From NCBI RefSeq assembly GCF_028473645.1, contig NZ_CP097269.1:1561001-1625000 (forward strand): a stretch of DNA of 64,000 nt. Reading direction: 5' to 3'. Origin of the DNA: Acidovorax sp. GBBC 1281 (GTDB lineage Bacteria > Pseudomonadota > Gammaproteobacteria > Burkholderiales > Burkholderiaceae_C). Numbering within the stretch: the stretch's first letter is position 1; every line of letters starts with the position of its first letter. The notes beneath the pieces are model-generated. The model was not told the DNA's origin. It saw only the letters and a program-made list of their open reading frames with translations, and ran no database searches. Shown here piece after piece: positions 1 through 64,000 of the stretch. The position numbers and the translations under genes were made by a program.

Positions 1-1
1 C

Positions 2-826
2 CAGCGGGAGATCGAGGTCGGCTCGTTCGTGCCGGCGCGCCTGCTGCCGCAACTGGCCGACACCGCCGAGGTGCTCGCGCACGCCAAATCCCTGCCGGGC
101 CTGGTCGCCTCGGTGCTGGTGCCCAACCTGCGCGGGGCGGAGCGGGCCATCGAATGCCAGGCCGACCTGATGGTCGTGCCGCTGTCCGCCAGCCACGCGC
201 ACAGCCTGGCCAACCTGCGCAAGACGCCGGACGAGGTGGTGGCCGAGGTGGCGCGCATCCGCGCGGCGCGCGATGCGGCGGGTAGCCGCACCCTGATCGA
301 AGGCGGGGTGGGCACGGCCTTCGGCTGCACGCTCCAGGGCGAGGTGGCCGAAAGCGAAGTGCTGCGCCTGATGCAGGCCCTGCTCGACGCCGGGGCCGAC
401 CGCGTGAGCCTGGCCGACACCGTGGGCCATGCCGATCCGGCGGGCGTGCAGCGCCTGTTCGAGAAAGCCCGCGGACTCGTCGGCGAGCGGCTGGCCTGCG
501 CGCATTTCCACGACACGCGCGGCATGGGGCTGGCCAACGCCTATGCCGCCTGGCAGACCGGCATCACCCGATTCGATGCCTGCCTGGCCGGCATCGGCGG
601 ATGCCCCCACGCCCCCGGGGCGAGCGGCAACGTCACCACCGAAGACCTCGCCTTCATGCTGGAGCGCATGGGCGTTTCCACCGGCCTCGACGTGGCCGCG
701 CTGCTGGCGCTGCGCGAGCGCGTGGCCGGCTGGCTGGAGGGGGAGACCCTGCACGGCGCGCTCTGGCAGGCCGGACTGCCCCGCACGGCCGCGTCCCTCC
801 CCGCAGCGGTTGCGTCCGCTGCCTGA
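2..826 (+). CDS. Hydroxymethylglutaryl-CoA lyase (5' end outside window)
   Basis: DRE-TIM metallolyase that cleaves 3-hydroxy-3-methylglutaryl-CoA to acetyl-CoA and acetoacetate in the cytoplasm. The frame is open from base 2, so the N-terminus with the first metal-binding Asp is missing here. Visible family marks are the strand REIEVGSFV, the two-His metal motif CAHFHDTRGMGLAN and the flexible loop GIGGCPHAPGASGNVTTED, whose Cys is the catalytic acid in characterised lyases. It is followed after 22 bases by a CoA-transferase gene and then a Bug binding protein gene, so uptake, CoA activation and cleavage of a branched hydroxy-dicarboxylate is a reasonable reading. Members of this family can act on other 3-hydroxyacyl-CoA thioesters, so the exact substrate is inferred. 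Confidence 0.88.
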   Translation, partial: QREIEVGSFVPARLLPQLADTAEVLAHAKSLPGLVASVLVPNLRGAERAIECQADLMVVPLSASHAHSLANLRKTPDEVVAEVARIRAARDAAGSRTLIEGGVGTAFGCTLQGEVAESEVLRLMQALLDAGADRVSLADTVGHADPAGVQRLFEKARGLVGERLACAHFHDTRGMGLANAYAAWQTGITRFDACLAGIGGCPHAPGASGNVTTEDLAFMLERMGVSTGLDVAALLALRERVAGWLEGETLHGALWQAGLPRTAASLPAAVASAA

Positions 827-848
827 CCGAACCCTTATCGTTGCGCCC

Positions 849-2078
849 ATGAACGCTCCCTTGAATCCTTCTTCCGTCCCCACTGCCGAACGCCCGCGCC
901 TGCCCCTGGAGGGCCTGCGCGTGGTGGAGTTCACCCACATGGTCATGGGCCCCACGTGCGGCATGGTGCTGGCCGACCTCGGTGCCGAGGTCATCAAGGT
1001 CGAGCCGTTGGACGGCGACCGCACGCGGCATCTGCTGGGCGCGGGCGCCGGGTTCTTTCCCATGTTCAACCGCAACAAGAAGAGCATCGCCCTGGACCTG
1101 CGCAAGCCCGAGGGGCTGGAGGTGGCGATCCGCCTGGCCTCGTCGGCCGACGTGGTGGCGCAGAACTTCAAGCCGGGGGTGATGGCCAAGTACGGCCTCG
1201 ACTACGCCGCGCTGTCCCGCCTGAACGAGCGGCTGGTCTACGTGAACCACACGGGCTTCCTGCCCGGCCCCTATGAGCACCGCACTGCGCTCGACGAGGT
1301 CGTGCAGATGATGGGCGGGCTGGCCTACATGACCGGCCGCCCGGGCGATCCGCTGCGCGCGGGCACCAGCGTGAACGACATCATGGGCGGCATGTTCGGC
1401 GCCATCGGCGCCATGGCGGCGCTGATGCAGCGCGCCCAGACGGGCCGGGGGCAGGAGGTGGATTCCGCCCTGTTCGAGAACAACGTGTTCCTCGTCGGCC
1501 AGCACATGATGCAGTACGCCGTGACGGGCCAGCCCGCCGCGCCCATGCCCGACCGCATCTCGTCGTGGGCGGTGTACGACGTGTTCAGCGTGAAGGACGG
1601 CGGGCAGATCTTTCTGGCCGCCGTGAGCGACGCGCAGTGGGCCACCTTCTGCGACGCCATGGGCTATGCCGACCTGAAGGCCGACCCGGGCCTGGCCTTG
1701 AACAATGACCGCGTGCGCGCCCGCGCCACGCTGCTGCCCGAACTCCGCCGCCGCCTGGCCGGGCACACGGCCGAGGCGCTGTCGGCCATCTTCGAGCGGA
1801 ACGGCCTGCCGTTCGCGCCCATCCTGCGCCCCGAGCAGCTGTTCGACGATCCGCACCTGAACGCCACGGGCGGCCTGGCCGATGTCACCTTGCCCGACGG
1901 CGAGCGCGCCGGCAGCACCGCGCGGGTCACGCTGCTGCCGCTGCGGCTGGACGGCCAGCGCATGGGCGTGCGGCTGGACCCGCCGCAACTGGGCCAGCAC
2001 ACGCGCGAACTGCTCGCCGGCCTGGGCTACGCGCCCGAGGCCATCGCCGCGCTGCACGGGGCCGCCGCCGTGGCCTGA
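849..2078 (+). CDS. Class III CoA-transferase (CaiB/BaiF family)
   Basis: Transfers CoA between carboxylic acids through an aspartyl-CoA thioester on a family III (formyl-CoA transferase type) fold. The 409-residue length is usual. The N-terminal signature LEGLRVVEFTHMVMGPTCG and the Rossmann segment LADLGAEVIKVEP are present, and Asp177 in AGTSVND aligns with the catalytic Asp of Frc. The C-terminal segment LPFAPILRPEQLFDDPHLNA is also typical. The ATG at 849 was chosen because the family signature begins about 20 residues after it; the same frame is open further upstream but there overlaps the lyase gene. The neighbours suggest it makes the CoA ester that the upstream lyase cleaves. The substrate cannot be read from sequence. 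Confidence 0.88.
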   Translation: MNAPLNPSSVPTAERPRLPLEGLRVVEFTHMVMGPTCGMVLADLGAEVIKVEPLDGDRTRHLLGAGAGFFPMFNRNKKSIALDLRKPEGLEVAIRLASSADVVAQNFKPGVMAKYGLDYAALSRLNERLVYVNHTGFLPGPYEHRTALDEVVQMMGGLAYMTGRPGDPLRAGTSVNDIMGGMFGAIGAMAALMQRAQTGRGQEVDSALFENNVFLVGQHMMQYAVTGQPAAPMPDRISSWAVYDVFSVKDGGQIFLAAVSDAQWATFCDAMGYADLKADPGLALNNDRVRARATLLPELRRRLAGHTAEALSAIFERNGLPFAPILRPEQLFDDPHLNATGGLADVTLPDGERAGSTARVTLLPLRLDGQRMGVRLDPPQLGQHTRELLAGLGYAPEAIAALHGAAAVA

Positions 2079-2167
2079 CGAGAACGGGCTCGGCCCCACC
2101 ACCGGCATGCGAGCGCGGCAAAGACCGCGCCGCCCCTTCATCCCCCCAACGATCACGGAGACAAACC

Positions 2168-3178
2168 ATGACATCGCTGCCCACCCCCTGCGAACCGGCG
2201 CTGCGCCCCGCCGTTCTCACCCGCCGCCGCGCACTGGCCTGGGGCGCCGCTGCGCTCGCGGTGCCGGGCCTGGCCAACGCGCAACCGGGCGACAAGCCGC
2301 TGCGCGTGATCCTGCCGCTGTCGGCCGGCTCGGGCGCGGACGGCGCCATCCGCGCCATCAGCAACAGCCTGGCCAAGGCCCTGGGCCATCCGGTCGTGAT
2401 CGAGAACCTGCCCGGCGCGGGCGGCATCACCGGCACGGCGCAGATCGTGCGGGCGCCGCGGGACGGGTCGGTGATCGGCGTGGTCTCGAACAACCACGTG
2501 GTGAACCCGGCCGTCTACAAGAACATCCCGTTCGATTCGCTGGCCGACATCACGCCCATCACCGTGCTGGGTGCCACGCCCTTCGTGCTGGTCGCGCATC
2601 CGTCGGTGCCGGCCAAGACCGTGCAGGAGCTGATTGCGTATGCCAGGGCCAAACCCGGCGTGCTGAACTACGGCTCGTCCGGCAACGGCACCATCCTGCA
2701 CCTGGGTGCGGCGATGTTCGTGGACCAGGCGCAGGTGGACATCAAGCACATCTCGTACAGGGGCATGGGGCCGCTGATGAACGACATCCTGGGCGGACAG
2801 GTGCAACTGGGCGTCGTGGCCGTGGCGCCGGCCGCGGCGCACATCAAGGCGGGCGCGCTGCGCGCGCTGGGCGTCACCACCGCCGTGCGCGTGCCCACGC
2901 TGCCCAGCGTGCCCACCATCGCCGAGCAGGGCCTGTCGGGCTTCGAGCTGGAAGGGTGGATCGCCCCCATCGGCCCCACGGGCCTGCCCAAGACCGAGGT
3001 GGCGCGGCTCTACAACGGCTTCAAGGCCGCCATGGAGATGCCCGAGGCGCGCGAGGCCCTGCTGGCCCAGGGCTACGACATCAAGCTCACACCGCCCGAG
3101 CAGGCGGCGGCGTTCTTTCGCAGCGAGGCCGCACGCATGGCGCAGGTGGTGAAAAGCGCGAACGTGAAGATGGACTGA
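2168..3178 (+). CDS. Bug-family periplasmic binding protein (TctC-like)
   Basis: Periplasmic solute-binding protein of the tripartite tricarboxylate transporter type, expanded in Burkholderiales and usually binding carboxylates. The 336-residue protein starts with a leader of about 38 residues containing TRRRALAWGAA, which looks like a Tat-type signal ending near LANAQPGDK. The mature part shows the Bug hallmarks: KPLRVILPLSAGSGADGAIR in the ligand loop, ENLPGAGGITGT, and NYGSSGNGTILHLGAAMF. GGAG-type spacing (CGGAG at 2156-2160) supports the ATG. No TctA or TctB membrane partners lie nearby, as is common for orphan Bug genes. Co-location with the CoA-transferase and lyase suggests it captures their substrate. 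Confidence 0.88.
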   Translation: MTSLPTPCEPALRPAVLTRRRALAWGAAALAVPGLANAQPGDKPLRVILPLSAGSGADGAIRAISNSLAKALGHPVVIENLPGAGGITGTAQIVRAPRDGSVIGVVSNNHVVNPAVYKNIPFDSLADITPITVLGATPFVLVAHPSVPAKTVQELIAYARAKPGVLNYGSSGNGTILHLGAAMFVDQAQVDIKHISYRGMGPLMNDILGGQVQLGVVAVAPAAAHIKAGALRALGVTTAVRVPTLPSVPTIAEQGLSGFELEGWIAPIGPTGLPKTEVARLYNGFKAAMEMPEAREALLAQGYDIKLTPPEQAAAFFRSEAARMAQVVKSANVKMD

Positions 3179-3558
3179 AACGCAGCCGCCATGCACCGGC
3201 CTTCGCGCAGGCCGCATGGCGCTCAGAAGGGGCCGCGCAGGCCCCAGTTCACGCAGGTGCGGCGCGCTCCAGATGCTGTAGCACCTCGCGATGCGAAACG
3301 GGCCGTGCCGCCAGATCCATGCCAGTCGGAGCCTTCGGCATTCGCGCCCGCGCTCGGCGGGCGGCCGAGCCGGTCAACCGCTATCGCGTCATCGCGCCAT
3401 CGCCGCCGTGTGACGGCAAGCCTAGCGGAGGGGACGAGCCCCCGTGGGTGACGAGCATTTCATATCGACGCAGAAGCCGGCATCCATCGGTGCCAGCGCG
3501 CGGCACGCGACCCCCGGCCGGCGGATCGCCATGCCCGCGACCTCCGGGTAAAGATTTT
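3179..3558. other. Intergenic stretch without recognisable gene
   Basis: About 380 bases between the Bug gene and the Fur-box region. I see no convincing coding frame, tRNA or riboswitch. A short GC stem (GGGG/CCCC around 3427-3441) is the only structure noted. TonB receptor genes often sit next to the PepSY set that follows, but nothing of one remains here. Confidence 0.5.
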
Positions 3559-3595
3559 GCAAATGCGATTCATTTTCAATTAGACGCTCTAGAAT
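3559..3595 (+). promoter_or_regulatory. Candidate Fur box and -10 for the iron-reduction operon
   Basis: The 19-mer at 3559-3577 (GCAAATGCGATTCATTTTC) matches the Fur consensus GATAATGATAATCATTATC at 13 of 19 positions, in an AT-rich island inside GC-rich DNA. A good -10 hexamer TAGAAT lies at 3590-3595, placing the box over the -35 region, where Fur would block RNA polymerase. The five genes downstream form a set that is commonly iron-repressed. The match count is by eye; binding is inferred. Confidence 0.6.
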
Positions 3596-3669
3596 TGCGG
3601 GTTTTCCCGGGCGCCACCCTGTGCGGTGGCTCGCTCCCTGTCCCTCCATCCGGCCCCTTCCGTTCCCGC

Positions 3670-4296
3670 ATGACCCGCCCTCCGGACCCTCGCCGCCGCG
3701 CCCGCTGGCTCAAGACCCTGCATGAATGGCACTGGGTGAGTTCCGCCATCTGCCTCGTCGGCATGCTGCTGTTCGCGGTGACCGGGTTCACGCTCAACCA
3801 CGCCGGCCAGATCGAGGCCAAGCCTCGGGTCACCAGCCTGCGGGCGACCGTGCCCGCGCCGGTGCTCCAGGGTGTGGCGCCCCCCGCCGGGCAGGCCCGC
3901 GCGCCCTGGCCGCCGGCCCTGCAGGATTGGGCGCGGGCGCAGTGGTCCGTCGACACGGCAGGGCGCGAGGCCGAGTGGTCTGCCGACGAGGTCTATGTCT
4001 CGCTGCCGCGCCCCGGCGGCGACGCCTGGATCCGCGTGGGCCTGGCGGATGGCGAGGCCGAGTACGAACGCACCGACCGGGGCTGGATCTCCTACTTCAA
4101 CGACCTGCACAAGGGCCGCAACACGGGCGCGGCATGGAGCTGGTTCATCGACGCCTTCGCCGCCGCCTGCCTGGTGTTCTGCATCACGGGCCTGTTCATC
4201 CTGAAGATGCACGCCGGCAACCGGCCCTTCACGTGGCCGATGGTCGGCCTGGGCCTGGTGCTGCCGGCCCTGCTGGCGTTCCTGTTTATCCACTGA
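3670..4296 (+). CDS. PepSY-associated membrane protein
   Basis: Small inner-membrane protein of 208 residues related to PepSY-TM proteins, a family that includes ferrisiderophore reductases. It has an N-terminal helix (about residues 22-42, SAICLVGMLLFAVTGFTLNHAG), a periplasmic part with YVSLPRPGGDAWIRV (the PepSY-like sheet), the conserved WISYFNDLHKGRNTG segment, and two further helices at the C-terminus (AACLVFCITGLFILKMHAG and MVGLGLVLPALLAFLFI). His residues in the helices (LHEWHW, NHAG) could bind haem. It opens a five-gene run with DUF2271, DUF4198, ApbE and a flavodoxin-type reductase. The likely role is electron transfer for reductive iron release, by inference from family and context. 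Confidence 0.82.
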   Translation: MTRPPDPRRRARWLKTLHEWHWVSSAICLVGMLLFAVTGFTLNHAGQIEAKPRVTSLRATVPAPVLQGVAPPAGQARAPWPPALQDWARAQWSVDTAGREAEWSADEVYVSLPRPGGDAWIRVGLADGEAEYERTDRGWISYFNDLHKGRNTGAAWSWFIDAFAAACLVFCITGLFILKMHAGNRPFTWPMVGLGLVLPALLAFLFIH

Positions 4297-4311
4297 ACCG
4301 AAAGAGGAAAA

Positions 4312-4842
4312 ATGCCCATGAAAAAGCATTTGCAGCTGCGCTACACCGTGGCGATGGGGGCCTGCCTGGGCGCGCCTGCCTTCGCGGCCGGTCTCGGCGT
4401 GGGGATCGAGATCCCGCGCCTGGACGTGGCCGAATACCACCGCCCCTACGTGGCCGTGTGGGTCGAGCGCGCCGATGCCACCGTGGCCTCCACCCTGGCC
4501 GTCTGGTACGACGTGAAGATGAAGGACGCCGAGGGCAGCAAGTGGCTCAAGGACATGCGCCAGTGGTGGCGCCGCACGGGCCGCGAACTGTCGGTGCCGA
4601 TCGACGGCGTGACCAGTCCCACGCGCCCCGCCGGCAAGCACCTGCTGCAGTTCACTGAGGGCACGAACCCGCTCGCCCGGCTGCCCGCCGGCAACTACAA
4701 GCTGGTGGTGGAGGCCGCGCGCGAGGTCGGTGGCCGCGAGGTGGTGACCGTGCCTTTCGCCTGGCCTGCCGCCAAGGGCGAGCCCCTGCGGGCCAAGGGC
4801 ACCACGGAGCTGGGCGAGATCACGCTCGAACTCAAGCCCTGA
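4312..4842 (+). CDS. DUF2271 exported protein
   Basis: A 176-residue protein with an N-terminal signal peptide (KKHLQLRYTVAMGACLGAPAFAAG) and one DUF2271 domain. The domain is seen in IPRLDVAEYHRPYVAVWVE, the tryptophan-rich helix KWLKDMRQWWRRTG, the loop VDGVTSPTRPAGKH-like segment and the closing strand ELGEITLELKP. The function of the family is not known to me; it is nearly always beside PepSY-TM and ApbE genes in iron-related sets, and periplasmic flavin or haem handling has been suggested by context. The ATG at 4312 and a second ATG at 4318 are both possible. The purine-rich AAAGAGG at 4301-4307 is spaced better for 4318. Confidence 0.8.
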   Translation: MPMKKHLQLRYTVAMGACLGAPAFAAGLGVGIEIPRLDVAEYHRPYVAVWVERADATVASTLAVWYDVKMKDAEGSKWLKDMRQWWRRTGRELSVPIDGVTSPTRPAGKHLLQFTEGTNPLARLPAGNYKLVVEAAREVGGREVVTVPFAWPAAKGEPLRAKGTTELGEITLELKP

Positions 4843-4890
4843 TCCGGCAAGCCCTTCACCCCCCCATTCCCATCCGTCCGGAGTTTCCGC

Positions 4891-5703
4891 ATGCATTCCA
4901 AAACCCCATCGCGCCTCGCCGCTGCCTGCCTCGTCGCCCTCTGCGGCGCGTTCACCTCCGCGCAAGCCCACAACGTGTGGCTGTTGCCGTCCACCACCGT
5001 GCTGTCCAAGGCCGAATGGATCACGGTGGACGCCGCGGTGTCCAACGACCTGTTCTTCTTCAACCACTTCCCACTGGGCCTGGAAAACCTCACCGTCACC
5101 GCCCCCGACGGCAGTGCCGTGGCGCCCGAGAACGCGCACAAGGGCAAGCTGCGCAGCGTGTTCGACCTGAACCTCACGCAGACCGGCACCTACCGCCTGG
5201 CCGTGCTGAACAACGGCCTGTTCGCCACCTACAAGGACAAGGCCGGCCAACCCAGGCGCTGGCGCGGCACGGCGGAAAAATTCGCGGCCGAGGTGCCTGC
5301 CGACGCCCAGGACCTCAAGGTCACGCAGTCGGCCGGGCGCATCGAAACCTACGTGACGGTGGGCAAGCCCAGCGCCGTGAAGGCCAGCGGCAAGGGGCTG
5401 GAGCTGGTGCCCGTGACGCACCCCAACGACCTGGTGAAGGGCGACAAGGCCACCTTCGCCTTCCACATCGACGGCAAGCCCGCCGCTGGGCTGGAGGTGG
5501 TGCTGGTGGCGGGTGCCACGCGCTACCGCGACAAGCAGGACGAGATCAAGGCCACTACCGATGCCAAGGGCGAGTTCAGCGTGACCTGGCCGCAGGCCGG
5601 CATGTACTGGGTCGATGCCGATGCCAAGGACGACAAGGTGTCGCTGCCCCAGGCCAAGGAACGCCGCCTGTCGTACGTGGGCACGTTGGAGGTACTGCCC
5701 TGA
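4891..5703 (+). CDS. DUF4198 periplasmic protein
   Basis: A 270-residue protein with a clear Sec signal ([16 protein letters not shown], cleavage before HNVWLLPS). The mature start [27 protein letters not shown] is the hallmark of DUF4198, a two-domain beta-sandwich family with a conserved N-terminal His that may bind metal (compare NikK and CbiK-type nickel/cobalt proteins). The second half, [26 protein letters not shown], looks like a transthyretin/CNA-B type fold. It sits 48 bases after the DUF2271 gene and just before apbE in the putative Fur-controlled run. A periplasmic metal-binding role in iron acquisition is inferred. Confidence 0.82.
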
Positions 5704-5717
5704 CCCCGTCCGCCCCC

Positions 5718-6818
5718 GTGCGGGTGCGCTATGCGGGCGTGCCGCTGCAGGGCGGTGGCCGCAGCGGCGCCACCACTGAAGTGCTGCCGCCGCGGCCAGC
5801 GGGCGGCGCGGCCACGCCTTCGTTCGTGCCCGCCGGGTATGCGCCGTCGCCGCGCCGCGCCGATCCGGCCGCGCTGCACACGCTGTCGGGCGAGTCCATG
5901 GGCACGACCTGGCGCGTGCGCCTGGGCAACCCGCGCTTCGCGCCGCTCGCGCCGGTGCGTGCCGCCATCGACGCCGCGCTGGGCCGGGTCGTGCAGCAGA
6001 TGAGCCATTGGGAGCCAGACTCCGACCTCTCGCGCTTCAACCGCGCCGCCGCCGGCACCTGGCACACGCTGCCGGACGAATTCTTCACCGTGCTGCAATG
6101 CGCCTTCGACTGGTCGCAGCGCAGCGGCGGCGCCTGGGACCCCACCGTGGGCCCGCTCGTGGACCTGTGGGGCTTCGGCCCGGGGGCCGATCCGCAGGCA
6201 GGGCCGGTGGCGCGCATCCCATCGCCCCAGGCCCTGAGCGATGCACGGGCCCGCGTGGGCCATGGCCGCATCGCGTTGCAGCCTGCGCACCGCCAGGCCT
6301 GGCAGCCCGGCGGTGCGCAGCTCGATCTGAGCGGCATCGCCAAGGGCTATGCGGTGGACTGCGTGGCGCAGCATCTGCAGGCGCAGGGCTGGACCGATTT
6401 TCTGGTGGAGGTGGGCGGCGAGCTGCGTGCCAGCGGCCTCCGGCCGGACGGGCAGCCCTGGCGCGTGGCCGTGGCCGATCCCGCGGGCCATGCACCGCGC
6501 GCGCTGGTGCTCCAGGGCATGGCTGTGGCCACCTCGGGCGACCTCTGGCATGCGTTCGACCATGCAGGCCGCCGCTATTCCCACACCATCGATCCGCGCA
6601 CCGGCGAGCCCGTGCACCACGCGCTGGCGAGCGTGACGGTGCTGCATGCCGAGTGCATGCAGGCCGACGCGCTGGCCACCGTCATCACCGTGCTGGGCCC
6701 GCAGGACGGCCTGGACTTCGCGCGGCGGCAGGGGCTTGCCGCACTGGTGTGCGAGCGCACGCCGCGGGGCCTGGCCTGGGCCGCGACGCCGGCCTTCGAA
6801 GCGCTGGCGGGGGCCTGA
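5718..6818 (+). CDS. apbE: FAD:protein FMN transferase (ApbE family)
   Basis: Attaches FMN covalently to Thr/Ser residues of target flavoproteins, usually in the periplasm. Core motifs are ESMGTTWRVRL at the start of the domain, the acidic HWEPDSDLSRFN, WDPTVGPLVDLWGFG, LDLSGIAKGYAVD, VEVGGELRASG, ATSGDLWHAFDHAGRRYSHTIDPRTGEP and the C-terminal MQADALATVITVLG. The start is uncertain: the frame has no ATG before the domain, so a GTG at 5718 or 5724 is likely, only 15 or 21 bases after the DUF4198 stop. No signal peptide is obvious from that start, which is odd for the family. It may flavinylate a protein of this operon, possibly the reductase or the PepSY partner. Confidence 0.85.
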   Translation: MRVRYAGVPLQGGGRSGATTEVLPPRPAGGAATPSFVPAGYAPSPRRADPAALHTLSGESMGTTWRVRLGNPRFAPLAPVRAAIDAALGRVVQQMSHWEPDSDLSRFNRAAAGTWHTLPDEFFTVLQCAFDWSQRSGGAWDPTVGPLVDLWGFGPGADPQAGPVARIPSPQALSDARARVGHGRIALQPAHRQAWQPGGAQLDLSGIAKGYAVDCVAQHLQAQGWTDFLVEVGGELRASGLRPDGQPWRVAVADPAGHAPRALVLQGMAVATSGDLWHAFDHAGRRYSHTIDPRTGEPVHHALASVTVLHAECMQADALATVITVLGPQDGLDFARRQGLAALVCERTPRGLAWAATPAFEALAGA

Positions 6819-6839
6819 CACCATCGCCTGCTGCATCCC

Positions 6840-8222
6840 ATGGTTTTTTCGATTCCCGTGCCGCGCCTTGCCGCGGCATTGATCCTGGTCCTGCTCTATG
6901 GGCTGATGTGCACCGCCATCGCACGGCGCGAGCGCCGCCGCGCACGCCGTGCGCGGGCCGAGGCGGCCGAGCTGGCCTCGGCCCGCGAAGGGGGCCCGCC
7001 GCTGCTCGTGGCCTATGCCAGCCAGACGGGCCAGGCCGAGGCGCTGGCCCGCGAGACCGCGCGCCTGCTGCACGCGGCCGGCGAGCCCGTGCACCTGTGC
7101 GCGTTGGGCGCGGTGGATGCGGCGCTGCTGCAGTGCACGCGCCGGGCGCTGTTCCTGGCCAGCACGTACGGAGAGGGCGATGCGCCCGACAACGCGGCGG
7201 GCTTCCAGGGGCAGTGGATGGGTGCGGCCGCGGCACCCTCGCTGGCGGGCCTGCAGTACGGCCTGCTCGCGCTGGGCGACCGGCAATACGCGCACTACTG
7301 CGGCTTCGGCCGCCAGCTGGACGGCTGGCTGCGCGCGCAGGGCGCGGTGCCGCTGTTCGAGCGGGTGGAGATGGACAACGGCGCCCCGGCCGCGCTCCTG
7401 GCATGGCAGCACCAGCTGTCGCAGGTCGCGAACCTGAACGGGGCGCCTGCCTGGGAGGCGCTGCCGTTCGCCGACTGGACGCTGGCCACGCGCCGCCACC
7501 TCAACCCGGGCAGCCTGGGCGCGCCGGTGTTCCACATCGAACTGGCGCCCCCGCCCGGCACCGCGGCCGATTGGGCGTCGGGCGATCTGGTGCAACTGTG
7601 CGCGCCGGCCGACCCGCAACGACCGCGCGACTATTCCATCGCCTCGGTGGCGGGTGACGGACGCATCCATCTCACCGTGCGCCAGGCCGTGCGCGAGGAC
7701 GGCACGCCCGGCGCGGCATCGGGCTGGCTGTGCGCAGGCCTGGCGCCGGGGGGCGCCGTGCCGCTGCGCCTGCGCGCGCACGGGCCTTTCCGGCTGCAGG
7801 ACAACGCTGCGCGGCCCCTCGTCTTGATCGGCAACGGCACGGGCATCGCCGGCCTGCGCAGCCATCTGCGGGCGCGCGCCGCGGCGGGTGCGGGCCCGAA
7901 CTGGCTGGTGTTCGGCGAGCGCCAGGCGGCGCACGATTTCCTGTACCGCGCAGAGATCCAGGCCTGGCAGGCCAGCGGTGTGCTGACGCGCCTGGACCTG
8001 GCGTTCTCGCGCGACCAGGCGCAGCGGGTGCACGTGCAGGACCGCCTGGCCGAGGCCGCCGATGCACTGCGTGCCTGGGTGGCGGACGGCGCGGCCATCT
8101 ACGTCTGCGGCAGCCTGGTGGGCATGGCGCAGGGCGTGCATGCCGCGCTTTGCGCCGCGCTCGGCGAGGAGGCGATGGAGGGTCTGGTGCGCAGCGGGCG
8201 CTACCGCCGCGACGTGTATTGA
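6840..8222 (+). CDS. Membrane-anchored flavodoxin/ferredoxin-reductase-type oxidoreductase
   Basis: Sulfite reductase alpha-like diflavin reductase of 460 residues. An N-terminal membrane helix (about residues 9-27, RLAAALILVLLYGLMCTAIA) is followed by an Arg-rich stop-transfer segment. Then come a flavodoxin domain (YASQTGQAEALA phosphate loop, STYGEGDAPDN, LALGDRQYAHYC), an FAD domain (RDYSIAS) and an NAD(P)H domain (VLIGNGTGIAGLRSHL, FGERQAAHDFLY, VCGSLVGMAQGV) ending in an aromatic DVY. Electrons would pass from NADPH through FAD and FMN to a membrane or periplasmic acceptor. As the last gene of the PepSY set, it is the obvious cytoplasmic electron source for iron reduction (inference). 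Confidence 0.85.
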   Translation: MVFSIPVPRLAAALILVLLYGLMCTAIARRERRRARRARAEAAELASAREGGPPLLVAYASQTGQAEALARETARLLHAAGEPVHLCALGAVDAALLQCTRRALFLASTYGEGDAPDNAAGFQGQWMGAAAAPSLAGLQYGLLALGDRQYAHYCGFGRQLDGWLRAQGAVPLFERVEMDNGAPAALLAWQHQLSQVANLNGAPAWEALPFADWTLATRRHLNPGSLGAPVFHIELAPPPGTAADWASGDLVQLCAPADPQRPRDYSIASVAGDGRIHLTVRQAVREDGTPGAASGWLCAGLAPGGAVPLRLRAHGPFRLQDNAARPLVLIGNGTGIAGLRSHLRARAAAGAGPNWLVFGERQAAHDFLYRAEIQAWQASGVLTRLDLAFSRDQAQRVHVQDRLAEAADALRAWVADGAAIYVCGSLVGMAQGVHAALCAALGEEAMEGLVRSGRYRRDVY

Positions 8223-8235
8223 CGCAGGCACCACG

Positions 8236-8265
8236 GCGCAGGGGCCGGCATGCCGGCCCCTGCGC
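8236..8265. terminator. Perfect 30-base palindrome between convergent genes
   Basis: Two 15-base arms (8236-8250 and 8251-8265) are exact reverse complements with no spacer. The transcript would fold into a very strong GC hairpin in either direction. It lies 13 bases after the reductase stop and 33 bases before the end of the convergent gene, so a bidirectional transcription stop is likely, although no T-run follows. Confidence 0.65.
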
Positions 8266-8298
8266 TGCCCGGCGATGGAGCGCCGGTGGGAAGGCCGC

Positions 8299-8781
8299 TT
8301 ACTTGGCGGCCACCGTCTCGGGCATGGCCGAGGAGTGGTGGTGGGCGATCAGCCACTGGCCGTTCACGCGCTCGTACACGTAGGTGTAGCGGGCCTTCAC
8401 GGTCTTGCCGTCCTTGAGGGTGAACGTGTAGGTGCCCACGTCCTGCGCCACGTTGCAGCCGATGCGGATCGTGCGGGTGTCGATCTTGCCTTGCGGTTCG
8501 GCCTTGAGGAACTTCACGAAGTAGTCGCGGATTTCCAGCGGCGTCGTGCGGGGCTGGTTGGACACGGTGGGCAGCAGCACGCCGTCCTGCGCGTAGTTCG
8601 CGGTGACCTTGTCCGGGTCCAGCGTGCGCAGCGAAGCGTTCCAGCGGTCGAACAGCGCGGAGATCTGCTTTTCGTCGGCAGGGAAGCAGACCGGCTCACC
8701 CTGACCCTGCGCGAAGGCCGGGGCGGAGACGGAGAACAGAGCCAGGGCAGCTGCGGAGAGGGCGGTGTGAAGCGTCTTCAT
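8299..8781 (-). CDS. Exported SnoaL-like (SgcJ/EcaC family) protein
   Basis: A 160-residue protein with a Sec signal (KTLHTALSAAALALFSVSAPAFAQ) and one NTF2-like cone domain. The helix EKQISALFDRWNASLRTLDPDKVTANYAQDGVLLPT and the closing strands YTYVYERVNGQWLIAHHHSSAMPE are characteristic of the SgcJ/EcaC branch. The internal ATG at 8781 was chosen over the longer frame to 8832 because AAGGA sits 7-11 bases upstream and the signal peptide begins there. The ligand and reaction are unknown. It is transcribed toward the iron-reduction operon and is separated from it by a palindrome. Confidence 0.8.
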   Translation of the reverse strand: MKTLHTALSAAALALFSVSAPAFAQGQGEPVCFPADEKQISALFDRWNASLRTLDPDKVTANYAQDGVLLPTVSNQPRTTPLEIRDYFVKFLKAEPQGKIDTRTIRIGCNVAQDVGTYTFTLKDGKTVKARYTYVYERVNGQWLIAHHHSSAMPETVAAK

Positions 8782-8949
8782 GGGGTCCTTTGAGAAAAGT
8801 GGGTCAAGCGCCGGCCTTCGCCGGCACTGCATCGCTCACTGCGATACAGGACCTATTCTTCAAGGCGTGCATGAACACGGCCGTTGCAGCCCCATGAAGT
8901 GCAGATGACGCAAAAATGAACCGCGGATGAACAGGCTTTCGCCCCCGTG

Positions 8950-9633
8950 TCACTCGGCCGCGGCGTCCAGCCGGTACCCGAAGCCGCGCACCGTTTTCAG
9001 AAGCGAGATGGCATGGCCTTCGTCGATTTTTGCGCGCAGCCGGCGCACATAGACATCGACCACATTCGTCAGCGGGTCCTCGTTGGTGCCCCATACATTG
9101 GAGAGGATGCGCTCGCGGCTGTACACCCGGCCGGGCGCGCTCATGAGCAGCTCCAGGAAGGCCAGCTCTTTCGCCGTCAGCGCGATGGGCTGGCCGGCGC
9201 GGCTGGCCTGCATGCGCTCCAGGTCGAGCACCAGATCGGCCACCTGCAGCGTGCTGGCGCGCTGGCGCTGCTCGCGCCCCCGGCGCATCAGCGCCTCGAT
9301 GCGGGCCAGCAGCTCTTCGAACGCGAAGGGCTTGGTGAGGTAGTCGTCGGCGCCCAGCCGCAGGCCGTTGACCTTGTCCTCGGTGTTGCTGAGTGCGCTG
9401 AGCATCAGCACCGGCACGTGGCGGCCTTCGGAGCGCAGCGTCTGGCACAGCTCCAGGCCGCTCAGGCCGGGCAGCATGAGGTCGAGCAGCAGCAGCCCGG
9501 GATCGCCGGTGCGCGCCAGGGCCAGGCCGTCCGGGCCGTTGCGCGCCAGCTCCACGCTGTAGCCTTCGGCCTTGAGGCCGCGCAGCAGGAAGTCCGCCAC
9601 GCGCGGATCGTCTTCGACCACCAGGATGTTCAT
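8950..9633 (-). CDS. OmpR-type response regulator
   Basis: Two-component response regulator of 227 residues. The receiver domain has acidic residues EDD near residue 8, the phosphoacceptor Asp51 (LLLLDLMLPGLSG) and Lys101 (YLTKPF). The C-terminal winged helix shows LTAKELAFLELLMSAPGRVYSRE and VVDVYVRRLRAKID, as in OmpR/PhoB/CusR regulators. Its start overlaps the stop of the upstream histidine kinase gene by 4 bases (ATGA), so the two are co-translated. The target is unknown; a divergent or neighbouring efflux or metal gene that would hint at the stimulus is not present. Confidence 0.9.
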   Translation of the reverse strand: MNILVVEDDPRVADFLLRGLKAEGYSVELARNGPDGLALARTGDPGLLLLDLMLPGLSGLELCQTLRSEGRHVPVLMLSALSNTEDKVNGLRLGADDYLTKPFAFEELLARIEALMRRGREQRQRASTLQVADLVLDLERMQASRAGQPIALTAKELAFLELLMSAPGRVYSRERILSNVWGTNEDPLTNVVDVYVRRLRAKIDEGHAISLLKTVRGFGYRLDAAAE

Positions 9634-11267
9634 GCGTTTTCCTCGGGGGACAGGGTTTCGGGGTGGCTGGCCGAAGGCACGGTGATCTGGACCACCGTGC
9701 CCACGCCGGGCTGGCTGTCGATGTCGATGCGGCCGTGGTGCGCGTGCACGATGGACTGCGCGATCGACAGCCCGATGCCGGTGCCGTCCGCGCGGTGCGC
9801 CCGCGCGCGCTGGCCGCGCACGAAGCGCTGGAACACGGCGGGCAGTTCCTCGGCCTCGATGCCGATGCCTTCGTCGCGCACCAGCACCTGGGCTTCGCCA
9901 TCGGGGCCGGGCTGGCAGCCCACGCGCACCGTGCCGCCGCGCTGCGAATAGCGCACTGCGTTGTCCAGCACGATCATCAGCGCCTGGCGCAGCCGGTCGG
10001 CATCGGCGTTCACCACCAGCGGGCCGCCGGGGGCGGGCGGCAGGGGCTCCACGGTCACGCCGTGCAGCCCGCCCAGCGCGGCGGCCTGCTCCGCCGCATC
10101 GGTGACCAGGGCCTGCAGGTCCAGGCGGCGCGGGCGGATCACCAACTGGTCCGCCTCGGTCCTGGCGATCAGCAGCAGGTCGTGGATCACCTTGGTGAGC
10201 TGATCGACGCCGCCCACGATGCGCTCCAGCGTCTGGCGGTATTCCTGCGCCGGCCGGTCGCCGCCGCGCATCGCGATCTCGGCCTCGCCCCGGATGGCCG
10301 TGGCGGGCGTGCGCAGTTCGTGGCCCAGATCGGCGAACAGCTGGCGCCGGCGCTGGTCCACGCGCTGCAGGGTTTCGTGCGCCACGCTCAGTTCGTGCGT
10401 GCGGGCCTCCACCGCATCCTCCAGTTCGCGGCGCGCCGCATCGGCATGGGCGCGGTGCTGCTGCAGCTCCTCCGCCATGGCATTGAAGTGCTGGGCGACG
10501 CGGTCGAATTCGTCCTTCGAGCCGGTGGCCACGCGGTGGTCCAGCGCACCGGCCTGCAGGGCCCGCGTGCCGGCGAGCAGGCGGTCCAGCGGGCGCTGCA
10601 GGCGGCGGTTCAGGTGCAGCGCCAGCAGGGCCGCCACGGCGAGGGTGACGATCACCAGCGTGATCGCCTGCTGGCGCAGCACGTCCAGCCCGCGCTCGGT
10701 GGCGGCGCGCGCCACCGGAACGGCGCTGCGCTGGCGCTCGATGGCGCCGTTGATGAGTTCGCGCAGGTCCAGGCCGCGCGCCATGTCGAACGTGGCGTTC
10801 AGCTCTTCCCACACCGCAGGGAAGTCGGCCCCGGGCTCCAGCGGCTGCAACTGCGCCAGGCGGGCCTCCACGGCCCGGATGTTGTCTTCCAGCAGCTCCG
10901 TCATGCCCACGAGCTGCGGCACCTCCTGGGGCATGGACATGCCCTCGCGGTGGGCCAGTTCGTTCCACAGGGCCAGGTCGCGGCGGGCCAGTTCCGCCAG
11001 GGCGGCCGCGCCTTCGTGCATGCGTTCGAGCAGCCGCTCGCGCACATCGGGCACGGCATTGGCGTTCATCAGGCGCTGGGTGGCCCACACGCGCAGCCGC
11101 TGCTTGTTGGCCGACAGGTCCAGCAACTCCGAGAGGATGTCGCTGGCCAGCCGGCTGTGCTGCGTGTAGTCGTTGACGCGGTGGGTGCCCCAGTACACGA
11201 ACGCGGCCTGGATGCATACCAGGGCCACGAGGGCGGCGAATGCCAGGGAGAGTCTTGCGCGGTACAT
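9630..11267 (-). CDS. Sensor histidine kinase
   Basis: Membrane kinase of 545 residues. It has a first helix near residues 6-27, a periplasmic sensor of about 170 residues, a second helix near 201-219, a HAMP segment (LQRPLDRLLAGTRALQAGALDHRV) and a HisKA box with phosphoacceptor His316 in FADLGHELRTPATAIRGE. The HATPase follows with the N box (VLDNAVRYSQ), DEGIGIE and GTGIGLSIAQ. The periplasmic part is helical and rich in Glu, Leu and Arg, with no small-molecule fold that I recognise. It is the partner of the response regulator overlapping its 3' end. The stimulus is not evident from sequence. Confidence 0.9.
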   Translation of the reverse strand: MYRARLSLAFAALVALVCIQAAFVYWGTHRVNDYTQHSRLASDILSELLDLSANKQRLRVWATQRLMNANAVPDVRERLLERMHEGAAALAELARRDLALWNELAHREGMSMPQEVPQLVGMTELLEDNIRAVEARLAQLQPLEPGADFPAVWEELNATFDMARGLDLRELINGAIERQRSAVPVARAATERGLDVLRQQAITLVIVTLAVAALLALHLNRRLQRPLDRLLAGTRALQAGALDHRVATGSKDEFDRVAQHFNAMAEELQQHRAHADAARRELEDAVEARTHELSVAHETLQRVDQRRRQLFADLGHELRTPATAIRGEAEIAMRGGDRPAQEYRQTLERIVGGVDQLTKVIHDLLLIARTEADQLVIRPRRLDLQALVTDAAEQAAALGGLHGVTVEPLPPAPGGPLVVNADADRLRQALMIVLDNAVRYSQRGGTVRVGCQPGPDGEAQVLVRDEGIGIEAEELPAVFQRFVRGQRARAHRADGTGIGLSIAQSIVHAHHGRIDIDSQPGVGTVVQITVPSASHPETLSPEENA

Positions 11268-11364
11268 GGTGCCGTCGGAGTGCGATGGGCTTGAATTATG
11301 TGCCTGTCCGGCGCCCCCGCGGCCGTTGCCCGGGCCTGGCAGGCGTGCCCAGGGCTGTGAATCG

Positions 11365-11396
11365 TTTTGCTATCAAAATATAGCTAAATGACCAAT
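11365..11396 (+). repeat. Partial copy of intergenic GCTAT...ATAGC repeat
   Basis: Contains the inverted repeat GCTAT-6-ATAGC (11369-11384) preceded by TTTT, which is the left end of the 61-base element found whole at 16386, 32768 and 35423. Only the left third is recognisable here. It lies between the start of the kinase gene and the 3' end of the LysR gene. Confidence 0.5.
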
Positions 11397-11415
11397 CAAT
11401 CCGCCGGCATGAAGG

Positions 11416-12369
11416 CTATCGGGGCGCAATGGCATGGCTGCCGGCCAGTGTCCACAGCGATTCGGCCACCTGCGACATTTCGGCGCGCTGGCGGTACAGG
11501 CGGATCTCCACCGGCACGTTCCAGTCCTGCCCGCCGGCCGCCACGAGCGTTCCGGACCGCAGCTCGTCGGCGATGAGGCTGTGGGGCAGCCATGCGACGC
11601 CGCGGCCCTCCAGCGCCATGGTCTTGAGCAGCACCGCGTGGTGCGCGGTGAACACCACCGCCACGCCTCCCGGCACCGCCGACTCCCCGCCATCGCCGTA
11701 CACGCCGCGCATGCGCGCCCGCATGATGCGGCCCAGGCCCGAGGCGTCGCTGTAGGCCAGCAGGGGCAGCGGGGCGCCGTCCCGGCCGATGGCGTGCAGC
11801 GGCCCGCCGTCGGGGCCCGCCGCGCTCACCGGCTGCAGCACGTCGTCCGACAGCCGCTGCATGGGGTACTGTGCCTCGTCCAGGCGCCCGGGCGCTTCGG
11901 CATGGCCGTGGCACAGCACGAACTGCACGCGCCGCTGCAGCGCCAGGTCTTCGCACGCGCGGGAGCTGTCCGACATGGTCTGGATGGGCCCCAGGCGCAG
12001 CTGCGCCTCCAGCTGGCCCAGCCAGCGCGGAAAGAAGGTGAGGGAGAGCACGTGCGTGGCCGCGAAGCGCAGGCTGGCGGCGGCCGTGTCGTGCGCGGCG
12101 CGCGCCTTAATGCGCGCGGCCTCCAGGTTGGCCAGCAGGGTTTCCATCAGGGGCAGAAAGCGCTGCCCCGCCGCCGTGAGGGCGGCCGGGTGCGCGCTGC
12201 GGTCGAACAGCTCCACGCCCACCCATTCCTCCAGCGCGCGGATGTGGCGGCTGAACGCGGGCTGGGCGATGGCCCGGGCCTCGGCGGCGCGCGAGAAATT
12301 GCCGCACTCGGCCAGGGCCAGGAAGTCTTCCAGCCATTCGAGATCGAGGGGGCGGTTGCCAGGTCCCAT
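11416..12369 (-). CDS. LysR-family transcriptional regulator
   Basis: A 317-residue LTTR. The N-terminal winged HTH is LEWLEDFLALAECGNFSRAAEARAIAQPAFSRHIRALEEWVGVELFDRS, followed by a linker helix and a periplasmic-binding-type effector domain. The ATG at 12369 gives the usual short lead to the HTH; the frame stays open to 12495 but would add a non-conserved tail that overlaps the next gene. It is divergent from a DHDPS-like gene, with 115 bases between the starts. It therefore probably controls that operon in response to its substrate or an intermediate. Confidence 0.9.
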   Translation of the reverse strand: MGPGNRPLDLEWLEDFLALAECGNFSRAAEARAIAQPAFSRHIRALEEWVGVELFDRSAHPAALTAAGQRFLPLMETLLANLEAARIKARAAHDTAAASLRFAATHVLSLTFFPRWLGQLEAQLRLGPIQTMSDSSRACEDLALQRRVQFVLCHGHAEAPGRLDEAQYPMQRLSDDVLQPVSAAGPDGGPLHAIGRDGAPLPLLAYSDASGLGRIMRARMRGVYGDGGESAVPGGVAVVFTAHHAVLLKTMALEGRGVAWLPHSLIADELRSGTLVAAGGQDWNVPVEIRLYRQRAEMSQVAESLWTLAGSHAIAPR

Positions 12370-12484
12370 GGGCGTCGTGTTCCGTGCAGATAGATGTATG
12401 CGATTCGGGTATTGGACGGTGCGGGGCCGTCGCCGGAAGATCCGCTGCGTTGTCGTTCCCCTGCACCCATAACGGAGACTTTGA
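12370..12484. promoter_or_regulatory. Divergent control region, LysR gene / DHDPS-like operon
   Basis: This 115-base gap holds both promoters. The AT-rich segment around 12388-12415 has a GTAT...GTAT/ATAC-like dyad with a T-N11-A flavour, as expected of a LysR site, but the match is loose. CGGAG at 12474-12478 is the ribosome-binding site of the plus-strand gene. Confidence 0.4.
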
Positions 12485-13423
12485 ATGCCTTCCATCGCGA
12501 ATTATCGCGGGATCATCCCCGCCATCTCGTGCCCCTTCACCCCCGACCACCGCATCGACGAGCCCGCCCTGCGCAAGCTCGCCGCCTGGCTGGCCGGCCA
12601 CGAGGGCGTGGTGGCCATCATGACCAACGGGCACACCGGCGAGGTGTTTTCCCTCACCCCCGCCGAGCGCGCCGAGGTCACCCGCATCGTGGCCGACGAA
12701 CTGAAGGGCCGCACGCCCGTCATCTCCTCCATCGTCTGCGAGGGCCTGGCCGAGGCCGCCGAACATGCCCGCGCCGCCCAGGCTGCCGGCGCCGTGGCGC
12801 TGGATGTCATGCCGCCCCACCACTGGCTGCGATTCGGCTTCACGCCGGGCCATGCGCTGCAGTATTTCGAGGCCATCCACCGGGCCGCGCCGGGCCTGGA
12901 CCTGGTGTGCCACGTGTACCCGGCGTGGACGCGCGCCTCGTACTCGTCGCAACTGCTGGCCGAACTCGCCCGGCTGCCCTACCTGCAGGCCTTCAAGGTG
13001 GGCCAGCGCGACATGAACAAGTACGCCCGCGACATCCAGGCGATCCGCGAGGCCGACGCCTCCAAGGCCATCCTCACCTGCCACGACGAATACCTGCTGG
13101 CCTCGATGGTGCAGGGCGTCGATGGCGCGCTGGTGGGCTTCGCCACCTTCATCCCGCAGCTCATCATCGACCTGTGGAACGCGGTGAAGGCCGGCGATCT
13201 GAAGAAGGCCATGGCCGTGCAGGCCGTCATCACGCCGCTCAAGGACGCGGTGTACGGCGGCGGCGAGCCCACGGGCGAGGCCCATGCGCGCATGAAGGGC
13301 GGCATGTACCTGGCCGGCGTGATCGACGACGCCACCGTGCGCCCGCCCACCGAGGCGCCCAACGCCCAGGAGGTCGAGGCCCTGCGCGCCGCCGTACGGC
13401 AGGCGGGCCTGCTGCAGCGCTGA
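12485..13423 (+). CDS. Dihydrodipicolinate synthase/N-acetylneuraminate lyase family enzyme
   Basis: Class I aldolase/lyase of 312 residues with a TIM barrel and a Schiff-base lysine. Tyr145 (CHVYPAW) and Lys171 (LQAFKVGQRD) sit where the family's catalytic Tyr and Lys do. The pyruvate-binding GTTGE loop reads GHTGE (residues 49-53), so binding of the keto acid may differ from DapA. It is the first gene of an operon with a Bug protein, an SDR and D-tartrate dehydratase, which argues for a catabolic role (aldol cleavage, dehydration or decarboxylation of a sugar-acid-derived intermediate) and not for lysine synthesis. The exact reaction is unknown. Confidence 0.85.
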   Translation: MPSIANYRGIIPAISCPFTPDHRIDEPALRKLAAWLAGHEGVVAIMTNGHTGEVFSLTPAERAEVTRIVADELKGRTPVISSIVCEGLAEAAEHARAAQAAGAVALDVMPPHHWLRFGFTPGHALQYFEAIHRAAPGLDLVCHVYPAWTRASYSSQLLAELARLPYLQAFKVGQRDMNKYARDIQAIREADASKAILTCHDEYLLASMVQGVDGALVGFATFIPQLIIDLWNAVKAGDLKKAMAVQAVITPLKDAVYGGGEPTGEAHARMKGGMYLAGVIDDATVRPPTEAPNAQEVEALRAAVRQAGLLQR

Positions 13424-13505
13424 TCTGCGGGTGCCATGACAAGACGGGCCGCACCGCACGGCCCGCACCGGACATTCGCGACCCCATAAAGACAGGAGAC
13501 AAGCC

Positions 13506-14471
13506 ATGCAACGCAAGCCATTCCTCCGCGCCGTCCTCGGCGCCCTCGCGCTCACTGCCGCTGCCAGCGGCTTCGCGCAGACCTACCCGAACAAGCCGGT
13601 GCGCGTGGTGATCCCGTTCCCGCCGGGCGGCACGCTGGATGCCGTGGGCCGCATGCTGGCGCAAAAGCTCGGCGAGCAGACCGGGCAGAGCTTCGTGATC
13701 GACAACAAGCCCGGCGGCAGCGGCGTGATCGGCGGCGACGCGGTCGCCAAGGCCGCGGCGGACGGCTACACGCTGCTGTTCAGCGCCTCCACCTTCACGA
13801 CCGCGCCGATGACACTCAAGTCGGTGCCGTTCAGCGTCACGCAGGACTTCGCACCCGTGGCGCTGGTGGCCAAGGCGCCCCTGTCGGTGGCGGTCAACAA
13901 GGACCTGCCGGTGACCGACATCAAATCCCTGCTGGGCTACGCCAAGAGCCACCCGGGCAAGATGACCTTCGCCGTGGGCTCCATCGGCTCGGCGGGGCAT
14001 CTCTCGACCGAGCTGCTGAAACGGGCCGGCAAGATCGACTACCTCATCGTGCCCTACAAGGGCACGGCGCCGGCCTTCCAGGACCTGATCGGCGGGCAGA
14101 TCGACGGCTTCATCGACCCCATCCTCGGCTCGCTCCAGTACCACAAGAGCGGCATGCTGAAGGTGGTGGCCGTGACCTCCGCCCAGCGCGTGCCCAACCT
14201 GCCCGATGTGCCCACGGTGGCCGAGACCATTCCTGGCTTCGAGTTCTACAGCTGGTACGGCCTGTGGGCCCCGGCCAAGACGCCGCCCGCGCTGGTGCAG
14301 CGCCTGAACGCCGAGGTGAACAAGGCCCTGGCCGGCGACATGGCCCAGAAGCTCAAGGACCAGGGGCTGCTCGTCACGCCGGGCAGCGTGGACGACTTCG
14401 CCAAGTTCCAGCGCGCCGACATGGAGCGCTCCCAGAAGATCGTGACCGAGGGCAACATCCGTGCGGAATGA
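13506..14471 (+). CDS. Bug-family periplasmic binding protein
   Basis: Orphan tripartite-tricarboxylate-type binding protein of 321 residues with a Sec signal (LRAVLGALALTAAASGFAQT). Bug motifs are KPVRVVIPFPPGGTLDAVGRMLAQKL, DNKPGGSGVIGGDAVAKAAADGYTL and the C-terminal hinge YGLWAPAKTPPALVQRLN. AGGAG at 13494-13498 supports the ATG. It lies 82 bases after the DHDPS-like gene and overlaps the SDR gene that follows. In this operon it would bind the carboxylate that the dehydratase and aldolase process, for example tartrate or a related hydroxy-diacid (inference). Confidence 0.9.
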   Translation: MQRKPFLRAVLGALALTAAASGFAQTYPNKPVRVVIPFPPGGTLDAVGRMLAQKLGEQTGQSFVIDNKPGGSGVIGGDAVAKAAADGYTLLFSASTFTTAPMTLKSVPFSVTQDFAPVALVAKAPLSVAVNKDLPVTDIKSLLGYAKSHPGKMTFAVGSIGSAGHLSTELLKRAGKIDYLIVPYKGTAPAFQDLIGGQIDGFIDPILGSLQYHKSGMLKVVAVTSAQRVPNLPDVPTVAETIPGFEFYSWYGLWAPAKTPPALVQRLNAEVNKALAGDMAQKLKDQGLLVTPGSVDDFAKFQRADMERSQKIVTEGNIRAE

Positions 14472-15174
14472 CGGCACGCTGCCCACAGGCGCCCATGCCG
14501 CCGTCACCGGCAGCAGCAGCGGCATCGGCCGCGCCATCGCCGAGTCGCTGCTGGCCGCGGGCTGGCAGGTGAGCGGGCTGGACGTGGCCACGCCGGCCAT
14601 CGAACATGCCGCGTTCACGCCCGTGGCCGTCGATCTGACCGATGGCGAAGACATCGCCCGTGCCGCCGCGGGGCTGCAGGCCGTCCAGGCCCTGGTGCAT
14701 GCCGCGGGTGTGCTGCGCGTGGGCCCGCTGGGCCAACTGGACCACGCAGGCGGCGGGTTGATGTGGCGCCTGCACGTCGATGCCGCCACGCGCCTGGCCG
14801 ATGCCATCGTGCCCGCCATGGCCGCACGTGGGAACGGCCGGGTGGTGTTCATCGGCAGCCGCGTGGCGCAGGGCATGCCCGGGCGCGGCCAGTACGCGGC
14901 CACCAAGGCGGCGCTGGTCGCGCTGGCGCGCAGCTGGGCGGCCGAAGTGGCGGGGCAGGGCGTGACGGTGAACGTCGTCTCGCCCGCAGCCACCGCCACC
15001 GGCATGCTGAACGACCCCGCCCGCGCCGGCAGCGCACCGCGCCTGCCGCCCATCGGCCGCCTCATCGAGCCCGGCGAGATCGCCGCGCTCGTGGGCTACC
15101 TGCTGTCGCCGCCGGCGGCGGCCATCACGGGGCAGGACATCGCCATCTGCGGGGGCTCCTCGCTCGCCCGCTGA
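14461..15174 (+). CDS. Short-chain dehydrogenase/reductase
   Basis: NAD(P)-dependent oxidoreductase of 237 residues. The Rossmann glycine motif TGSSSGIG is at 16-23, the catalytic Ser133 is in VVFIGSRVA, and Tyr145 and Lys149 form the YxxxK of GQYAATKAAL. The segment LVHAAGVLRVGPLG replaces the usual NNAG by HAAG. The start is a GTG at 14461, overlapping the Bug gene by 11 bases, so translation is probably coupled; no ATG is available before the glycine motif. It may oxidise a hydroxy acid to feed the neighbouring lyase or dehydratase. The substrate is unknown. Confidence 0.86.
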   Translation: MRNDGTLPTGAHAAVTGSSSGIGRAIAESLLAAGWQVSGLDVATPAIEHAAFTPVAVDLTDGEDIARAAAGLQAVQALVHAAGVLRVGPLGQLDHAGGGLMWRLHVDAATRLADAIVPAMAARGNGRVVFIGSRVAQGMPGRGQYAATKAALVALARSWAAEVAGQGVTVNVVSPAATATGMLNDPARAGSAPRLPPIGRLIEPGEIAALVGYLLSPPAAAITGQDIAICGGSSLAR

Positions 15175-15202
15175 TCCTTCTTTTTTCAACCACCCAAGCA
15201 CC

Positions 15203-16369
15203 ATGAAAATCGTCGATATCGTCGAATCCACCCGGCCCATCAAATCCGACATCCGCAACGCCTACATCGACTTTTCGAAGATGACCCTGAGCCTGGTGGC
15301 CGTCGTGACCGACGTGGTCCGCGACGGCAAGCCGGTGATCGGCTACGGCTTCAACTCCAACGGCCGCTACGGCCAGGGCGCGCTGATGCGCGACCGCTTC
15401 ATCCCCCGCGTGCTCGAAGCCGACCCCGCCACGCTGGTGGACGGCACCGGCGAGAACCTCGATCCGCACAAGGTCTGGGCCCGCATGATGATCAACGAAA
15501 AGCCCGGCGGCCACGGCGAGCGCTCGGTGGCCGTTGGCACCATCGACATGGCCGTGTGGGACGCGGTGGCCAAGATCGCCGGCCAGCCGCTCTACCAGCT
15601 GCTGGCCGAACGCTACGGCAACGGCACGCCCGACCCGCGCGTCTTCGTGTATGCCGCCGGCGGCTACTACTACCCCGGCAAGGGGCTGGACGGCCTCCGC
15701 AAGGAAATGGAGAGCTATCTGGCGCGTGGCTATTCGGTGGTCAAGATGAAGATCGGCGGAGCCTCGCTGGCCGACGACTGCGAGCGCATCGAGTCGGTTC
15801 TCAAGATCCTCGGCCCGGGCCAGCAGCTGGCGGTGGATGCCAATGGCCGGTTCGACCTGCCGACCGCCATCGACTACGGCCGCGCCCTGTCGCAGTACCC
15901 GCTGTTCTGGTACGAAGAGGCCGGCGACCCGCTCGACTACGAACTGCAGGCCAGGCTGGGCGAGGTGTACCAAGGCCCCATGGCCACGGGCGAGAACCTG
16001 TTTTCGATGCAGGACGCGCGCAACCTCATCCGCCACGGCGGCATGCACAAGGACCGCGACTGGCTGCAGTTCGACTGCGCTTTGAGCTACGGGCTGGTGG
16101 AATACCTGCGCACGCTGGACATGCTCAAGGACCATGGCTGGTCCCCCAGCCGCTGCATCCCCCACGGCGGCCACCAGATGTCGCTGGCCATCGCCGCGGG
16201 CCTGGGCCTGGGCGGCAACGAAAGCTACCCCGACCTGTTCCAGCCCTATGGCGGCTTCCCGGACGGCGTGAAGGTCGAAAACGGTTACGTCACGTTGCCA
16301 CCGTTGCCAGGCATCGGGTTAGAGGGAAAGTCCGACCTGATCGCGGAGATGCGGGCCCTGGCTTCCTGA
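15203..16369 (+). CDS. D(-)-tartrate dehydratase (enolase superfamily)
   Basis: Mandelate racemase subgroup enzyme of 388 residues. From memory it closely resembles the characterised D-tartrate dehydratase of Bradyrhizobium japonicum along its length, including NAYIDFSKMT, GFNSNGRYGQG, NEKPGGHGERSVAVGTIDMAVWD and YAAGGYYYPGKGL. Catalytic candidates are Lys181 and Lys183 (KMK), metal ligands Asp212, Glu239 and Glu264, and His321 (IPHGGHQ), each at the position expected with a one-residue offset. It would dehydrate D-tartrate to oxaloacetate via the enol. The upstream SDR, Bug and DHDPS-like genes make up a probable hydroxy-diacid utilisation operon. Confidence 0.87.
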   Translation: MKIVDIVESTRPIKSDIRNAYIDFSKMTLSLVAVVTDVVRDGKPVIGYGFNSNGRYGQGALMRDRFIPRVLEADPATLVDGTGENLDPHKVWARMMINEKPGGHGERSVAVGTIDMAVWDAVAKIAGQPLYQLLAERYGNGTPDPRVFVYAAGGYYYPGKGLDGLRKEMESYLARGYSVVKMKIGGASLADDCERIESVLKILGPGQQLAVDANGRFDLPTAIDYGRALSQYPLFWYEEAGDPLDYELQARLGEVYQGPMATGENLFSMQDARNLIRHGGMHKDRDWLQFDCALSYGLVEYLRTLDMLKDHGWSPSRCIPHGGHQMSLAIAAGLGLGGNESYPDLFQPYGGFPDGVKVENGYVTLPPLPGIGLEGKSDLIAEMRALAS

Positions 16370-16385
16370 GAATATGGCGGAGCGT

Positions 16386-16446
16386 TTTGCTATAAAAATA
16401 TGAGCAATATGCCCTAGTAAGATATGTGCTGCAGGCCTTTTTGACC
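16386..16446 (+). repeat. 61-base intergenic repeat, copy B
   Basis: Starts TTTGCTAT and ends GGCCTTTTTGACC. It aligns without gaps to the minus strand of 35423-35483 (39 of 61 identical by eye) and shares ATGCCCTAGT with the copy at 32768. It lies 16 bases after the tartrate dehydratase stop in an otherwise empty gap of 254 bases. Confidence 0.6.
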
Positions 16447-16623
16447 AGAACCGTTGCCCTGGCGGCATCGCTCCGACGCCCGGCCTCGCCCTGCGAGGCC
16501 GGGCGTTTGCCATGGGGGTGGCGCGGGGCGTGCGGGGGGCCTTATGCTGGCCGGGGCCCTGTGATGGGTCGGCATTTGCTTGTATCGTCGGTTTTCTCGT
16601 GTCCTTCGTGCTCATCCATCCCC

Positions 16624-17523
16624 ATGGACATCAAGACCCTGCGCCTTTTCGTGGAAATCGCCAAACACGGCAGCTTCGCCGAAGCGGCCAAGGTGGTGTG
16701 CGCCACGCAGTCGGCGGTCAGCAAGGCGATGAAGGGGCTCGAATCCGAGATGGGTGTGCAACTGCTCGCGCGCACGGGGCGCGGCAAGGGCCTCACCGCT
16801 GCGGGCGATCTGCTGCTGCGCCGCGCGGTGAACATCCTGCATGAGATGCATGGGCTGGAGGGCGAACTGGCGGAAATGCAGCAGGTGCAGCGCGGAAGCC
16901 TGCGCATCGGCTTTCCCCGCATGGGCACCAGCGCTTACTACGCGGGGCTGTTCACCGAGTTCCGGCAGCGCTTTCCGGCCATCGACGTGACGATGGTGGT
17001 CGAGCCGCTCGACCGGCTGGAAGCGCAGCTGCGGGCGGGCGAGGTGGACTTGGCGGCGCTGGTGGCGCCAGCCGCTCACGACTTCGACTGGCAGCATGTG
17101 CGCACCGAGCCCATGGTGGCCTTGGTGCCACAGGCCTTCGTGCCCAGGGGCACCACCCGCATTGCGCTCGCGGATCTGTCGCAATGGCCGCTCATCCTGT
17201 TCGAGGAGGGCACGACCGTGAACCGGGCGATCCTGCAGGCCTGTGCGCGGCAGGGTGTGCGGCCCAACGTGTCCGTCATGGGCACGGGGCAAGTCGATTT
17301 CCTGGTGCAGCTGGTGGCGCAGCAGCTCGGGGTGATCCTGCTGCCGCGCGTCATCACGCGCTGGAGCAAGCACCCCGGCGTGTGCTACCTCGACGTGGAC
17401 GATCTGCCCTCCATCTGGCACTTCACCCTGGCCTGGCGCCGCGGCGTGCCGCACACGCCCGCGGCGCGCGCCTGGCTGGACCTGGCGCAGGATTACTTCC
17501 AGGTGCGCCAGCTCGGCTGCTGA
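16624..17523 (+). CDS. LysR-family transcriptional regulator
   Basis: A 299-residue LTTR beginning MDIKTLRLFVEIAKHGSFAEAAKVVCATQSAVSKAMKGLESEMGVQLLART, a standard winged HTH, followed by an effector domain with GSLRIGFPRMGTSAYYAGLF. The ATG at 16624 was chosen because the HTH starts there; the frame is open back to 16426 without conserved sequence. It follows the tartrate dehydratase gene on the same strand but behind a repeat element, so it may be transcribed on its own. A role in controlling this operon is plausible, giving the locus two LysR regulators. Confidence 0.9.
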   Translation: MDIKTLRLFVEIAKHGSFAEAAKVVCATQSAVSKAMKGLESEMGVQLLARTGRGKGLTAAGDLLLRRAVNILHEMHGLEGELAEMQQVQRGSLRIGFPRMGTSAYYAGLFTEFRQRFPAIDVTMVVEPLDRLEAQLRAGEVDLAALVAPAAHDFDWQHVRTEPMVALVPQAFVPRGTTRIALADLSQWPLILFEEGTTVNRAILQACARQGVRPNVSVMGTGQVDFLVQLVAQQLGVILLPRVITRWSKHPGVCYLDVDDLPSIWHFTLAWRRGVPHTPAARAWLDLAQDYFQVRQLGC

Positions 17524-17525
17524 GC

Positions 17526-17541
17526 CCCGCCATCGGGCGGG
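17526..17541. terminator. Short GC hairpin between convergent genes
   Basis: CCCGCC-4-GGCGGG directly after the LysR stop and 10 bases before the 3' end of the convergent chemoreceptor gene. There is no T-run on either side, so it is at most a weak or Rho-assisted stop. Confidence 0.4.
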
Positions 17542-17550
17542 AGCGCCGGC

Positions 17551-19224
17551 TCAGTAGGCGCCCGACGAGCCGATCAGCCGCTGCGCGGGCGCCGGCAGCG
17601 CGCCATGGCGGCTGTTGCTGCTGCTGCGGGCGGTGCCAGTCGGGGTTCCGGCCGTGCCGGCATCGGTATCGCCCGGCAGGCGGAACTGGGCCACCATGCG
17701 CGAAAGCGATTCGGCCTGGAACTTCAGGCTGTCGGCGGCGGCAGCGCTTTCCTCCACCAGTGCCGCGTTCTGCTGCGTGACCTGGTCCAGTTGCTGCACC
17801 GCATCTCCCACCTGGTTGATGCCGCTCGATTGCTCGGCGCTGGCCGCGCTGATCTCCGACAGCAGCGTGGACACCTGCGTGACCTGCGCCACCACCTCGT
17901 CCATGGTGCGCCCGGCCTGGGCCACGAGGTCGCTGCCGGTGCTCACGCGCGAGACGCTGGCTTCGATCATCGCCTTGATCTCCTTGGCGGCCTCCGCCGA
18001 GCGCCCCGCGAGGGATCGCACCTCGCTGGCCACCACCGCGAAGCCGCGCCCTTGCTCGCCGGCGCGGGCCGCCTCCACCGCGGCGTTCAGCGCCAGGATG
18101 TTGGTCTGGAAGGCGATGCCGTCGATCACCCCGATGATCTCCGCCATGCGGCTGGAACTCTGCTGGATGTCCTGCATGGTGGACACGACGTTGCCCACCA
18201 CCGAACCGCCCTGCGTGGCCACGGCCGACGCGCCGGAGGCCAGCTGGTGCGCACGGCGGGCCGAATCGGCGTTCTGCTGCACGGTGGAGGTCAGTTCTTC
18301 CATGGACGCCGCGGTCTCTTCCAGGTTGCTGGCCTGTTCCTCGGTGCGCTGGCTCAGGTCGGCGTTGCCGTTGGCGATCTGCACCGACCCCGTCGCGATG
18401 GAATCGGCGCTCGTGCGCACGTTGCCCACGATCTGCACCAGGCTGGCGTTCATGCGCTGCAGCGCGTTGAGCAACTGGCCCACCTCGTCCTTGCTGTTCG
18501 CCTCGATGTGCGACGTCAGGTCGCCCGCCGCCACGGTCTCGGCGATCTGCACCGCGCGCCCGATGGGCCGGGTGATGGATCGCGTGATGAGCCAGCCCAG
18601 CACGAACGACACGGCCACCGCCGCGCACGCGATGCCGATGATGAGCTGAAAGCCCGTCTTCACCTCGCGGTCCGCGCCGTCGCTGGCCTTGTCCATCTGC
18701 AGTTGCTGGTGATCGGACATCTTGTCGATCGCTGCCATGTAGGCCAGCTGGTTGCGCCGCAGCGTGTTGGCCAGCAGGCCCTTGGCTTCCTCGGTCTGGC
18801 CTGCGCGGATCAGCGAAAGGAAGGCGTCCACGTCCTTCACATAGGCGGCCCGCTGCTCCTGCGTGTCTGCGAGCAACCGCTTGCCCATGTCGCTTTGCAC
18901 CGTGGGCGTGAGCTTTGCGTACATGCCGGTGATGAGTTCGCGGCTGCCTTCGATGCCCTTGATCTCCTGCGCCCGCTGGGTTGCGTCATCGAAGATCACC
19001 AGGTTGCGCACGTAGCGGGCCTGCTGATCGACCTCGTCGGAAATCTCGTTCAGCAGCCGGACCTTGACGTAATAGTCCTTGGTCACCAGCGTCAGCGCCT
19101 GGTTGACGTTGCTCAGGGCCGACATGGAGATGCCGGCCACGAGGAGCAGCAACACGATCGTGGAAAGAAATGCGAGCGTGATGCGGGGGCCGATGCGCAG
19201 GTTCCCGAAGAATGGGTGGTTCAT
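17551..19224 (-). CDS. Methyl-accepting chemotaxis protein
   Basis: Inner-membrane chemoreceptor of 557 residues. Helix 1 is near residues 13-36, the periplasmic four-helix sensor spans about 37-190, and helix 2 is near 192-213 (FQLIIGIACAAVAVSFVLGWLI). A HAMP domain (ITRPIGRAVQIAETVAAGDLTSHIEA) leads to the signalling hairpin with the highly conserved tip GVIDGIAFQTNILALNAAVEAARAGEQGRGFAVVA split over residues in the middle. The tail is Pro/Ser-rich and lacks an NWETF-type CheR-binding pentapeptide. The ligand domain resembles the 4HB/Tar type, but its ligand is not predictable. It is transcribed alone. Confidence 0.92.
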   Translation of the reverse strand: MNHPFFGNLRIGPRITLAFLSTIVLLLLVAGISMSALSNVNQALTLVTKDYYVKVRLLNEISDEVDQQARYVRNLVIFDDATQRAQEIKGIEGSRELITGMYAKLTPTVQSDMGKRLLADTQEQRAAYVKDVDAFLSLIRAGQTEEAKGLLANTLRRNQLAYMAAIDKMSDHQQLQMDKASDGADREVKTGFQLIIGIACAAVAVSFVLGWLITRSITRPIGRAVQIAETVAAGDLTSHIEANSKDEVGQLLNALQRMNASLVQIVGNVRTSADSIATGSVQIANGNADLSQRTEEQASNLEETAASMEELTSTVQQNADSARRAHQLASGASAVATQGGSVVGNVVSTMQDIQQSSSRMAEIIGVIDGIAFQTNILALNAAVEAARAGEQGRGFAVVASEVRSLAGRSAEAAKEIKAMIEASVSRVSTGSDLVAQAGRTMDEVVAQVTQVSTLLSEISAASAEQSSGINQVGDAVQQLDQVTQQNAALVEESAAAADSLKFQAESLSRMVAQFRLPGDTDAGTAGTPTGTARSSSNSRHGALPAPAQRLIGSSGAY

Positions 19225-19592
19225 GGACGTGCTCTTTCTTTCTTGATGGGCTCAGAAAAAAATGCGCCACCCGCAAGTGCCGGGGCGGAGTTGCAGGTGG
19301 CGCGCACTTCAATGCTTTCCTCTTGCGGCGTGCGGTTCGCTCCATGGGTCAGCCGCTTCGGCTTCTACCCTCCCTCCCTGTCCATCTGCGTGGAAACTTG
19401 CTGGTAGTGCAATGTCGTTCGTAAGTCTATGTTTCAGATTTTCAAATCCAAAGCGAAATTTTGGAAAGCAACACGTGCCAATTTCGCATGTCTTGCCAAA
19501 CGCCGCATGTGGCGGCCGGCCATCTTCCGAAGGGTGGTGGGACTCTTTCCCATGCGGGCCAAGGGGTGCTTCCGCGAAAACGTCCAGCCATG
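19225..19592. other. Intergenic stretch upstream of the chemoreceptor gene
   Basis: About 370 bases between the chemoreceptor start and the rpoD terminator. It should hold the receptor promoter, but no flagellar sigma-28 type site could be matched on the minus strand. Bases 19430-19480 are relatively AT-rich. No gene, RNA or repeat was recognised. Confidence 0.45.
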
Positions 19593-19629
19593 AAAAAAGC
19601 CTGCTCCCGCAAGGCGGGGGCAGGCTTTT
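19593..19629 (-). terminator. Rho-independent terminator of rpoD
   Basis: Read on the minus strand, a stem of AAAAGCCTGC paired with GCAGGCTTTT (arms at 19595-19604 and 19620-19629) encloses a GC-rich inner loop and runs into TTTTTT. It lies 37 bases after the rpoD stop. Confidence 0.9.
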
Positions 19630-19665
19630 CGATGGACGCGGCCCAGGGGGGCGGCGGCGGGCTGA

Positions 19666-22032
<2,367 letters not shown>

Positions 22033-22264
22033 GGACACCTCAGGATCAAAAACGGACACAAAGAAAACGCAAGCGCCATGGATCCCGGCGCGGGTGGCAC
22101 GGCAAAGGCCGGAGCCTTCGCGGTTCGAGGGAGCGACCCTCAGGGGCAAGATGTGTGGGCGAACATTTGGTGTGCAGTCCTTGCGGTGTGAAGGGCGGTC
22201 GTGCGTGTGTGTCACGGTTGCCCGGCCCGGAGGTGCTGCTGTCGCTCTTGCCGATTAACCCTAC

Positions 22265-22290
22265 ATTATAGCGGCCCAGGGGAATTTCAA
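22265..22290 (-). promoter_or_regulatory. Promoter for rpoD at the end of dnaG
   Basis: On the minus strand a perfect -10 TATAAT (22265-22270) lies 14 bases after TTGAAA (22285-22290), or 16 bases after GCTTGA if the register shifts. The -35 overlaps the dnaG stop codon. It would give rpoD its own transcript with a leader of about 230 bases. Confidence 0.65.
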
Positions 22291-24299
22291 GCCGGCTTGA
22301 GCGAAATTCCGCGCAATGCCTTGAGCCGCTGCTCCAGGGCCTGGTACTGCGCCAGTGCCGCCGGGTCGCGCGCCGCCAGCAGGATGAGCTCGTTTTGCTG
22401 GCGCTTGAGCTCCTCGATGAGCATGCGGTCGAGCAGGTCGCGCAGCTCGGCCCGCAGTTCCTGCACGTCGCCCTCGGTATGGGCGTGCGAGCCAGTCATC
22501 ACACGCTCTGCCAGCCCCTCGCATTCGTGCCCGCGCAGGCTCTCGCGCAGCACGGCCCAGGCCAGCGGACCGTGCTCGTGCAACTGGCCTTCCAGCCAGG
22601 TGAACAGCGGCCCGTGCGGCGGCGCTTGGGCGCACAGCACCGCATGGTCCTCGTGGGCCAGGTCTTCCAGGAACTCCATGTGCGACAGCAGAAGCCGTAC
22701 CGCATGGTCCGTGCGGCTCGCTGCCGGGGTGCGGGGCAGGCGCGGCTGGATGGGGCGCTCGTCCTCCTTCTTCCAGCGGCCCTTGCCTTTCCAGTCGCCG
22801 TTGTTTTTGCGAAACGGTTTGGCGGCATAGCCCTGGCCGCCGCCGGGCGGCTCGCCGGCCGGGGCCCAGCCGGCGTCCTGCGCCGAGGCGCCCCAGGGTG
22901 GTTCGTCGGCGTAGGCGGGCGGGGGGGCGCCCCCGGGGGCCGCGCGGTGCGCGCCGCCGCCCTGGCGGCTCGCGTCCTGTGCCGCGGCCTGGTTCCACAG
23001 ATCGGACAGGTCGCGTGCGTCGAGCTGGCCCAGCTCGGCCAGTTCGGTCAGCAACTGCCGCTTGAGCGCGCCGTCGGGCAGGGCGGACCACAGCGGCCGC
23101 GCGTTGCTCACCATGTGGGCCCGGCCTTCGGCGGTGCCCAGGTCGCAGTTCTCGCGGGCCGCCTCCAAAAGGAAGCGGCTGAGCGGCAGCGCCTCGCCCA
23201 CATGCCGGGCGAAGGCCTCGGTGCCGTGTTCGCGGATGAAGCTGTCGGGGTCATGCTCGGCCGGCAGGAACAGGAACTTCACGCTGCGCGTGTCGGTGGC
23301 GTAGGGCAGGGCGCCGTCGAGCGCCTTGCGCGCTGCGCGCCGCCCGGCCGCGTCGCCGTCGAAGCTGAACACCACGGTTTCGGTGAAGCGGAAAAGCTTG
23401 TGCACGTGGTCGGGCGTGCAGGCCGTGCCCAGCGTGGCCACGGCGTTCGGGAAGCCGAGCTGCGCCAGTGCCACCACGTCCATGTAGCCTTCCGTGACCA
23501 GCACGTAGCCGTGTTCGCGGATGGCGGTGCGCGCCTCGAACAGGCCGTAGAGTTCGCGGCCCTTGTGGAACACGGGCGTTTCCGGCGAGTTGAGGTACTT
23601 GGGCTTGTCGTCGCCCAGCACGCGCCCGCCGAAGCCGATGCACTCGCCCTTCACGTTGCGGATCGGGAACATCACGCGGTCGCGGAAGCGGTCGTAGCGC
23701 TTGTCGTCCTCCTCGTTCACGATCACCAGGCCGCTCTCGGCCAGCAGGGGGCTGTCGTACTCGGGAAACACGCTGGCCAGATTGCGCCAGCCCTCGGGCG
23801 CGTAGCCCAGGCCATAGCGCTTGGCCACCGTGCCGGACACGCCGCGCCCCTTGAAGTAGCCCACCGCACGCGGCGAATCCTTGAGGTGCTTGCGAAAGGA
23901 TTCGCCGGCCTTCTCGAGCACGTCCGTCAGCGTGGCCTGCTTTTGCCGCTGGGCGGCGGCGCGCTCGCGCTCCTGGGGAGAGACGTCGTCCTGCGGCACC
24001 TGCAGGCCCACCTGCTGGGCCAGGTCCTGCACGGCCTCCACGAAGCCCATGCCGGCGTGCTCCATGAGGAAACTGATGGCATTGCCGTTCTTGCCGCAGC
24101 CGAAGCAGTGGTAGAACTGCTTGGAGGGGCTGACGCTGAACGAGGGCGATTTTTCCCCGTGGAAGGGGCACAGCCCCATGAAGTTGGCGCCGCCCTTCTT
24201 GAGTTGCACGTAGCGGCCGACGATGTCGACCACATCGACGCGGGCGAGCAATTCCTGGATGAACGACTGGGGGATGGACACCCGGCGATTGTCCCCCAA
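22287..24299 (-). CDS. dnaG: DNA primase DnaG
   Basis: Makes RNA primers at the replication fork and works with the replicative helicase. Its 670 residues include the zinc-binding domain (Cys44, His47, Cys65, Cys68 in CPFHGEKSPSFSV and FYHCFGCGKNGNAI), the RNA polymerase domain (IRNVKGECIGFGGRVLGDDKPKYLNSPET) and the TOPRIM acidic residues (VTEGYMDVVALAQ and FSFDGDAAGRRAA). After a Gly/Pro/Ala-rich linker (about residues 440-530) comes the C-terminal helicase-binding domain (LLLSHMEFLEDLAHEDHAVL). The ATG at 24299 gives the usual distance to the zinc domain. rpsU, its usual upstream neighbour, is missing; an AraC-type gene lies there instead. Confidence 0.96.
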   Translation of the reverse strand: MGDNRRVSIPQSFIQELLARVDVVDIVGRYVQLKKGGANFMGLCPFHGEKSPSFSVSPSKQFYHCFGCGKNGNAISFLMEHAGMGFVEAVQDLAQQVGLQVPQDDVSPQERERAAAQRQKQATLTDVLEKAGESFRKHLKDSPRAVGYFKGRGVSGTVAKRYGLGYAPEGWRNLASVFPEYDSPLLAESGLVIVNEEDDKRYDRFRDRVMFPIRNVKGECIGFGGRVLGDDKPKYLNSPETPVFHKGRELYGLFEARTAIREHGYVLVTEGYMDVVALAQLGFPNAVATLGTACTPDHVHKLFRFTETVVFSFDGDAAGRRAARKALDGALPYATDTRSVKFLFLPAEHDPDSFIREHGTEAFARHVGEALPLSRFLLEAARENCDLGTAEGRAHMVSNARPLWSALPDGALKRQLLTELAELGQLDARDLSDLWNQAAAQDASRQGGGAHRAAPGGAPPPAYADEPPWGASAQDAGWAPAGEPPGGGQGYAAKPFRKNNGDWKGKGRWKKEDERPIQPRLPRTPAASRTDHAVRLLLSHMEFLEDLAHEDHAVLCAQAPPHGPLFTWLEGQLHEHGPLAWAVLRESLRGHECEGLAERVMTGSHAHTEGDVQELRAELRDLLDRMLIEELKRQQNELILLAARDPAALAQYQALEQRLKALRGISLKPA

Positions 24300-24335
24300 C
24301 GCGCCGGTGCCGGTACCCGCCGGTCGGCCCGCGGG

Positions 24336-25370
24336 TCAGTTCGCCTGGTGGCGCGCCTCGCGCGGGCTGAGGCCGAAGCGGCGCTTGAACATGCGCTGGA
24401 AGGTGGACGGGTCCGAAAACCCGCACCGCAGGGCGATCTCCGAGAGACTGGGCCGCTCGGTGACGGCCCCTGCGGTCGCGGTGATCTGCTGCCAGGCGGC
24501 CTCCAGCCGGGCGCTCCAGATGGCCGCCGCCACGCCTTCGCCATGGCGTGCGAACAGTCGGTACAGCGAAGCACGCGAGCATTCCAGCAGCACCGCCAGC
24601 CGCTCGGCACCGAAGGCCGGGTCGCCGCAGTGGCGCCGCACCAGGCCCCAGGCCGCCCGGTACAGGCTGTCGTCGAAGCGGCCGGCATCGGCCTGCAGAC
24701 CCGCTTTCTGCGATGTCTGCAGCAGGGCCAGGGCCATGTCGGTGCAGGCTTTCAGCGCCACGGTGCGTTCGTCGATTCCCATGCGCGGCGCCTCGCGCCA
24801 GGTGGCGGCCATCAGGGTCTGCAGAACGCTGCCCAGGCCCGGGCGCTGCGGCAGCTGGTCGGGCAGTGCGAAGCCGGGGCCCAGGGTGTCGTGGATCGTC
24901 TTGCGCGACACGATGAGGGACATGTCGCGGTGGCGTGAGCGCCGGATCTCCACGGGCCGGGCGTAGTCCACGAGGTAGAGCATGCCGGCCGAGATCTGCT
25001 GCGCTCCGTGGTTTTCCTGGGTGGCCCAGTCGCACTCCACCATCAGCGACAGGCTGATGTCGTCCGCGCCGTCCCGGCGGCACATGGCCTCGGTGCGCAC
25101 GGCATGCACGGCCTCGCTCGCGTGCTCGACCAGATCGGCCCCATGGCCGACGATGCGCCGCAGCCGCCCGCCGAACGCCGCTCCGTCCGGCGCGTCGGAC
25201 TCGGGGCGCATTCGGCTGAGCACCGATTCCCGCCAGAAGTCGAGGCGCTCGCCTGAGGGGATGGGGTCGGTGGAGACCTCCACCAGGGTCCCTGGGACGT
25301 GCGGACTGGCGAGCGCAGCATGGCGGCGGGGTGGATGGGCATCGGAAGCCGGACGGATCTCGTTTGCCAT
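24336..25370 (-). CDS. AraC-family transcriptional regulator (FeaR-like)
   Basis: A 344-residue regulator. The N-terminal two thirds resemble the AraC-binding-like domain of FeaR-type activators (DFWRESVLSRM, the beta strands SAGMLYLVDYARPVEIRRSRHRDMSLIV). The C-terminal double HTH is clear (ERLAVLLECSRASLYRLFARHGEG and PSLSEIALRCGFSDPSTFQRMFKRRFGLSPREAR). The ATG at 25370 follows GAAGGGAAT, a good ribosome-binding site, and was preferred to 25427. It is divergent from the DUF1566-RCC1-oxidase cluster and is its most likely regulator, although it could also belong with the dnaG side, which starts 36 bases beyond its stop. Confidence 0.88.
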   Translation of the reverse strand: MANEIRPASDAHPPRRHAALASPHVPGTLVEVSTDPIPSGERLDFWRESVLSRMRPESDAPDGAAFGGRLRRIVGHGADLVEHASEAVHAVRTEAMCRRDGADDISLSLMVECDWATQENHGAQQISAGMLYLVDYARPVEIRRSRHRDMSLIVSRKTIHDTLGPGFALPDQLPQRPGLGSVLQTLMAATWREAPRMGIDERTVALKACTDMALALLQTSQKAGLQADAGRFDDSLYRAAWGLVRRHCGDPAFGAERLAVLLECSRASLYRLFARHGEGVAAAIWSARLEAAWQQITATAGAVTERPSLSEIALRCGFSDPSTFQRMFKRRFGLSPREARHQAN

Positions 25371-25698
25371 GAATTCCCTTCGGCGGTCTGTCGCTTTCTG
25401 TGTGTTTCCACTCGAAATGTAGTGCACGCGCGACAGGTCGCGAAAAAAACCCTGCGCGCCGAACGGGGTCGAAATGGACCCCGCGTCTCACCCGTTGGGC
25501 CTGGCATGGCCGCCCGTCTCAATGGGCTGCATGGAGTGCTCTGGCCGCGGCGTGGGATGGAAATCCCCACTGGATCAGCGGGTTGAAACGGCCGGGGCGA
25601 AACGTCACGATGCACCGGTGGGCGGGAGGCCTGCCGCCCGATTCCGGGCGAAAAAACTGCGTCATCACCCCAATGGACCGGCCTGCCGGACACAACTT
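25371..25698. promoter_or_regulatory. Divergent control region with CGCGAC palindrome
   Basis: This 328-base gap separates the AraC gene from the DUF1566 gene. CGCGAC-AG-GTCGCG (25429-25442), followed by seven A, is a possible operator. The plus-strand frame of the next gene is open back to 25474 but that part lacks conserved sequence and has no start site with a ribosome-binding site. No other gene was recognised here. Confidence 0.4.
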
Positions 25699-28137
25699 AT
25701 GCACCCTGTGGATAGCCCCCTCGACCCCCTGCAGCATCTTGACCTCGTCCGAAGCTGCGGCGAAGGCGGACTCGGCCCTGCACCCCATGCGCTGTCGGTA
25801 CCGGTCCATGCCGAGCCGGGCGGCCCGGGCCAGGGCACGCTCACGGTCTTCGGCGCGGGCGGCCAGACGCTGGTGCAGACGGCCTTCGACGGCCATGCCA
25901 CGGTGCTGGTGCACGCGGCGCAGGGCGGCCTGCGCCTCGTCCTGGACCTGGGGGACGGCCTGCACCTGGCCGCCCGGCTCGAGGACTACCGGTCCGGCAC
26001 GGCGGTCGTGCTGTCGCCGATCTCCACGCTGGTGGATGCCTACCTCGCCACGCAGCCAGGGATGGCGCTGGCGCGGGCCCAGGCACGCGTGCTGGAGTCG
26101 CTGGGGCTGCCGCCCGACCTTCCCGTGGGGACTCTGGGCTTCAGCCTGGACCGCGACCGGTTCGATGCTGACCACTTCCACCAGGCCGCACGCGGCGCGG
26201 GCGGCACGCAGGCTCTGACCCGGCAGGTGGCGGACGGCATCGACGCCACGGTCTCCGTCCAGCGCTTCGGACGGAACGCGACCGGCCTGCTGGGCGCCGA
26301 CAAAAGCCCCGACGCCACCATCAAGGACCTGGTGGATGGCTTGTCCGGCAACTTCAAGGATTGGGCCGGCGGCAAGGTCAAAGGCTGGCTCATGCGGGTC
26401 AGCGGGATCAACAGCTTCCTGAACGAACTGGGGCTGGGTGAAGGAGAGGACACCACCGCCAAGCAACTGCAGGCGATCACGGCCGAGATCAAGCGGCTGA
26501 GCGAGGCGATCGACAAGGTGCCGCGGTCCACGGCCTACATCGCCCGCCTGACGGCGCTGGAGGTATTGAAGGCGTTCGTGCAGGACAAGACCGAGTTGCT
26601 GGCCAGCGCAGCGGGGGATGCGCCGCCGACGGCCGACCAGCTTCAGGAGCAATTCGTCAAGTCCGTGAATGAAAGCCTGGTGCTGACCCAGCTGCACGAC
26701 AACCAGGTGGGCTCCGGTGCCGATGCCAAGGGGCTGATCCGCCTGCTGCTGGACGACCACCCCAAGTTCTATTCGGGCCGCGCCGGAACGGCCTATGACG
26801 ACCTGCTGTTCAACGCCTTCAACCAGGCGCGCGCACTGCAGGCCCAGGCGCTGAACCTCAAGGTCGAGGCCGCCCATGCGGGCGATCCGCCGCAGCTGGA
26901 CAAGGCGGAGCGGCACCTGGACGAGTACCACATCCACCTCAAGCGCCAGCGGCTGATGTACCCCAACGGGCTCAAGCCCTTCGCCGACGGCAGCATCCTG
27001 GACCGCGACACCGGCCTGATGTGGAAACCGGAGATGTTCGAGTACGACGGTCTGGAAGGGCTGATGGCCGACCCGGCGAGCGCGGGCAATCCCTGGCGCC
27101 TGCCCAGCATCACCGAACTGCAGAGCCTGATACCGCCGAACGCCGTGCGCCATCGGCTGCCTTCCGGCGAACAGTCGGCTGCGACGCCTCAAGTCATGCG
27201 GTATTTCGGCTTCAAGCCGCAGTCGTACCAGCAGGACGGCACCACCCGCTACCGGCATTTCGCCGACCTGGGGCAGGCGGGGTCCAGGCCGTACAAGATC
27301 CTCGGCCCGGGCTACATCGTCACCCGCAATGCCTACAAGCGCCGCGATCGCCACTGGGGCCAGTCGGACTACGAACTGCGCACGCTGGTGATGAACCTGT
27401 ACAACGGCGACGAGGAAAACATCCGCATCAAATTCTGCCGTGGCGACGGCAAGTGCTATACCGAATACGGCTCCTCGCAGCCACCCGTGCCGTGGACCAT
27501 GCCGGTGCTGTACGTGCGCACGCCGCCCGTTCCCGTGGAGTTCAAGGTCGAGTTCTACGAAGGTTTCAAATCCACGGCCGACACGGCGCAGGGTTGGGCG
27601 CTGGTGCGCTACTCCGACAGCGGCGAGTGGAAGGACGTGACCCAGTATGCCATCTGGAGCGTCGAGGGCGATAACGCATCGGACGTGCACGTGTCCAACC
27701 ACGAAGGCACCAGCGGCCTGGTGCAACTGCGCAGCCAGGAGCGCACGCCACGTGCCTACACGATCAAGGCCGAACTGCCCTGGTACCTGTCGGACCAGCC
27801 CGGGCAATGGGGCCGGCTCGAAGGCAAGGCCATCCTCTACGGCAACCAGAGCGCGCCGGTGCCGGTGCTCAAGCGGCTGCTGCTGTCCCCTGCCACGAAG
27901 ATCACCAAGCAATACCCGTTTTCGTACGACCTCAGCATCCGGGGCGTCCTGAGTTCAGGGGCCGCCATCGACAAGGACATGGCCGTCTGGTCGTGCAACC
28001 CGAGCGATTCCGGCGTGCAGATCAGCCCCTCCGGCCGGGTGACGGTGTCCCAGGCCCCCACATCGAAAAAGCAGATCCAGATCAAGGCCACGATCGGCGG
28101 CGCCGAAGGGTTCGCCTACCTCGTGCTGCTGCCCTGA
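25699..28137 (+). CDS. Large DUF1566/Ig-like protein, unknown function
   Basis: An 812-residue protein whose job I do not recognise. Residues 38-110 look like an Ig/carboxypeptidase-regulatory sandwich followed by the SPISTLVDAYLA...LGLPPD helix pair seen in surface proteins. About 200-420 is helical. Near residue 430-480, DRDTGLMWKPEMFEYDGLEG and NPWRLPSITELQSLI form a DUF1566 (Lcl C-terminal) core. The last 80 residues (DKDMAVWSCNPSDSGVQISPSGRVTVSQ) resemble a BIG2 Ig-like domain. Such modules are usually extracytoplasmic, yet no signal peptide is seen from this ATG. There is no clear ribosome-binding site, so the start is uncertain. It lies 17 bases before the RCC1 gene and probably shares its transcript. 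Confidence 0.75.
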   Translation: MHPVDSPLDPLQHLDLVRSCGEGGLGPAPHALSVPVHAEPGGPGQGTLTVFGAGGQTLVQTAFDGHATVLVHAAQGGLRLVLDLGDGLHLAARLEDYRSGTAVVLSPISTLVDAYLATQPGMALARAQARVLESLGLPPDLPVGTLGFSLDRDRFDADHFHQAARGAGGTQALTRQVADGIDATVSVQRFGRNATGLLGADKSPDATIKDLVDGLSGNFKDWAGGKVKGWLMRVSGINSFLNELGLGEGEDTTAKQLQAITAEIKRLSEAIDKVPRSTAYIARLTALEVLKAFVQDKTELLASAAGDAPPTADQLQEQFVKSVNESLVLTQLHDNQVGSGADAKGLIRLLLDDHPKFYSGRAGTAYDDLLFNAFNQARALQAQALNLKVEAAHAGDPPQLDKAERHLDEYHIHLKRQRLMYPNGLKPFADGSILDRDTGLMWKPEMFEYDGLEGLMADPASAGNPWRLPSITELQSLIPPNAVRHRLPSGEQSAATPQVMRYFGFKPQSYQQDGTTRYRHFADLGQAGSRPYKILGPGYIVTRNAYKRRDRHWGQSDYELRTLVMNLYNGDEENIRIKFCRGDGKCYTEYGSSQPPVPWTMPVLYVRTPPVPVEFKVEFYEGFKSTADTAQGWALVRYSDSGEWKDVTQYAIWSVEGDNASDVHVSNHEGTSGLVQLRSQERTPRAYTIKAELPWYLSDQPGQWGRLEGKAILYGNQSAPVPVLKRLLLSPATKITKQYPFSYDLSIRGVLSSGAAIDKDMAVWSCNPSDSGVQISPSGRVTVSQAPTSKKQIQIKATIGGAEGFAYLVLLP

Positions 28138-28154
28138 CCCGCGAGGCGCATTCC

Positions 28155-29240
28155 ATGCCATTTCTCACCATCAGTGCCGGCCGCGACCGGTCCATCGCCC
28201 TCGCCGCAGACGGTGCGGCCTACGGCTGGGGCGGCGTCAAGCGGCTCGGCGCCCAGCTGCCACCCGGCTATCCAGGCGAGCTGTGCTCGTCCAGCCCCAC
28301 CGAGATCGGCCACAACCGCTACGCGCAGCCGCAGCCCCAGTGGCTGAACCCGGGCCTGCCGTTCACCGCGGTGCACGACGGGCATTCCCACACGCTGGCC
28401 GTGCGTGAGGGTGGCGCCGTGGTGGCCTGCCGGCCCGTGGTGTCGCCGGAGCACGGCGCCGACCGCGTGGGCGTGTCGGGCCTGCCGTCCCCGGTGGTCC
28501 AGGTGGCCCAGACCGAAGCCGCCGCATTCGCGCTGCAGGCCGACGGTACGGTGCGCTCCTGGGGCATGGCGGCCTACGGGCAACTGGGCCGCGTGACGGT
28601 GTCGCGCGAATCCGGCCCGCAGGCCATCGAAGGCCTGGGCGCCATCGCGCACCTGGCGTCCGGCCATGCGCACGTGCTGGCGCTGGACCGTGCCGGCCGC
28701 GTCTGGGCCTGGGGGGCCAACGCGGCCGGCCAGCTCGGCAACGGGGCACTGACTGAATCCGCCTTGCCGGTGCGAGTGGACCTGCCCGGGCGCATCGTGC
28801 AGGTGGCCGCGGGCGACACGCACAGCTTCGCGGTGGACGCGCAAGGCGGGCTGTGGGCCTGGGGCTCCAATCAGTACGGGCAATCGGGCGATGCGGCCGC
28901 GCGCTATTTCGCCCGGCCCGTGCGGGTGCGCACCGGCTTTGCCGTGGCGCAGGTGGATGCGGGCATGTTCTACACCGTGGCGCTGTCGCGCCAGGGCGAT
29001 GTGTTCGCGTGGGGCTGGAACGGCATGGGGCAGCTCGCGCGGGACGGCATGGCCTTTTCCGCCAAGCCGCTGCGCGTGCCGGCGCTGCGCGGCATGCTGC
29101 AACTGGCGGCCGGATCGGGCCACGTGCTGGCGCGCACCGGCACCGGGCTGCTCGCCTGGGGCGACAACCGCTCGTCCGCCTGCGGGGCGTTTCCGTCCAC
29201 CGCCGTGCAGGTCCGTCCCCATCCCATCGCATTCGCCTGA
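28155..29240 (+). CDS. RCC1-repeat beta-propeller protein
   Basis: A 361-residue protein built of RCC1 blades. Successive repeats read VRSWGMAAYGQLG, VWAWGANAAGQLGNG, LWAWGSNQYGQSGD, VFAWGWNGMGQLARDG and LLAWGDNRSSACG, each followed by a VxxLAAGxxHxLAL strand, with a first degenerate blade YGWGGVKRLGAQL. This fits a six- or seven-bladed propeller. No signal peptide is visible from the ATG at 28155. Bacterial RCC1 proteins are mostly surface or secreted proteins of unknown function. Its position between a DUF1566 gene and a multicopper oxidase gene, with gaps of 17 and 9 bases, implies joint expression and perhaps a complex. Confidence 0.86.
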   Translation: MPFLTISAGRDRSIALAADGAAYGWGGVKRLGAQLPPGYPGELCSSSPTEIGHNRYAQPQPQWLNPGLPFTAVHDGHSHTLAVREGGAVVACRPVVSPEHGADRVGVSGLPSPVVQVAQTEAAAFALQADGTVRSWGMAAYGQLGRVTVSRESGPQAIEGLGAIAHLASGHAHVLALDRAGRVWAWGANAAGQLGNGALTESALPVRVDLPGRIVQVAAGDTHSFAVDAQGGLWAWGSNQYGQSGDAAARYFARPVRVRTGFAVAQVDAGMFYTVALSRQGDVFAWGWNGMGQLARDGMAFSAKPLRVPALRGMLQLAAGSGHVLARTGTGLLAWGDNRSSACGAFPSTAVQVRPHPIAFA

Positions 29241-29249
29241 AGGCCCGCC

Positions 29250-30950
29250 ATGACCGATTCTTTCTCGACCCCGGAGCCGACGCGCCGCGCCAGCCTGCAG
29301 TGGATGTTCGGGCTCTCCCTGGGCACGGTGGTTGCCCCGCTGGCCGGCTGCGGCGGCAGCGCCTCCGGCGCCACGGCGGACACGCTGCCCGAGCCCGCCG
29401 CGCTGACGTCGTCCGGCGGCCAGCTCAGCCTGGACCTGTTCGCCCGCTACGGTGCGCAGCCGCTGCGCATCGCGGGATCGCAGCCGCCGGCCTATCCGGG
29501 CGTGGCCCGCACGGTGCAGACCGCGCTGCGCAGCTTCAACGGCCAGTACATGGCGCCCACGCTGCACCTGCAGCCCGGCGACACGCTGCGCATCCGGCTG
29601 GTCAACGAACTGCCGGCCAACGTGAAGGGCCAGTCCTCGCTGGACTACCTCAACCACCAGAACAGCACCAACCTGCATTTCCACGGCCTGCACGTCGATC
29701 CGCGGGAGATCCGCCCCGGCGTGTTCGGCGACTACGTGGTGGACATGGCCGAGGCCGGCGTGCTGCCGGGGGCCAGCCGCCAGCACGAGGTGGCCATCCC
29801 GGCCGACCACACCAACGGCATCTACTGGTACCACCCCCATCTGCACGGGTCGTCCAATGTGCAGGTCTCCAGCGGCATGTTCGGCGCCATCCTCATCCAC
29901 GACCCCAAGGACACCTTCATCGACACGCCGGACATCCGCGAGCGCGCGATCCACGTGCACAAGGTCAACCTGACCGGCGACGGCAAGACGGAATCGTTCT
30001 ACGACTCCATCCGTACCGCGTCGTCGGGCTTTCTTCTCAATGGTGCCTACCAGCCCACCATCGTCATGCGGCCGGGCGAGGTGCAGCAGTGGCACTTCAT
30101 CAACACGGCCTCGTTCTACCCGTTCAACCCCGTGCTGGACGGCCACACGCTCTGGGCGTATGCCAAGGACGGCAACGTGTTCAACCGCCGCTTCAAGCCC
30201 ATCAACGCGGCCACCTCGGACCGGTTCGACAACGCCCATTGGCCCGGCAACGCGCTGTACCCCGGCAACCGCCATTCGATCGTGGTGAAGGCCAGCGACG
30301 TGCCCGGCACGTATTACCTGCGTTCGGTCAAGGCGCCGTCGAGCGAGGCGCAGGACGAGATCGTCGCGCGCATCGTGGTGGAGGGCACGCCGCTGTCCAC
30401 CCCGCTGCCCCAGCCAGCGCGCCTGCCGCGCTATGCCGAGCACCTGCCCATCACCGATGAGGAACTGGCGGCCCATGGCGGCAAGCAGCGCAGCCTGGTG
30501 CTGGCCGTGCTGCCCAAGACGAGCGAGCGCCTGGCCCAGCCCATCCCGGTGGGGGAGGGCTGGTTCATCCCGCTGTCCGACGGCGTGGATGGCTTCACCG
30601 ACACCGTGTTCTCGTCCGGCGATGCCTCGCCGCAGGCCCGGCTGTCGCCGTTCCAGTCGTCGCTCACGGCCACGCAGACGGTGGCGTTGGGCGCGGTGGA
30701 GGAGTGGACCATCCAGAACCTCAACCGCTACCCGCACCCGTTCCACATCCACGTCAACGACAGCTATGTGGTGCGGGTCAACGGCGAGCCGGTCGATCCC
30801 TACTGGGCCGACACGCTCCCGGTGCCGCCGATGGGCAGCATCACCTTTCGCATGCGGTTCACCGACTTCCACGGCCAGTTCGTGTGGCACTGCCATGCGC
30901 TCGACCACGAAGACCTGGGAATGATGCAACTGGTGCACGTGGTCGCCTGA
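29250..30950 (+). CDS. Multicopper oxidase, exported (Tat/lipoprotein-type leader)
   Basis: Three-domain laccase-like oxidase of 566 residues that couples one-electron oxidations to oxygen reduction. All four copper motifs are present: NLHFHGLH (143-148), YWYHPHLHG (192-200), HPFHIH (496-501) and HCHALDHEDLGMM (547-559, the type 1 Cys, His and Met axial ligand). The leader has TRRASLQWMFGLSLGTVVAP followed by LAGC (Cys34), so it may be a Tat-exported lipoprotein. GGAGGAG-type leaders are absent, but the start is only 9 bases after the RCC1 stop. The substrate (metal, phenol or bilirubin-like) cannot be told. Nothing nearby encodes CopB/CopC-type resistance proteins. Confidence 0.92.
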   Translation: MTDSFSTPEPTRRASLQWMFGLSLGTVVAPLAGCGGSASGATADTLPEPAALTSSGGQLSLDLFARYGAQPLRIAGSQPPAYPGVARTVQTALRSFNGQYMAPTLHLQPGDTLRIRLVNELPANVKGQSSLDYLNHQNSTNLHFHGLHVDPREIRPGVFGDYVVDMAEAGVLPGASRQHEVAIPADHTNGIYWYHPHLHGSSNVQVSSGMFGAILIHDPKDTFIDTPDIRERAIHVHKVNLTGDGKTESFYDSIRTASSGFLLNGAYQPTIVMRPGEVQQWHFINTASFYPFNPVLDGHTLWAYAKDGNVFNRRFKPINAATSDRFDNAHWPGNALYPGNRHSIVVKASDVPGTYYLRSVKAPSSEAQDEIVARIVVEGTPLSTPLPQPARLPRYAEHLPITDEELAAHGGKQRSLVLAVLPKTSERLAQPIPVGEGWFIPLSDGVDGFTDTVFSSGDASPQARLSPFQSSLTATQTVALGAVEEWTIQNLNRYPHPFHIHVNDSYVVRVNGEPVDPYWADTLPVPPMGSITFRMRFTDFHGQFVWHCHALDHEDLGMMQLVHVVA

Positions 30951-31020
30951 CACCTCGGGCACCGCCACCGAAACGGCAACCGACACAAAGAGAGAGGGGA
31001 GAAGAAGCGAAGAGCGCGGC

Positions 31021-31047
31021 GGGGCCCGGTGCAGTGCATCGGGCCCC
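31021..31047 (+). terminator. GC-rich hairpin after the multicopper oxidase gene
   Basis: GGGGCCCG (31021-31028) pairs with CGGGCCCC (31040-31047), and the inner GTGCA/TGCAT can extend the stem. It lies 70 bases after the oxidase stop. There is no T-run, so it may act as an mRNA end-protecting or Rho-assisted structure. Confidence 0.5.
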
Positions 31048-31186
31048 AGCAGCCTGAAACCCTCCTGCAAGGGCTCGGATCCCGTTGGTGTCCACGGTCG
31101 AGCAGGTCCCTGCAGGCCTGACCAATGGGCGTGCGAAGGGCATCAGAAAGGGCGTAAGCTACACGTTCGATCGCTCCTGTGCCGCC

Positions 31187-31960
31187 ATGAAGTTGCCATC
31201 CTCACCCACTTCCGCCTGCACCGCCTGCCGCGATGGCCAGGCGCTGGATTTCGAATTCACGATGGCGTTCCAGCCCATCGTCGATCTGCGCGACCGCAGC
31301 GTGTATGCCTACGAAGCTCTGGTGCGCGGACTGGACGGCAGCTCGGCCTACAGCATCCTGGCCAAGGTGACGCAAGAGAACCTGTACTCCTTCGACCAGG
31401 CGTGCCGCGTGAAAGCGGTGGAACTGGCCGCGCAACTGGGCATGCCCTGCCGGCTGAGCATCAATTTCCTACCCAACGCCGTGTACCAGCCCGAGGCGTG
31501 CATCCGCGTCACGCTGCAGGCCGCGCAGCGCTGCGGGTTCCCCACCGAGCGCATCATTTTCGAGATCGCCGAGCGCGAGAATTCGCTGGACAAGGCGCAC
31601 TTGCAAGGCATCCTGCACGCCTATCGCCGCCACGGTTTTCTGAGTGCCATCGACGACTTCGGTGCGGGCTACGCGGGCCTGAATCTGCTGGCCGACTTCC
31701 AGCCCGATCTACTCAAGATCGACATCGACCTGGTGCGCGGCATCGATGGGCACCCGGTGCGGCAGGCCATCGTGCGCAGCATCGTGGGCCTGTGCAAAGA
31801 CCTGGGCGTGCAGGCGCTGGCCGAAGGCGTTGAGACCAACGCCGAATTGCACACCCTGCGCGGCCTCGGCATCCATCTGTTTCAGGGCTACCTCTTTGCA
31901 AAGCCCGCGCTGCAAGCCTTGCCGCCGGTGAACTGGCCGCAAGAAGCGGCGGTTGGCTGA
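31187..31960 (+). CDS. Stand-alone EAL-domain c-di-GMP phosphodiesterase
   Basis: A 257-residue protein that is essentially one EAL domain after a short Cys-containing N-terminus (CTACRDG). Catalytic marks are intact: EALVRG (43-48), the Asn of LSINFLPNAVY, the Glu of FEIAERE, DDFGAGYAGLNLL, the Lys of LLKIDIDLV, and EGVETNAEL with QGYLF. It should therefore hydrolyse c-di-GMP to pGpG. No sensor, GGDEF or membrane segment is attached, so partners or expression must set its activity. The ATG at 31187 starts just before the domain; the frame is open back to 31085 without conservation. Confidence 0.9.
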   Translation: MKLPSSPTSACTACRDGQALDFEFTMAFQPIVDLRDRSVYAYEALVRGLDGSSAYSILAKVTQENLYSFDQACRVKAVELAAQLGMPCRLSINFLPNAVYQPEACIRVTLQAAQRCGFPTERIIFEIAERENSLDKAHLQGILHAYRRHGFLSAIDDFGAGYAGLNLLADFQPDLLKIDIDLVRGIDGHPVRQAIVRSIVGLCKDLGVQALAEGVETNAELHTLRGLGIHLFQGYLFAKPALQALPPVNWPQEAAVG

Positions 31961-32013
31961 TTCGCCCCGCGCCCGGACGACCGGCTTTCTTCCACCCCAT
32001 CGCTTCCTGCCGC

Positions 32014-32755
32014 ATGCCCCTCGATCCTGCCGTCCTCCAGGCCTTTGCACCCACCGGGGTGTTGCGGGCGTCCATCAACCTGGGCAATCCCATCCTGGCC
32101 AAGGCCGGTGCGCCGGGGGCGGACCCGTCCGGTGTGTCCGTCGATCTGGCGCGGGCGCTGGCCGAGCGCCTGGGCGTGCCCATCGCCTTCGCCGTGTTCG
32201 ATGCGGCCGGCCAATCGGTCGAAGCCGTCACGCAGGAGCAGGCCGACGTCGGCTTTTTCGCGGTGGACCCCCTGCGGGGTGCCGGCATCGCGTTCACCGC
32301 GCCGTACGTGCTCATCGAAGGCTGCTACCTGGTGCGTGACGATTCGCCGCTGCGCGACAACGAGGCCGTGGACCGGCCCGGGCACCGGGTGGTGGTCGGC
32401 AAGGGCAGCGCCTACGATCTCTACCTGAGCCGCGAGATGAAGGCCGCCACCCTGGTGCGCGCCCCCACGTCGCCCGCCGTCGTGGAAACCTTCCTGGCCG
32501 AAGGCGCCGACGTGGCTGCGGGCGTCAAGCAGCAGTTGCAGGCCGATGCGCAGCGCCTGGGCGGCGGCCTGCGCCTGCTGCCGGGCCGCTTCATGGTCAT
32601 CCAGCAGGGGGCTGCCCAAGGGCCGGGGCGAGGCCGCGGCGGGTGTGCTGCATGCCTTCGTGGAGGAGGCCAAGGCCAGCGGCTTCGTGCAACAGGCGCT
32701 GGAGCGGCACGGCATCCAGGGCGCCTCGGTGGCGCCGGCCCAGGCACCGGCGTGA
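32014..32755 (+). pseudogene. Solute-binding protein (family 3) gene, frameshifted near 32610
   Basis: Amino-acid-type periplasmic binding protein fold: GVLRASINLGNPILA, SVDLARALAERLGVPIAFAVFDAAGQ, ADVGFFAVDPLRGAGIAFTAPYV and VVVGKGSAYDLYLSRE. At MVIQQ (about 32605) the frame breaks inside a GGGGG run (32607-32611). The expected C-terminus GLPKGRGEAAAGVLHAFVEEAKASGFVQQALERHG continues in the next frame to a stop at 32755, and the uninterrupted frame instead ends in an unrelated Gly/Arg-rich tail to 32799. No signal peptide is seen at the start. Either the gene is inactivated or this is a homopolymer sequencing error; most of both lobes precedes the break. Confidence 0.78.
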
Positions 32756-32767
32756 GGCGGCGATTCG

Positions 32768-32830
32768 CTTGCTATTGTTTTAATAGCGGAATGCCCTAGT
32801 GTCGATTGTGCCGGGGCCTGTTTTGATACC
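32768..32830 (+). repeat. Intergenic repeat, copy C
   Basis: A 63-base copy of the element at 16386. It has the best inverted repeat, GCTATT-5-AATAGC (32771-32787), then ATGCCCTAGT, GTGCCGGGGCC and TTTTGATACC. It lies 12 bases after the end of the frameshifted binding-protein gene. Confidence 0.6.
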
Positions 32831-32973
32831 AATCCTGCTTCGCAGGGTCCCGCCGGGGTGCTGGCCGGTGCGGTGCGCGCGGGGGCGCGCATAAGATCGC
32901 ATCGGCAGCGAACGGGCCGCGGCATGCTGCGGCGGCCCGCGCTGCCACCCGACCATTCCAAAGGAGACAACCC

Positions 32974-33399
32974 ATGAAAAAAACGTTCCGCCTGCTGGCC
33001 GCCGCATTCGCCCTGGTGGGGGTTGCATCGACGGCGTCGGCCGAGGTGTACCCCAAGGAGGCGCTGCTGAAAGCCAACAAGGAGGGCGCCGGCGGCGGCA
33101 AGGGCACGCTGGCCGGCGAATACGCCTTCACGCGCGACAAGGCGCTCAAGGACCAGGCCATCAAGGAGATCAGCTGGCTCACGCTGCAGCCGGGCGACTC
33201 CATCGGCTACCACAAGCACACCAGCAACGAGGACACCTACGTCATCGTCTCGGGCCGCGGCACCTTCAAGGACAAGGACGGCGTGGACGTGGCCGTGAAG
33301 CCGGGCGACGTGACCATCGTGCGCAAGGGCGAATCGCACGGGCTGACCAACACCGGCACCGAGCCGCTGGTGTTCCTGGACGTGATCGCCGAGCAGTAG
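32974..33399 (+). CDS. Exported cupin-domain protein
   Basis: A 141-residue protein with a Sec signal (MKKTFRLLAAAFALVGVASTASAE) and one cupin barrel. Motif 1 is GDSIGYHKHTSNEDTYVIVSGRG, with two His and a Glu as metal ligands, and motif 2 is PGDVTIVRKGESHGLTNTG, with the third His. AGGAG at 32961-32965 supports the ATG, and a strong terminator follows, so it is a one-gene unit. Periplasmic single cupins of this type have no settled function. An unusual Gly/Lys-rich stretch (EGAGGGKGTLAGE) sits before the barrel. Confidence 0.87.
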   Translation: MKKTFRLLAAAFALVGVASTASAEVYPKEALLKANKEGAGGGKGTLAGEYAFTRDKALKDQAIKEISWLTLQPGDSIGYHKHTSNEDTYVIVSGRGTFKDKDGVDVAVKPGDVTIVRKGESHGLTNTGTEPLVFLDVIAEQ

Positions 33400-33435
33400 G
33401 CGCTGGCGCAGCGGCCGTCACCGGGCCACAACGCC

Positions 33436-33464
33436 AAAGAGCACCCGCCGGGTGCTCTTTTTTT
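33436..33464 (+). terminator. Rho-independent terminator of the cupin gene
   Basis: AAAGAGCACCC (33436-33446) and GGGTGCTCTTT (33450-33460) form a perfect 11-base stem with a GCC loop, followed by TTTT. It lies 36 bases after the stop and 14 bases before the convergent gamma-glutamyltransferase gene. Confidence 0.95.
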
Positions 33465-33477
33465 GAGGGGCGGGCGC

Positions 33478-35307
33478 TCAGTCCCCCATCACCACGCCTT
33501 CGCGGCGCGGGTCGGCGCCGCCCAGCCACATCGGCTGCCCGTGCACCTCGGCGCGGGTGATGGCCTGCAGGCCGCTGGTCATGTTCATCTCGCGCACCTC
33601 GGCGCCGCGGGCACGCAGCGCCTCCACCGTGGCCGGCGGGAAGCGTTTTTCCTCCAGCATCGTCGGGCCATTGAGCGAGCCGAAATTGGGCAGGTTGATG
33701 GCCTGCTGCGGCATCAGCCCCCAGTTGAAGATGCCGTAGAGCGTCTTGGCCGTGTAGTGGATGATGAGCGCGCCGCCCGGGCTGCCGCCGCTCATCACCA
33801 CTTGGCCGGTCTGCTTGTCGAACACCAGCGTGGGCGCCATCGACGAGCGCGGGCGCTTGCCGGGCTCCACCTGGTTGGCGATGGGCTGGCCTTGCGCGTC
33901 CTTGGGCGCGAAGCTGAAATCGGTCAGCTCGTTGTTCAGCAGGAAGCCCTTGACCATCTGGCGCGAGCCGAACTGGTCTTCGATGGTGGTCGTCATCGCC
34001 ACCGCGTTGCCGAAGGCATCGACGACGCTGATGTGGCTGGTGCCGTGCTCGATCTGGTCGGGCATGGGCGCATGGCTGGTTTGGACCGCGCCGGGGTTGC
34101 CGGGCTGCGCCACCTTCATGCTCTGCGGGCCGATCAGCTTGGCGCGCTGGGCGAGGTAGGCGGGGGCGAGCAGGGTGCTCCAGCTACCGCCCGGCGGTTG
34201 CACGAAGTCGGGGTCGGCCACGTAGAGGCCGCGGTCGGCGAAGGCCAGGCGCGAGGCCTCGTTGTACAGGTAGAGCCAGTCGGCACTGGGCAGCCAGTCG
34301 CCCGCGCCCTTGGGGCCTTCCTGCAGCGCCATCGTGTTGGCGTCGGTGTTCTTCAGGATGCCCAGGATCTGCCCCACGGCGATCGCGCCCGAGCTGGGCG
34401 GCGGAAAGCCGCATAGGCGAAAGTCCTTGGAGGCCACCTGGTAGTCCGTGCACAGCGCCTCGCGCTTCTTGGGCTGGTAGCCAGCCAGGTCGGCCAGCGC
34501 CAGGCGCCCGGGGTTGGTCGGGTGGCCCTGCACCTTGGCGACGATGGCCTGCGCCACCTCGCCCTCCAGCAGCGCCTTGGAGCCGTTGTTCGCGATGCCT
34601 TTCAGCACGGCGGCCAGCTCGGGGTTCCTGAGCACATGGCCCACGGGCCAGGGCTGGCCCGCCGCGTCGAAGAAATAGGCGCGGGCGGCCGGGTCCTGGG
34701 CCAGGTACTTTTCGTTGGCCAGCAGCGTGTTCAGGCGCGGGCTCACCTTGAAGCCGTTCTCGGCCAGCTGGATGACTGGCTGGAACAGCGATGCCCACGG
34801 CAGCTTGCCGTGCTCCTTGTGCGCCAGCTCCAGCATGCGCACCGCGCCGGGCGTACCCACCGAGCGGCCGCCCACCACGCCGTCGTAGAAAGGCACGGGC
34901 TTGCCGTCGGGGCCGAGAAAGAGGTTCTCGGTGGCGGCGGCCGGCGCCGTCTCGCGGCCGTCGTAGGCCTCGACCCGGCTGCCCGCCGAGTGCAGCAGGA
35001 ACGCGCCGCCGCCGATGCCGCTCGACTGCGGCTCGACCAGCGACAGCACCATCTGCACCGCGATGGCGGCATCGATCGCCGAGCCGCCGGCCTTGAGCAC
35101 CTGGTAGCCCGCATCGGTGGCCAGCGGGTTGGCGGCCGCCACGGCGAACTTCTGCGTCGCCCAGCCGGGCTTCTCGGTATAGCCGGACGCGCCTTCGGGC
35201 TGGTCGGGCAGGGTGTAGTTCAGGCGGGGGCTGGTGCCGCAGGCCGCGAGCAGGGCGGTGGCAGCGAGGGCGGCCAGCCGGGCGGCGGGCAGGTGCTTTT
35301 GGATCAT
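33478..35307 (-). CDS. ggt: Gamma-glutamyltransferase
   Basis: Ntn-hydrolase that removes or transfers the gamma-glutamyl group of glutathione and related peptides in the periplasm. The 609-residue precursor starts with a lipoprotein-like signal (LAALAATALLAACGTSP, Cys23). The large-subunit marks are VAAANPLATDAGYQVLKAGGSAIDAA, EPQSSGIGGGAFLLH and YDGRETAP. Autoprocessing should occur before the nucleophile Thr423 in HGTSHISVVDAFGNAVAMTTTIE, and the small subunit has RPRSSMAPTLVF and SGGSPGGALII. The ATG at 35307 was chosen because GGGAG precedes it and the signal begins there. It is transcribed alone, convergent with the cupin gene. Confidence 0.93.
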   Translation of the reverse strand: MIQKHLPAARLAALAATALLAACGTSPRLNYTLPDQPEGASGYTEKPGWATQKFAVAAANPLATDAGYQVLKAGGSAIDAAIAVQMVLSLVEPQSSGIGGGAFLLHSAGSRVEAYDGRETAPAAATENLFLGPDGKPVPFYDGVVGGRSVGTPGAVRMLELAHKEHGKLPWASLFQPVIQLAENGFKVSPRLNTLLANEKYLAQDPAARAYFFDAAGQPWPVGHVLRNPELAAVLKGIANNGSKALLEGEVAQAIVAKVQGHPTNPGRLALADLAGYQPKKREALCTDYQVASKDFRLCGFPPPSSGAIAVGQILGILKNTDANTMALQEGPKGAGDWLPSADWLYLYNEASRLAFADRGLYVADPDFVQPPGGSWSTLLAPAYLAQRAKLIGPQSMKVAQPGNPGAVQTSHAPMPDQIEHGTSHISVVDAFGNAVAMTTTIEDQFGSRQMVKGFLLNNELTDFSFAPKDAQGQPIANQVEPGKRPRSSMAPTLVFDKQTGQVVMSGGSPGGALIIHYTAKTLYGIFNWGLMPQQAINLPNFGSLNGPTMLEEKRFPPATVEALRARGAEVREMNMTSGLQAITRAEVHGQPMWLGGADPRREGVVMGD

Positions 35308-35422
35308 GGAGTCTCCCTGTGTGGTGGGCGCCATGGTAATGCGGGGTGCAGGCCTGGCCTGCGGGTGTTACACCCCGCTACCGAACCGGCGCGCGTGGGT
35401 GGCCCCTGCGTTGGACGCCTTT

Positions 35423-35483
35423 GGTCTTTTTGGCCTCCAGCGCAATAAATACTATGGCGTTTCGCTATCTATTTTGTAGCAAA
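35423..35483 (-). repeat. 61-base intergenic repeat, copy D
   Basis: On the minus strand it begins TTTGCTAC next to the phoD stop codon (35484-35486) and ends GGCCAAAAAGACC. It is the same length as copy B with 39 of 61 identical bases by eye. The core GCTA...TAGC lies at 35464-35480. Confidence 0.6.
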
Positions 35484-37106
35484 TCAAAGGTCGCGCACGG
35501 GCCCGGGGCGACCGTCTTCCACCACGAAGCGGGCCAGGGTGGAGGCGCCGCTGTCGGCCCGTAGCGGGTCGTCCACGGTGCGCAGCGTGGTGGTCCAGCG
35601 CCGGTGCGTGACCTCGGCCAGCCCCCAGCCGCGCAGGTCGCAGCGCGCCAGCAGCACGTGCGGGTTGTGGCGGGCGATGGCGTCCACCTTGTCCTGCGTG
35701 GTGCCCGAGCGCGAGCTGATCGAGGTGCCGCAGAACTCGCTGGCCAGCACGCGGGCGGTGGGGGCCACGGGGGACTCAGCCGGCGCGGCCCCGTCGGACG
35801 GCGCCATCACGTTGCAGACGTAGTTCTGGTGGATATCGCCCCCCAGCAGCACGGTGTTGCGCGGCGCATGCCGGGCCAGCGACTGCAGCAGCCGCTGGCG
35901 CGCGGCCGGGTAGCCGTCCCAGCTGTCGGTCGATTGCACGCCGGAGGGGTAGTGGCGCGGCGAGAACAGCGTCTGCTGCGCGACCACGCTCCAGCGGGTG
36001 GCGTCGCCGATGGTGCTTCCCACGCCGCCGCCGCGTGCATCGGCGGCCAGGCCGGCATCCAGCCAGCGCTCCTGCGCCGTGCCCAGGAAGCTGCGCCCGG
36101 GCGCCTGCAGCTCGGCGCAGTCGCCGGGCCGCACGGCGCCCGCGCCGCTGCTGCCTTCCGCGCGGCAGGCCTGGCGGTCGCGGAACTGGCGCGCATCCAG
36201 CAGGTGGATGGTCGCCAGCCGCCCCCAGGGCAGCGCGCGGTACACCTGCAGCGCGCCGAACCCGCTGGCCGCCAGGCTCGCGGCGCGCAGCGGCGTGTGT
36301 TCGTAGAAGGCCTGCCATGCCGCCGTGCGCATCGCCAGGAAGTCGGCGGCGTCGCCGCGGCCGTGCGTGCCGGCGTAGTCGTTCTGCACCTCGTGGTCGT
36401 CCCAGGTCGTGGCCCAGGGGCACAGCGCGTGGGCGGCCTGCAGCGACGGGTCGCTCTTGTGCAGCGCGTAGCGGTCGCGGTAGTCGGCCAGCGTGTGCGC
36501 CAGGCGCAGGCCGTGCACGCGCGCCAGCCCGGCCGGGTCCTTGGGGCTGGCGTACTCGTAGATGTAGTCGCCCAGGAACAGCACCAGGTCGGGCGACTGG
36601 CGGCACACGTCGGCCCATGCCGCGTAGTGGCCGTGCTCCCACCGCTGGCACGACGCGAAGGCGATGCGCAGGCCCGGCGCCAAATCCCCGGCGGCCGGCG
36701 CGGTGCGCGTGCGGCCGGTGGCGCTGACGGCGTCGCCCTGCAGAAAGCGGTAGTGGTACCAGCGCCCCGGGGCCAGCCCCTGCAGCTCGACATGCACGCT
36801 GTGCGCGAACTCCGGCAGGGCGGTGGCCGTGCCGCGCTGCACGATGCGGCGAAACGCGTCGTCGTGCGCCACTTCCCACCGCACGGCGATCGGGCGGTTC
36901 CACGCGCCGGGTTCGGCGGGCACGAGGCGCGTCCACAGCACCATGCCATCGGGCGAGGGGTCGCCTCTGGCCACGCCCAGCGTGAACGGGTCGTGCCGCA
37001 GCGCGCCGGCGCCGGCCCCGGCCCAACGGGGCCAGGCGGCCGCGCCCGCGGCCCAGGCGGCCTTTTGCAGCAATGCCCGGCGCGAGAGCAGAGGGGTTTG
37101 CGTCAT
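35484..37106 (-). CDS. phoD: PhoD-type alkaline phosphatase/phosphodiesterase
   Basis: Metal-dependent (Ca/Fe type) phosphatase of 540 residues exported by Tat: the leader holds SRRALLQKAAWAAGAAAW. The N-terminal Ig-like PhoD_N domain (FTLGVARGDPSPDGMVLWTRL, YHYRFLQGDAVSATGRTRTAP) precedes the catalytic domain, with FASCQRWEHGHYAAW, LVLFLGDYIYEYASP, TWDDHEVQNDYAGTH and LLGGDIHQNYVCNVM as the metal-binding segments. It probably releases phosphate from esters in the periplasm. No pho box was recognised upstream. Its stop codon touches a repeat element. Confidence 0.92.
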   Translation of the reverse strand: MTQTPLLSRRALLQKAAWAAGAAAWPRWAGAGAGALRHDPFTLGVARGDPSPDGMVLWTRLVPAEPGAWNRPIAVRWEVAHDDAFRRIVQRGTATALPEFAHSVHVELQGLAPGRWYHYRFLQGDAVSATGRTRTAPAAGDLAPGLRIAFASCQRWEHGHYAAWADVCRQSPDLVLFLGDYIYEYASPKDPAGLARVHGLRLAHTLADYRDRYALHKSDPSLQAAHALCPWATTWDDHEVQNDYAGTHGRGDAADFLAMRTAAWQAFYEHTPLRAASLAASGFGALQVYRALPWGRLATIHLLDARQFRDRQACRAEGSSGAGAVRPGDCAELQAPGRSFLGTAQERWLDAGLAADARGGGVGSTIGDATRWSVVAQQTLFSPRHYPSGVQSTDSWDGYPAARQRLLQSLARHAPRNTVLLGGDIHQNYVCNVMAPSDGAAPAESPVAPTARVLASEFCGTSISSRSGTTQDKVDAIARHNPHVLLARCDLRGWGLAEVTHRRWTTTLRTVDDPLRADSGASTLARFVVEDGRPGPVRDL

Positions 37107-37175
37107 GGGAAGGGTTGCAGGGCGTGGGCGGGAACGGTCCGGCCGGGCGCGCGGACCAGGCCGCCCGGGACGGGC

Positions 37176-38705
37176 TCAGGCGGCCATCACCCGGTTCTTG
37201 CCCGCGCGCTTGGCCAGGTACATCCCCTGGTCGGCCCGGCGGATGGCTTCCGTGCTGCCTTCCTGCTCGGCCATCTGCGCCACGCCGGCGCTGAAGGTGA
37301 TGAGCACCTTCTCGCGGTCCTTCAGGAAGTAGCGCGTGGTCAGCTCGCGCTGCAGCCGCTTCATGGCTTCCACGCCCTGGTCCAGGTCGGTGTCGGGCAG
37401 CACCAGCACGAATTCCTCGCCGCCGTAGCGCGCCAGCATGTCCTGCGGGCGCATCACCTCGCGCGTGACGCCGGCCAGGTGCACCAGCGCCTCGTCGCCG
37501 GCCGTGTGGCCCAGGCGGTCGTTGATGAGCTTGAAGTTGTCCACGTCCAGCAAGGCCACGCACAGGGGCGAGCCGTTGCGCGTGGCGCGGGCGATCTCGC
37601 GCTCCATCACCTCGTCCAGGCCCTTGCGGTTGAGCGAGCCGGTGAGCGGGTCGTGCCGGGCCTGGGCGCTGGCGCGGTCCAGCTCTTCCTGCAGCTTGGC
37701 GATCTCGGCATGGCGCGCATCGGAGCGCGCGCGCAGGTCCTGCAGCTCGTCGCGCGCCACCCGGCTGTCCAGGGCCATGGCGCGCGTGGCGCTCATCACC
37801 TCTTCGAGCAGCGGGGTGATCTCCTGCAGGCTGTTGGCTTGGCCGATGCGCTCGGCGCAGTGCTCCATCTTGTCGTGGTAGGTGCTGCTGGAGGCGGTGA
37901 TCTGCACCAGCCGCTCGATGAAGGTGGCCAGCAGCTCCTTCATCTGTTCCTGCGCCTGCACGGTGCGCTCCTTGGCCTCCGTCTGCTTGAAGATCACGTC
38001 CTTCAGACGCCGCTGCACCTCGTCCAGCCGGCGCAGCGTGAGCGGCGGCGTGGAGGCGGCCATCAGCGCCTCGACCTGGCCCTGCAGCCAGCGGTCGTCC
38101 TGGCTCAGCACGGCGATGTTCTCGAACAGCATGTGCAGCAGTTCGAGCAGGCTGGCGCGGATGGCCGCCTGGTCCTCGGTGGCGAACGAGAGCCGGTAGC
38201 TGAAGTTGTTCAGCATCAGGCCGAAGGTCGAGACCGGGGGCGAAGGCTGGCGAAGGAAGTTGGTCAGCTGCGCGGCCAGTTCGTGCACGCGGGCATCGTC
38301 CTCGCCCAGCGCAGGCAGGGTGTTGTCGATCAGGCGGGCGAGCTGCTCGGTCAGTTCCTCGGGCAGGTGCGTGGCGGCCGAGGGTTCCGCTGCCGCGGCG
38401 GCCGGTGCGGCCACGCTGGCCAGGCCGAGGTTGGCGTAGCCCACCAGCACGCTCTGCAACTGGGCCCAGTCGGTGTTGTCGATGGCGGATTCGAACAGGC
38501 CCAGCAGGCGTTTTTGCGCCGGGGTCTGCCCGGGCAGCACGCGCAGGATGTGGCGCAGGGGGCCTTCCGGAAAGGCGGTGGGGCTGGGGTTGCCGGCGAT
38601 CTCGTCGTAGAGCGCCTGGTAGTTGTCGGGCGTGGGCGCCAAACGGCGCGCGGCCAGCTGCTTGAGGGTTTCTCGCGCGATTTCTGAAGGGGGGCGGTCG
38701 GCCAT
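37176..38705 (-). CDS. GGDEF diguanylate cyclase
   Basis: Cytoplasmic c-di-GMP synthase of 509 residues. A helical N-terminal region of about 330 residues (with DNYQALYDEIAGNPSP and a coiled-coil LQDLRARSDARHAEIAKLQEELDRASAQA) leads into the GGDEF domain (HDPLTGSLNRKGLDEVM). The active-site loop is GGEEF (428-432), and an RxxD inhibitory site (RPQD, 419-422) lies five residues before it, so product inhibition is expected. No membrane helices or known sensor domain are present. The ATG at 38705 starts the conserved ADRPPSEIARETLKQL; the longer frame to 38807 is unsupported. Confidence 0.92.
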   Translation of the reverse strand: MADRPPSEIARETLKQLAARRLAPTPDNYQALYDEIAGNPSPTAFPEGPLRHILRVLPGQTPAQKRLLGLFESAIDNTDWAQLQSVLVGYANLGLASVAAPAAAAAEPSAATHLPEELTEQLARLIDNTLPALGEDDARVHELAAQLTNFLRQPSPPVSTFGLMLNNFSYRLSFATEDQAAIRASLLELLHMLFENIAVLSQDDRWLQGQVEALMAASTPPLTLRRLDEVQRRLKDVIFKQTEAKERTVQAQEQMKELLATFIERLVQITASSSTYHDKMEHCAERIGQANSLQEITPLLEEVMSATRAMALDSRVARDELQDLRARSDARHAEIAKLQEELDRASAQARHDPLTGSLNRKGLDEVMEREIARATRNGSPLCVALLDVDNFKLINDRLGHTAGDEALVHLAGVTREVMRPQDMLARYGGEEFVLVLPDTDLDQGVEAMKRLQRELTTRYFLKDREKVLITFSAGVAQMAEQEGSTEAIRRADQGMYLAKRAGKNRVMAA

Positions 38706-38859
38706 CTGGCGTGCACGGAAAGGCAAAGATGCGCGAGTGTGACAGACGGCGCACCGCTTGAACAGGCGCCCGCAGGGCATCCGTGCAACGCCGGCCCCGC
38801 GCACCACCGGCCTGGGTGAACGGGGTGAGGGGCCCGGCGGGTGCGGGCCGGCGCTCGCG

Positions 38860-39834
38860 TCAGTTCACCATGACCAGCTTGCCCATCACCCCGCGCGATC
38901 CCATGTGGGCATAGGCCGCGGGCAGTTGCGCCATCGGCATGGTGCGGTCGATCACGGGCTTGATGGCGCCCTCGCCGTACCAAGCGGCCAGTTCGGCCAT
39001 CATGGCGGCGTTGGCCTGCCGCTCGCGCTTGGAGAACTCGCCCCAGAACACGCCCACGATCGAGGCGCCCTTGAGCAGCGCCAGATTCAGCGGCAGCGCC
39101 GGGATGGGGCCGGAGGCGAAGCCCACCACCAGGTAGCGCCCGCGCCAGGCGATCGAGCGGAAGGCGGGCTCGGTGAAGTCGCCGCCCACCGGGTCGTAGA
39201 TCACGTCCGGGCCCTTGCCGTCGGTCAGCGACTTGATCGCCTCGCGCAGGTTTTCCTCGGTGTAGTTGATGACGGCGTCGGCGCCCACGGACAGGCACAG
39301 CTTGCATTTTTCCTCGGTGGAGGCCGCCGCGATCACGCGGGCGCCCATCTTCTTGGCGATCTGGATGGCCGCCGTGCCCACGCCGCCGGCCGCACCCAGC
39401 ACCAGCACCGTCTCGCCAGCCTTGAGCTGCCCCCGGTCCACCAGCGCATGGTGCGAGGTGGCGTAGATCATGATGAACGCCGCCGCATCCACGTGCGAAA
39501 AGCCCTCGGGCAGCGGCATGCACAGCGCCGCGGGCGCCACCGCGTGGGTGCCGAAGCCGCCCGTGCCGGTGAGGCAGGCCACGCTCTGCCCGGGGCGCAG
39601 GTGCGTGACACCTTCGCCCACGGCCTCCACCACGCCAGCGTATTCCGACCCCGGCACGAAGGGCAGGGGGGGCTTCATCTGGTACTTGTTCTGCACGATG
39701 AGCAGGTCGGGAAAGTTCAGGCTGGCGGCCTTGATCGCGATCAGCACCTCGCCCGCCTTCGGCGTGGGCGTGGGCAGTTCGGTCCAGGCCAGGGCGTCGA
39801 CGCCCGTCGGGTTGGTGCAAAGCCAAGCATGCAT
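38860..39834 (-). CDS. NADPH:quinone oxidoreductase (zinc-free MDR family)
   Basis: Medium-chain dehydrogenase/reductase of 324 residues, of the quinone oxidoreductase branch that lacks zinc. The N-terminal GroES-like domain has [36 protein letters not shown], and the Rossmann domain has [23 protein letters not shown] and [32 protein letters not shown]. Its close relatives reduce quinones or enones with NADPH. The ATG at 39834 follows AGGAGACC and starts the conserved barrel; the frame is open to 40017 without similarity. It is divergent from surE with 163 bases between. Confidence 0.9.
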
Positions 39835-39997
39835 GGGAGGTCTCCTGTCGGTGTGGCCGCATGATAGGCGGGGGGGCCGGCGTGGCGAGTCCCTGGAGCG
39901 ACGGCGGCCGGCGGCAGGGGCGGGCAGTCGGGAGCAGGCCCGGCCGCGCCTTGTCGGACGCGGCCTACAATCGCTCGCACCCTGCTTCCTGCCACCC

Positions 39998-40792
39998 ATG
40001 AAGATCCTCATTTCCAACGACGACGGCTACCAGGCACCCGGCATCGTGGCCCTGCACGATGCGCTCAAGACCATCGCGGACGTCGAGGTGGTGGCGCCCG
40101 AACACAACAACAGCGCCAAGTCCAACGCGCTCACGCTGCATTCGCCGCTGTACGTGCACCAGGCGGCCAACGGCTTCCGGTACGTGAACGGCACCCCGGC
40201 GGACTGCGTGCACATCGCGCTCACCGGCCTGCTCGGCTACCGGCCCGATCTGGTCGTCTCGGGCATCAACAACGGCGCCAACATGGGCGACGACACCATC
40301 TACTCCGGCACCGTGGGCGCGGCGATGGAAGGCTACCTCTTCGGCATTCCGGCCATCGCGTTCTCGCAGGTGGACAAGGGCTGGGGCGAGATCGAATCCG
40401 CCGCCCGCAAGGCGCGCGAGATCGTCGAGCAGATGCAGGCGCAGAACCTGGTGGGCGAGGCTCCCTGGCTCCTCAACGTGAACATTCCCAACATGCCGTT
40501 CGATGCACTGCGGCCCCTGCGGCTGTGCCGCCTGGGCCGCCGCCACGCGGCCGAGCGCGTCATCGAGCAGCAAAGCCCGCGCGGGGAGGTCATGTACTGG
40601 ATCGGCGGCGCCGGCGCGGCCAAGGACGACGCCGAGGGCACGGACTTCCACGCCACGGCCCAGGGCCATGTGGCCATCACCCCGTTGAAGGTGGACCTGA
40701 CCGACCACGAAGGCCTGGGCTACTGGACGCAGACCGCGGCGCGCCTGGTGCCCGACGCGCCCGCCGCTCCCGCGCCGGCCCCCGCCCGATGA
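39998..40792 (+). CDS. surE: 5'/3'-nucleotidase SurE
   Basis: Metal-dependent nucleoside monophosphatase of 264 residues, part of the stationary-phase survival set. [10 protein letters not shown] gives the metal ligands Asp8 and Asp9, Ser39 is in [13 protein letters not shown], and Asn91 or Asn92 is in [25 protein letters not shown]. The C-terminus ends in a short Ala/Pro tail. It begins a surE-pcm-nlpD run with 4- to 12-base junctions, and a TACAAT -10-like hexamer lies at 39966-39971. The ATG at 39998 is fixed by the invariant N-terminus. Confidence 0.96.
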
Positions 40793-41559
40793 CCCAGCGC
40801 CGCCCCGGCTTTCCGGCCCGCATCGACCCCCCACCGGGCGCTGCGCCCCGGCCGCCATCGCAGCCCGCGCCGCGCCGCGATGCCCCGCCCATGCCCCAGG
40901 GCGTGGGGCTCGATTCGGCCGCCGTGCGGGCGCGCATGGTGCAGCGCCTGGCGGCTTCGGGCATCGCATCGCCGGCCGTGCTGCAGGCCATGGGCTCGGT
41001 GGAGCGGCACCGCTTCGTGGACACCGCCCTCGTCAACCAGGCCTACGAAGACACCAGCCTGCCGATCGGGCTGGGCCAGACCATCTCCAAGCCGAGCATC
41101 GTCGCCCGCATGACGGAGCTGCTGCTGGGCGCGGAGGGCGCGCGCGCCGCCGGTCTGGGGCGCGTGCTGGAGATCGGCACCGGCTGCGGCTACCAGGCCG
41201 CAGTGCTCGGGCGCGTGGCCCGCGAGGTGTACACCATCGAACGTTTGCGCGCGTTGCACGAGAAGGCGCGCGACAACCTGCGTCCCTGGCGCCTCGCGAA
41301 CGTGCACCTCATCTTCGGCGACGGCACGGTGGGCTATGCGAAAGGCGCGCCGTATGCGGCCATCATCGCCGCGGCAGGCGGCGAGACCCTCCCTCAGGCG
41401 TGGATCGACCAACTGGCCGTGGGTGGCCGCCTCGTGGCGCCCATGGTGGGCGCCGGCGGCCACCAGGTGTTGCTGGTCATCGACAAAACGGCGCACGGAT
41501 TGAAACAGAACGTTTTGGAGGCCGTTCATTTTGTCCCCCTAAAATCGGGGATTGCCTGA
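40789..41559 (+). CDS. pcm: Protein-L-isoaspartate O-methyltransferase
   Basis: SAM-dependent repair enzyme for isoaspartyl damage in proteins, 256 residues. The core shows [29 protein letters not shown], the substrate loop [27 protein letters not shown] and the SAM motif [16 protein letters not shown]. The motif [18 protein letters not shown] replaces the more usual DAIIVTAA. An extra Pro/Arg-rich N-terminus of about 38 residues precedes the core. The ATG overlaps the surE stop (ATGA), so translation is coupled. It sits between surE and nlpD, as in E. coli. Confidence 0.94.
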
Positions 41560-41570
41560 AGGGATTGCTT

Positions 41571-42461
41571 ATGTTGGTTACGCGTGGTCTTGTTGGTTGG
41601 GGTTCGGTAGCGCTCGCGGCCTTGGTGCTGACGGGTTGCGGTACCCGCGTCAACAGGGCACCGGTGGAAGATCGTGGCACGTCCGCTTCCACATCCGCCT
41701 CCCAGCCCGGCATGGTGGTCGCTCCCGCGGCCAAGCCCCTGCCCGGTGCTGAAAACGCCGGCAAACCCGGCTACTACACGGTCAAGCCAGGAGATACCCT
41801 GATTCGCATCGGGCTGGAAAACGGCCAAAGCTGGAAGGACATCGCCCGCTGGAACAACCTGGACAACGCCAACCTCATCGAGGTCGGCCAGGTGCTCCGC
41901 GTGGCCGCGCCGTCGGCCACGCCAGCGCCTTCGGTGGCCAGCGATACCGGCGTGGTCACCCGTCCGGTCACCTCGTCCGCGATCGCTCCGGCCACCCCCG
42001 CCAGCGGTGCCAAGCCCGGCGCATCGGCCCCCGCCGTAGCTGCTGCCCCCGCTCCTGCGCCCAGCCCCGCGCCTGCCGCAACCGGCGGTGAAGACGACAT
42101 GGCGTTCATCTGGCCATCGTCGGGTTCGCTCGTGGCGGGTTTCGACGAGGCCCGCAACAAGGGTTATGACATCGGCGGCAAGGCGGGCGACCCCGTGCTC
42201 GCCTCCGCGGATGGACGGGTCGTCTATGCCGGCGCCGGCCTGCGTGGCTACGGCAACCTCGTGATCCTCAAGCACAACAACACCTACCTGACGGCCTACG
42301 CCCACAACCAGACCCTGCTGGTGAAGGAAGACCAGACGGTGCGCCGCGGCCAGAAGATCGCCGAAATGGGCAGCTCCGACACCGACCGGGTGAAGCTGCA
42401 CTTCGAGATCCGCCGCCAGGGCAAGCCGGTCGATCCGTCCCGCTACCTGCCGGCGCGTTGA
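41571..42461 (+). CDS. nlpD: NlpD-type LysM/degenerate M23 lipoprotein
   Basis: Outer-membrane lipoprotein that activates a cell-wall amidase during division. The signal ends in the lipobox LTGC (Cys23). A LysM repeat (YYTVKPGDTLIRIGLENGQSWKDIARWNN) lies near residues 68-111, an Ala/Pro linker near 115-170, and a LytM/M23 domain follows. The LytM domain starts GYDIGGKAGDPVLASADG, lacks the first His of HxxxD and resembles E. coli NlpD (LRGYGNLVILKHNNTYLTAYAHN, LHFEIRRQGKPVDPSRYLP). It is thus probably a regulator without peptidase activity of its own. It is the third gene of the surE run; rpoS does not follow. Confidence 0.94.
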   Translation: MLVTRGLVGWGSVALAALVLTGCGTRVNRAPVEDRGTSASTSASQPGMVVAPAAKPLPGAENAGKPGYYTVKPGDTLIRIGLENGQSWKDIARWNNLDNANLIEVGQVLRVAAPSATPAPSVASDTGVVTRPVTSSAIAPATPASGAKPGASAPAVAAAPAPAPSPAPAATGGEDDMAFIWPSSGSLVAGFDEARNKGYDIGGKAGDPVLASADGRVVYAGAGLRGYGNLVILKHNNTYLTAYAHNQTLLVKEDQTVRRGQKIAEMGSSDTDRVKLHFEIRRQGKPVDPSRYLPAR

Positions 42462-43474
42462 GCACGCTGCCGTCCGGCCCCGGCCTGCTCCCGGAGGGGG
42501 AGGCCGGCACCGAAGACCTGGAGGAGGGCGGCGAAGCCTCGCAGGAGATTCGCCAGTTCGCCATCGGCGAGGCGCAGCACGGCGAGCGCCTGGACCGGGC
42601 GCTGGCCGATCAGGTGCCCGAGTTTTCGCGCAGCTATCTGCAGCAATTGCTGGCCCAGGGGGGCGTTCTGCTCAACGGGCAGGCCGCGGCCAAGCCTGCG
42701 GCCCGTGTCAAGGCGGGCGATGTGGTGGCGGTGGAACTGCGGCCCACCCAGCAGAGCCAGGCCTTCCGGCCGGAGTCCATGCCCATCGACGTGGTGTTCG
42801 AGGATGCGCACCTGCTGGTGATCCACAAGCCTGCGGGGCTCGTCGTTCACCCCGCGCCCGGCAACTGGAGCGGGACCTTGCTCAACGGCCTGCTGGCCCG
42901 CGATCCCAAGGCGCTGCTGGTGCCCCGGGCGGGCATCGTCCACCGGCTCGACAAGGACACGAGCGGGTTGATGGTCGTGGCGCGCGAGCGGGGCGTCATG
43001 GATGCGCTGGTGCGCATGATCGCCGCCCGCGAAGTGAGCCGGCAGTACCTCGCCATCGGCCACCGCCCCTGGAGCGGGCCGGAGCAGCGCGTGGTCGAGG
43101 GAAGCATCGGCCGCGACCCGCGCAACCGCCTGCGCATGGCCGTGGTGGACCTGGCCACGCAGTCGGGCAAGCCCGCGCGCACGGACATCGCCCTGCTCGA
43201 TAGCGTCGATCCGGTCTGCTTCGTGCGCTGCACGCTGCACACCGGGCGCACGCACCAGATCCGGGTGCACATGGCCTCGCTTCGCCATCCCCTGGTGGGC
43301 GATGCCTTGTACGGCGGAGAAGCTGCGGGGGGGCTCGCGCGGCAGGCGCTGCACGCGTACCGGCTGGCTTTCGCCCATCCCATGACGGGGGAGCCGATGG
43401 AGTTCCATGCGCCTCTGCCGCCGGACATGGAAAACGCCTTGGATTTTTGGGGCCTGCGCTACAATCGCGCCTAG
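42458..43474 (+). CDS. rluD: 23S rRNA pseudouridine synthase, RluA/RluD family
   Basis: Isomerises specific uridines of 23S rRNA; RluD makes 1911, 1915 and 1917. The 338-residue protein has an S4 domain (ERLDRALADQVPEFSRSYLQQLLAQGGVLLNGQ) and the catalytic domain with VIHKPAGLVVHPAPG and the Asp in GIVHRLDKDTSGLMVVA, then HTGRTHQIRVHMASLRHPLVGDALYGG. The start is a TTG at 42458, overlapping the nlpD stop by 4 bases; no ATG precedes the S4 domain. The first 32 residues are acidic and not conserved. Assignment to RluD instead of another RluA paralogue rests on length and the S4 domain. Confidence 0.9.
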   Translation: MSTLPSGPGLLPEGEAGTEDLEEGGEASQEIRQFAIGEAQHGERLDRALADQVPEFSRSYLQQLLAQGGVLLNGQAAAKPAARVKAGDVVAVELRPTQQSQAFRPESMPIDVVFEDAHLLVIHKPAGLVVHPAPGNWSGTLLNGLLARDPKALLVPRAGIVHRLDKDTSGLMVVARERGVMDALVRMIAAREVSRQYLAIGHRPWSGPEQRVVEGSIGRDPRNRLRMAVVDLATQSGKPARTDIALLDSVDPVCFVRCTLHTGRTHQIRVHMASLRHPLVGDALYGGEAAGGLARQALHAYRLAFAHPMTGEPMEFHAPLPPDMENALDFWGLRYNRA

Positions 43475-43624
43475 CGGCTGTACCAGCCGACTCGCCCGCA
43501 TGGACACACTGCAGGGCTGGGAACAGCACCAAGGTCTTTGCGCGCGGTCCCGCTGAACGAACCCTTTGACAGGCATGGCGCCCTTTTCGACACGTGGCGT
43601 CTCTTTCCCCGCAATTGCTGAACC

Positions 43625-44392
43625 ATGAATACGGTGGACGCCAAACGGGTCCTTGAAACCGCGCTGATCTGCGCTCCGCAACCGGCGACCCTGCGCGAGT
43701 TGCGCACGCTCTTCAACGACGCTCTCGGAACCGATACCCTGAAAACCATCCTGCTGGAACTCCAGCAGGACTGGGCATTGCGGGGCGTGGAGCTCGTGCA
43801 GGTCGCGACGGGCTGGCGTTTCCAGAGCCGCCCTGAAATGCGCGAGTACCTGGATCGGCTGCATCCGGAAAAGCCGCCGCGCTACACCCGGGCCACCCTG
43901 GAAACGCTGGCCATCATTGCCTACCGGCAGCCGGTGACGCGGGGCGACATCGAGGACATCCGCGGTGTGACCGTGAACAGCCTGATCATCAAGCAGCTGG
44001 AAGACCGTGGCTGGGTGGAGGTCATCGGGCACCGCGAAACCGTGGGCCGGCCCGCCCTGTTCGCCACCACGCGGCAGTTTCTGGACGACCTCGGGCTGCA
44101 GTCGCTCGACCAGTTGCCCGTGATGGAAAATCCGGCCGTGCAGGCCAGCGTGCTCGAAGCGCTGGGTTCTGGCGGCACCTTGCCGCTTGACGCACCTGCC
44201 GACCCGGCGCCAGGGGATAACCCCCCTGTGTCAGAGGCGGTGCCTTCGGTGCCGCAGGGCTCCGAAACGGAGCCGGTCACCGGCCCGTCCACAGAAGACA
44301 CGCCGCGCCCATCCGACGAAGAAGACGTGCTGGCCCCCTCGCACGAGAAGCCAAAAGACGCCGATAACGGCACACCAGAGAGTCTCCCATGA
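43625..44392 (+). CDS. scpB: Segregation and condensation protein ScpB
   Basis: Winged-helix subunit of the Smc-ScpA-ScpB condensin that organises the chromosome. The 255-residue protein has the paired winged helices [21 protein letters not shown] and [61 protein letters not shown]. The last 80 residues (after about 175) are a Pro/Glu/Ser-rich tail without conservation. A promoter is possible at the end of rluD (CTTGGA at 43438-43443, TACAAT at 43460-43465, spacer 16). Its stop overlaps the next start by 4 bases. scpA, usually next to it, is not here. Confidence 0.93.
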
Positions 44393-45843
44393 ACGATCCC
44401 ATTTCAGAACCTGCCGACGACCAGCCCGCGTTGCCCGCCGAGGCAGACGCCAGCGTGAAGAAGCCCGCGACCCGCAAGCCGCCCCGCAAGAAGGCGCCGA
44501 AGGCGTCCGACGCGGCAGCAGGCCAGCCGGTGGAGGCTTCTGCCGAGTCCGCGCAGGATGCCGAGGCTGTCGCTGCACCGGATGGGACGGCGGTGGAGGC
44601 TGCCCCTGCGCCGGTGCGGACTGAACCTGCTTCAACCAGATCGGAGCGCCCTTCGGGGCCTCGCCCTGCTGCGGGGGCGCGTACCACGCCGGGATATCAG
44701 TTTGCCGACGTCGTGTCCGGCCGCCTGGACGAGGACGAAACGGCAGCCGATGCTGTGCCTGCGCGCCGCGTCCTGCTGCCGCAGGTGGAAACGCCCAAGC
44801 TGCATAAGGTGCTGGCCCAGGCAGGGCTGGGCTCTCGCCTGGAAATGGAGCAATTGATCCTGGAAGGCCGGATTTCGGTCAACAACGAGCCAGCGCACAT
44901 CGGTCAGCGCGTGCAGTTCGGCGATCAGGTGAAAGTGAATGGCCGGCCCATTCGCTACCGCATCGATCCCCCTCCCGCCCGGGTCATCGCGTACCACAAG
45001 CCAGCGGGCGAAGTGGTGACGCACGACGATCCCCAGAACCGGCCCACCGTGTTTCGCAAGCTGCCGCGGCTTGCCCACGGAAAGTGGCAGTCTGTGGGGC
45101 GGCTGGACCTGAACACCGAGGGCTTGCTGCTGTTCACCAGTTCGGGCGAGCTGGCCAACCAGTTGATGCACCCCCGCTTTGGCCTGGAGCGTGAATATGC
45201 CGTGCGGGTGCTGGGCGCACTCAGCAACGAAGAGAAGCAGCGGTTGCTCGACGGCGTGCAGCTCGACGACGGCATGGCTTCGTTCGGCTCCATCGAGGAT
45301 GGCGGCGGCGAAGGCTCCAACTGCTGGTATCGCGTGACCATCTCCGAAGGCCGCAACCGTGAAGTCCGGCGCATGCTGGAGGCCGTGGGCCATGCGGTCA
45401 GCCGGCTCATCCGCATCCGCTACGGCGCGATGATGCTGCCCCGCGGACTCAAGCGCGGCGCGTGGCTGGAACTGGACGAGCGCGATATCCGCGCGCTCAT
45501 GCAGGCCGTGGGTGGTGGCAACAAGGCCCCCAGAGAGACGGTCGAGGCACCTGCCGGACCTGCGGACCGCAAGAGCGGCTTGCGCCGTGGCGGGCCCCGC
45601 GGTCGCAACAATGGCACGCCGCGCGATGCGGCCGCGCCATCTTCTGCGCGCAAGCCGGGCTATGGACCGGGCGCAGGGCGCGGCAAGGACGGCGCACCCG
45701 GTGGGCGCCAGGGCGGCGGTGGCGGCACGGGCAGCCAGCCGGATCCGATGAAGACGTCGGTGGGCTACATCGGCACGGACAGCTTGTCGCGCTACCGGCA
45801 GGACCAGAAACGCAACGGCCCGCCGCGCCGCGGCGGTCGCTGA
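44389..45843 (+). CDS. rluB: 23S rRNA pseudouridine synthase RluB
   Basis: Makes pseudouridine 2605 in 23S rRNA. The core has an S4 domain ([40 protein letters not shown]) and the RsuA-type catalytic domain with Asp in [16 protein letters not shown], plus the conserved [29 protein letters not shown]. Both ends are extended: an Ala/Pro/Lys-rich N-terminus of about 130 residues and a Gly/Arg-rich C-terminus ([26 protein letters not shown]), which could bind RNA non-specifically. The whole is 484 residues, much longer than E. coli RluB. It overlaps scpB by 4 bases, a pairing common in betaproteobacteria. Confidence 0.92.
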
Positions 45844-45854
45844 ACCTTCGCGCC

Positions 45855-45882
45855 TTGGGGAATTAATCCGCCCAGTTAGAAT
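45855..45882 (+). promoter_or_regulatory. Promoter of ndk
   Basis: TTGGGG (45855-45860), a 16-base spacer and TAGAAT (45877-45882). It lies 63 bases before the ndk start in a gap of about 100 bases after rluB. Confidence 0.6.
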
Positions 45883-45944
45883 CGAGGGCTTTGTCCGCAG
45901 GGCGAAAAATTCAAATAGATCAACCACTCTTCAGGAAAATCAAC

Positions 45945-46370
45945 ATGGCTATCGAACGCACCCTCTCCATCATCAAGCCCGACGCAGTGGCCAAGAACGT
46001 CATCGGCCAAATTTACGCCCGCTTCGAAGCCGCTGGCCTGAAGGTGGTCGCAGCACGCATGGCTCACCTGTCGCGCCTGGAAGCCGAACAGTTCTACGGC
46101 GTGCACAAGGAGCGTCCTTTCTTCAAGGACCTGGTGGACTTCATGATCTCCGGCCCGGTGATGATCCAGGCCCTGGAAGGCGAGAACGCCATCCTGAAGA
46201 ACCGTGAACTCATGGGCGCCACCGACCCCAAGAAGGCAGAAGCCGGCACGATCCGCGCTGACTTCGCAGACAGCATCGATGCCAACGCCGTACACGGTTC
46301 CGACGCTGTGGAAACCGCTCAGGCAGAAGTGGCTTTCTTCTTCCCTGGCCTCAACATCTACTCGCGCTGA
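45945..46370 (+). CDS. ndk: Nucleoside diphosphate kinase
   Basis: Transfers the gamma-phosphate between nucleoside triphosphates and diphosphates through a phospho-His. The 141 residues are standard for the family: [57 protein letters not shown] and the active-site His in [19 protein letters not shown] at 45933-45938 supports the ATG, and the N-terminus is invariant. It has its own promoter and begins the long conserved run through purA. Confidence 0.97.
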
Positions 46371-46457
46371 TATGCGATCCACCCTTGCGCCGGAGCGCTG
46401 CCCAGGCCGCGCGCCCAGTGCAGGGGGCGGTGATCGACGTGAACAGCCTTCGCTCCG

Positions 46458-47579
46458 ATGACCACCAATCTCCTTGACTTCGACCTCGACGGTCTGGCTG
46501 CGTTTTGCGAGCAGCTGGGGGAGAAGCGTTTTCGGGCGACCCAATTGTTCCGCTGGATTCACCAGCGGGGCGCGCACGATTTCGACCAGATGAGCGATCT
46601 GGCGAAGTCGCTGCGGGAAAAACTGAAGTCCTGCGCCCATGTGCAGGCATTGCCGGTCGTGAGCGAACATGTTTCGACGGACGGCACGGTCAAGTGGCTG
46701 TTCGACGTGGGTGACGGCAATGCGGTCGAAACCGTGTTCATCCCAGAGGATGACCGGGGCACCCTGTGTATTTCTTCCCAGGCCGGATGCGCCGTGGGAT
46801 GCCGTTTCTGCTCCACCGGACACCAAGGTTTCAGCCGCAACCTGACGACGGGCGAAATCATCGCCCAGTTGTGGTTCGCGGAGCATGCACTGCGCCGAAG
46901 GCTGGGCAGCGAAGAGCGCGTCATCTCCAACGTCGTGATGATGGGCATGGGTGAGCCGCTGCAGAATTACACCGCCCTCGTGCCCGCGTTGCGTGCCATG
47001 CTGGACGATCACGGCTACGGCCTGTCCCGGCGCCGCGTGACGGTGTCGACCTCGGGTGTCGTTCCCATGATGGATCGGCTTTCGCAGGACTGCCCTGTGG
47101 CGCTGGCTGTTTCGCTGCACGCGCCCAACGATCCGCTGCGTGACAACCTGGTGCCGCTCAATCGCAAGTACCCTTTGCAGGAACTTCTGGATGCCTGCCA
47201 GCGCTATCTGGCGCATGCGCCGCGCGATTTCATCACCTTCGAATATTGCATGCTCGATGGCGTGAACGACCAGGCAGAGCATGCCCGGCAACTCATCGAT
47301 CTGGTGCGCCCCCGCCATGGGCAGGGTGTTCGCTGCAAGTTCAACCTGATTCCATTCAACCCCTTTCCTGCTTCTGGCCTGCACCGATCGACCCCGCAGC
47401 AAGTTGCGGTTTTCGCAAAGTTGTTGAGTGATGCGGGTATCGTTACGACCGTGCGCAAAACGCGTGGCGACGATATCGACGCCGCGTGCGGCCAGTTGGC
47501 GGGAGATGTGAAAGACCGCACCCGGGCCGCCGAGCGCATGGCCAAGCAGCGCACCATCGTGCTCAAGCCTGTGACGTGA
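46458..47579 (+). CDS. rlmN: Dual-specificity RNA methyltransferase RlmN
   Basis: Radical SAM enzyme that makes C2-methyladenosine in 23S rRNA (2503) and some tRNAs. Its 373 residues show the N-terminal [21 protein letters not shown], the cluster Cys111, Cys115 and Cys118 (CAVGCRFC), GMGEPLQNY and STSGVVPMM. The methyl-carrying Cys region is [14 protein letters not shown] near the C-terminus. It lies 87 bases after ndk, as in most beta- and gammaproteobacteria. Complete and apparently functional. Confidence 0.96.
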
Positions 47580-47731
47580 TTTTCCGGTGCGGCTGACCCC
47601 CTTGGGCCCGCCATCTCGGAAAACGCCGTGACGGACGAAGGGGTGAAGCGATGCCGCCATTGGGATTTTCAAATCACCTTTTCCGGAAGCTGGCGCATGG
47701 CACGCATTGCCTTTGAGCAGGAAGGATCTAC

Positions 47732-48565
47732 ATGACGAGATCGGTCGCGGTTGTTGAGCGGCATGCCCGATGGGCGATGGCCTTGTGCCTTGCTGCGGTC
47801 GGGTTGGCGGGCCTGGGTGGGTGCGCGGCCTCTGGCGGCTCGAATGCCTCGTCTGGCAGTGCGGAGTACGTCACGCCGTCGGAAGAGACGGAAACCCGCC
47901 GCCGCGCCAGGCTCCGGTTGGAGCTGGCCGCCAATTACCTCGAGATGGGCCAGACCACGGTGGCGCTGGACGAAGTACGCCAATCGCTGACCACAGACCC
48001 GTCGTACGGCGATGCCTACAACCTGCGCGGGCTGATTTATCTGCGCCTGGGAGATCTGCCGCTGGCGGAAGAGAGCTTTCGCCGTGCACTCGGCTTTCAC
48101 CCGTCCGAGCCCAACCTGCTGCACAACTATGGCTGGCTTCTGTGCCAGCAGCAGAAGTACGCGGAAAGCCAGCAGTATTTCGAGCGGGCCCTGGCCAGCC
48201 GGACCTATACCGCCCGCAGCAAGACGCTCATGGCCCAAGGCCTTTGCCAGGAGCGTGCCGGGCAGATCGCAGAAGCGGAGCAGACATTGCTCAAGGCGTA
48301 TGAACTGGATGCGGGCAACCCTGTGGTGGGATACAACCTGTCGTCGCTCATGTTTCGCCGTGGCGAGATCAAGCGTGCGCAGTTCTACATTCGCCGCCTG
48401 AACAACAGCGAGTTCGCCAATGCGGAATCGCTTTGGCTGGGCATCAAGATCGAGCGGGCGTTGAGTGATTCGGTGGCGATGCGGCAGCTCGCCGAACAAC
48501 TGCGCAAGCGTTTTCCTGACTCCAAAGAATTGATGGCATATGACCGAGGGGCGTTCAATGAATGA
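47732..48565 (+). CDS. pilW: Type IV pilus assembly lipoprotein PilW/PilF
   Basis: Outer-membrane lipoprotein (pilotin) that helps the secretin PilQ assemble. The signal ends in LGGC (Cys31). The mature part is made of TPR repeats (ANYLEMGQTTVALDEVRQSLTTDPSYGDAYNLRGLIYLRLG, LPLAEESFRRALGFHPSEPNLLHNYGWLLCQQ), six in PilF homologues. It precedes rodZ, the usual position in proteobacteria, and overlaps it. The ATG at 47732 directly starts the signal peptide. Confidence 0.92.
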   Translation: MTRSVAVVERHARWAMALCLAAVGLAGLGGCAASGGSNASSGSAEYVTPSEETETRRRARLRLELAANYLEMGQTTVALDEVRQSLTTDPSYGDAYNLRGLIYLRLGDLPLAEESFRRALGFHPSEPNLLHNYGWLLCQQQKYAESQQYFERALASRTYTARSKTLMAQGLCQERAGQIAEAEQTLLKAYELDAGNPVVGYNLSSLMFRRGEIKRAQFYIRRLNNSEFANAESLWLGIKIERALSDSVAMRQLAEQLRKRFPDSKELMAYDRGAFNE

Positions 48566-49484
48566 GCCGGTGGTGGGGCACGATGGACAGCCTGTGAACA
48601 GTGAAGTCTCGCCAACCCAGGACAGCGTGGCCGCAGGGCTGATGCTGCGGCAAGCCCGCGAATCCGCTGGCGTGCACATTGCGGCACTGGCCGTGGCCCT
48701 CAAGGTGCCGGTGCACAAGCTGGAAGCCTTGGAAGCGGGTTACTTCGAGGTTTTTCCGGACGTGGTTTTTGTGCGTGCCCTGGCCTCCAGCATGTGCCGA
48801 ACGCTCAAGGTGGATCCTGCGCCCGTGCTGGCGCTGCTGCCGCGCAATCAGCCACCTGCGCTGTCGGCGCACCGAGGCATCAATGCATCGTTCAAGCCTG
48901 GCAGCGGCCAGTTGGCGTCGTCCTCCAGCGGATCGGGTTCCCGCACCGCCATCTTCGCGGTGATCGTGTTGCTGGTGGGCGCTGCTGCCGTTCTGCTGTG
49001 GCCCCATCGGCCCGATGGCGTGGCCGGCAATGAGCCGGTGGCGGCGACAGGCACTGTCCCGGAAGCCGAAGGCACCAGAGGGGCCGATGCTGCCAGTCCT
49101 GCCCAGCCAGTGACTGCACTTTCGGTTCCAGCCCCGTCGGCTTCTGCGCCATCTTCCATGGCAAGCCCATCGGGTGTATCGCCCGCGGCGACGGCTGCAG
49201 TGGCCGCGCCTGAGGCCCCGGCATCCGCACCGGCAGGTAGTCCGGATGCCGCACTGGTCATTCGCACGCGCGGAGAATCGTGGGTTCAGGTGCGCAGTGC
49301 GGCGGGAGCCACCGTCCTTCAGCGTGTCTTGGCGGCCGGCGAGAGCGTGACGGTTCCGGGAACCCCGCCATGGTCCGTGGTCATCGGCAAGGCCGACGTC
49401 ACCGAAGTGGTGGTCCACGGCAAGCCTTTGGAACTCAAAGCCGTTTCGCGCGAAAACGTTGCCCGATTTGAGGTGAAACCGTGA
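48558..49484 (+). CDS. rodZ: RodZ-like cell-shape protein (HTH plus DUF4115)
   Basis: Inner-membrane protein linking MreB to the wall machinery. An N-terminal Cro-type HTH ([35 protein letters not shown]) is followed by a single helix ([19 protein letters not shown]), an Ala/Pro/Ser periplasmic linker and a C-terminal DUF4115 sandwich ([19 protein letters not shown] to [19 protein letters not shown]). The ATG at 48558 is preferred because GAGGGG lies 6 bases upstream; an in-frame ATG at 48540 is also possible. The gene overlaps pilW by 8 bases and ispG by 4. It is 308 residues long. Confidence 0.9.
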
Positions 49485-50761
49485 ACCCTTTATTGACGCC
49501 CGCTTTTCCGATTGCGATGGCTGCGCCCCAGCCGCGACGCTCGCGGCAAGCCCGAATCACCTGGGGCTCGCGTGTGGTCACGGTGGGCGGAGACGCACCC
49601 GTGCGCGTGCAGTCCATGACCAATACCGACACCGTCGATGCAATCGGCACAGCGATACAGATCAAAGAACTGGCGCAGGCCGGTTCCGAGTTCGTCCGGA
49701 TCACCGTGAACACGCCCGAAGCGGCTGCGGCGGTCCCCTATATCCGCGAGCAGCTCGATCGCATGGGTGAAACCGTTCCGCTGGTGGGAGATTTCCATTA
49801 CAACGGGCACCGGCTGCTGACCGAATACCCCGATTGCGCCCAGGCGCTGTCCAAGTACCGCATCAACCCCGGCAATGTCGGCAAGGGCGACAAGCGCGAC
49901 CGCCAGTTCGGCCAGATGATCGACGCGGCGATGCGCTGGGACAAGGCCGTGCGCATCGGCGTCAACTGGGGCAGCCTCGACCAGGAGTTGCTCGCCGAGC
50001 TCATGGATGCCAATAATCGGCGGCCGTCTCCTTGGGATGCGCGGCAAGTCATGTATGAAGCGCTGATCACATCGGCCATCGAATCGGCAAAGCGCGCAGA
50101 GGAAATGGGTCTGGATGGCAACCAGATCATCCTGTCGTGCAAGGTCAGCGGAGTGCAGGATCTGGTGTCCGTGTACCGTGAGTTGGCAAAGCGCTGCGAC
50201 TACGCCTTGCACCTGGGCCTGACCGAAGCGGGCATGGGCACCAAGGGAACCGTGGCATCCACCACGGCCTTGTCGATTCTTTTGCAGGAAGGCATCGGCG
50301 ACACCATCCGCGTCTCCCTCACGCCGCAGCCTGGCGAGGCCCGCACCCAGGAAGTCGTCGTTGCTTCCGAAATTTTGCAGGCGCTGGGTTTGCGCATATT
50401 CGTGCCCAGCGTGACCGCATGCCCCGGTTGCGGGCGCACGACCAGCACCACCTTTCAGGAGTTGGCCAAGCAGATCGATGACTTTCTGCGGTCGCAGATG
50501 CCGGTCTGGCGACTCAAATACCCCGGAGTCGAAAAGATCAAGGTGGCGGTGATGGGCTGCATCGTGAACGGTCCGGGTGAAAGCAAGCATGCCGACATCG
50601 GCATCAGCTTGCCAGGCACCGGAGAGGCCCCGGCCGCGCCCGTCTTCATCGACGGAGAGAAGGCGTTGACCCTGCGCGGCGACAATATCGCGCAGGAATT
50701 CCAGCAGCTCGTCGAACGCTATATCGCCGACCGCTTCCGCACGGCGGTCGCTGCTTCTTGA
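49481..50761 (+). CDS. ispG: 4-hydroxy-3-methylbut-2-enyl-diphosphate synthase IspG
   Basis: [4Fe-4S] enzyme of the MEP isoprenoid pathway (GcpE), 426 residues. The TIM-barrel part has [17 protein letters not shown] and [11 protein letters not shown], and the C-terminal domain carries the cluster cysteines in [11 protein letters not shown] and [13 protein letters not shown]. The start is a GTG at 49481 that overlaps the rodZ stop. The first 25 residues are a poorly conserved lead. It precedes hisS, as in most proteobacteria. Confidence 0.96.
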
Positions 50762-50835
50762 TCTGAATTGAAAGCCGCCTTCCGAGCCTGTGCATGCGCA
50801 GGCCGCTGCTGGCGCGCCAGTCACTTAACCCATTG

Positions 50836-52170
50836 ATGCATTCCGTGAGCAACAAGACAAGCAATCCTCTGCCAAAGACTGGCAAATTGGTGGCCGTCAA
50901 AGGCATGAACGATATTCTTCCAACCGACTCGGCGCGCTGGGAATGGCTGGAAGACAAGGTGCGGGCACTCATGGCCCGATATGCCTATCGCAATGTGCGA
51001 ACGCCCATCGTCGAACCGACGGCGCTGTTCGTGCGTGGCTTGGGCGAAGTGACCGATATCGTCGAAAAGGAAATGTATTCGTTCGAAGACCGTTTGAACG
51101 GTGAGCATCTGACGCTGCGTCCCGAGGCGACGGCAGGCGTCGTTCGTGCCGCAGCGGAGCATTCGATGCTGTACGACGGTGGCAAGCGCCTGTACTACAT
51201 GGGGCCGATGTTCCGCCATGAGCGGCCCCAGCGGGGGCGCTACCGGCAGTTCCACCAGATCGGTGCCGAAGCCATGGGTTTTCATGGCGCCGAAGTCGAC
51301 GCCGAGCTGATCCTGCTGGCGGATGCGCTCTGGAAGGAACTGGGCCTGAAAGACGTTCGCCTGGAACTCAACAGCCTTGGGCAGCCTGAAGAGCGCAAAG
51401 CCCACCGTGCGGCGCTCATCGCCTATCTGGAGGGCCATTCTGAGCTTTTGGACGAGGATGCTCGCCGCCGCCTGCACAGCAATCCCCTGCGCATCCTGGA
51501 TACGAAGAATCCGGCCATGCAGAGCTTGGTGCAAGCGGCTCCCAAACTACTGGACTACCTTGGCGAAGAATCCAGGCGCCACTTCGACACCGTCAAGGCC
51601 ATCCTTGATGCGAATGGTGTGGCCTGGACCGTCAATCCGCGCCTCGTCCGGGGCATGGACTACTACAACTTCACGGTCTTTGAGTTCGTGACGGAGCAGC
51701 TCGGCTCCCAAGGCACTATTTGCGGCGGAGGGCGCTACGACTATCTCTTCGAGCAAATCGGGGGCAAGCCTGCGCCGGCGGTGGGCTGGGCTCTTGGCGT
51801 GGAGCGTGTGCTGGAACTCGTCAAAGAGAAAGAAGCGGCCTCGCCCGTGCTGGTGGCCGATGCCTATGCCATCGTGCCGGACGAAAAGTCGTTGCCCGCT
51901 GTCATGGCCGTGCTGCAGCGGTTGCGGGCCTTGGGCGTGAGCGTGCAGATGCACAGCCCTGCGGTTCGGGGCGAAGGCATGGGCAGCATGAAATCGCAGT
52001 TCAAGAAGGCCGATGCCAGCGGCTGCAGGCACGCATTGATCTTTGGTGCCGACGAGCTTGCGCGATCTGTCGTGACGATCAAACCACTGCGGGAAGGCGG
52101 GGGTGACCAGGTGGAGCGGGCGCTCGATGCGCTACCCGACTGGGCGCCCACTCTACAATCCCCCCGCTAA
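50836..52170 (+). CDS. hisS: Histidyl-tRNA synthetase
   Basis: Class II synthetase of 444 residues. Motif 1 region ([20 protein letters not shown]), motif 2 ([29 protein letters not shown]), the His-specific [16 protein letters not shown] and motif 3 ([13 protein letters not shown]) are complete, as is the anticodon-binding C-terminal domain. The start is uncertain: ATG at 50836, or a GTG at 50845; the segment from 50794 is not conserved. It lies between ispG and yfgM. hisZ, a catalytically inactive paralogue, is further downstream in the same run. Confidence 0.96.
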
Positions 52171-52182
52171 CAGAGACCCTAC

Positions 52183-52863
52183 ATGGCAAATCACCTCGAT
52201 CTTGAAGAACAAGAGCAGCTTGACCAACTCAAGCATTTCTGGAACACCTGGGGCACGCTGATCAGTGGCATCCTGGTATTGGTTTTCGGCGCGTTTGCGG
52301 CATGGAATGGATACCAGTACTGGCAGAACCGACAGGCGGCACAAGCCGCTGCGCTATCCGATGCCGTGGAAACGGCTGCGCAGGCAAAAGACACCGCGCG
52401 CTTGGAGCAGGCTTTCGGCGACCTCAAATCGCGGTATGGCGGTACGACAAAGGCGGGGCAAGCCGGCCTTCTGGTGGCCAAAAGCTTGGTGGAAAGCGGC
52501 AATCCAGACGGTGCCAAGGCGGCCCTGGCTTGGGTTGCCGACAATGCTTCGGATGCGGGCTACAAGGCACTGGCCAAACTGCGGCTTGCCAGCTTGCTGA
52601 TGGACCAGAAGGCATACGACGAAGCGTTGAAGCAGTTGTCTGGAAGTTTTCCTGCAGAGTTCGATGCCTTGGTCGCGGACCGCAAGGGCGACGCATTGGC
52701 GCTGCTGGACAAGAAGCCGGAAGCCATCGCTGAATACCAGCGTGCCTACAAATCGCTGGAAGAGGGCATGGAGTACCGCCGCTTGGTCGAGGTGAAGCTC
52801 AATGCCCTGGGTGTGCAGCCACAACTCGTGGCCTCGGCAGCGACTGCTGGAGATTCCAAATGA
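52183..52863 (+). CDS. yfgM: YfgM-type TPR inner-membrane protein
   Basis: Inner-membrane ancillary protein linked to the SecYEG translocon and periplasmic chaperones. The 226-residue protein has an N-terminal EEQEQLDQLKHFWNTWG followed by a helix (about residues 24-42, LISGILVLVFGAFAAWNGY), then a periplasmic TPR-like domain (YKALAKLRLASLLMDQKAYDEALKQLSG). A TACAAT -10-like hexamer lies at 52154-52159 without a good -35. The stop overlaps the start of bamB by 4 bases. Confidence 0.93.
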   Translation: MANHLDLEEQEQLDQLKHFWNTWGTLISGILVLVFGAFAAWNGYQYWQNRQAAQAAALSDAVETAAQAKDTARLEQAFGDLKSRYGGTTKAGQAGLLVAKSLVESGNPDGAKAALAWVADNASDAGYKALAKLRLASLLMDQKAYDEALKQLSGSFPAEFDALVADRKGDALALLDKKPEAIAEYQRAYKSLEEGMEYRRLVEVKLNALGVQPQLVASAATAGDSK

Positions 52864-54032
52864 TGCGCGGTCGCATGGGTTTTCAGACAACACGTTTGGG
52901 TGCGCCACGCGCAGCGGTCGCTGCCGTGGCAACGGCATGCTTTCTACTGTTGACCGGTTGCTCCCTGTGGGGCGGTCCCGCAAAGCCGAAGCCCGCCGAG
53001 TTGGGTGCGAACGTGCCAGTGATCGGTGTGCGCCAGGCGTGGACGTCGAAAGTGGGCGGCATCGGTCGCCTGCCGCTGGATGTGCATGTCAATGGCAACA
53101 CGGTGACGGTGGCTTCTGCGGATGGCGTGGTCGCTGCCGTCGATGCGCGCACCGGCGGTGATGTCTGGCGAGCCAGCCTTGGCACGCCTTTGTCTGCTGG
53201 TGTGGGCAGCGACGGCAAGTGGGCCGCTGTGGTCTCCGTCGATAACCAGTTGATTGCCTTGTCCGATGGCCTTGAGATTTGGCGCAAGCCGCTGTCCGCG
53301 CAAGCGTACACAGCGCCGTTGGTGGCGGGCAATCGCATCTTCGTCCTGGCGGCCGATCGGTCCGTTTCGGCGTTTGATGCTGCGACGGGGCTTCGTTTGT
53401 GGAATCAACCCAGGCCGGGGGAGCCGCTGGTGTTGCGCCAGTCGGGTGTATTGACGGCTGTGGGCGACACGCTGGTCGCGGGACTGGCGGGCCGGATGGT
53501 CGGATTCAATCCTGACAATGGCACGGTGCGTTGGGAAGCGCCGCTGGCCAGCCCCAGAGGGACCAATGATGTCGAGCGGCTGGTTGAATTGGTCGGGCGC
53601 ACAAGCCGCGAGGGCGACAGTGTTTGCGCCCGCGCTTTTGTGTCTACTGTGGGTTGTGTGAACACGGTGCGAGGTATCGTGGCCTGGACGCAGCCGGCCA
53701 ATGGAACGGAAGGCATTCACGGCGATGACACCTCGATTTTCGGCACGGAGAGCAACGGGGTGGTGGTTGCCTGGCGGCGTGCCGATGGCTCGCGTGCCTG
53801 GTCTTCGGACCGACTCCAATACCGGCGCTTGACCGCACCGCTGTTGCTTGGCAGGTCGGTCGTCGTCGGTGACGACACGGGCTTGGTGCACCTGCTCTCG
53901 CGTGAAGATGGCTCACCGCTGAATCGGATGACGACGGATGGTTCGGGCATCGCTGCAGCGCCGGTGGCGGCAGGGAGCACTCTGGTGGTCGTAACGCGCA
54001 ACGGCGGCGTTTACGGCTTCCGCCCGGATTGA
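52860..54032 (+). CDS. bamB: Outer-membrane protein assembly factor BamB
   Basis: Lipoprotein of the BAM complex that inserts beta-barrel proteins. The signal ends in LTGC (Cys34). The mature part is an eight-bladed PQQ-type propeller with repeats such as [36 protein letters not shown] and [18 protein letters not shown]. Three in-frame ATGs (52860, 52863, 52875) are possible; the first overlaps the yfgM stop. The yfgM-bamB-der order is conserved in proteobacteria. Length is 390 residues. Confidence 0.94.
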
Positions 54033-54045
54033 CGGGTTGATCTGG

Positions 54046-55389
54046 ATGAAACCAGTCATCGCTTTGGTCGGTCGCCCCAATGTGGGCAAATCCACGCTCT
54101 TCAACCGGCTGACGAAATCGAGGGATGCGATCGTTGCCGACTTCGCAGGCTTGACGCGTGACCGGCACTACGGGAACGGAAAGCAGGGCAAGCACGAATA
54201 CATCGTGATCGACACCGGAGGCTTCGAGCCCGATGCCGCCAGCGGCATTTACCGCGAGATGGCCAAGCAGACGCAGCAGGCTGTCGCTGAGGCCGATGTC
54301 GTCATCTTTGTCGTCGATGCCCGCGCCGGGTTGTCTGCTCAGGACCATGACATCGCCAACTACCTGCGGCGCCTGGGCAAGCCCTGTCTCCTTGTCGGCA
54401 ACAAGGCCGAGGGAATGCGCGAGGGGGTGCAACTCGTCGAGTTCTATGAGCTGGGGTTGGGAGAGATCTATCCCATTTCAGCAGCCCACGGACAGGGTAT
54501 TCGCAGCTTGGTTGAGTTGGCTCTCGAGCCTCTCCACTTGCCGGATCCGGACGAAGACGCGGAAGCCGAAGACAAGAGCGTGGTCAAGCTTGCGGTCGCT
54601 GGCCGCCCGAATGTCGGTAAGTCCACCCTGATCAATACGTGGCTGGGCGAGGAGCGCTTGGTGGCATTCGATATGCCAGGGACCACGCGAGACGCCATTT
54701 CCGTTCCTTTCGAGCGCAATGGCCAGCGCTTTGAGCTGGTCGACACCGCAGGCTTGCGTCGAAAAGGCAAGGTGTTCGAAGCCATCGAGAAGTTCTCCGT
54801 GGTGAAGACACTGCAAGCCATTGAGTCCGCCAATGTGGTGCTTCTCGTCCTCGATGCGACCCAAGGGGTCACCGACCAGGATGCGCACATCGCTGGATAC
54901 ATCCTTGAAAGTGGCCGAGCGGTGGTTTTGGCGGTCAACAAATGGGATGCCATGGACGACTATGGTCGACAGCTGCTGGAGCGCTCCATCGAGACGCGGT
55001 TGTCGTTCCTCAAGTTTGCGTCGTTGCATTTCATTTCGGCAAAGAAGCGCCAGGGGTTGGGCCCTTTGTGGACATCCATCGTGCAGGCCCAGAAAGCGGC
55101 GATGTGCAAGATGTCCACGCCCGTATTGACGCGGTTGTTGCTGGAGGCGGTGCAGTTCCAGGCGCCCAAGCGTTCTGGCATGTTCCGGCCCAAGTTGCGA
55201 TACGCCCATCAAGGCGGCATGAATCCGCCTGTCATCGTGGTCCATGGCAATTCGTTGGAGCATGTCACGGAAGCGTATAAACGCTTCCTAGAAGGCCGTT
55301 TCCGCAAGGAGTTCGATCTGGTCGGGACCCCCCTTCGCATCGAGTTGAAGACGTCGCACAACCCCTTCACAGACAAGGGCGACCACTAG
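54046..55389 (+). CDS. der: Ribosome assembly GTPase Der (EngA)
   Basis: Double GTPase needed for 50S subunit maturation. Its 447 residues contain two G domains: G1 motifs [12 protein letters not shown] at the very start and [12 protein letters not shown] near residue 190, switch DTGGFEP and [10 protein letters not shown], and NKWD/NKAE specificity loops. A KH-like C-terminal domain follows ([25 protein letters not shown]). The ATG at 54046 is 13 bases after bamB and begins the invariant [14 protein letters not shown]; a TTG at 54037 in frame is less likely. Confidence 0.96.
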
Positions 55390-55489
55390 CCCAGAACCTT
55401 GCGAGGGGTTTCCTCGGTTTTCCTTCGGCGCCTCTACAGCTGTGGTAAGGTGCCGCTTTACAACAATATTCCTGAACACGGAGAATATC

Positions 55490-55744
55490 GTGAGCAACAA
55501 AGGCCAACTTCTTCAAGATCCCTTCCTGAACGCGCTTCGTCGCGAGCATGTACCCGTCTCGATCTACCTCGTGAACGGCATCAAGCTTCAGGGCCAGATC
55601 GAATCATTCGACCAATACGTGGTGCTGCTGCGTAACACGGTCACCCAGATGGTCTACAAGCACGCCATCTCCACCATCGTCCCAGGTCGCGCTGTCAACT
55701 TCTCGACGGCTGAAGCGCCCGACGCCGAGGCCGGTAACTCTTGA
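55490..55744 (+). CDS. hfq: RNA chaperone Hfq
   Basis: Sm-like hexameric protein that pairs small RNAs with mRNAs. Its 84 residues include [37 protein letters not shown] and the Sm2 motif YKHAIST. The C-terminal tail is short ([11 protein letters not shown]), as in betaproteobacteria. The start is a GTG at 55490 preceded by CGGAGA; an ATG at 55442 is in frame but would add a non-conserved lead. It lies upstream of hflX, the usual arrangement. Confidence 0.96.
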
Positions 55745-55799
55745 ACGAAGGTGGTATGCCCGTCGGGCATGTAGCGAACATGCCTCTGGGCGGGCCGTC

Positions 55800-56978
55800 T
55801 TGAGTTCATACGATACGCTTGCCTCTCCGAAGACGCCGGTCATCTTGGTTGGCGTTGATTTTGGTTTACCCCATTTCGACGCTGAGCTGGAAGAGTTGGG
55901 GCTGCTTGCGCAGACAGCGGGATTGAATCCCGTGGCGCGAATCACCTGCAAGCGGAAAGCCCCTGATGCCGCCCTGTTTGTAGGCAGTGGCAAGGCGGAC
56001 GAGATCCGGCTGCTTGCTCAGATGCATCAGGCGGTGGAAGTGCTGTTTGACCAGGCCTTGAGTCCAGCGCAACAACGCAATCTCGAACGGCATCTGGATC
56101 TTCCAGTCAATGATCGAACGTTGTTGATCTTGGAAATCTTTGCCCAGCGTGCCAGAAGCCATGAGGGCAAGCTGCAAGTGGAGTTGGCAAAACTCCAATA
56201 CCTAAGCACCAGACTTGTCCGACGCTGGTCCCATTTGGAGCGTCAGCGTGGTGGCATCGGAGCCCGGGGTGGGCCAGGCGAAACACAGATCGAGCTTGAT
56301 CGAAGAATGATCGGTGAGTCGATCAAGCGCACACGCGAAAGACTAGAAAAGGTCAAGCGTCAGCGCTCCACACAGCGACGCCAGCGCGAGCGCCGGGATA
56401 CTTTCAACATATCGTTGGTGGGGTACACGAACGCCGGTAAATCCACACTGTTCAATGCACTGGTAAAAGCGCGAGCTTACGCCGCAGATCAGCTGTTTGC
56501 CACATTGGATACGACGACTCGCCAACTCTATCTTGCAGAGGCAGGGCGATCGGTGTCTTTGTCGGACACCGTGGGGTTCATTCGTGATCTTCCCCATGGA
56601 TTGATTGATGCGTTCCAGGCCACTCTCCAGGAGGCGGTAGATGCAAATCTTTTGCTGCATGTGGTAGATGCATCGAATCCCAACTTTCCAGAGCAAATTG
56701 CGGAAGTCCAGCGGGTGCTCTCTGAAATCGGCGCTGCGAACGTGCCCCAGATACTGGTTTTCAACAAGCTGGACATGTTGTCGCCCGAGCAACGGCCGGA
56801 AGTCCTGAATGACATCTACGACATGCAAGGTACCCCCGTTCAGCGGTTCTTCCTGAGTGCTGGCTCTGGAGAGGGGCTTCCCTCCTTGAGGCGCGGATTG
56901 TCGGACTGCGTGCCCAAAGCCCAGCCGGCATCCATGACCCTAGGTGCCGATGCTGAATTGCCTCCAGATAGTGCCTGA
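55800..56978 (+). CDS. hflX: Ribosome-dissociation GTPase HflX
   Basis: Splits stalled or heat-damaged ribosomes. The 392-residue protein has the HflX N-terminal domain (VGSGKADEIRLLAQMHQAVEVLFDQALSPAQQRNLER), the conserved RLVRRWSHLERQRGGIGARGGPGETQIELDRR helix pair and the G domain (VGYTNAGKSTLFNAL, DTVGFIRDLPH, NKLD). The start is taken as TTG at 55800, because no ATG or GTG precedes the conserved VGVDFG. It is 55 bases after hfq. Codon use here is clearly less GC-rich than in the left half of the window. Confidence 0.95.
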   Translation: MSSYDTLASPKTPVILVGVDFGLPHFDAELEELGLLAQTAGLNPVARITCKRKAPDAALFVGSGKADEIRLLAQMHQAVEVLFDQALSPAQQRNLERHLDLPVNDRTLLILEIFAQRARSHEGKLQVELAKLQYLSTRLVRRWSHLERQRGGIGARGGPGETQIELDRRMIGESIKRTRERLEKVKRQRSTQRRQRERRDTFNISLVGYTNAGKSTLFNALVKARAYAADQLFATLDTTTRQLYLAEAGRSVSLSDTVGFIRDLPHGLIDAFQATLQEAVDANLLLHVVDASNPNFPEQIAEVQRVLSEIGAANVPQILVFNKLDMLSPEQRPEVLNDIYDMQGTPVQRFFLSAGSGEGLPSLRRGLSDCVPKAQPASMTLGADAELPPDSA

Positions 56979-57030
56979 TTGGGCACAATGCCGCTTTGTT
57001 CACGTATTCAGAGAAACAGAGATTTTGCGA

Positions 57031-58392
57031 ATGAATCCTCAAAGCCGTACCCCGCGCTGGGCCATATTGCCTGAGCGCATCCGGGGAATGTTGAATCTGA
57101 ATGACCCCCGTTGGGGTCGTGGCGATGATAAGAACGATGGCACGGGAAACTCCGATTCGGAGCGTCCCCCATCCACGCCCCCCTCGGGTCATCGAGGACG
57201 TGACAAAAACACCGCTGGTCAGCCACCGGACCTGGATGAACTCTGGCGTGACCTCAACCGCAAGCTGGGCGGTCTCTTTGGGGGGAAGCAGGGTGGAGGC
57301 CGTGGTCCTGCAGGCGGCGGTTTCCAGCCGGACATGAAAAATGCGGGTTTCGGCGTTGGCTTGATTGCCGCAATTGCCGTGTTGATCTGGCTTGGGACCG
57401 GATTTTTCATTGTGCAAGAAGGTCAGCAGGCCGTCATCACGCAGTTTGGAAAATACAAGAGCACCGTGAACGCCGGTTTCAACTGGCGGCTGCCTTATCC
57501 GATCCAGCGTCACGAACTCGTTTTCGTGACGCAAATCCGGTCTGCCGATGTCGGCCGGGATGTGGTGATCAAAAGCACCGGCTTGCGTGAATCGGCAATG
57601 CTGACTGAAGACGAGAATATCGTCGAAATCAAATTTGCCGTGCAGTACCGTTTGAACGATGCGAGAGCTTGGTTGTTTGAGAGCCGTAACCCATCAGATG
57701 CCGTGGTGCAAGCAGCTGAGACTGCGGTGCGGGAGATCGTCGGCAAGATGCGGATGGATACCGCTTTGGCCGAAGAGCGAGATCAAATTGCGCCAAGGGT
57801 GCGCAGTCTCATGCAGACGATCTTGGATCGCTATAAGGTTGGTGTCGAAGTGGTGGGCATCAATTTGCAGCAGGGAGGGGTGCGTCCTCCTGAGCAAGTG
57901 CAGGCAGCCTTCGATGATGTTCTGAAGGCGGGGCAGGAGCGGGAGCGGGCCAAGAATGAAGCGCAAGCATATGCCAACGATGTCATCCCTCGCGCGGTCG
58001 GGTCGGCTTCTCGGTTGGCTGAGGAAGCCGCAGCTTACAAGTCGCGGATTGTGGCTCAGTCCCAGGGTGATGCGCAGCGATTCAGTTCACTGCTTGCTGA
58101 GTATCAAAAGGCGCCCCAGGTGACCAGGGACCGCCTCTACATCGAATCGATGCAGCAGATCTACACGAACGTCACCAAAGTACTGGTGGAGTCCCGTCAG
58201 GGCTCGAATCTGTTGTACTTGCCTTTGGACAAGATCATGCAGGGTGTCGCGCAGACTGGTGCTGCAGCGTCGAATGATTCCTTGCCGCCAGCTGCGTCGT
58301 CTGCTGTTCCGTCGTCGGGAACCGCTTCCACATTTCCCGCTGATCCCCGTGCGCGGGACTCCAGCCGTACGCGTGAGCGCGAGTCTCGATAG
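57031..58392 (+). CDS. hflK: FtsH modulator HflK
   Basis: SPFH/band-7 membrane protein that, with HflC, cages the FtsH protease. The 453-residue form has a Gly/Arg/Pro-rich cytoplasmic lead, PDLDELWRDLNRKLGGLFGG, one helix (GVGLIAAIAVLIWLGTGFFIV) and the SPFH domain (GQQAVITQFGKYKSTVNAGFNWRLPYPI). A coiled coil rich in Ala/Glu follows (AKNEAQAYANDVIPRAVGSASRLAEEA). ATG at 57031 and ATG at 57088 (MLNLNDPRWGRG) are both credible; the second matches the usual family start. It lies 9 bases before hflC. Confidence 0.94.
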   Translation: MNPQSRTPRWAILPERIRGMLNLNDPRWGRGDDKNDGTGNSDSERPPSTPPSGHRGRDKNTAGQPPDLDELWRDLNRKLGGLFGGKQGGGRGPAGGGFQPDMKNAGFGVGLIAAIAVLIWLGTGFFIVQEGQQAVITQFGKYKSTVNAGFNWRLPYPIQRHELVFVTQIRSADVGRDVVIKSTGLRESAMLTEDENIVEIKFAVQYRLNDARAWLFESRNPSDAVVQAAETAVREIVGKMRMDTALAEERDQIAPRVRSLMQTILDRYKVGVEVVGINLQQGGVRPPEQVQAAFDDVLKAGQERERAKNEAQAYANDVIPRAVGSASRLAEEAAAYKSRIVAQSQGDAQRFSSLLAEYQKAPQVTRDRLYIESMQQIYTNVTKVLVESRQGSNLLYLPLDKIMQGVAQTGAAASNDSLPPAASSAVPSSGTASTFPADPRARDSSRTRERESR

Positions 58393-58401
58393 GAGCGCAT
58401 T

Positions 58402-59319
58402 GTGAACAGAGTCGGATTTTTCGTTTCTACTGTCTTGGTTTTGCTTGCTCTCTTGAGCTCAACCTTGTTTGTGGTGGACCAGCGCCAATTCGGTGTGGTG
58501 TACCAACTGGGTCAAATCAAAGATGTGATTACGGAGCCAGGTCTTAACTTCAAGATGCCCCCGCCCTTTCAGAATGTGCGATACATCGACAAGCGGTTGT
58601 TGACACTTGACAGCACTGACACAGAGTCGATGTTGACTGCCGAAAAGCAGCGGGTGGTCATTGACTGGTATGTGCGCTGGAGGATCTCAGATCCGTCAGC
58701 TTACATTCGCAACGTCGGCCTTGATGAGAATGCCGGAGCGCTGCAGTTGAATCGGGTCGTGCGTAACGCCTTCCAGGAAGAGGTCAACAAGCGGACCGTC
58801 AAGGAGTTGTTGTCACTCAAGCGTGATGCTTTGATGTCGGACGTGAAGCGCGAGGTGCTGGAGGTCGTTCAAGGTGCCAAGCCTTGGGGCGTCGATGTCG
58901 TTGATGTTCGCATCACCCGCGTGGACTATGTCGAGGCCATCACGGAGTCTGTTTATCGACGCATGGAGGCTGAGCGCAAGAGGGTGGCCAACGAACTGCG
59001 TTCCACAGGGGCGGCAGAGGGCGAAAAAATCCGAGCGGATGCAGACCGTCAGCGTGAAGTCGCGATTGCCAACGCATATCGCGATGCCCAGAAGGTGAAG
59101 GGCGAAGGTGATGCAGAAGCTGCTCGCGTTTATGCAGAAGCTTTTGGACGTGACCCGCAATTTGCGCAGTTCTATCGCAGCTTGGAAGCTTACAAGTCGA
59201 GCTTCAATAAGAAGAGCGATGTCATGGTGGTAGACCCTTCCTCCACTGAATTTTTCAAAGCTTTCCGTGGAGTTGGCGCTAGCTCTGGTGCTGCGCCTAC
59301 ATCCGCGACTCGTAAGTAG
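58402..59319 (+). CDS. hflC: FtsH modulator HflC
   Basis: Partner of HflK in the FtsH-HflKC complex, 305 residues. An N-terminal helix (VGFFVSTVLVLLALLSSTLFVV) is followed by the SPFH domain (DQRQFGVVYQLGQIKDVITEPGLNFKMPPPFQNV, DVVDVRITRVDYVEAITESVYRRMEAERKR) and the coiled coil with YAEAFGRDPQFAQFYRSLEAYKSSF. The start is a GTG at 58402 with AGGAG at 58391-58395. A strong terminator follows, closing the hfl group. Confidence 0.96.
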   Translation: MNRVGFFVSTVLVLLALLSSTLFVVDQRQFGVVYQLGQIKDVITEPGLNFKMPPPFQNVRYIDKRLLTLDSTDTESMLTAEKQRVVIDWYVRWRISDPSAYIRNVGLDENAGALQLNRVVRNAFQEEVNKRTVKELLSLKRDALMSDVKREVLEVVQGAKPWGVDVVDVRITRVDYVEAITESVYRRMEAERKRVANELRSTGAAEGEKIRADADRQREVAIANAYRDAQKVKGEGDAEAARVYAEAFGRDPQFAQFYRSLEAYKSSFNKKSDVMVVDPSSTEFFKAFRGVGASSGAAPTSATRK

Positions 59320-59330
59320 AGTCCATGGAT

Positions 59331-59362
59331 AGCGCGCCCTCACTGGGCGCGCTTACTTTTTT
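59331..59362 (+). terminator. Rho-independent terminator after hflC
   Basis: AGCGCGCCC (59331-59339) pairs with GGGCGCGCT (59345-59353) around a TCACT loop and is followed by TACTTTTTT. It lies 12 bases after the hflC stop. Confidence 0.93.
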
Positions 59363-59539
59363 GTGACTTCCCGTGCTGTTGTCTTGGTACAGCAATTCGG
59401 CACCACACGTGGTCCATTGATGCATCGTGCCGATCACGCATGCATATGACCGCTTGGTCAGTTCGCTGCTGCGGGTGGATGCGGCCACTGCGGACGGTCA
59501 TGCCGGTAGAATCGCGTTTTTAACAGCCTCCCACTTTCC

Positions 59540-60688
59540 ATGTCTGCCTGGGTCCTGCCGGATCACATTGCCGATGTCTTGCCTTCCGAGGCTCGACACA
59601 TCGAAGAACTACGTCGCGGGCTGATAGACACCGCTCAGAGCTACGGCTATGAGCTGGTCATGCCTCCCTTGATGGAACATTTGGAGTCGTTGTTGACGGG
59701 CACGGGTGAGGCGCTCGACCTTCAGACCTTCAAGCTGGTCGACCAGCTGTCGGGGCGCTCCTTGGGTGTACGCGCCGATATGACACAGCAGGTTGCACGC
59801 ATTGATGCCCATTTGCTCAACCGCAAAGGTGTTACGCGGCTGTGCTATTGCGGGCCTGTGCTTCATACGAGGCCCGATCGCCCCCATGCAACGAGAGAGC
59901 CGCTTCAATTTGGCGCCGAAATTTATGGTCACGCGGGTCTGGAAGCCGACCTGGAGGCGGTTTTGCTTGCGCTGCAATGTCTACGCGTGGCCGAAGTTCG
60001 TGACACCAGCGTAGATTTGGCAGATGTACGCATCGTGCGGCGTCTTCTTACAAATCTCTCTTTGGACGCGCATGCGGTACGTAGAGTGCATGCCGCACTT
60101 GCAGCCAAAGATGCGAGCGAATTGGCAAGTCTTACGCGCGACTTCCCTTCGACATCGCGTGAGGGGCTGAAGGCGCTTCTGCAATTGTATGGTGACGTTT
60201 CTGTTTTGGACGAAGCACAGGAAGCGCTTCATCACGTTCCCGGCGTGGACGAAATATTAACCAATTTGCGATCTTTGGCCGCTCATCTTGTAGGGGCCAA
60301 CGTCACATTTGATTTGGCGGATTTGAGAGGGTATGCCTACTACAGCGGAACTCGGTTCACCATCTATGCAAAGGGAGCGAGCGACGCTGTGGTTCGTGGT
60401 GGTCGGTACGATGAAGTTGGAGCGGTGTTTGGCCGTAACCGTCCTGCAGCCGGGTTTAGCTTGGATATCAAACAACTGGTAAGCGTCATCTCTCCACGGG
60501 CATTGAAAACTGCCATCAGGGCCCCATGGATGCAAGATTCCGACGTCAACGAGGCTGTCGCTGATTTGCGGAGCCGCGGCGAGACCGTTGTGTGCGTTTT
60601 TCCTGGTAATGAGAGTGAGTTCGACGAGTTTCGTTACGACCGGGAGTTGGCTAAAGTTGCCGACCGTTGGATCGTGAAAGTTATCTGA
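59540..60688 (+). CDS. hisZ: ATP phosphoribosyltransferase regulatory subunit HisZ
   Basis: Catalytically silent histidyl-tRNA synthetase paralogue that activates short-form HisG in histidine synthesis. The 382 residues keep the class II fold ([80 protein letters not shown]) but lack the anticodon-binding domain. A -10-like TAGAAT lies at 59507-59512. The gene stands between hflC and purA, its usual place in betaproteobacteria. GC is lower than in left-hand genes. Confidence 0.95.
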
Positions 60689-60705
60689 AGCATTAGCTAT
60701 ATTGA

Positions 60706-62094
<1,389 letters not shown>

Positions 62095-62146
62095 AATTTA
62101 CTAGTTAGTCATTGTGTGAGGTTGGTGCGTGAATCAGGAGTACTTA

Positions 62147-62671
62147 ATGTTAACGGAAGACGGTAAGCATCTATATGTGAGTTATGATGAATATCATAGC
62201 TTAATTGAAAAATTGGCACTTAAGATTCACCAGTCTGGTTGGGAGTTTGATACGATTTTGTGTCTCGCCCGTGGCGGGCTGCGTCCTGGTGATATTTTAA
62301 GTCGAATATTTAGCAAGCCGCTTGCAATCATGTCCACTAGTTCATATCGCGCAGAAGCGGGCACAATTCAGGGGCACTTGGATATTGCAAGATTTATCAC
62401 AACACCAAGGGGTGAAATTGCGGGTAAAGTGCTTTTGGTTGATGATTTGGCTGATTCCGGGCATACCTTGAATGCGGTTATAGAGTTGTTGAAGACTCAA
62501 TACACTCCTATTGTGGAGCTACGTAGTGCGGTAATTTGGACTAAGGCAATTTCACGCTTCACCCCAGATTATTCCGTTGAATTTTTAACCACTAATCCTT
62601 GGATTCACCAACCTTTTGAGGGTTATGATAATTTGAGCCCTGAGAAATTAATGGATAAATGGCGCTTATAG
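62147..62671 (+). CDS. Purine-type phosphoribosyltransferase
   Basis: A 174-residue PRTase of the Gpt/hypoxanthine type. The PRPP loop is LLVDDLADSGHTL, the dipeptide region LCLARGGLRPGDIL is typical of xanthine-guanine enzymes, and PDYSVEFLTTNPWIHQPFEGYD is the closing strand region. AGGAG (62136-62140) is placed 6 bases before the ATG at 62147, which decides against the in-frame GTG at 62129. The gene is strikingly AT-rich for this genome (19 of 60 G+C in 62161-62220, 26 of 60 in 62281-62340). Being next to purA it may take part in purine salvage, but the composition suggests transfer. Confidence 0.88.
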   Translation: MLTEDGKHLYVSYDEYHSLIEKLALKIHQSGWEFDTILCLARGGLRPGDILSRIFSKPLAIMSTSSYRAEAGTIQGHLDIARFITTPRGEIAGKVLLVDDLADSGHTLNAVIELLKTQYTPIVELRSAVIWTKAISRFTPDYSVEFLTTNPWIHQPFEGYDNLSPEKLMDKWRL

Positions 62672-62690
62672 TTTGATGCGAGAGCTTTAT

Positions 62691-63972
62691 GGGAACCTCT
62701 CAAAACCCATCCGGTCCCTTGTTGATCGAGAATGCGTGCTCCATCCTTTGCCATGATCACTCCCCGTAGCGCCCTGAAGTTCGACCTGTTCGCTGAGGCC
62801 TCGCGCCAACACAAGAGAGATGAGGTGGGCGATCCGCTGCAGGTGATCGCGCGGCACATCGACTTCGCAGAACTGGCCCGGCTGGTGGATGCCTTGATCG
62901 AACGCGGGGGTGGCCGCCGGGGCGGTCGGCCCGCCTACCCCACCGAGGTGATGGTGCGCATCCTGGTGTTGAAGCGGCTGTACAACCTGTCCGATGAGCA
63001 GATGGAGTATCAGTTGCTGGACCGGGGGAGCTACCAGCGGTTTTGCCTGTTGCAGGATGCGATGAACGTGCCGGACCGCAACACGATCTGGCGCTTTGGC
63101 GAGCGCCTTGGCGTGGGCGGGGCAACGGCCTTGTTCCAGGGGGTGGATGCCCAACTGCAGCGCCACGGCTACATCGCCCGGGGCGGGCAAGCCATTGATG
63201 CCACGCTGGTGCCCGCGCCCCGACAGCACATCGGCCAGCAGGAGCGGCGAACGCTGGCACAAGGCGGGCAGCCGGACTGGAGCCAAGCGCGACGCAGGCA
63301 AAAGGATGTGGAGGCCACGCACACGAAGAAGCACGGCAAAAGCCACTTCGGCTACAAGCTCAGCGTGAGCGTGGACCTCAAGCACGGCTTCATCCGCCGC
63401 CTCGCCACGGGCACGGCCAGCGAGCACGACGGGCACCACTTCGATGAGGTGCTGGACATGCACAACACCGGGCGGGCAGTGCATGCGGACAAAGCCTACC
63501 CGAGCCGCCAAAGGTGCCAGATGCTGAAAGTGCTGGGATTCGTGGATGCGATGCAGCGCCGTGCGCAGGCGGGCCGACCACAGAGCGAATGCCAGAAGGG
63601 GCGCAACCAGCGCATCGCAAAGAAACGAGCCAAGGTGGAGCACGTGTTCGCCGGTATCCGCCACCTGGGGGGCAAGTTCGTGCGCACCATCGGACAGGCG
63701 CGCGCCACGGTGGGGATGACGATGATGGCCGCCTGCTACAACATGAAGCGACTGGCCTGGTTCCTGCATCGGGGCGTGGATGCTTTCTTCAAGCCCGCCA
63801 CTGGCAAGGCACAAGTGCGCCTGCAAACGGTGAAAGCCTGAGCCACCGGGCCTGCAAGGCCCCTCATGCACCCAGGCGCAGACCGTTGCTGGGCCTCATC
63901 ACGCTCAAACGGCTACTGGCGCCCACTCCTCCCTATTCGGATTCGTCAAACATGGGGTTGTGAGAGGCTCCC
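62691..63972. mobile_element. IS5-type insertion sequence with terminal inverted repeats
   Basis: Left end GGGAACCTCTCAAAACCC (62691-62708) matches the reverse complement of the right end (63955-63972, GGGAGCCTCTCACAACCC) at 16 of 18 positions. One transposase gene fills the element (1,282 bases). The flanks TTAT and CTAT differ by one base, so no exact target duplication is claimed. It inserted 19 bases after the phosphoribosyltransferase stop. Its GC is much higher than that of the DNA to its left. Confidence 0.85.
62732..63841 (+). CDS. IS5-family transposase (DDE)
   Basis: A 369-residue transposase that looks intact. The N-terminal DUF772-type region (RPAYPTEVMVRILVLKRLYNLSDEQMEYQLLDRGSYQRF, PDRNTIWRFGERL) precedes the DDE fold with Asp156 (QAIDATLV), Asp253 (VHADKAYPS) and Glu303 (KKRAKVEHVFAGIRHLGG). 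The signature KHGKSHFGYKLSVSVD is typical of the family. The start may be the ATG at 62732 or the one at 62753 (MITPRSALKFDLF), which fits the usual IS5 start better. No frameshift is needed for translation. Confidence 0.92.
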   Translation: MRAPSFAMITPRSALKFDLFAEASRQHKRDEVGDPLQVIARHIDFAELARLVDALIERGGGRRGGRPAYPTEVMVRILVLKRLYNLSDEQMEYQLLDRGSYQRFCLLQDAMNVPDRNTIWRFGERLGVGGATALFQGVDAQLQRHGYIARGGQAIDATLVPAPRQHIGQQERRTLAQGGQPDWSQARRRQKDVEATHTKKHGKSHFGYKLSVSVDLKHGFIRRLATGTASEHDGHHFDEVLDMHNTGRAVHADKAYPSRQRCQMLKVLGFVDAMQRRAQAGRPQSECQKGRNQRIAKKRAKVEHVFAGIRHLGGKFVRTIGQARATVGMTMMAACYNMKRLAWFLHRGVDAFFKPATGKAQVRLQTVKA

Positions 63973-64000
63973 CTATGCCACAGCAGTCACCGACACGGTG

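Follow-up and report, generated by a model that had tools for sequence, protein, structure and literature searches.

An AraC-linked accessory islet in Paracidovorax-type genomes carries an RCC1-multicopper oxidase pair and a separable DUF1566-like module

The window analyzed here, a stretch of 64,000 nucleotides, belongs to a Paracidovorax-type genome whose relatives include P. konjaci, P. anthurii, and Acidovorax sp. strains NCPPB 3576 and NCPPB 4044. Its open reading frames delineate a cluster of three forward-strand genes: a DUF1566/Lcl_C-like gene (hereafter DUF; ATG at 25699, end at 28137; 812 amino acids [aa]), an RCC1-type propeller gene (ATG at 28155, end at 29240; 361 aa), and a gene for a three-domain multicopper oxidase (MCO; ATG at 29250, end at 30950; 566 aa). 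The gaps between them are 17 and 9 bases, and an alternative in-frame ATG at 25474 would lengthen the DUF product to 887 aa. A divergent AraC-family regulator gene lies on the reverse strand (24336 to ~25370; HTH_18, 2.7e-15), separated from the DUF start by 328 bases (25371 to 25698). Gene order, gaps, and divergent regulator thus agree with the preliminary description of the locus. The left-hand flank holds the dnaG primase gene (22287 to 24299, reverse strand; recognized by its DnaG domains and found in 17/17 genomes of the genus), and the right-hand flank, outside the islet described below, holds an EAL-domain gene (31187 to 31960, forward strand; EAL, 6.7e-50). Other genes in the flanks encode a sigma-70 factor, SBP, cupin, gamma-glutamyltranspeptidase (GGT), and PhoD-like phosphatase proteins. 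The SBP-type gene after EAL (32014 to 32799) has homologues in L041 and L083 that match in two frames, and the window's reading near its 3′ end may be shifted. At the right end of the islet, alignment by eye of seven occupied right ends revealed a GC-rich inverted repeat (31021 to 31047, forward strand) that aligns in all seven occupied sites, imperfectly in P. anthurii. This repeat was not seen by eye in the aligned empty sites, and a terminator scan gave no match to it.

The AraC-family protein is FeaR-like: FeaR is its nearest NCBIfam model, although its score (94.1 bits) lies below the cut-off for membership (199). In the divergent region, a CGTCACGAT box is conserved across the alignment of occupied species, and the window carries two copies of GTCTCA 31 bases apart. 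These repeats, which were spotted by eye, form a pair at a spacing of 31 to 32 bases in 5/7 divergent regions of occupied sites; the shorter TCTCA pair is present at that spacing in 6/7, with one copy in G328. We infer that the GTCTCA repeats are a candidate operator. A scan for sigma-70-type promoters gave no match.

Both the RCC1 propeller and the complete MCO of the preliminary description were borne out by family models. The RCC1 protein scored above the cut-offs of PF25390 (205.3 bits; cut-off, 150) and PF00415 (143.3 bits over four stretches; cut-off, 21.7). A hydrophobic leader was absent from all seven RCC1 proteins examined (7/7; the start of the L117 protein was chosen by us). When RCC1 and MCO were modeled as a fusion with AlphaFold (pTM, 0.40; mean pLDDT, 51.8), only residues ~110 to 340, the RCC1 core, were well predicted. 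Bacterial RCC1 proteins are best known as secreted or host-directed. The remaining RCC1 matches in the genus come from open frames 840 to 1201 aa long, and two further genus genomes encode RCC1 proteins of this other type only. Such longer-frame RCC1-repeat proteins were seen at L084:4648-8169, L085:7630-10839, and L086 ~8688-9635; that of P. anthurii combines an Ig-like domain with a C-terminal IPTL-CTERM motif and adjoins another AraC gene.

The MCO exceeded the cut-offs of Cu-oxidase (35.6 bits; cut-off, 21), Cu-oxidase_2 (78.6; 20.4), and Cu-oxidase_3 (63.5; 21). The copper motifs of MCOs are HxHG, HxH, HxxHxH, and HCHxxxHxxxxM; all four are intact in this protein (residues 143, 195, 496, and 547), and the axial Met is present. 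Its best solved relatives are laccase entry 6wcn (E = 1.1e-29) and the Thermus thermophilus multicopper oxidase 2xu9. The N terminus, TRRASLQWMFGLSLGTVVAPLAGC, forms a Tat-like leader with RR at positions 12 and 13 and the lipobox LAGC (Cys34). Among the MCO relatives, 89/120 of those listed start with Met; of these, a twin-Arg leader motif is found in 80/89, 73 of which have a lipobox-like Cys as well. Ottowia, Polaromonas, and Castellaniella encode relatives of the MCO at 61 to 76% identity. The earlier claim that an export leader is present on the oxidase only was upheld, since neither the RCC1 nor the DUF protein has one; all of these leader calls rest on motif and hydrophobicity, without a trained predictor.

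We considered whether the MCO might be a copper-tolerance oxidase of the CueO/CopA type and its neighbors mere passengers. In favor of this reading are the MCO fold and weak matches to the curated NCBIfam models of CueO (84.4 bits) and CopA (60.9 bits), and in the accessible portion of one report, Acidovorax citrulli cueO (Aave_1810), a gene that may be either the window's MCO or another, is described as supporting copper tolerance (PMC11052375). However, both scores fall far below the cut-offs for membership (525 and 478.95 bits, respectively), residues 312 to 470 of the MCO contain no Met, no copper efflux family was detected among the flanking genes scanned, and a second MCO is encoded elsewhere in the same genome. 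We therefore regard a role in copper tolerance as quite improbable.

The DUF protein was more difficult to classify. Its score against PF07603 (Lcl_C) was 21.8 bits, below the gathering cut-off of 34.9, and is accordingly a weak match, although such a match (E ≤ 0.05) was found in 8/8 members of the alignment, the window's protein included, and 2/8 related proteins carry the DUF1566 name in their source annotation. Structure prediction of the 812-residue protein gave two C-terminal Ig folds (residues 610 to 812) in a model whose overall confidence was low, along with a plausible N-terminal Ig-like domain with helices and a helical middle; outside the Ig domains the model was poor. Of the earlier label "DUF1566/Ig-like," the Ig-like part is thus supported by the two folds in this low-confidence model, whereas DUF1566 stands as a match below cut-off. 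A search of 5.8 billion proteins yielded eight relatives, of which two are distant (37%) and come from a metagenome or an unnamed source; when the DUF alignment was used as a profile, the same eight proteins were returned as with the single query. By motif and hydrophobicity, the five close members lack a hydrophobic leader; three distant relatives score higher (1.6 to 2.0 near residue 25), but the form of a leader was absent by eye. In other genera, no full-length DUF gene was detected in 393 genomes drawn, G283, G331, and G369 (see below) among them, and the only match was one of 47 residues, in G356. Within the genus, P. anthurii encodes a second DUF paralogue (36 to 38% identical; L040:10001-12361), which lies near an ECF-type sigma factor gene and a large gene with a ketosynthase-like start, as judged by eye. 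Judged from its sequence, the DUF protein appears to be a fast-diverging orphan of surface type that is nearly confined to the genus in the searches made here.

Across 17 genomes of the genus, the block was detected in seven, in all of which (7/7) it occupies the same site in the order dnaG-AraC-cargo-EAL. Its contents were of three types: AraC with DUF (type A; P. konjaci, P. anthurii, and NCPPB 4044), AraC with all three genes (type AB; the window and NCPPB 3576 [L041], in identical gene order), and AraC with RCC1 and MCO (type B; G408 and G328). Accordingly, all three cargo genes are present in two genomes, DUF only in three, RCC1 and MCO only in two (one decaying), and none in 10; the totals are five genomes with DUF, four with a close MCO (93 to 100% identity), and four with a short RCC1 at the locus, one of them broken. 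Neither AraC nor cargo was matched in the 10 empty sites, for which 9.5- to 10-kb stretches beside dnaG were searched; EAL follows dnaG in 9/10 of these, and in G190 a cupin gene comes next and EAL was not seen. The AraC gene, present in 7/7 occupied sites (split over two frames in G328) and 0/10 empty ones, therefore comes and goes with the cargo and belongs to the block, as had been proposed. In G328 (L083), the AraC, RCC1, and GGT genes were each matched in pieces, those of AraC and RCC1 in different frames, which suggests that the locus is decaying or faultily assembled. Plasmids gave no DNA match to the block and a single distant MCO (33%). We conclude that the block constitutes an accessory islet, flanked by dnaG and the EAL gene.

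Judged by gene content, DUF and RCC1-MCO are two separable modules, because either can be found alone: DUF in three genomes and the pair in two. This argues against the suggestion in the preliminary description of one dedicated pathway of three proteins, which we consider unlikely. Joint action of all three proteins in a single surface or redox system is likewise improbable on these counts, even though the genes stand in order in both the window and NCPPB 3576 and remnants (below) point to a formerly wider distribution of the full block. A search of gene neighborhoods, which the preliminary description had recommended, thus had a divided outcome: the three genes do adjoin in NCPPB 3576, but all of them occur together in only 2/17 genus genomes.

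Remnants of the missing modules were detected at some of the occupied sites. Between the DUF stop and EAL in P. anthurii, we found a match to the last 30 nucleotides of MCO, stop codon included (26/30 versus the window, 24/30 versus NCPPB 3576, and 27/30 versus G408; 0/500 shuffles each). Conversely, the stretch of 30 bases where DUF would be expected to begin in G408 and G328 matched five DUF starts at 19 to 21/30 positions (0 to 4/500 shuffles, depending on the query) and read MHSIDSAFDP, versus MHPVDSPLDP. The frame of the G408 remnant terminates at a stop codon overlapping the start of RCC1, and a fusion of this remnant in frame to RCC1 was rejected on that ground. Neither an MCO nor a DUF remnant exceeded chance in the 10 empty sites. 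No MCO remnant above chance was found in P. konjaci and NCPPB 4044 (14 to 17/30), so that loss of the module there rests on the tree: dnaG separates the window, NCPPB 3576, G408, and G328 from P. anthurii, P. konjaci, and NCPPB 4044. The simplest reading of these sequences is a full ancestral block from which RCC1-MCO was lost in one clade and DUF in G408 and G328, and the full block is likelier to be the older state. Adjacency in NCPPB 3576, with remnants suggesting the same arrangement once in other species, means that the three genes are neighbors beyond the window. In two genomes the body of DUF has been lost and its upstream region left just before RCC1-MCO, which fits a single operon; the islet cargo most likely forms one.

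The DUF gene has diverged further between sister species than its neighbors have. Synonymous divergence (dS) between the window and NCPPB 3576 was 0.49 for DUF, versus 0.25 for dnaG, 0.18 for AraC, 0.16 for RCC1, 0.10 for MCO, and 0.33 for EAL; between P. konjaci and NCPPB 4044 it was 0.48 for DUF, versus 0.17 for dnaG, 0.22 for AraC, and 0.15 for EAL. Identity falls over a stretch whose limits roughly coincide with those of the DUF gene and adjoining intergenic DNA. With dN/dS of 0.25 to 0.36 over ten pairs, the gene is still under constraint. A swap of the DUF gene between the two clades was considered and rejected (window with P. anthurii, p-AU = 0.0002): the DUF tree holds together the window with NCPPB 3576 and P. 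konjaci with NCPPB 4044 (100/100 each), and although support for the former grouping was low in the dnaG tree (63/60), the two trees agree, leaving exchange between the clades unsupported. The excess in dS may reflect alleles that are old, faster change, or import from close relatives outside the sample.

The RCC1-MCO pair recurs in other genera. Outside the genus, an MCO at E ≤ 1e-30 was found in four of 399 family genomes (G283, G331, G369, and G090); at the same threshold, searches of the genera of G331 and G369 gave 2/9 and 1/5 genomes, respectively, and draws from the order (1/399) and class (1/229) each returned only the window's own genome. RCC1 lies directly upstream of MCO in 4/4 evaluable loci, from three other genera (G283, G331, G369, and G1023), a count that covers MCOs at E ≤ 1e-30, some MCO at E ≤ 0.001 being present in 45/200 family genomes, and that leaves out G090, whose contig reaches only a few hundred bases beyond the MCO start. 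We take the pair to be real on the strength of this recurrence. Identities were 35 to 45% for RCC1 and 41 to 58% for MCO. G283 and G331 share a ten-gene order around the pair (2662 to 15193 in L117 and 2357 to 15061 in L118, two other genera): an FAD-SLDH-like small subunit, a GMC oxidoreductase, a PLP decarboxylase-like protein, a phytochelatin synthase-like protein, and RCC1, followed by MCO, a membrane-type protein, an unknown protein, a sodium:sulfate symporter-like protein, and a further unknown. In G1023 the phytochelatin synthase-like gene, RCC1, MCO, and the next genes follow the same order. The N terminus of the PLP decarboxylase-like protein in the ten-gene cluster resembles an export leader by eye.

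Whole-genome searches of G283, G331, and G369, all of which have the pair, gave no DUF homologue, and no DUF gene was seen in the stretch around the pair in G1023; the pair in genomes without a DUF match counts further against a single three-protein system. Of the grouping as first interpreted, RCC1 and MCO are supported as a conserved pair, and a pathway of three is not supported, all three genes being together in 2/17 genus genomes. The same order in NCPPB 3576 and the recurrence of RCC1-MCO in other genera also place the grouping beyond chance. Patchy presence and the broken genes of G328 would fit a chance run of neighbors without common function, but RCC1 upstream of MCO in every evaluable locus of other genera, at the identities given above, and the low dN/dS of RCC1 and MCO (0.08 to 0.13) make such a run very improbable. 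In the literature, we found nothing joining RCC1 with a laccase in an operon or DUF1566 with RCC1. Judged by title, publications on RCC1 and multicopper oxidases in bacteria held nothing on the pair; among the matches listed for gene clusters of phytochelatin synthase with multicopper oxidase, none included RCC1 in the portions available, and the accessible parts of the literature on the PgcA non-heme domain held nothing on its fold.

There is good support for an islet, linked to AraC, in which an RCC1-MCO pair stands beside a separable DUF module. For the way in which the parts might work together, we propose the following. AraC, acting at the conserved divergent region, would activate the operon. 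The MCO would take up copper and fold in the cytoplasm, leave in folded form through Tat, and be anchored as a lipoprotein, where it might oxidize a small substrate, phenolic or metal. The leaderless RCC1 propeller would bind the folded MCO, and the DUF module would be coregulated but dispensable for the RCC1-MCO module. The islet and this mechanism taken as a whole are, in our judgment, somewhat probable.

For RCC1 itself, several roles can be envisaged. The propeller may ride out with MCO as a Tat hitchhiker, which we put forward tentatively; by motif and hydrophobicity, only one partner carries a Tat leader, as such a pair would have it. Somewhat more doubtful is that it acts inside the cell as a maturation or proofreading partner of MCO. 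The latter role overlaps with a broader alternative in which RCC1 is cytoplasmic and unexported throughout, serving the Tat-exported MCO in maturation or proofreading or acting as a regulator. The absence of a leader from all seven RCC1 proteins fits this alternative, and many Tat substrates have dedicated cytoplasmic partners; to our knowledge, however, no propeller chaperone of this kind has been described, and we regard the alternative as possible but rather doubtful. RCC1 could also act without touching MCO. The most far-reaching proposal, which we offer as speculative, is that leaderless RCC1 beta-propellers are new dedicated partners of Tat-exported MCOs in Burkholderiales-type bacteria, which would bind the copper-loaded oxidase in its folded state and be carried out with it to form a two-subunit lipoprotein oxidase.

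The conserved RCC1-MCO pair would give bacterial RCC1 proteins an enzyme-linked role. The islet also provides natural deletion variants, species with either module beside the same regulator, so that the modules can be distinguished by comparison. In addition, the fast-diverging DUF protein between conserved neighbors is a candidate variable interaction surface.

The components of the islet resemble known systems in part. Like the three-domain bacterial laccases (Thermus thermophilus laccase, CotA, and CueO), the window's MCO has three cupredoxin domains, four copper motifs, and the axial Met; it differs from them in its Tat-type lipoprotein leader and neighboring RCC1 gene, in its Met-free residues 312 to 470, and in scoring far below the CueO and CopA cut-offs. 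The DUF protein shares with DUF1566/Lcl_C proteins the weak Lcl_C match of all eight members and, in the window's protein, an Ig-like C terminus, but it is below the Pfam cut-off, is leaderless, and has an N-terminal domain of its own. Bacterial RCC1-repeat proteins include long ones and host-directed effectors; the window's RCC1 repeats score well above cut-off, yet they form a short propeller, without a leader, beside an MCO gene. The pairing of one exported and one leaderless partner, which the preliminary description rightly observed, is less of a puzzle than it had seemed there, because Tat hitchhikers provide precedents. In the accessible part of one such account, the gamma and alpha subunits of FAD glucose dehydrogenase form a Tat hitchhiker pair, in which one partner has a Tat leader and its neighbor does not; there, the enzyme depends on a leader borne by its small subunit (PMC6719666). 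Here it is the enzyme, MCO, that has the leader, and the propeller is the putative rider.
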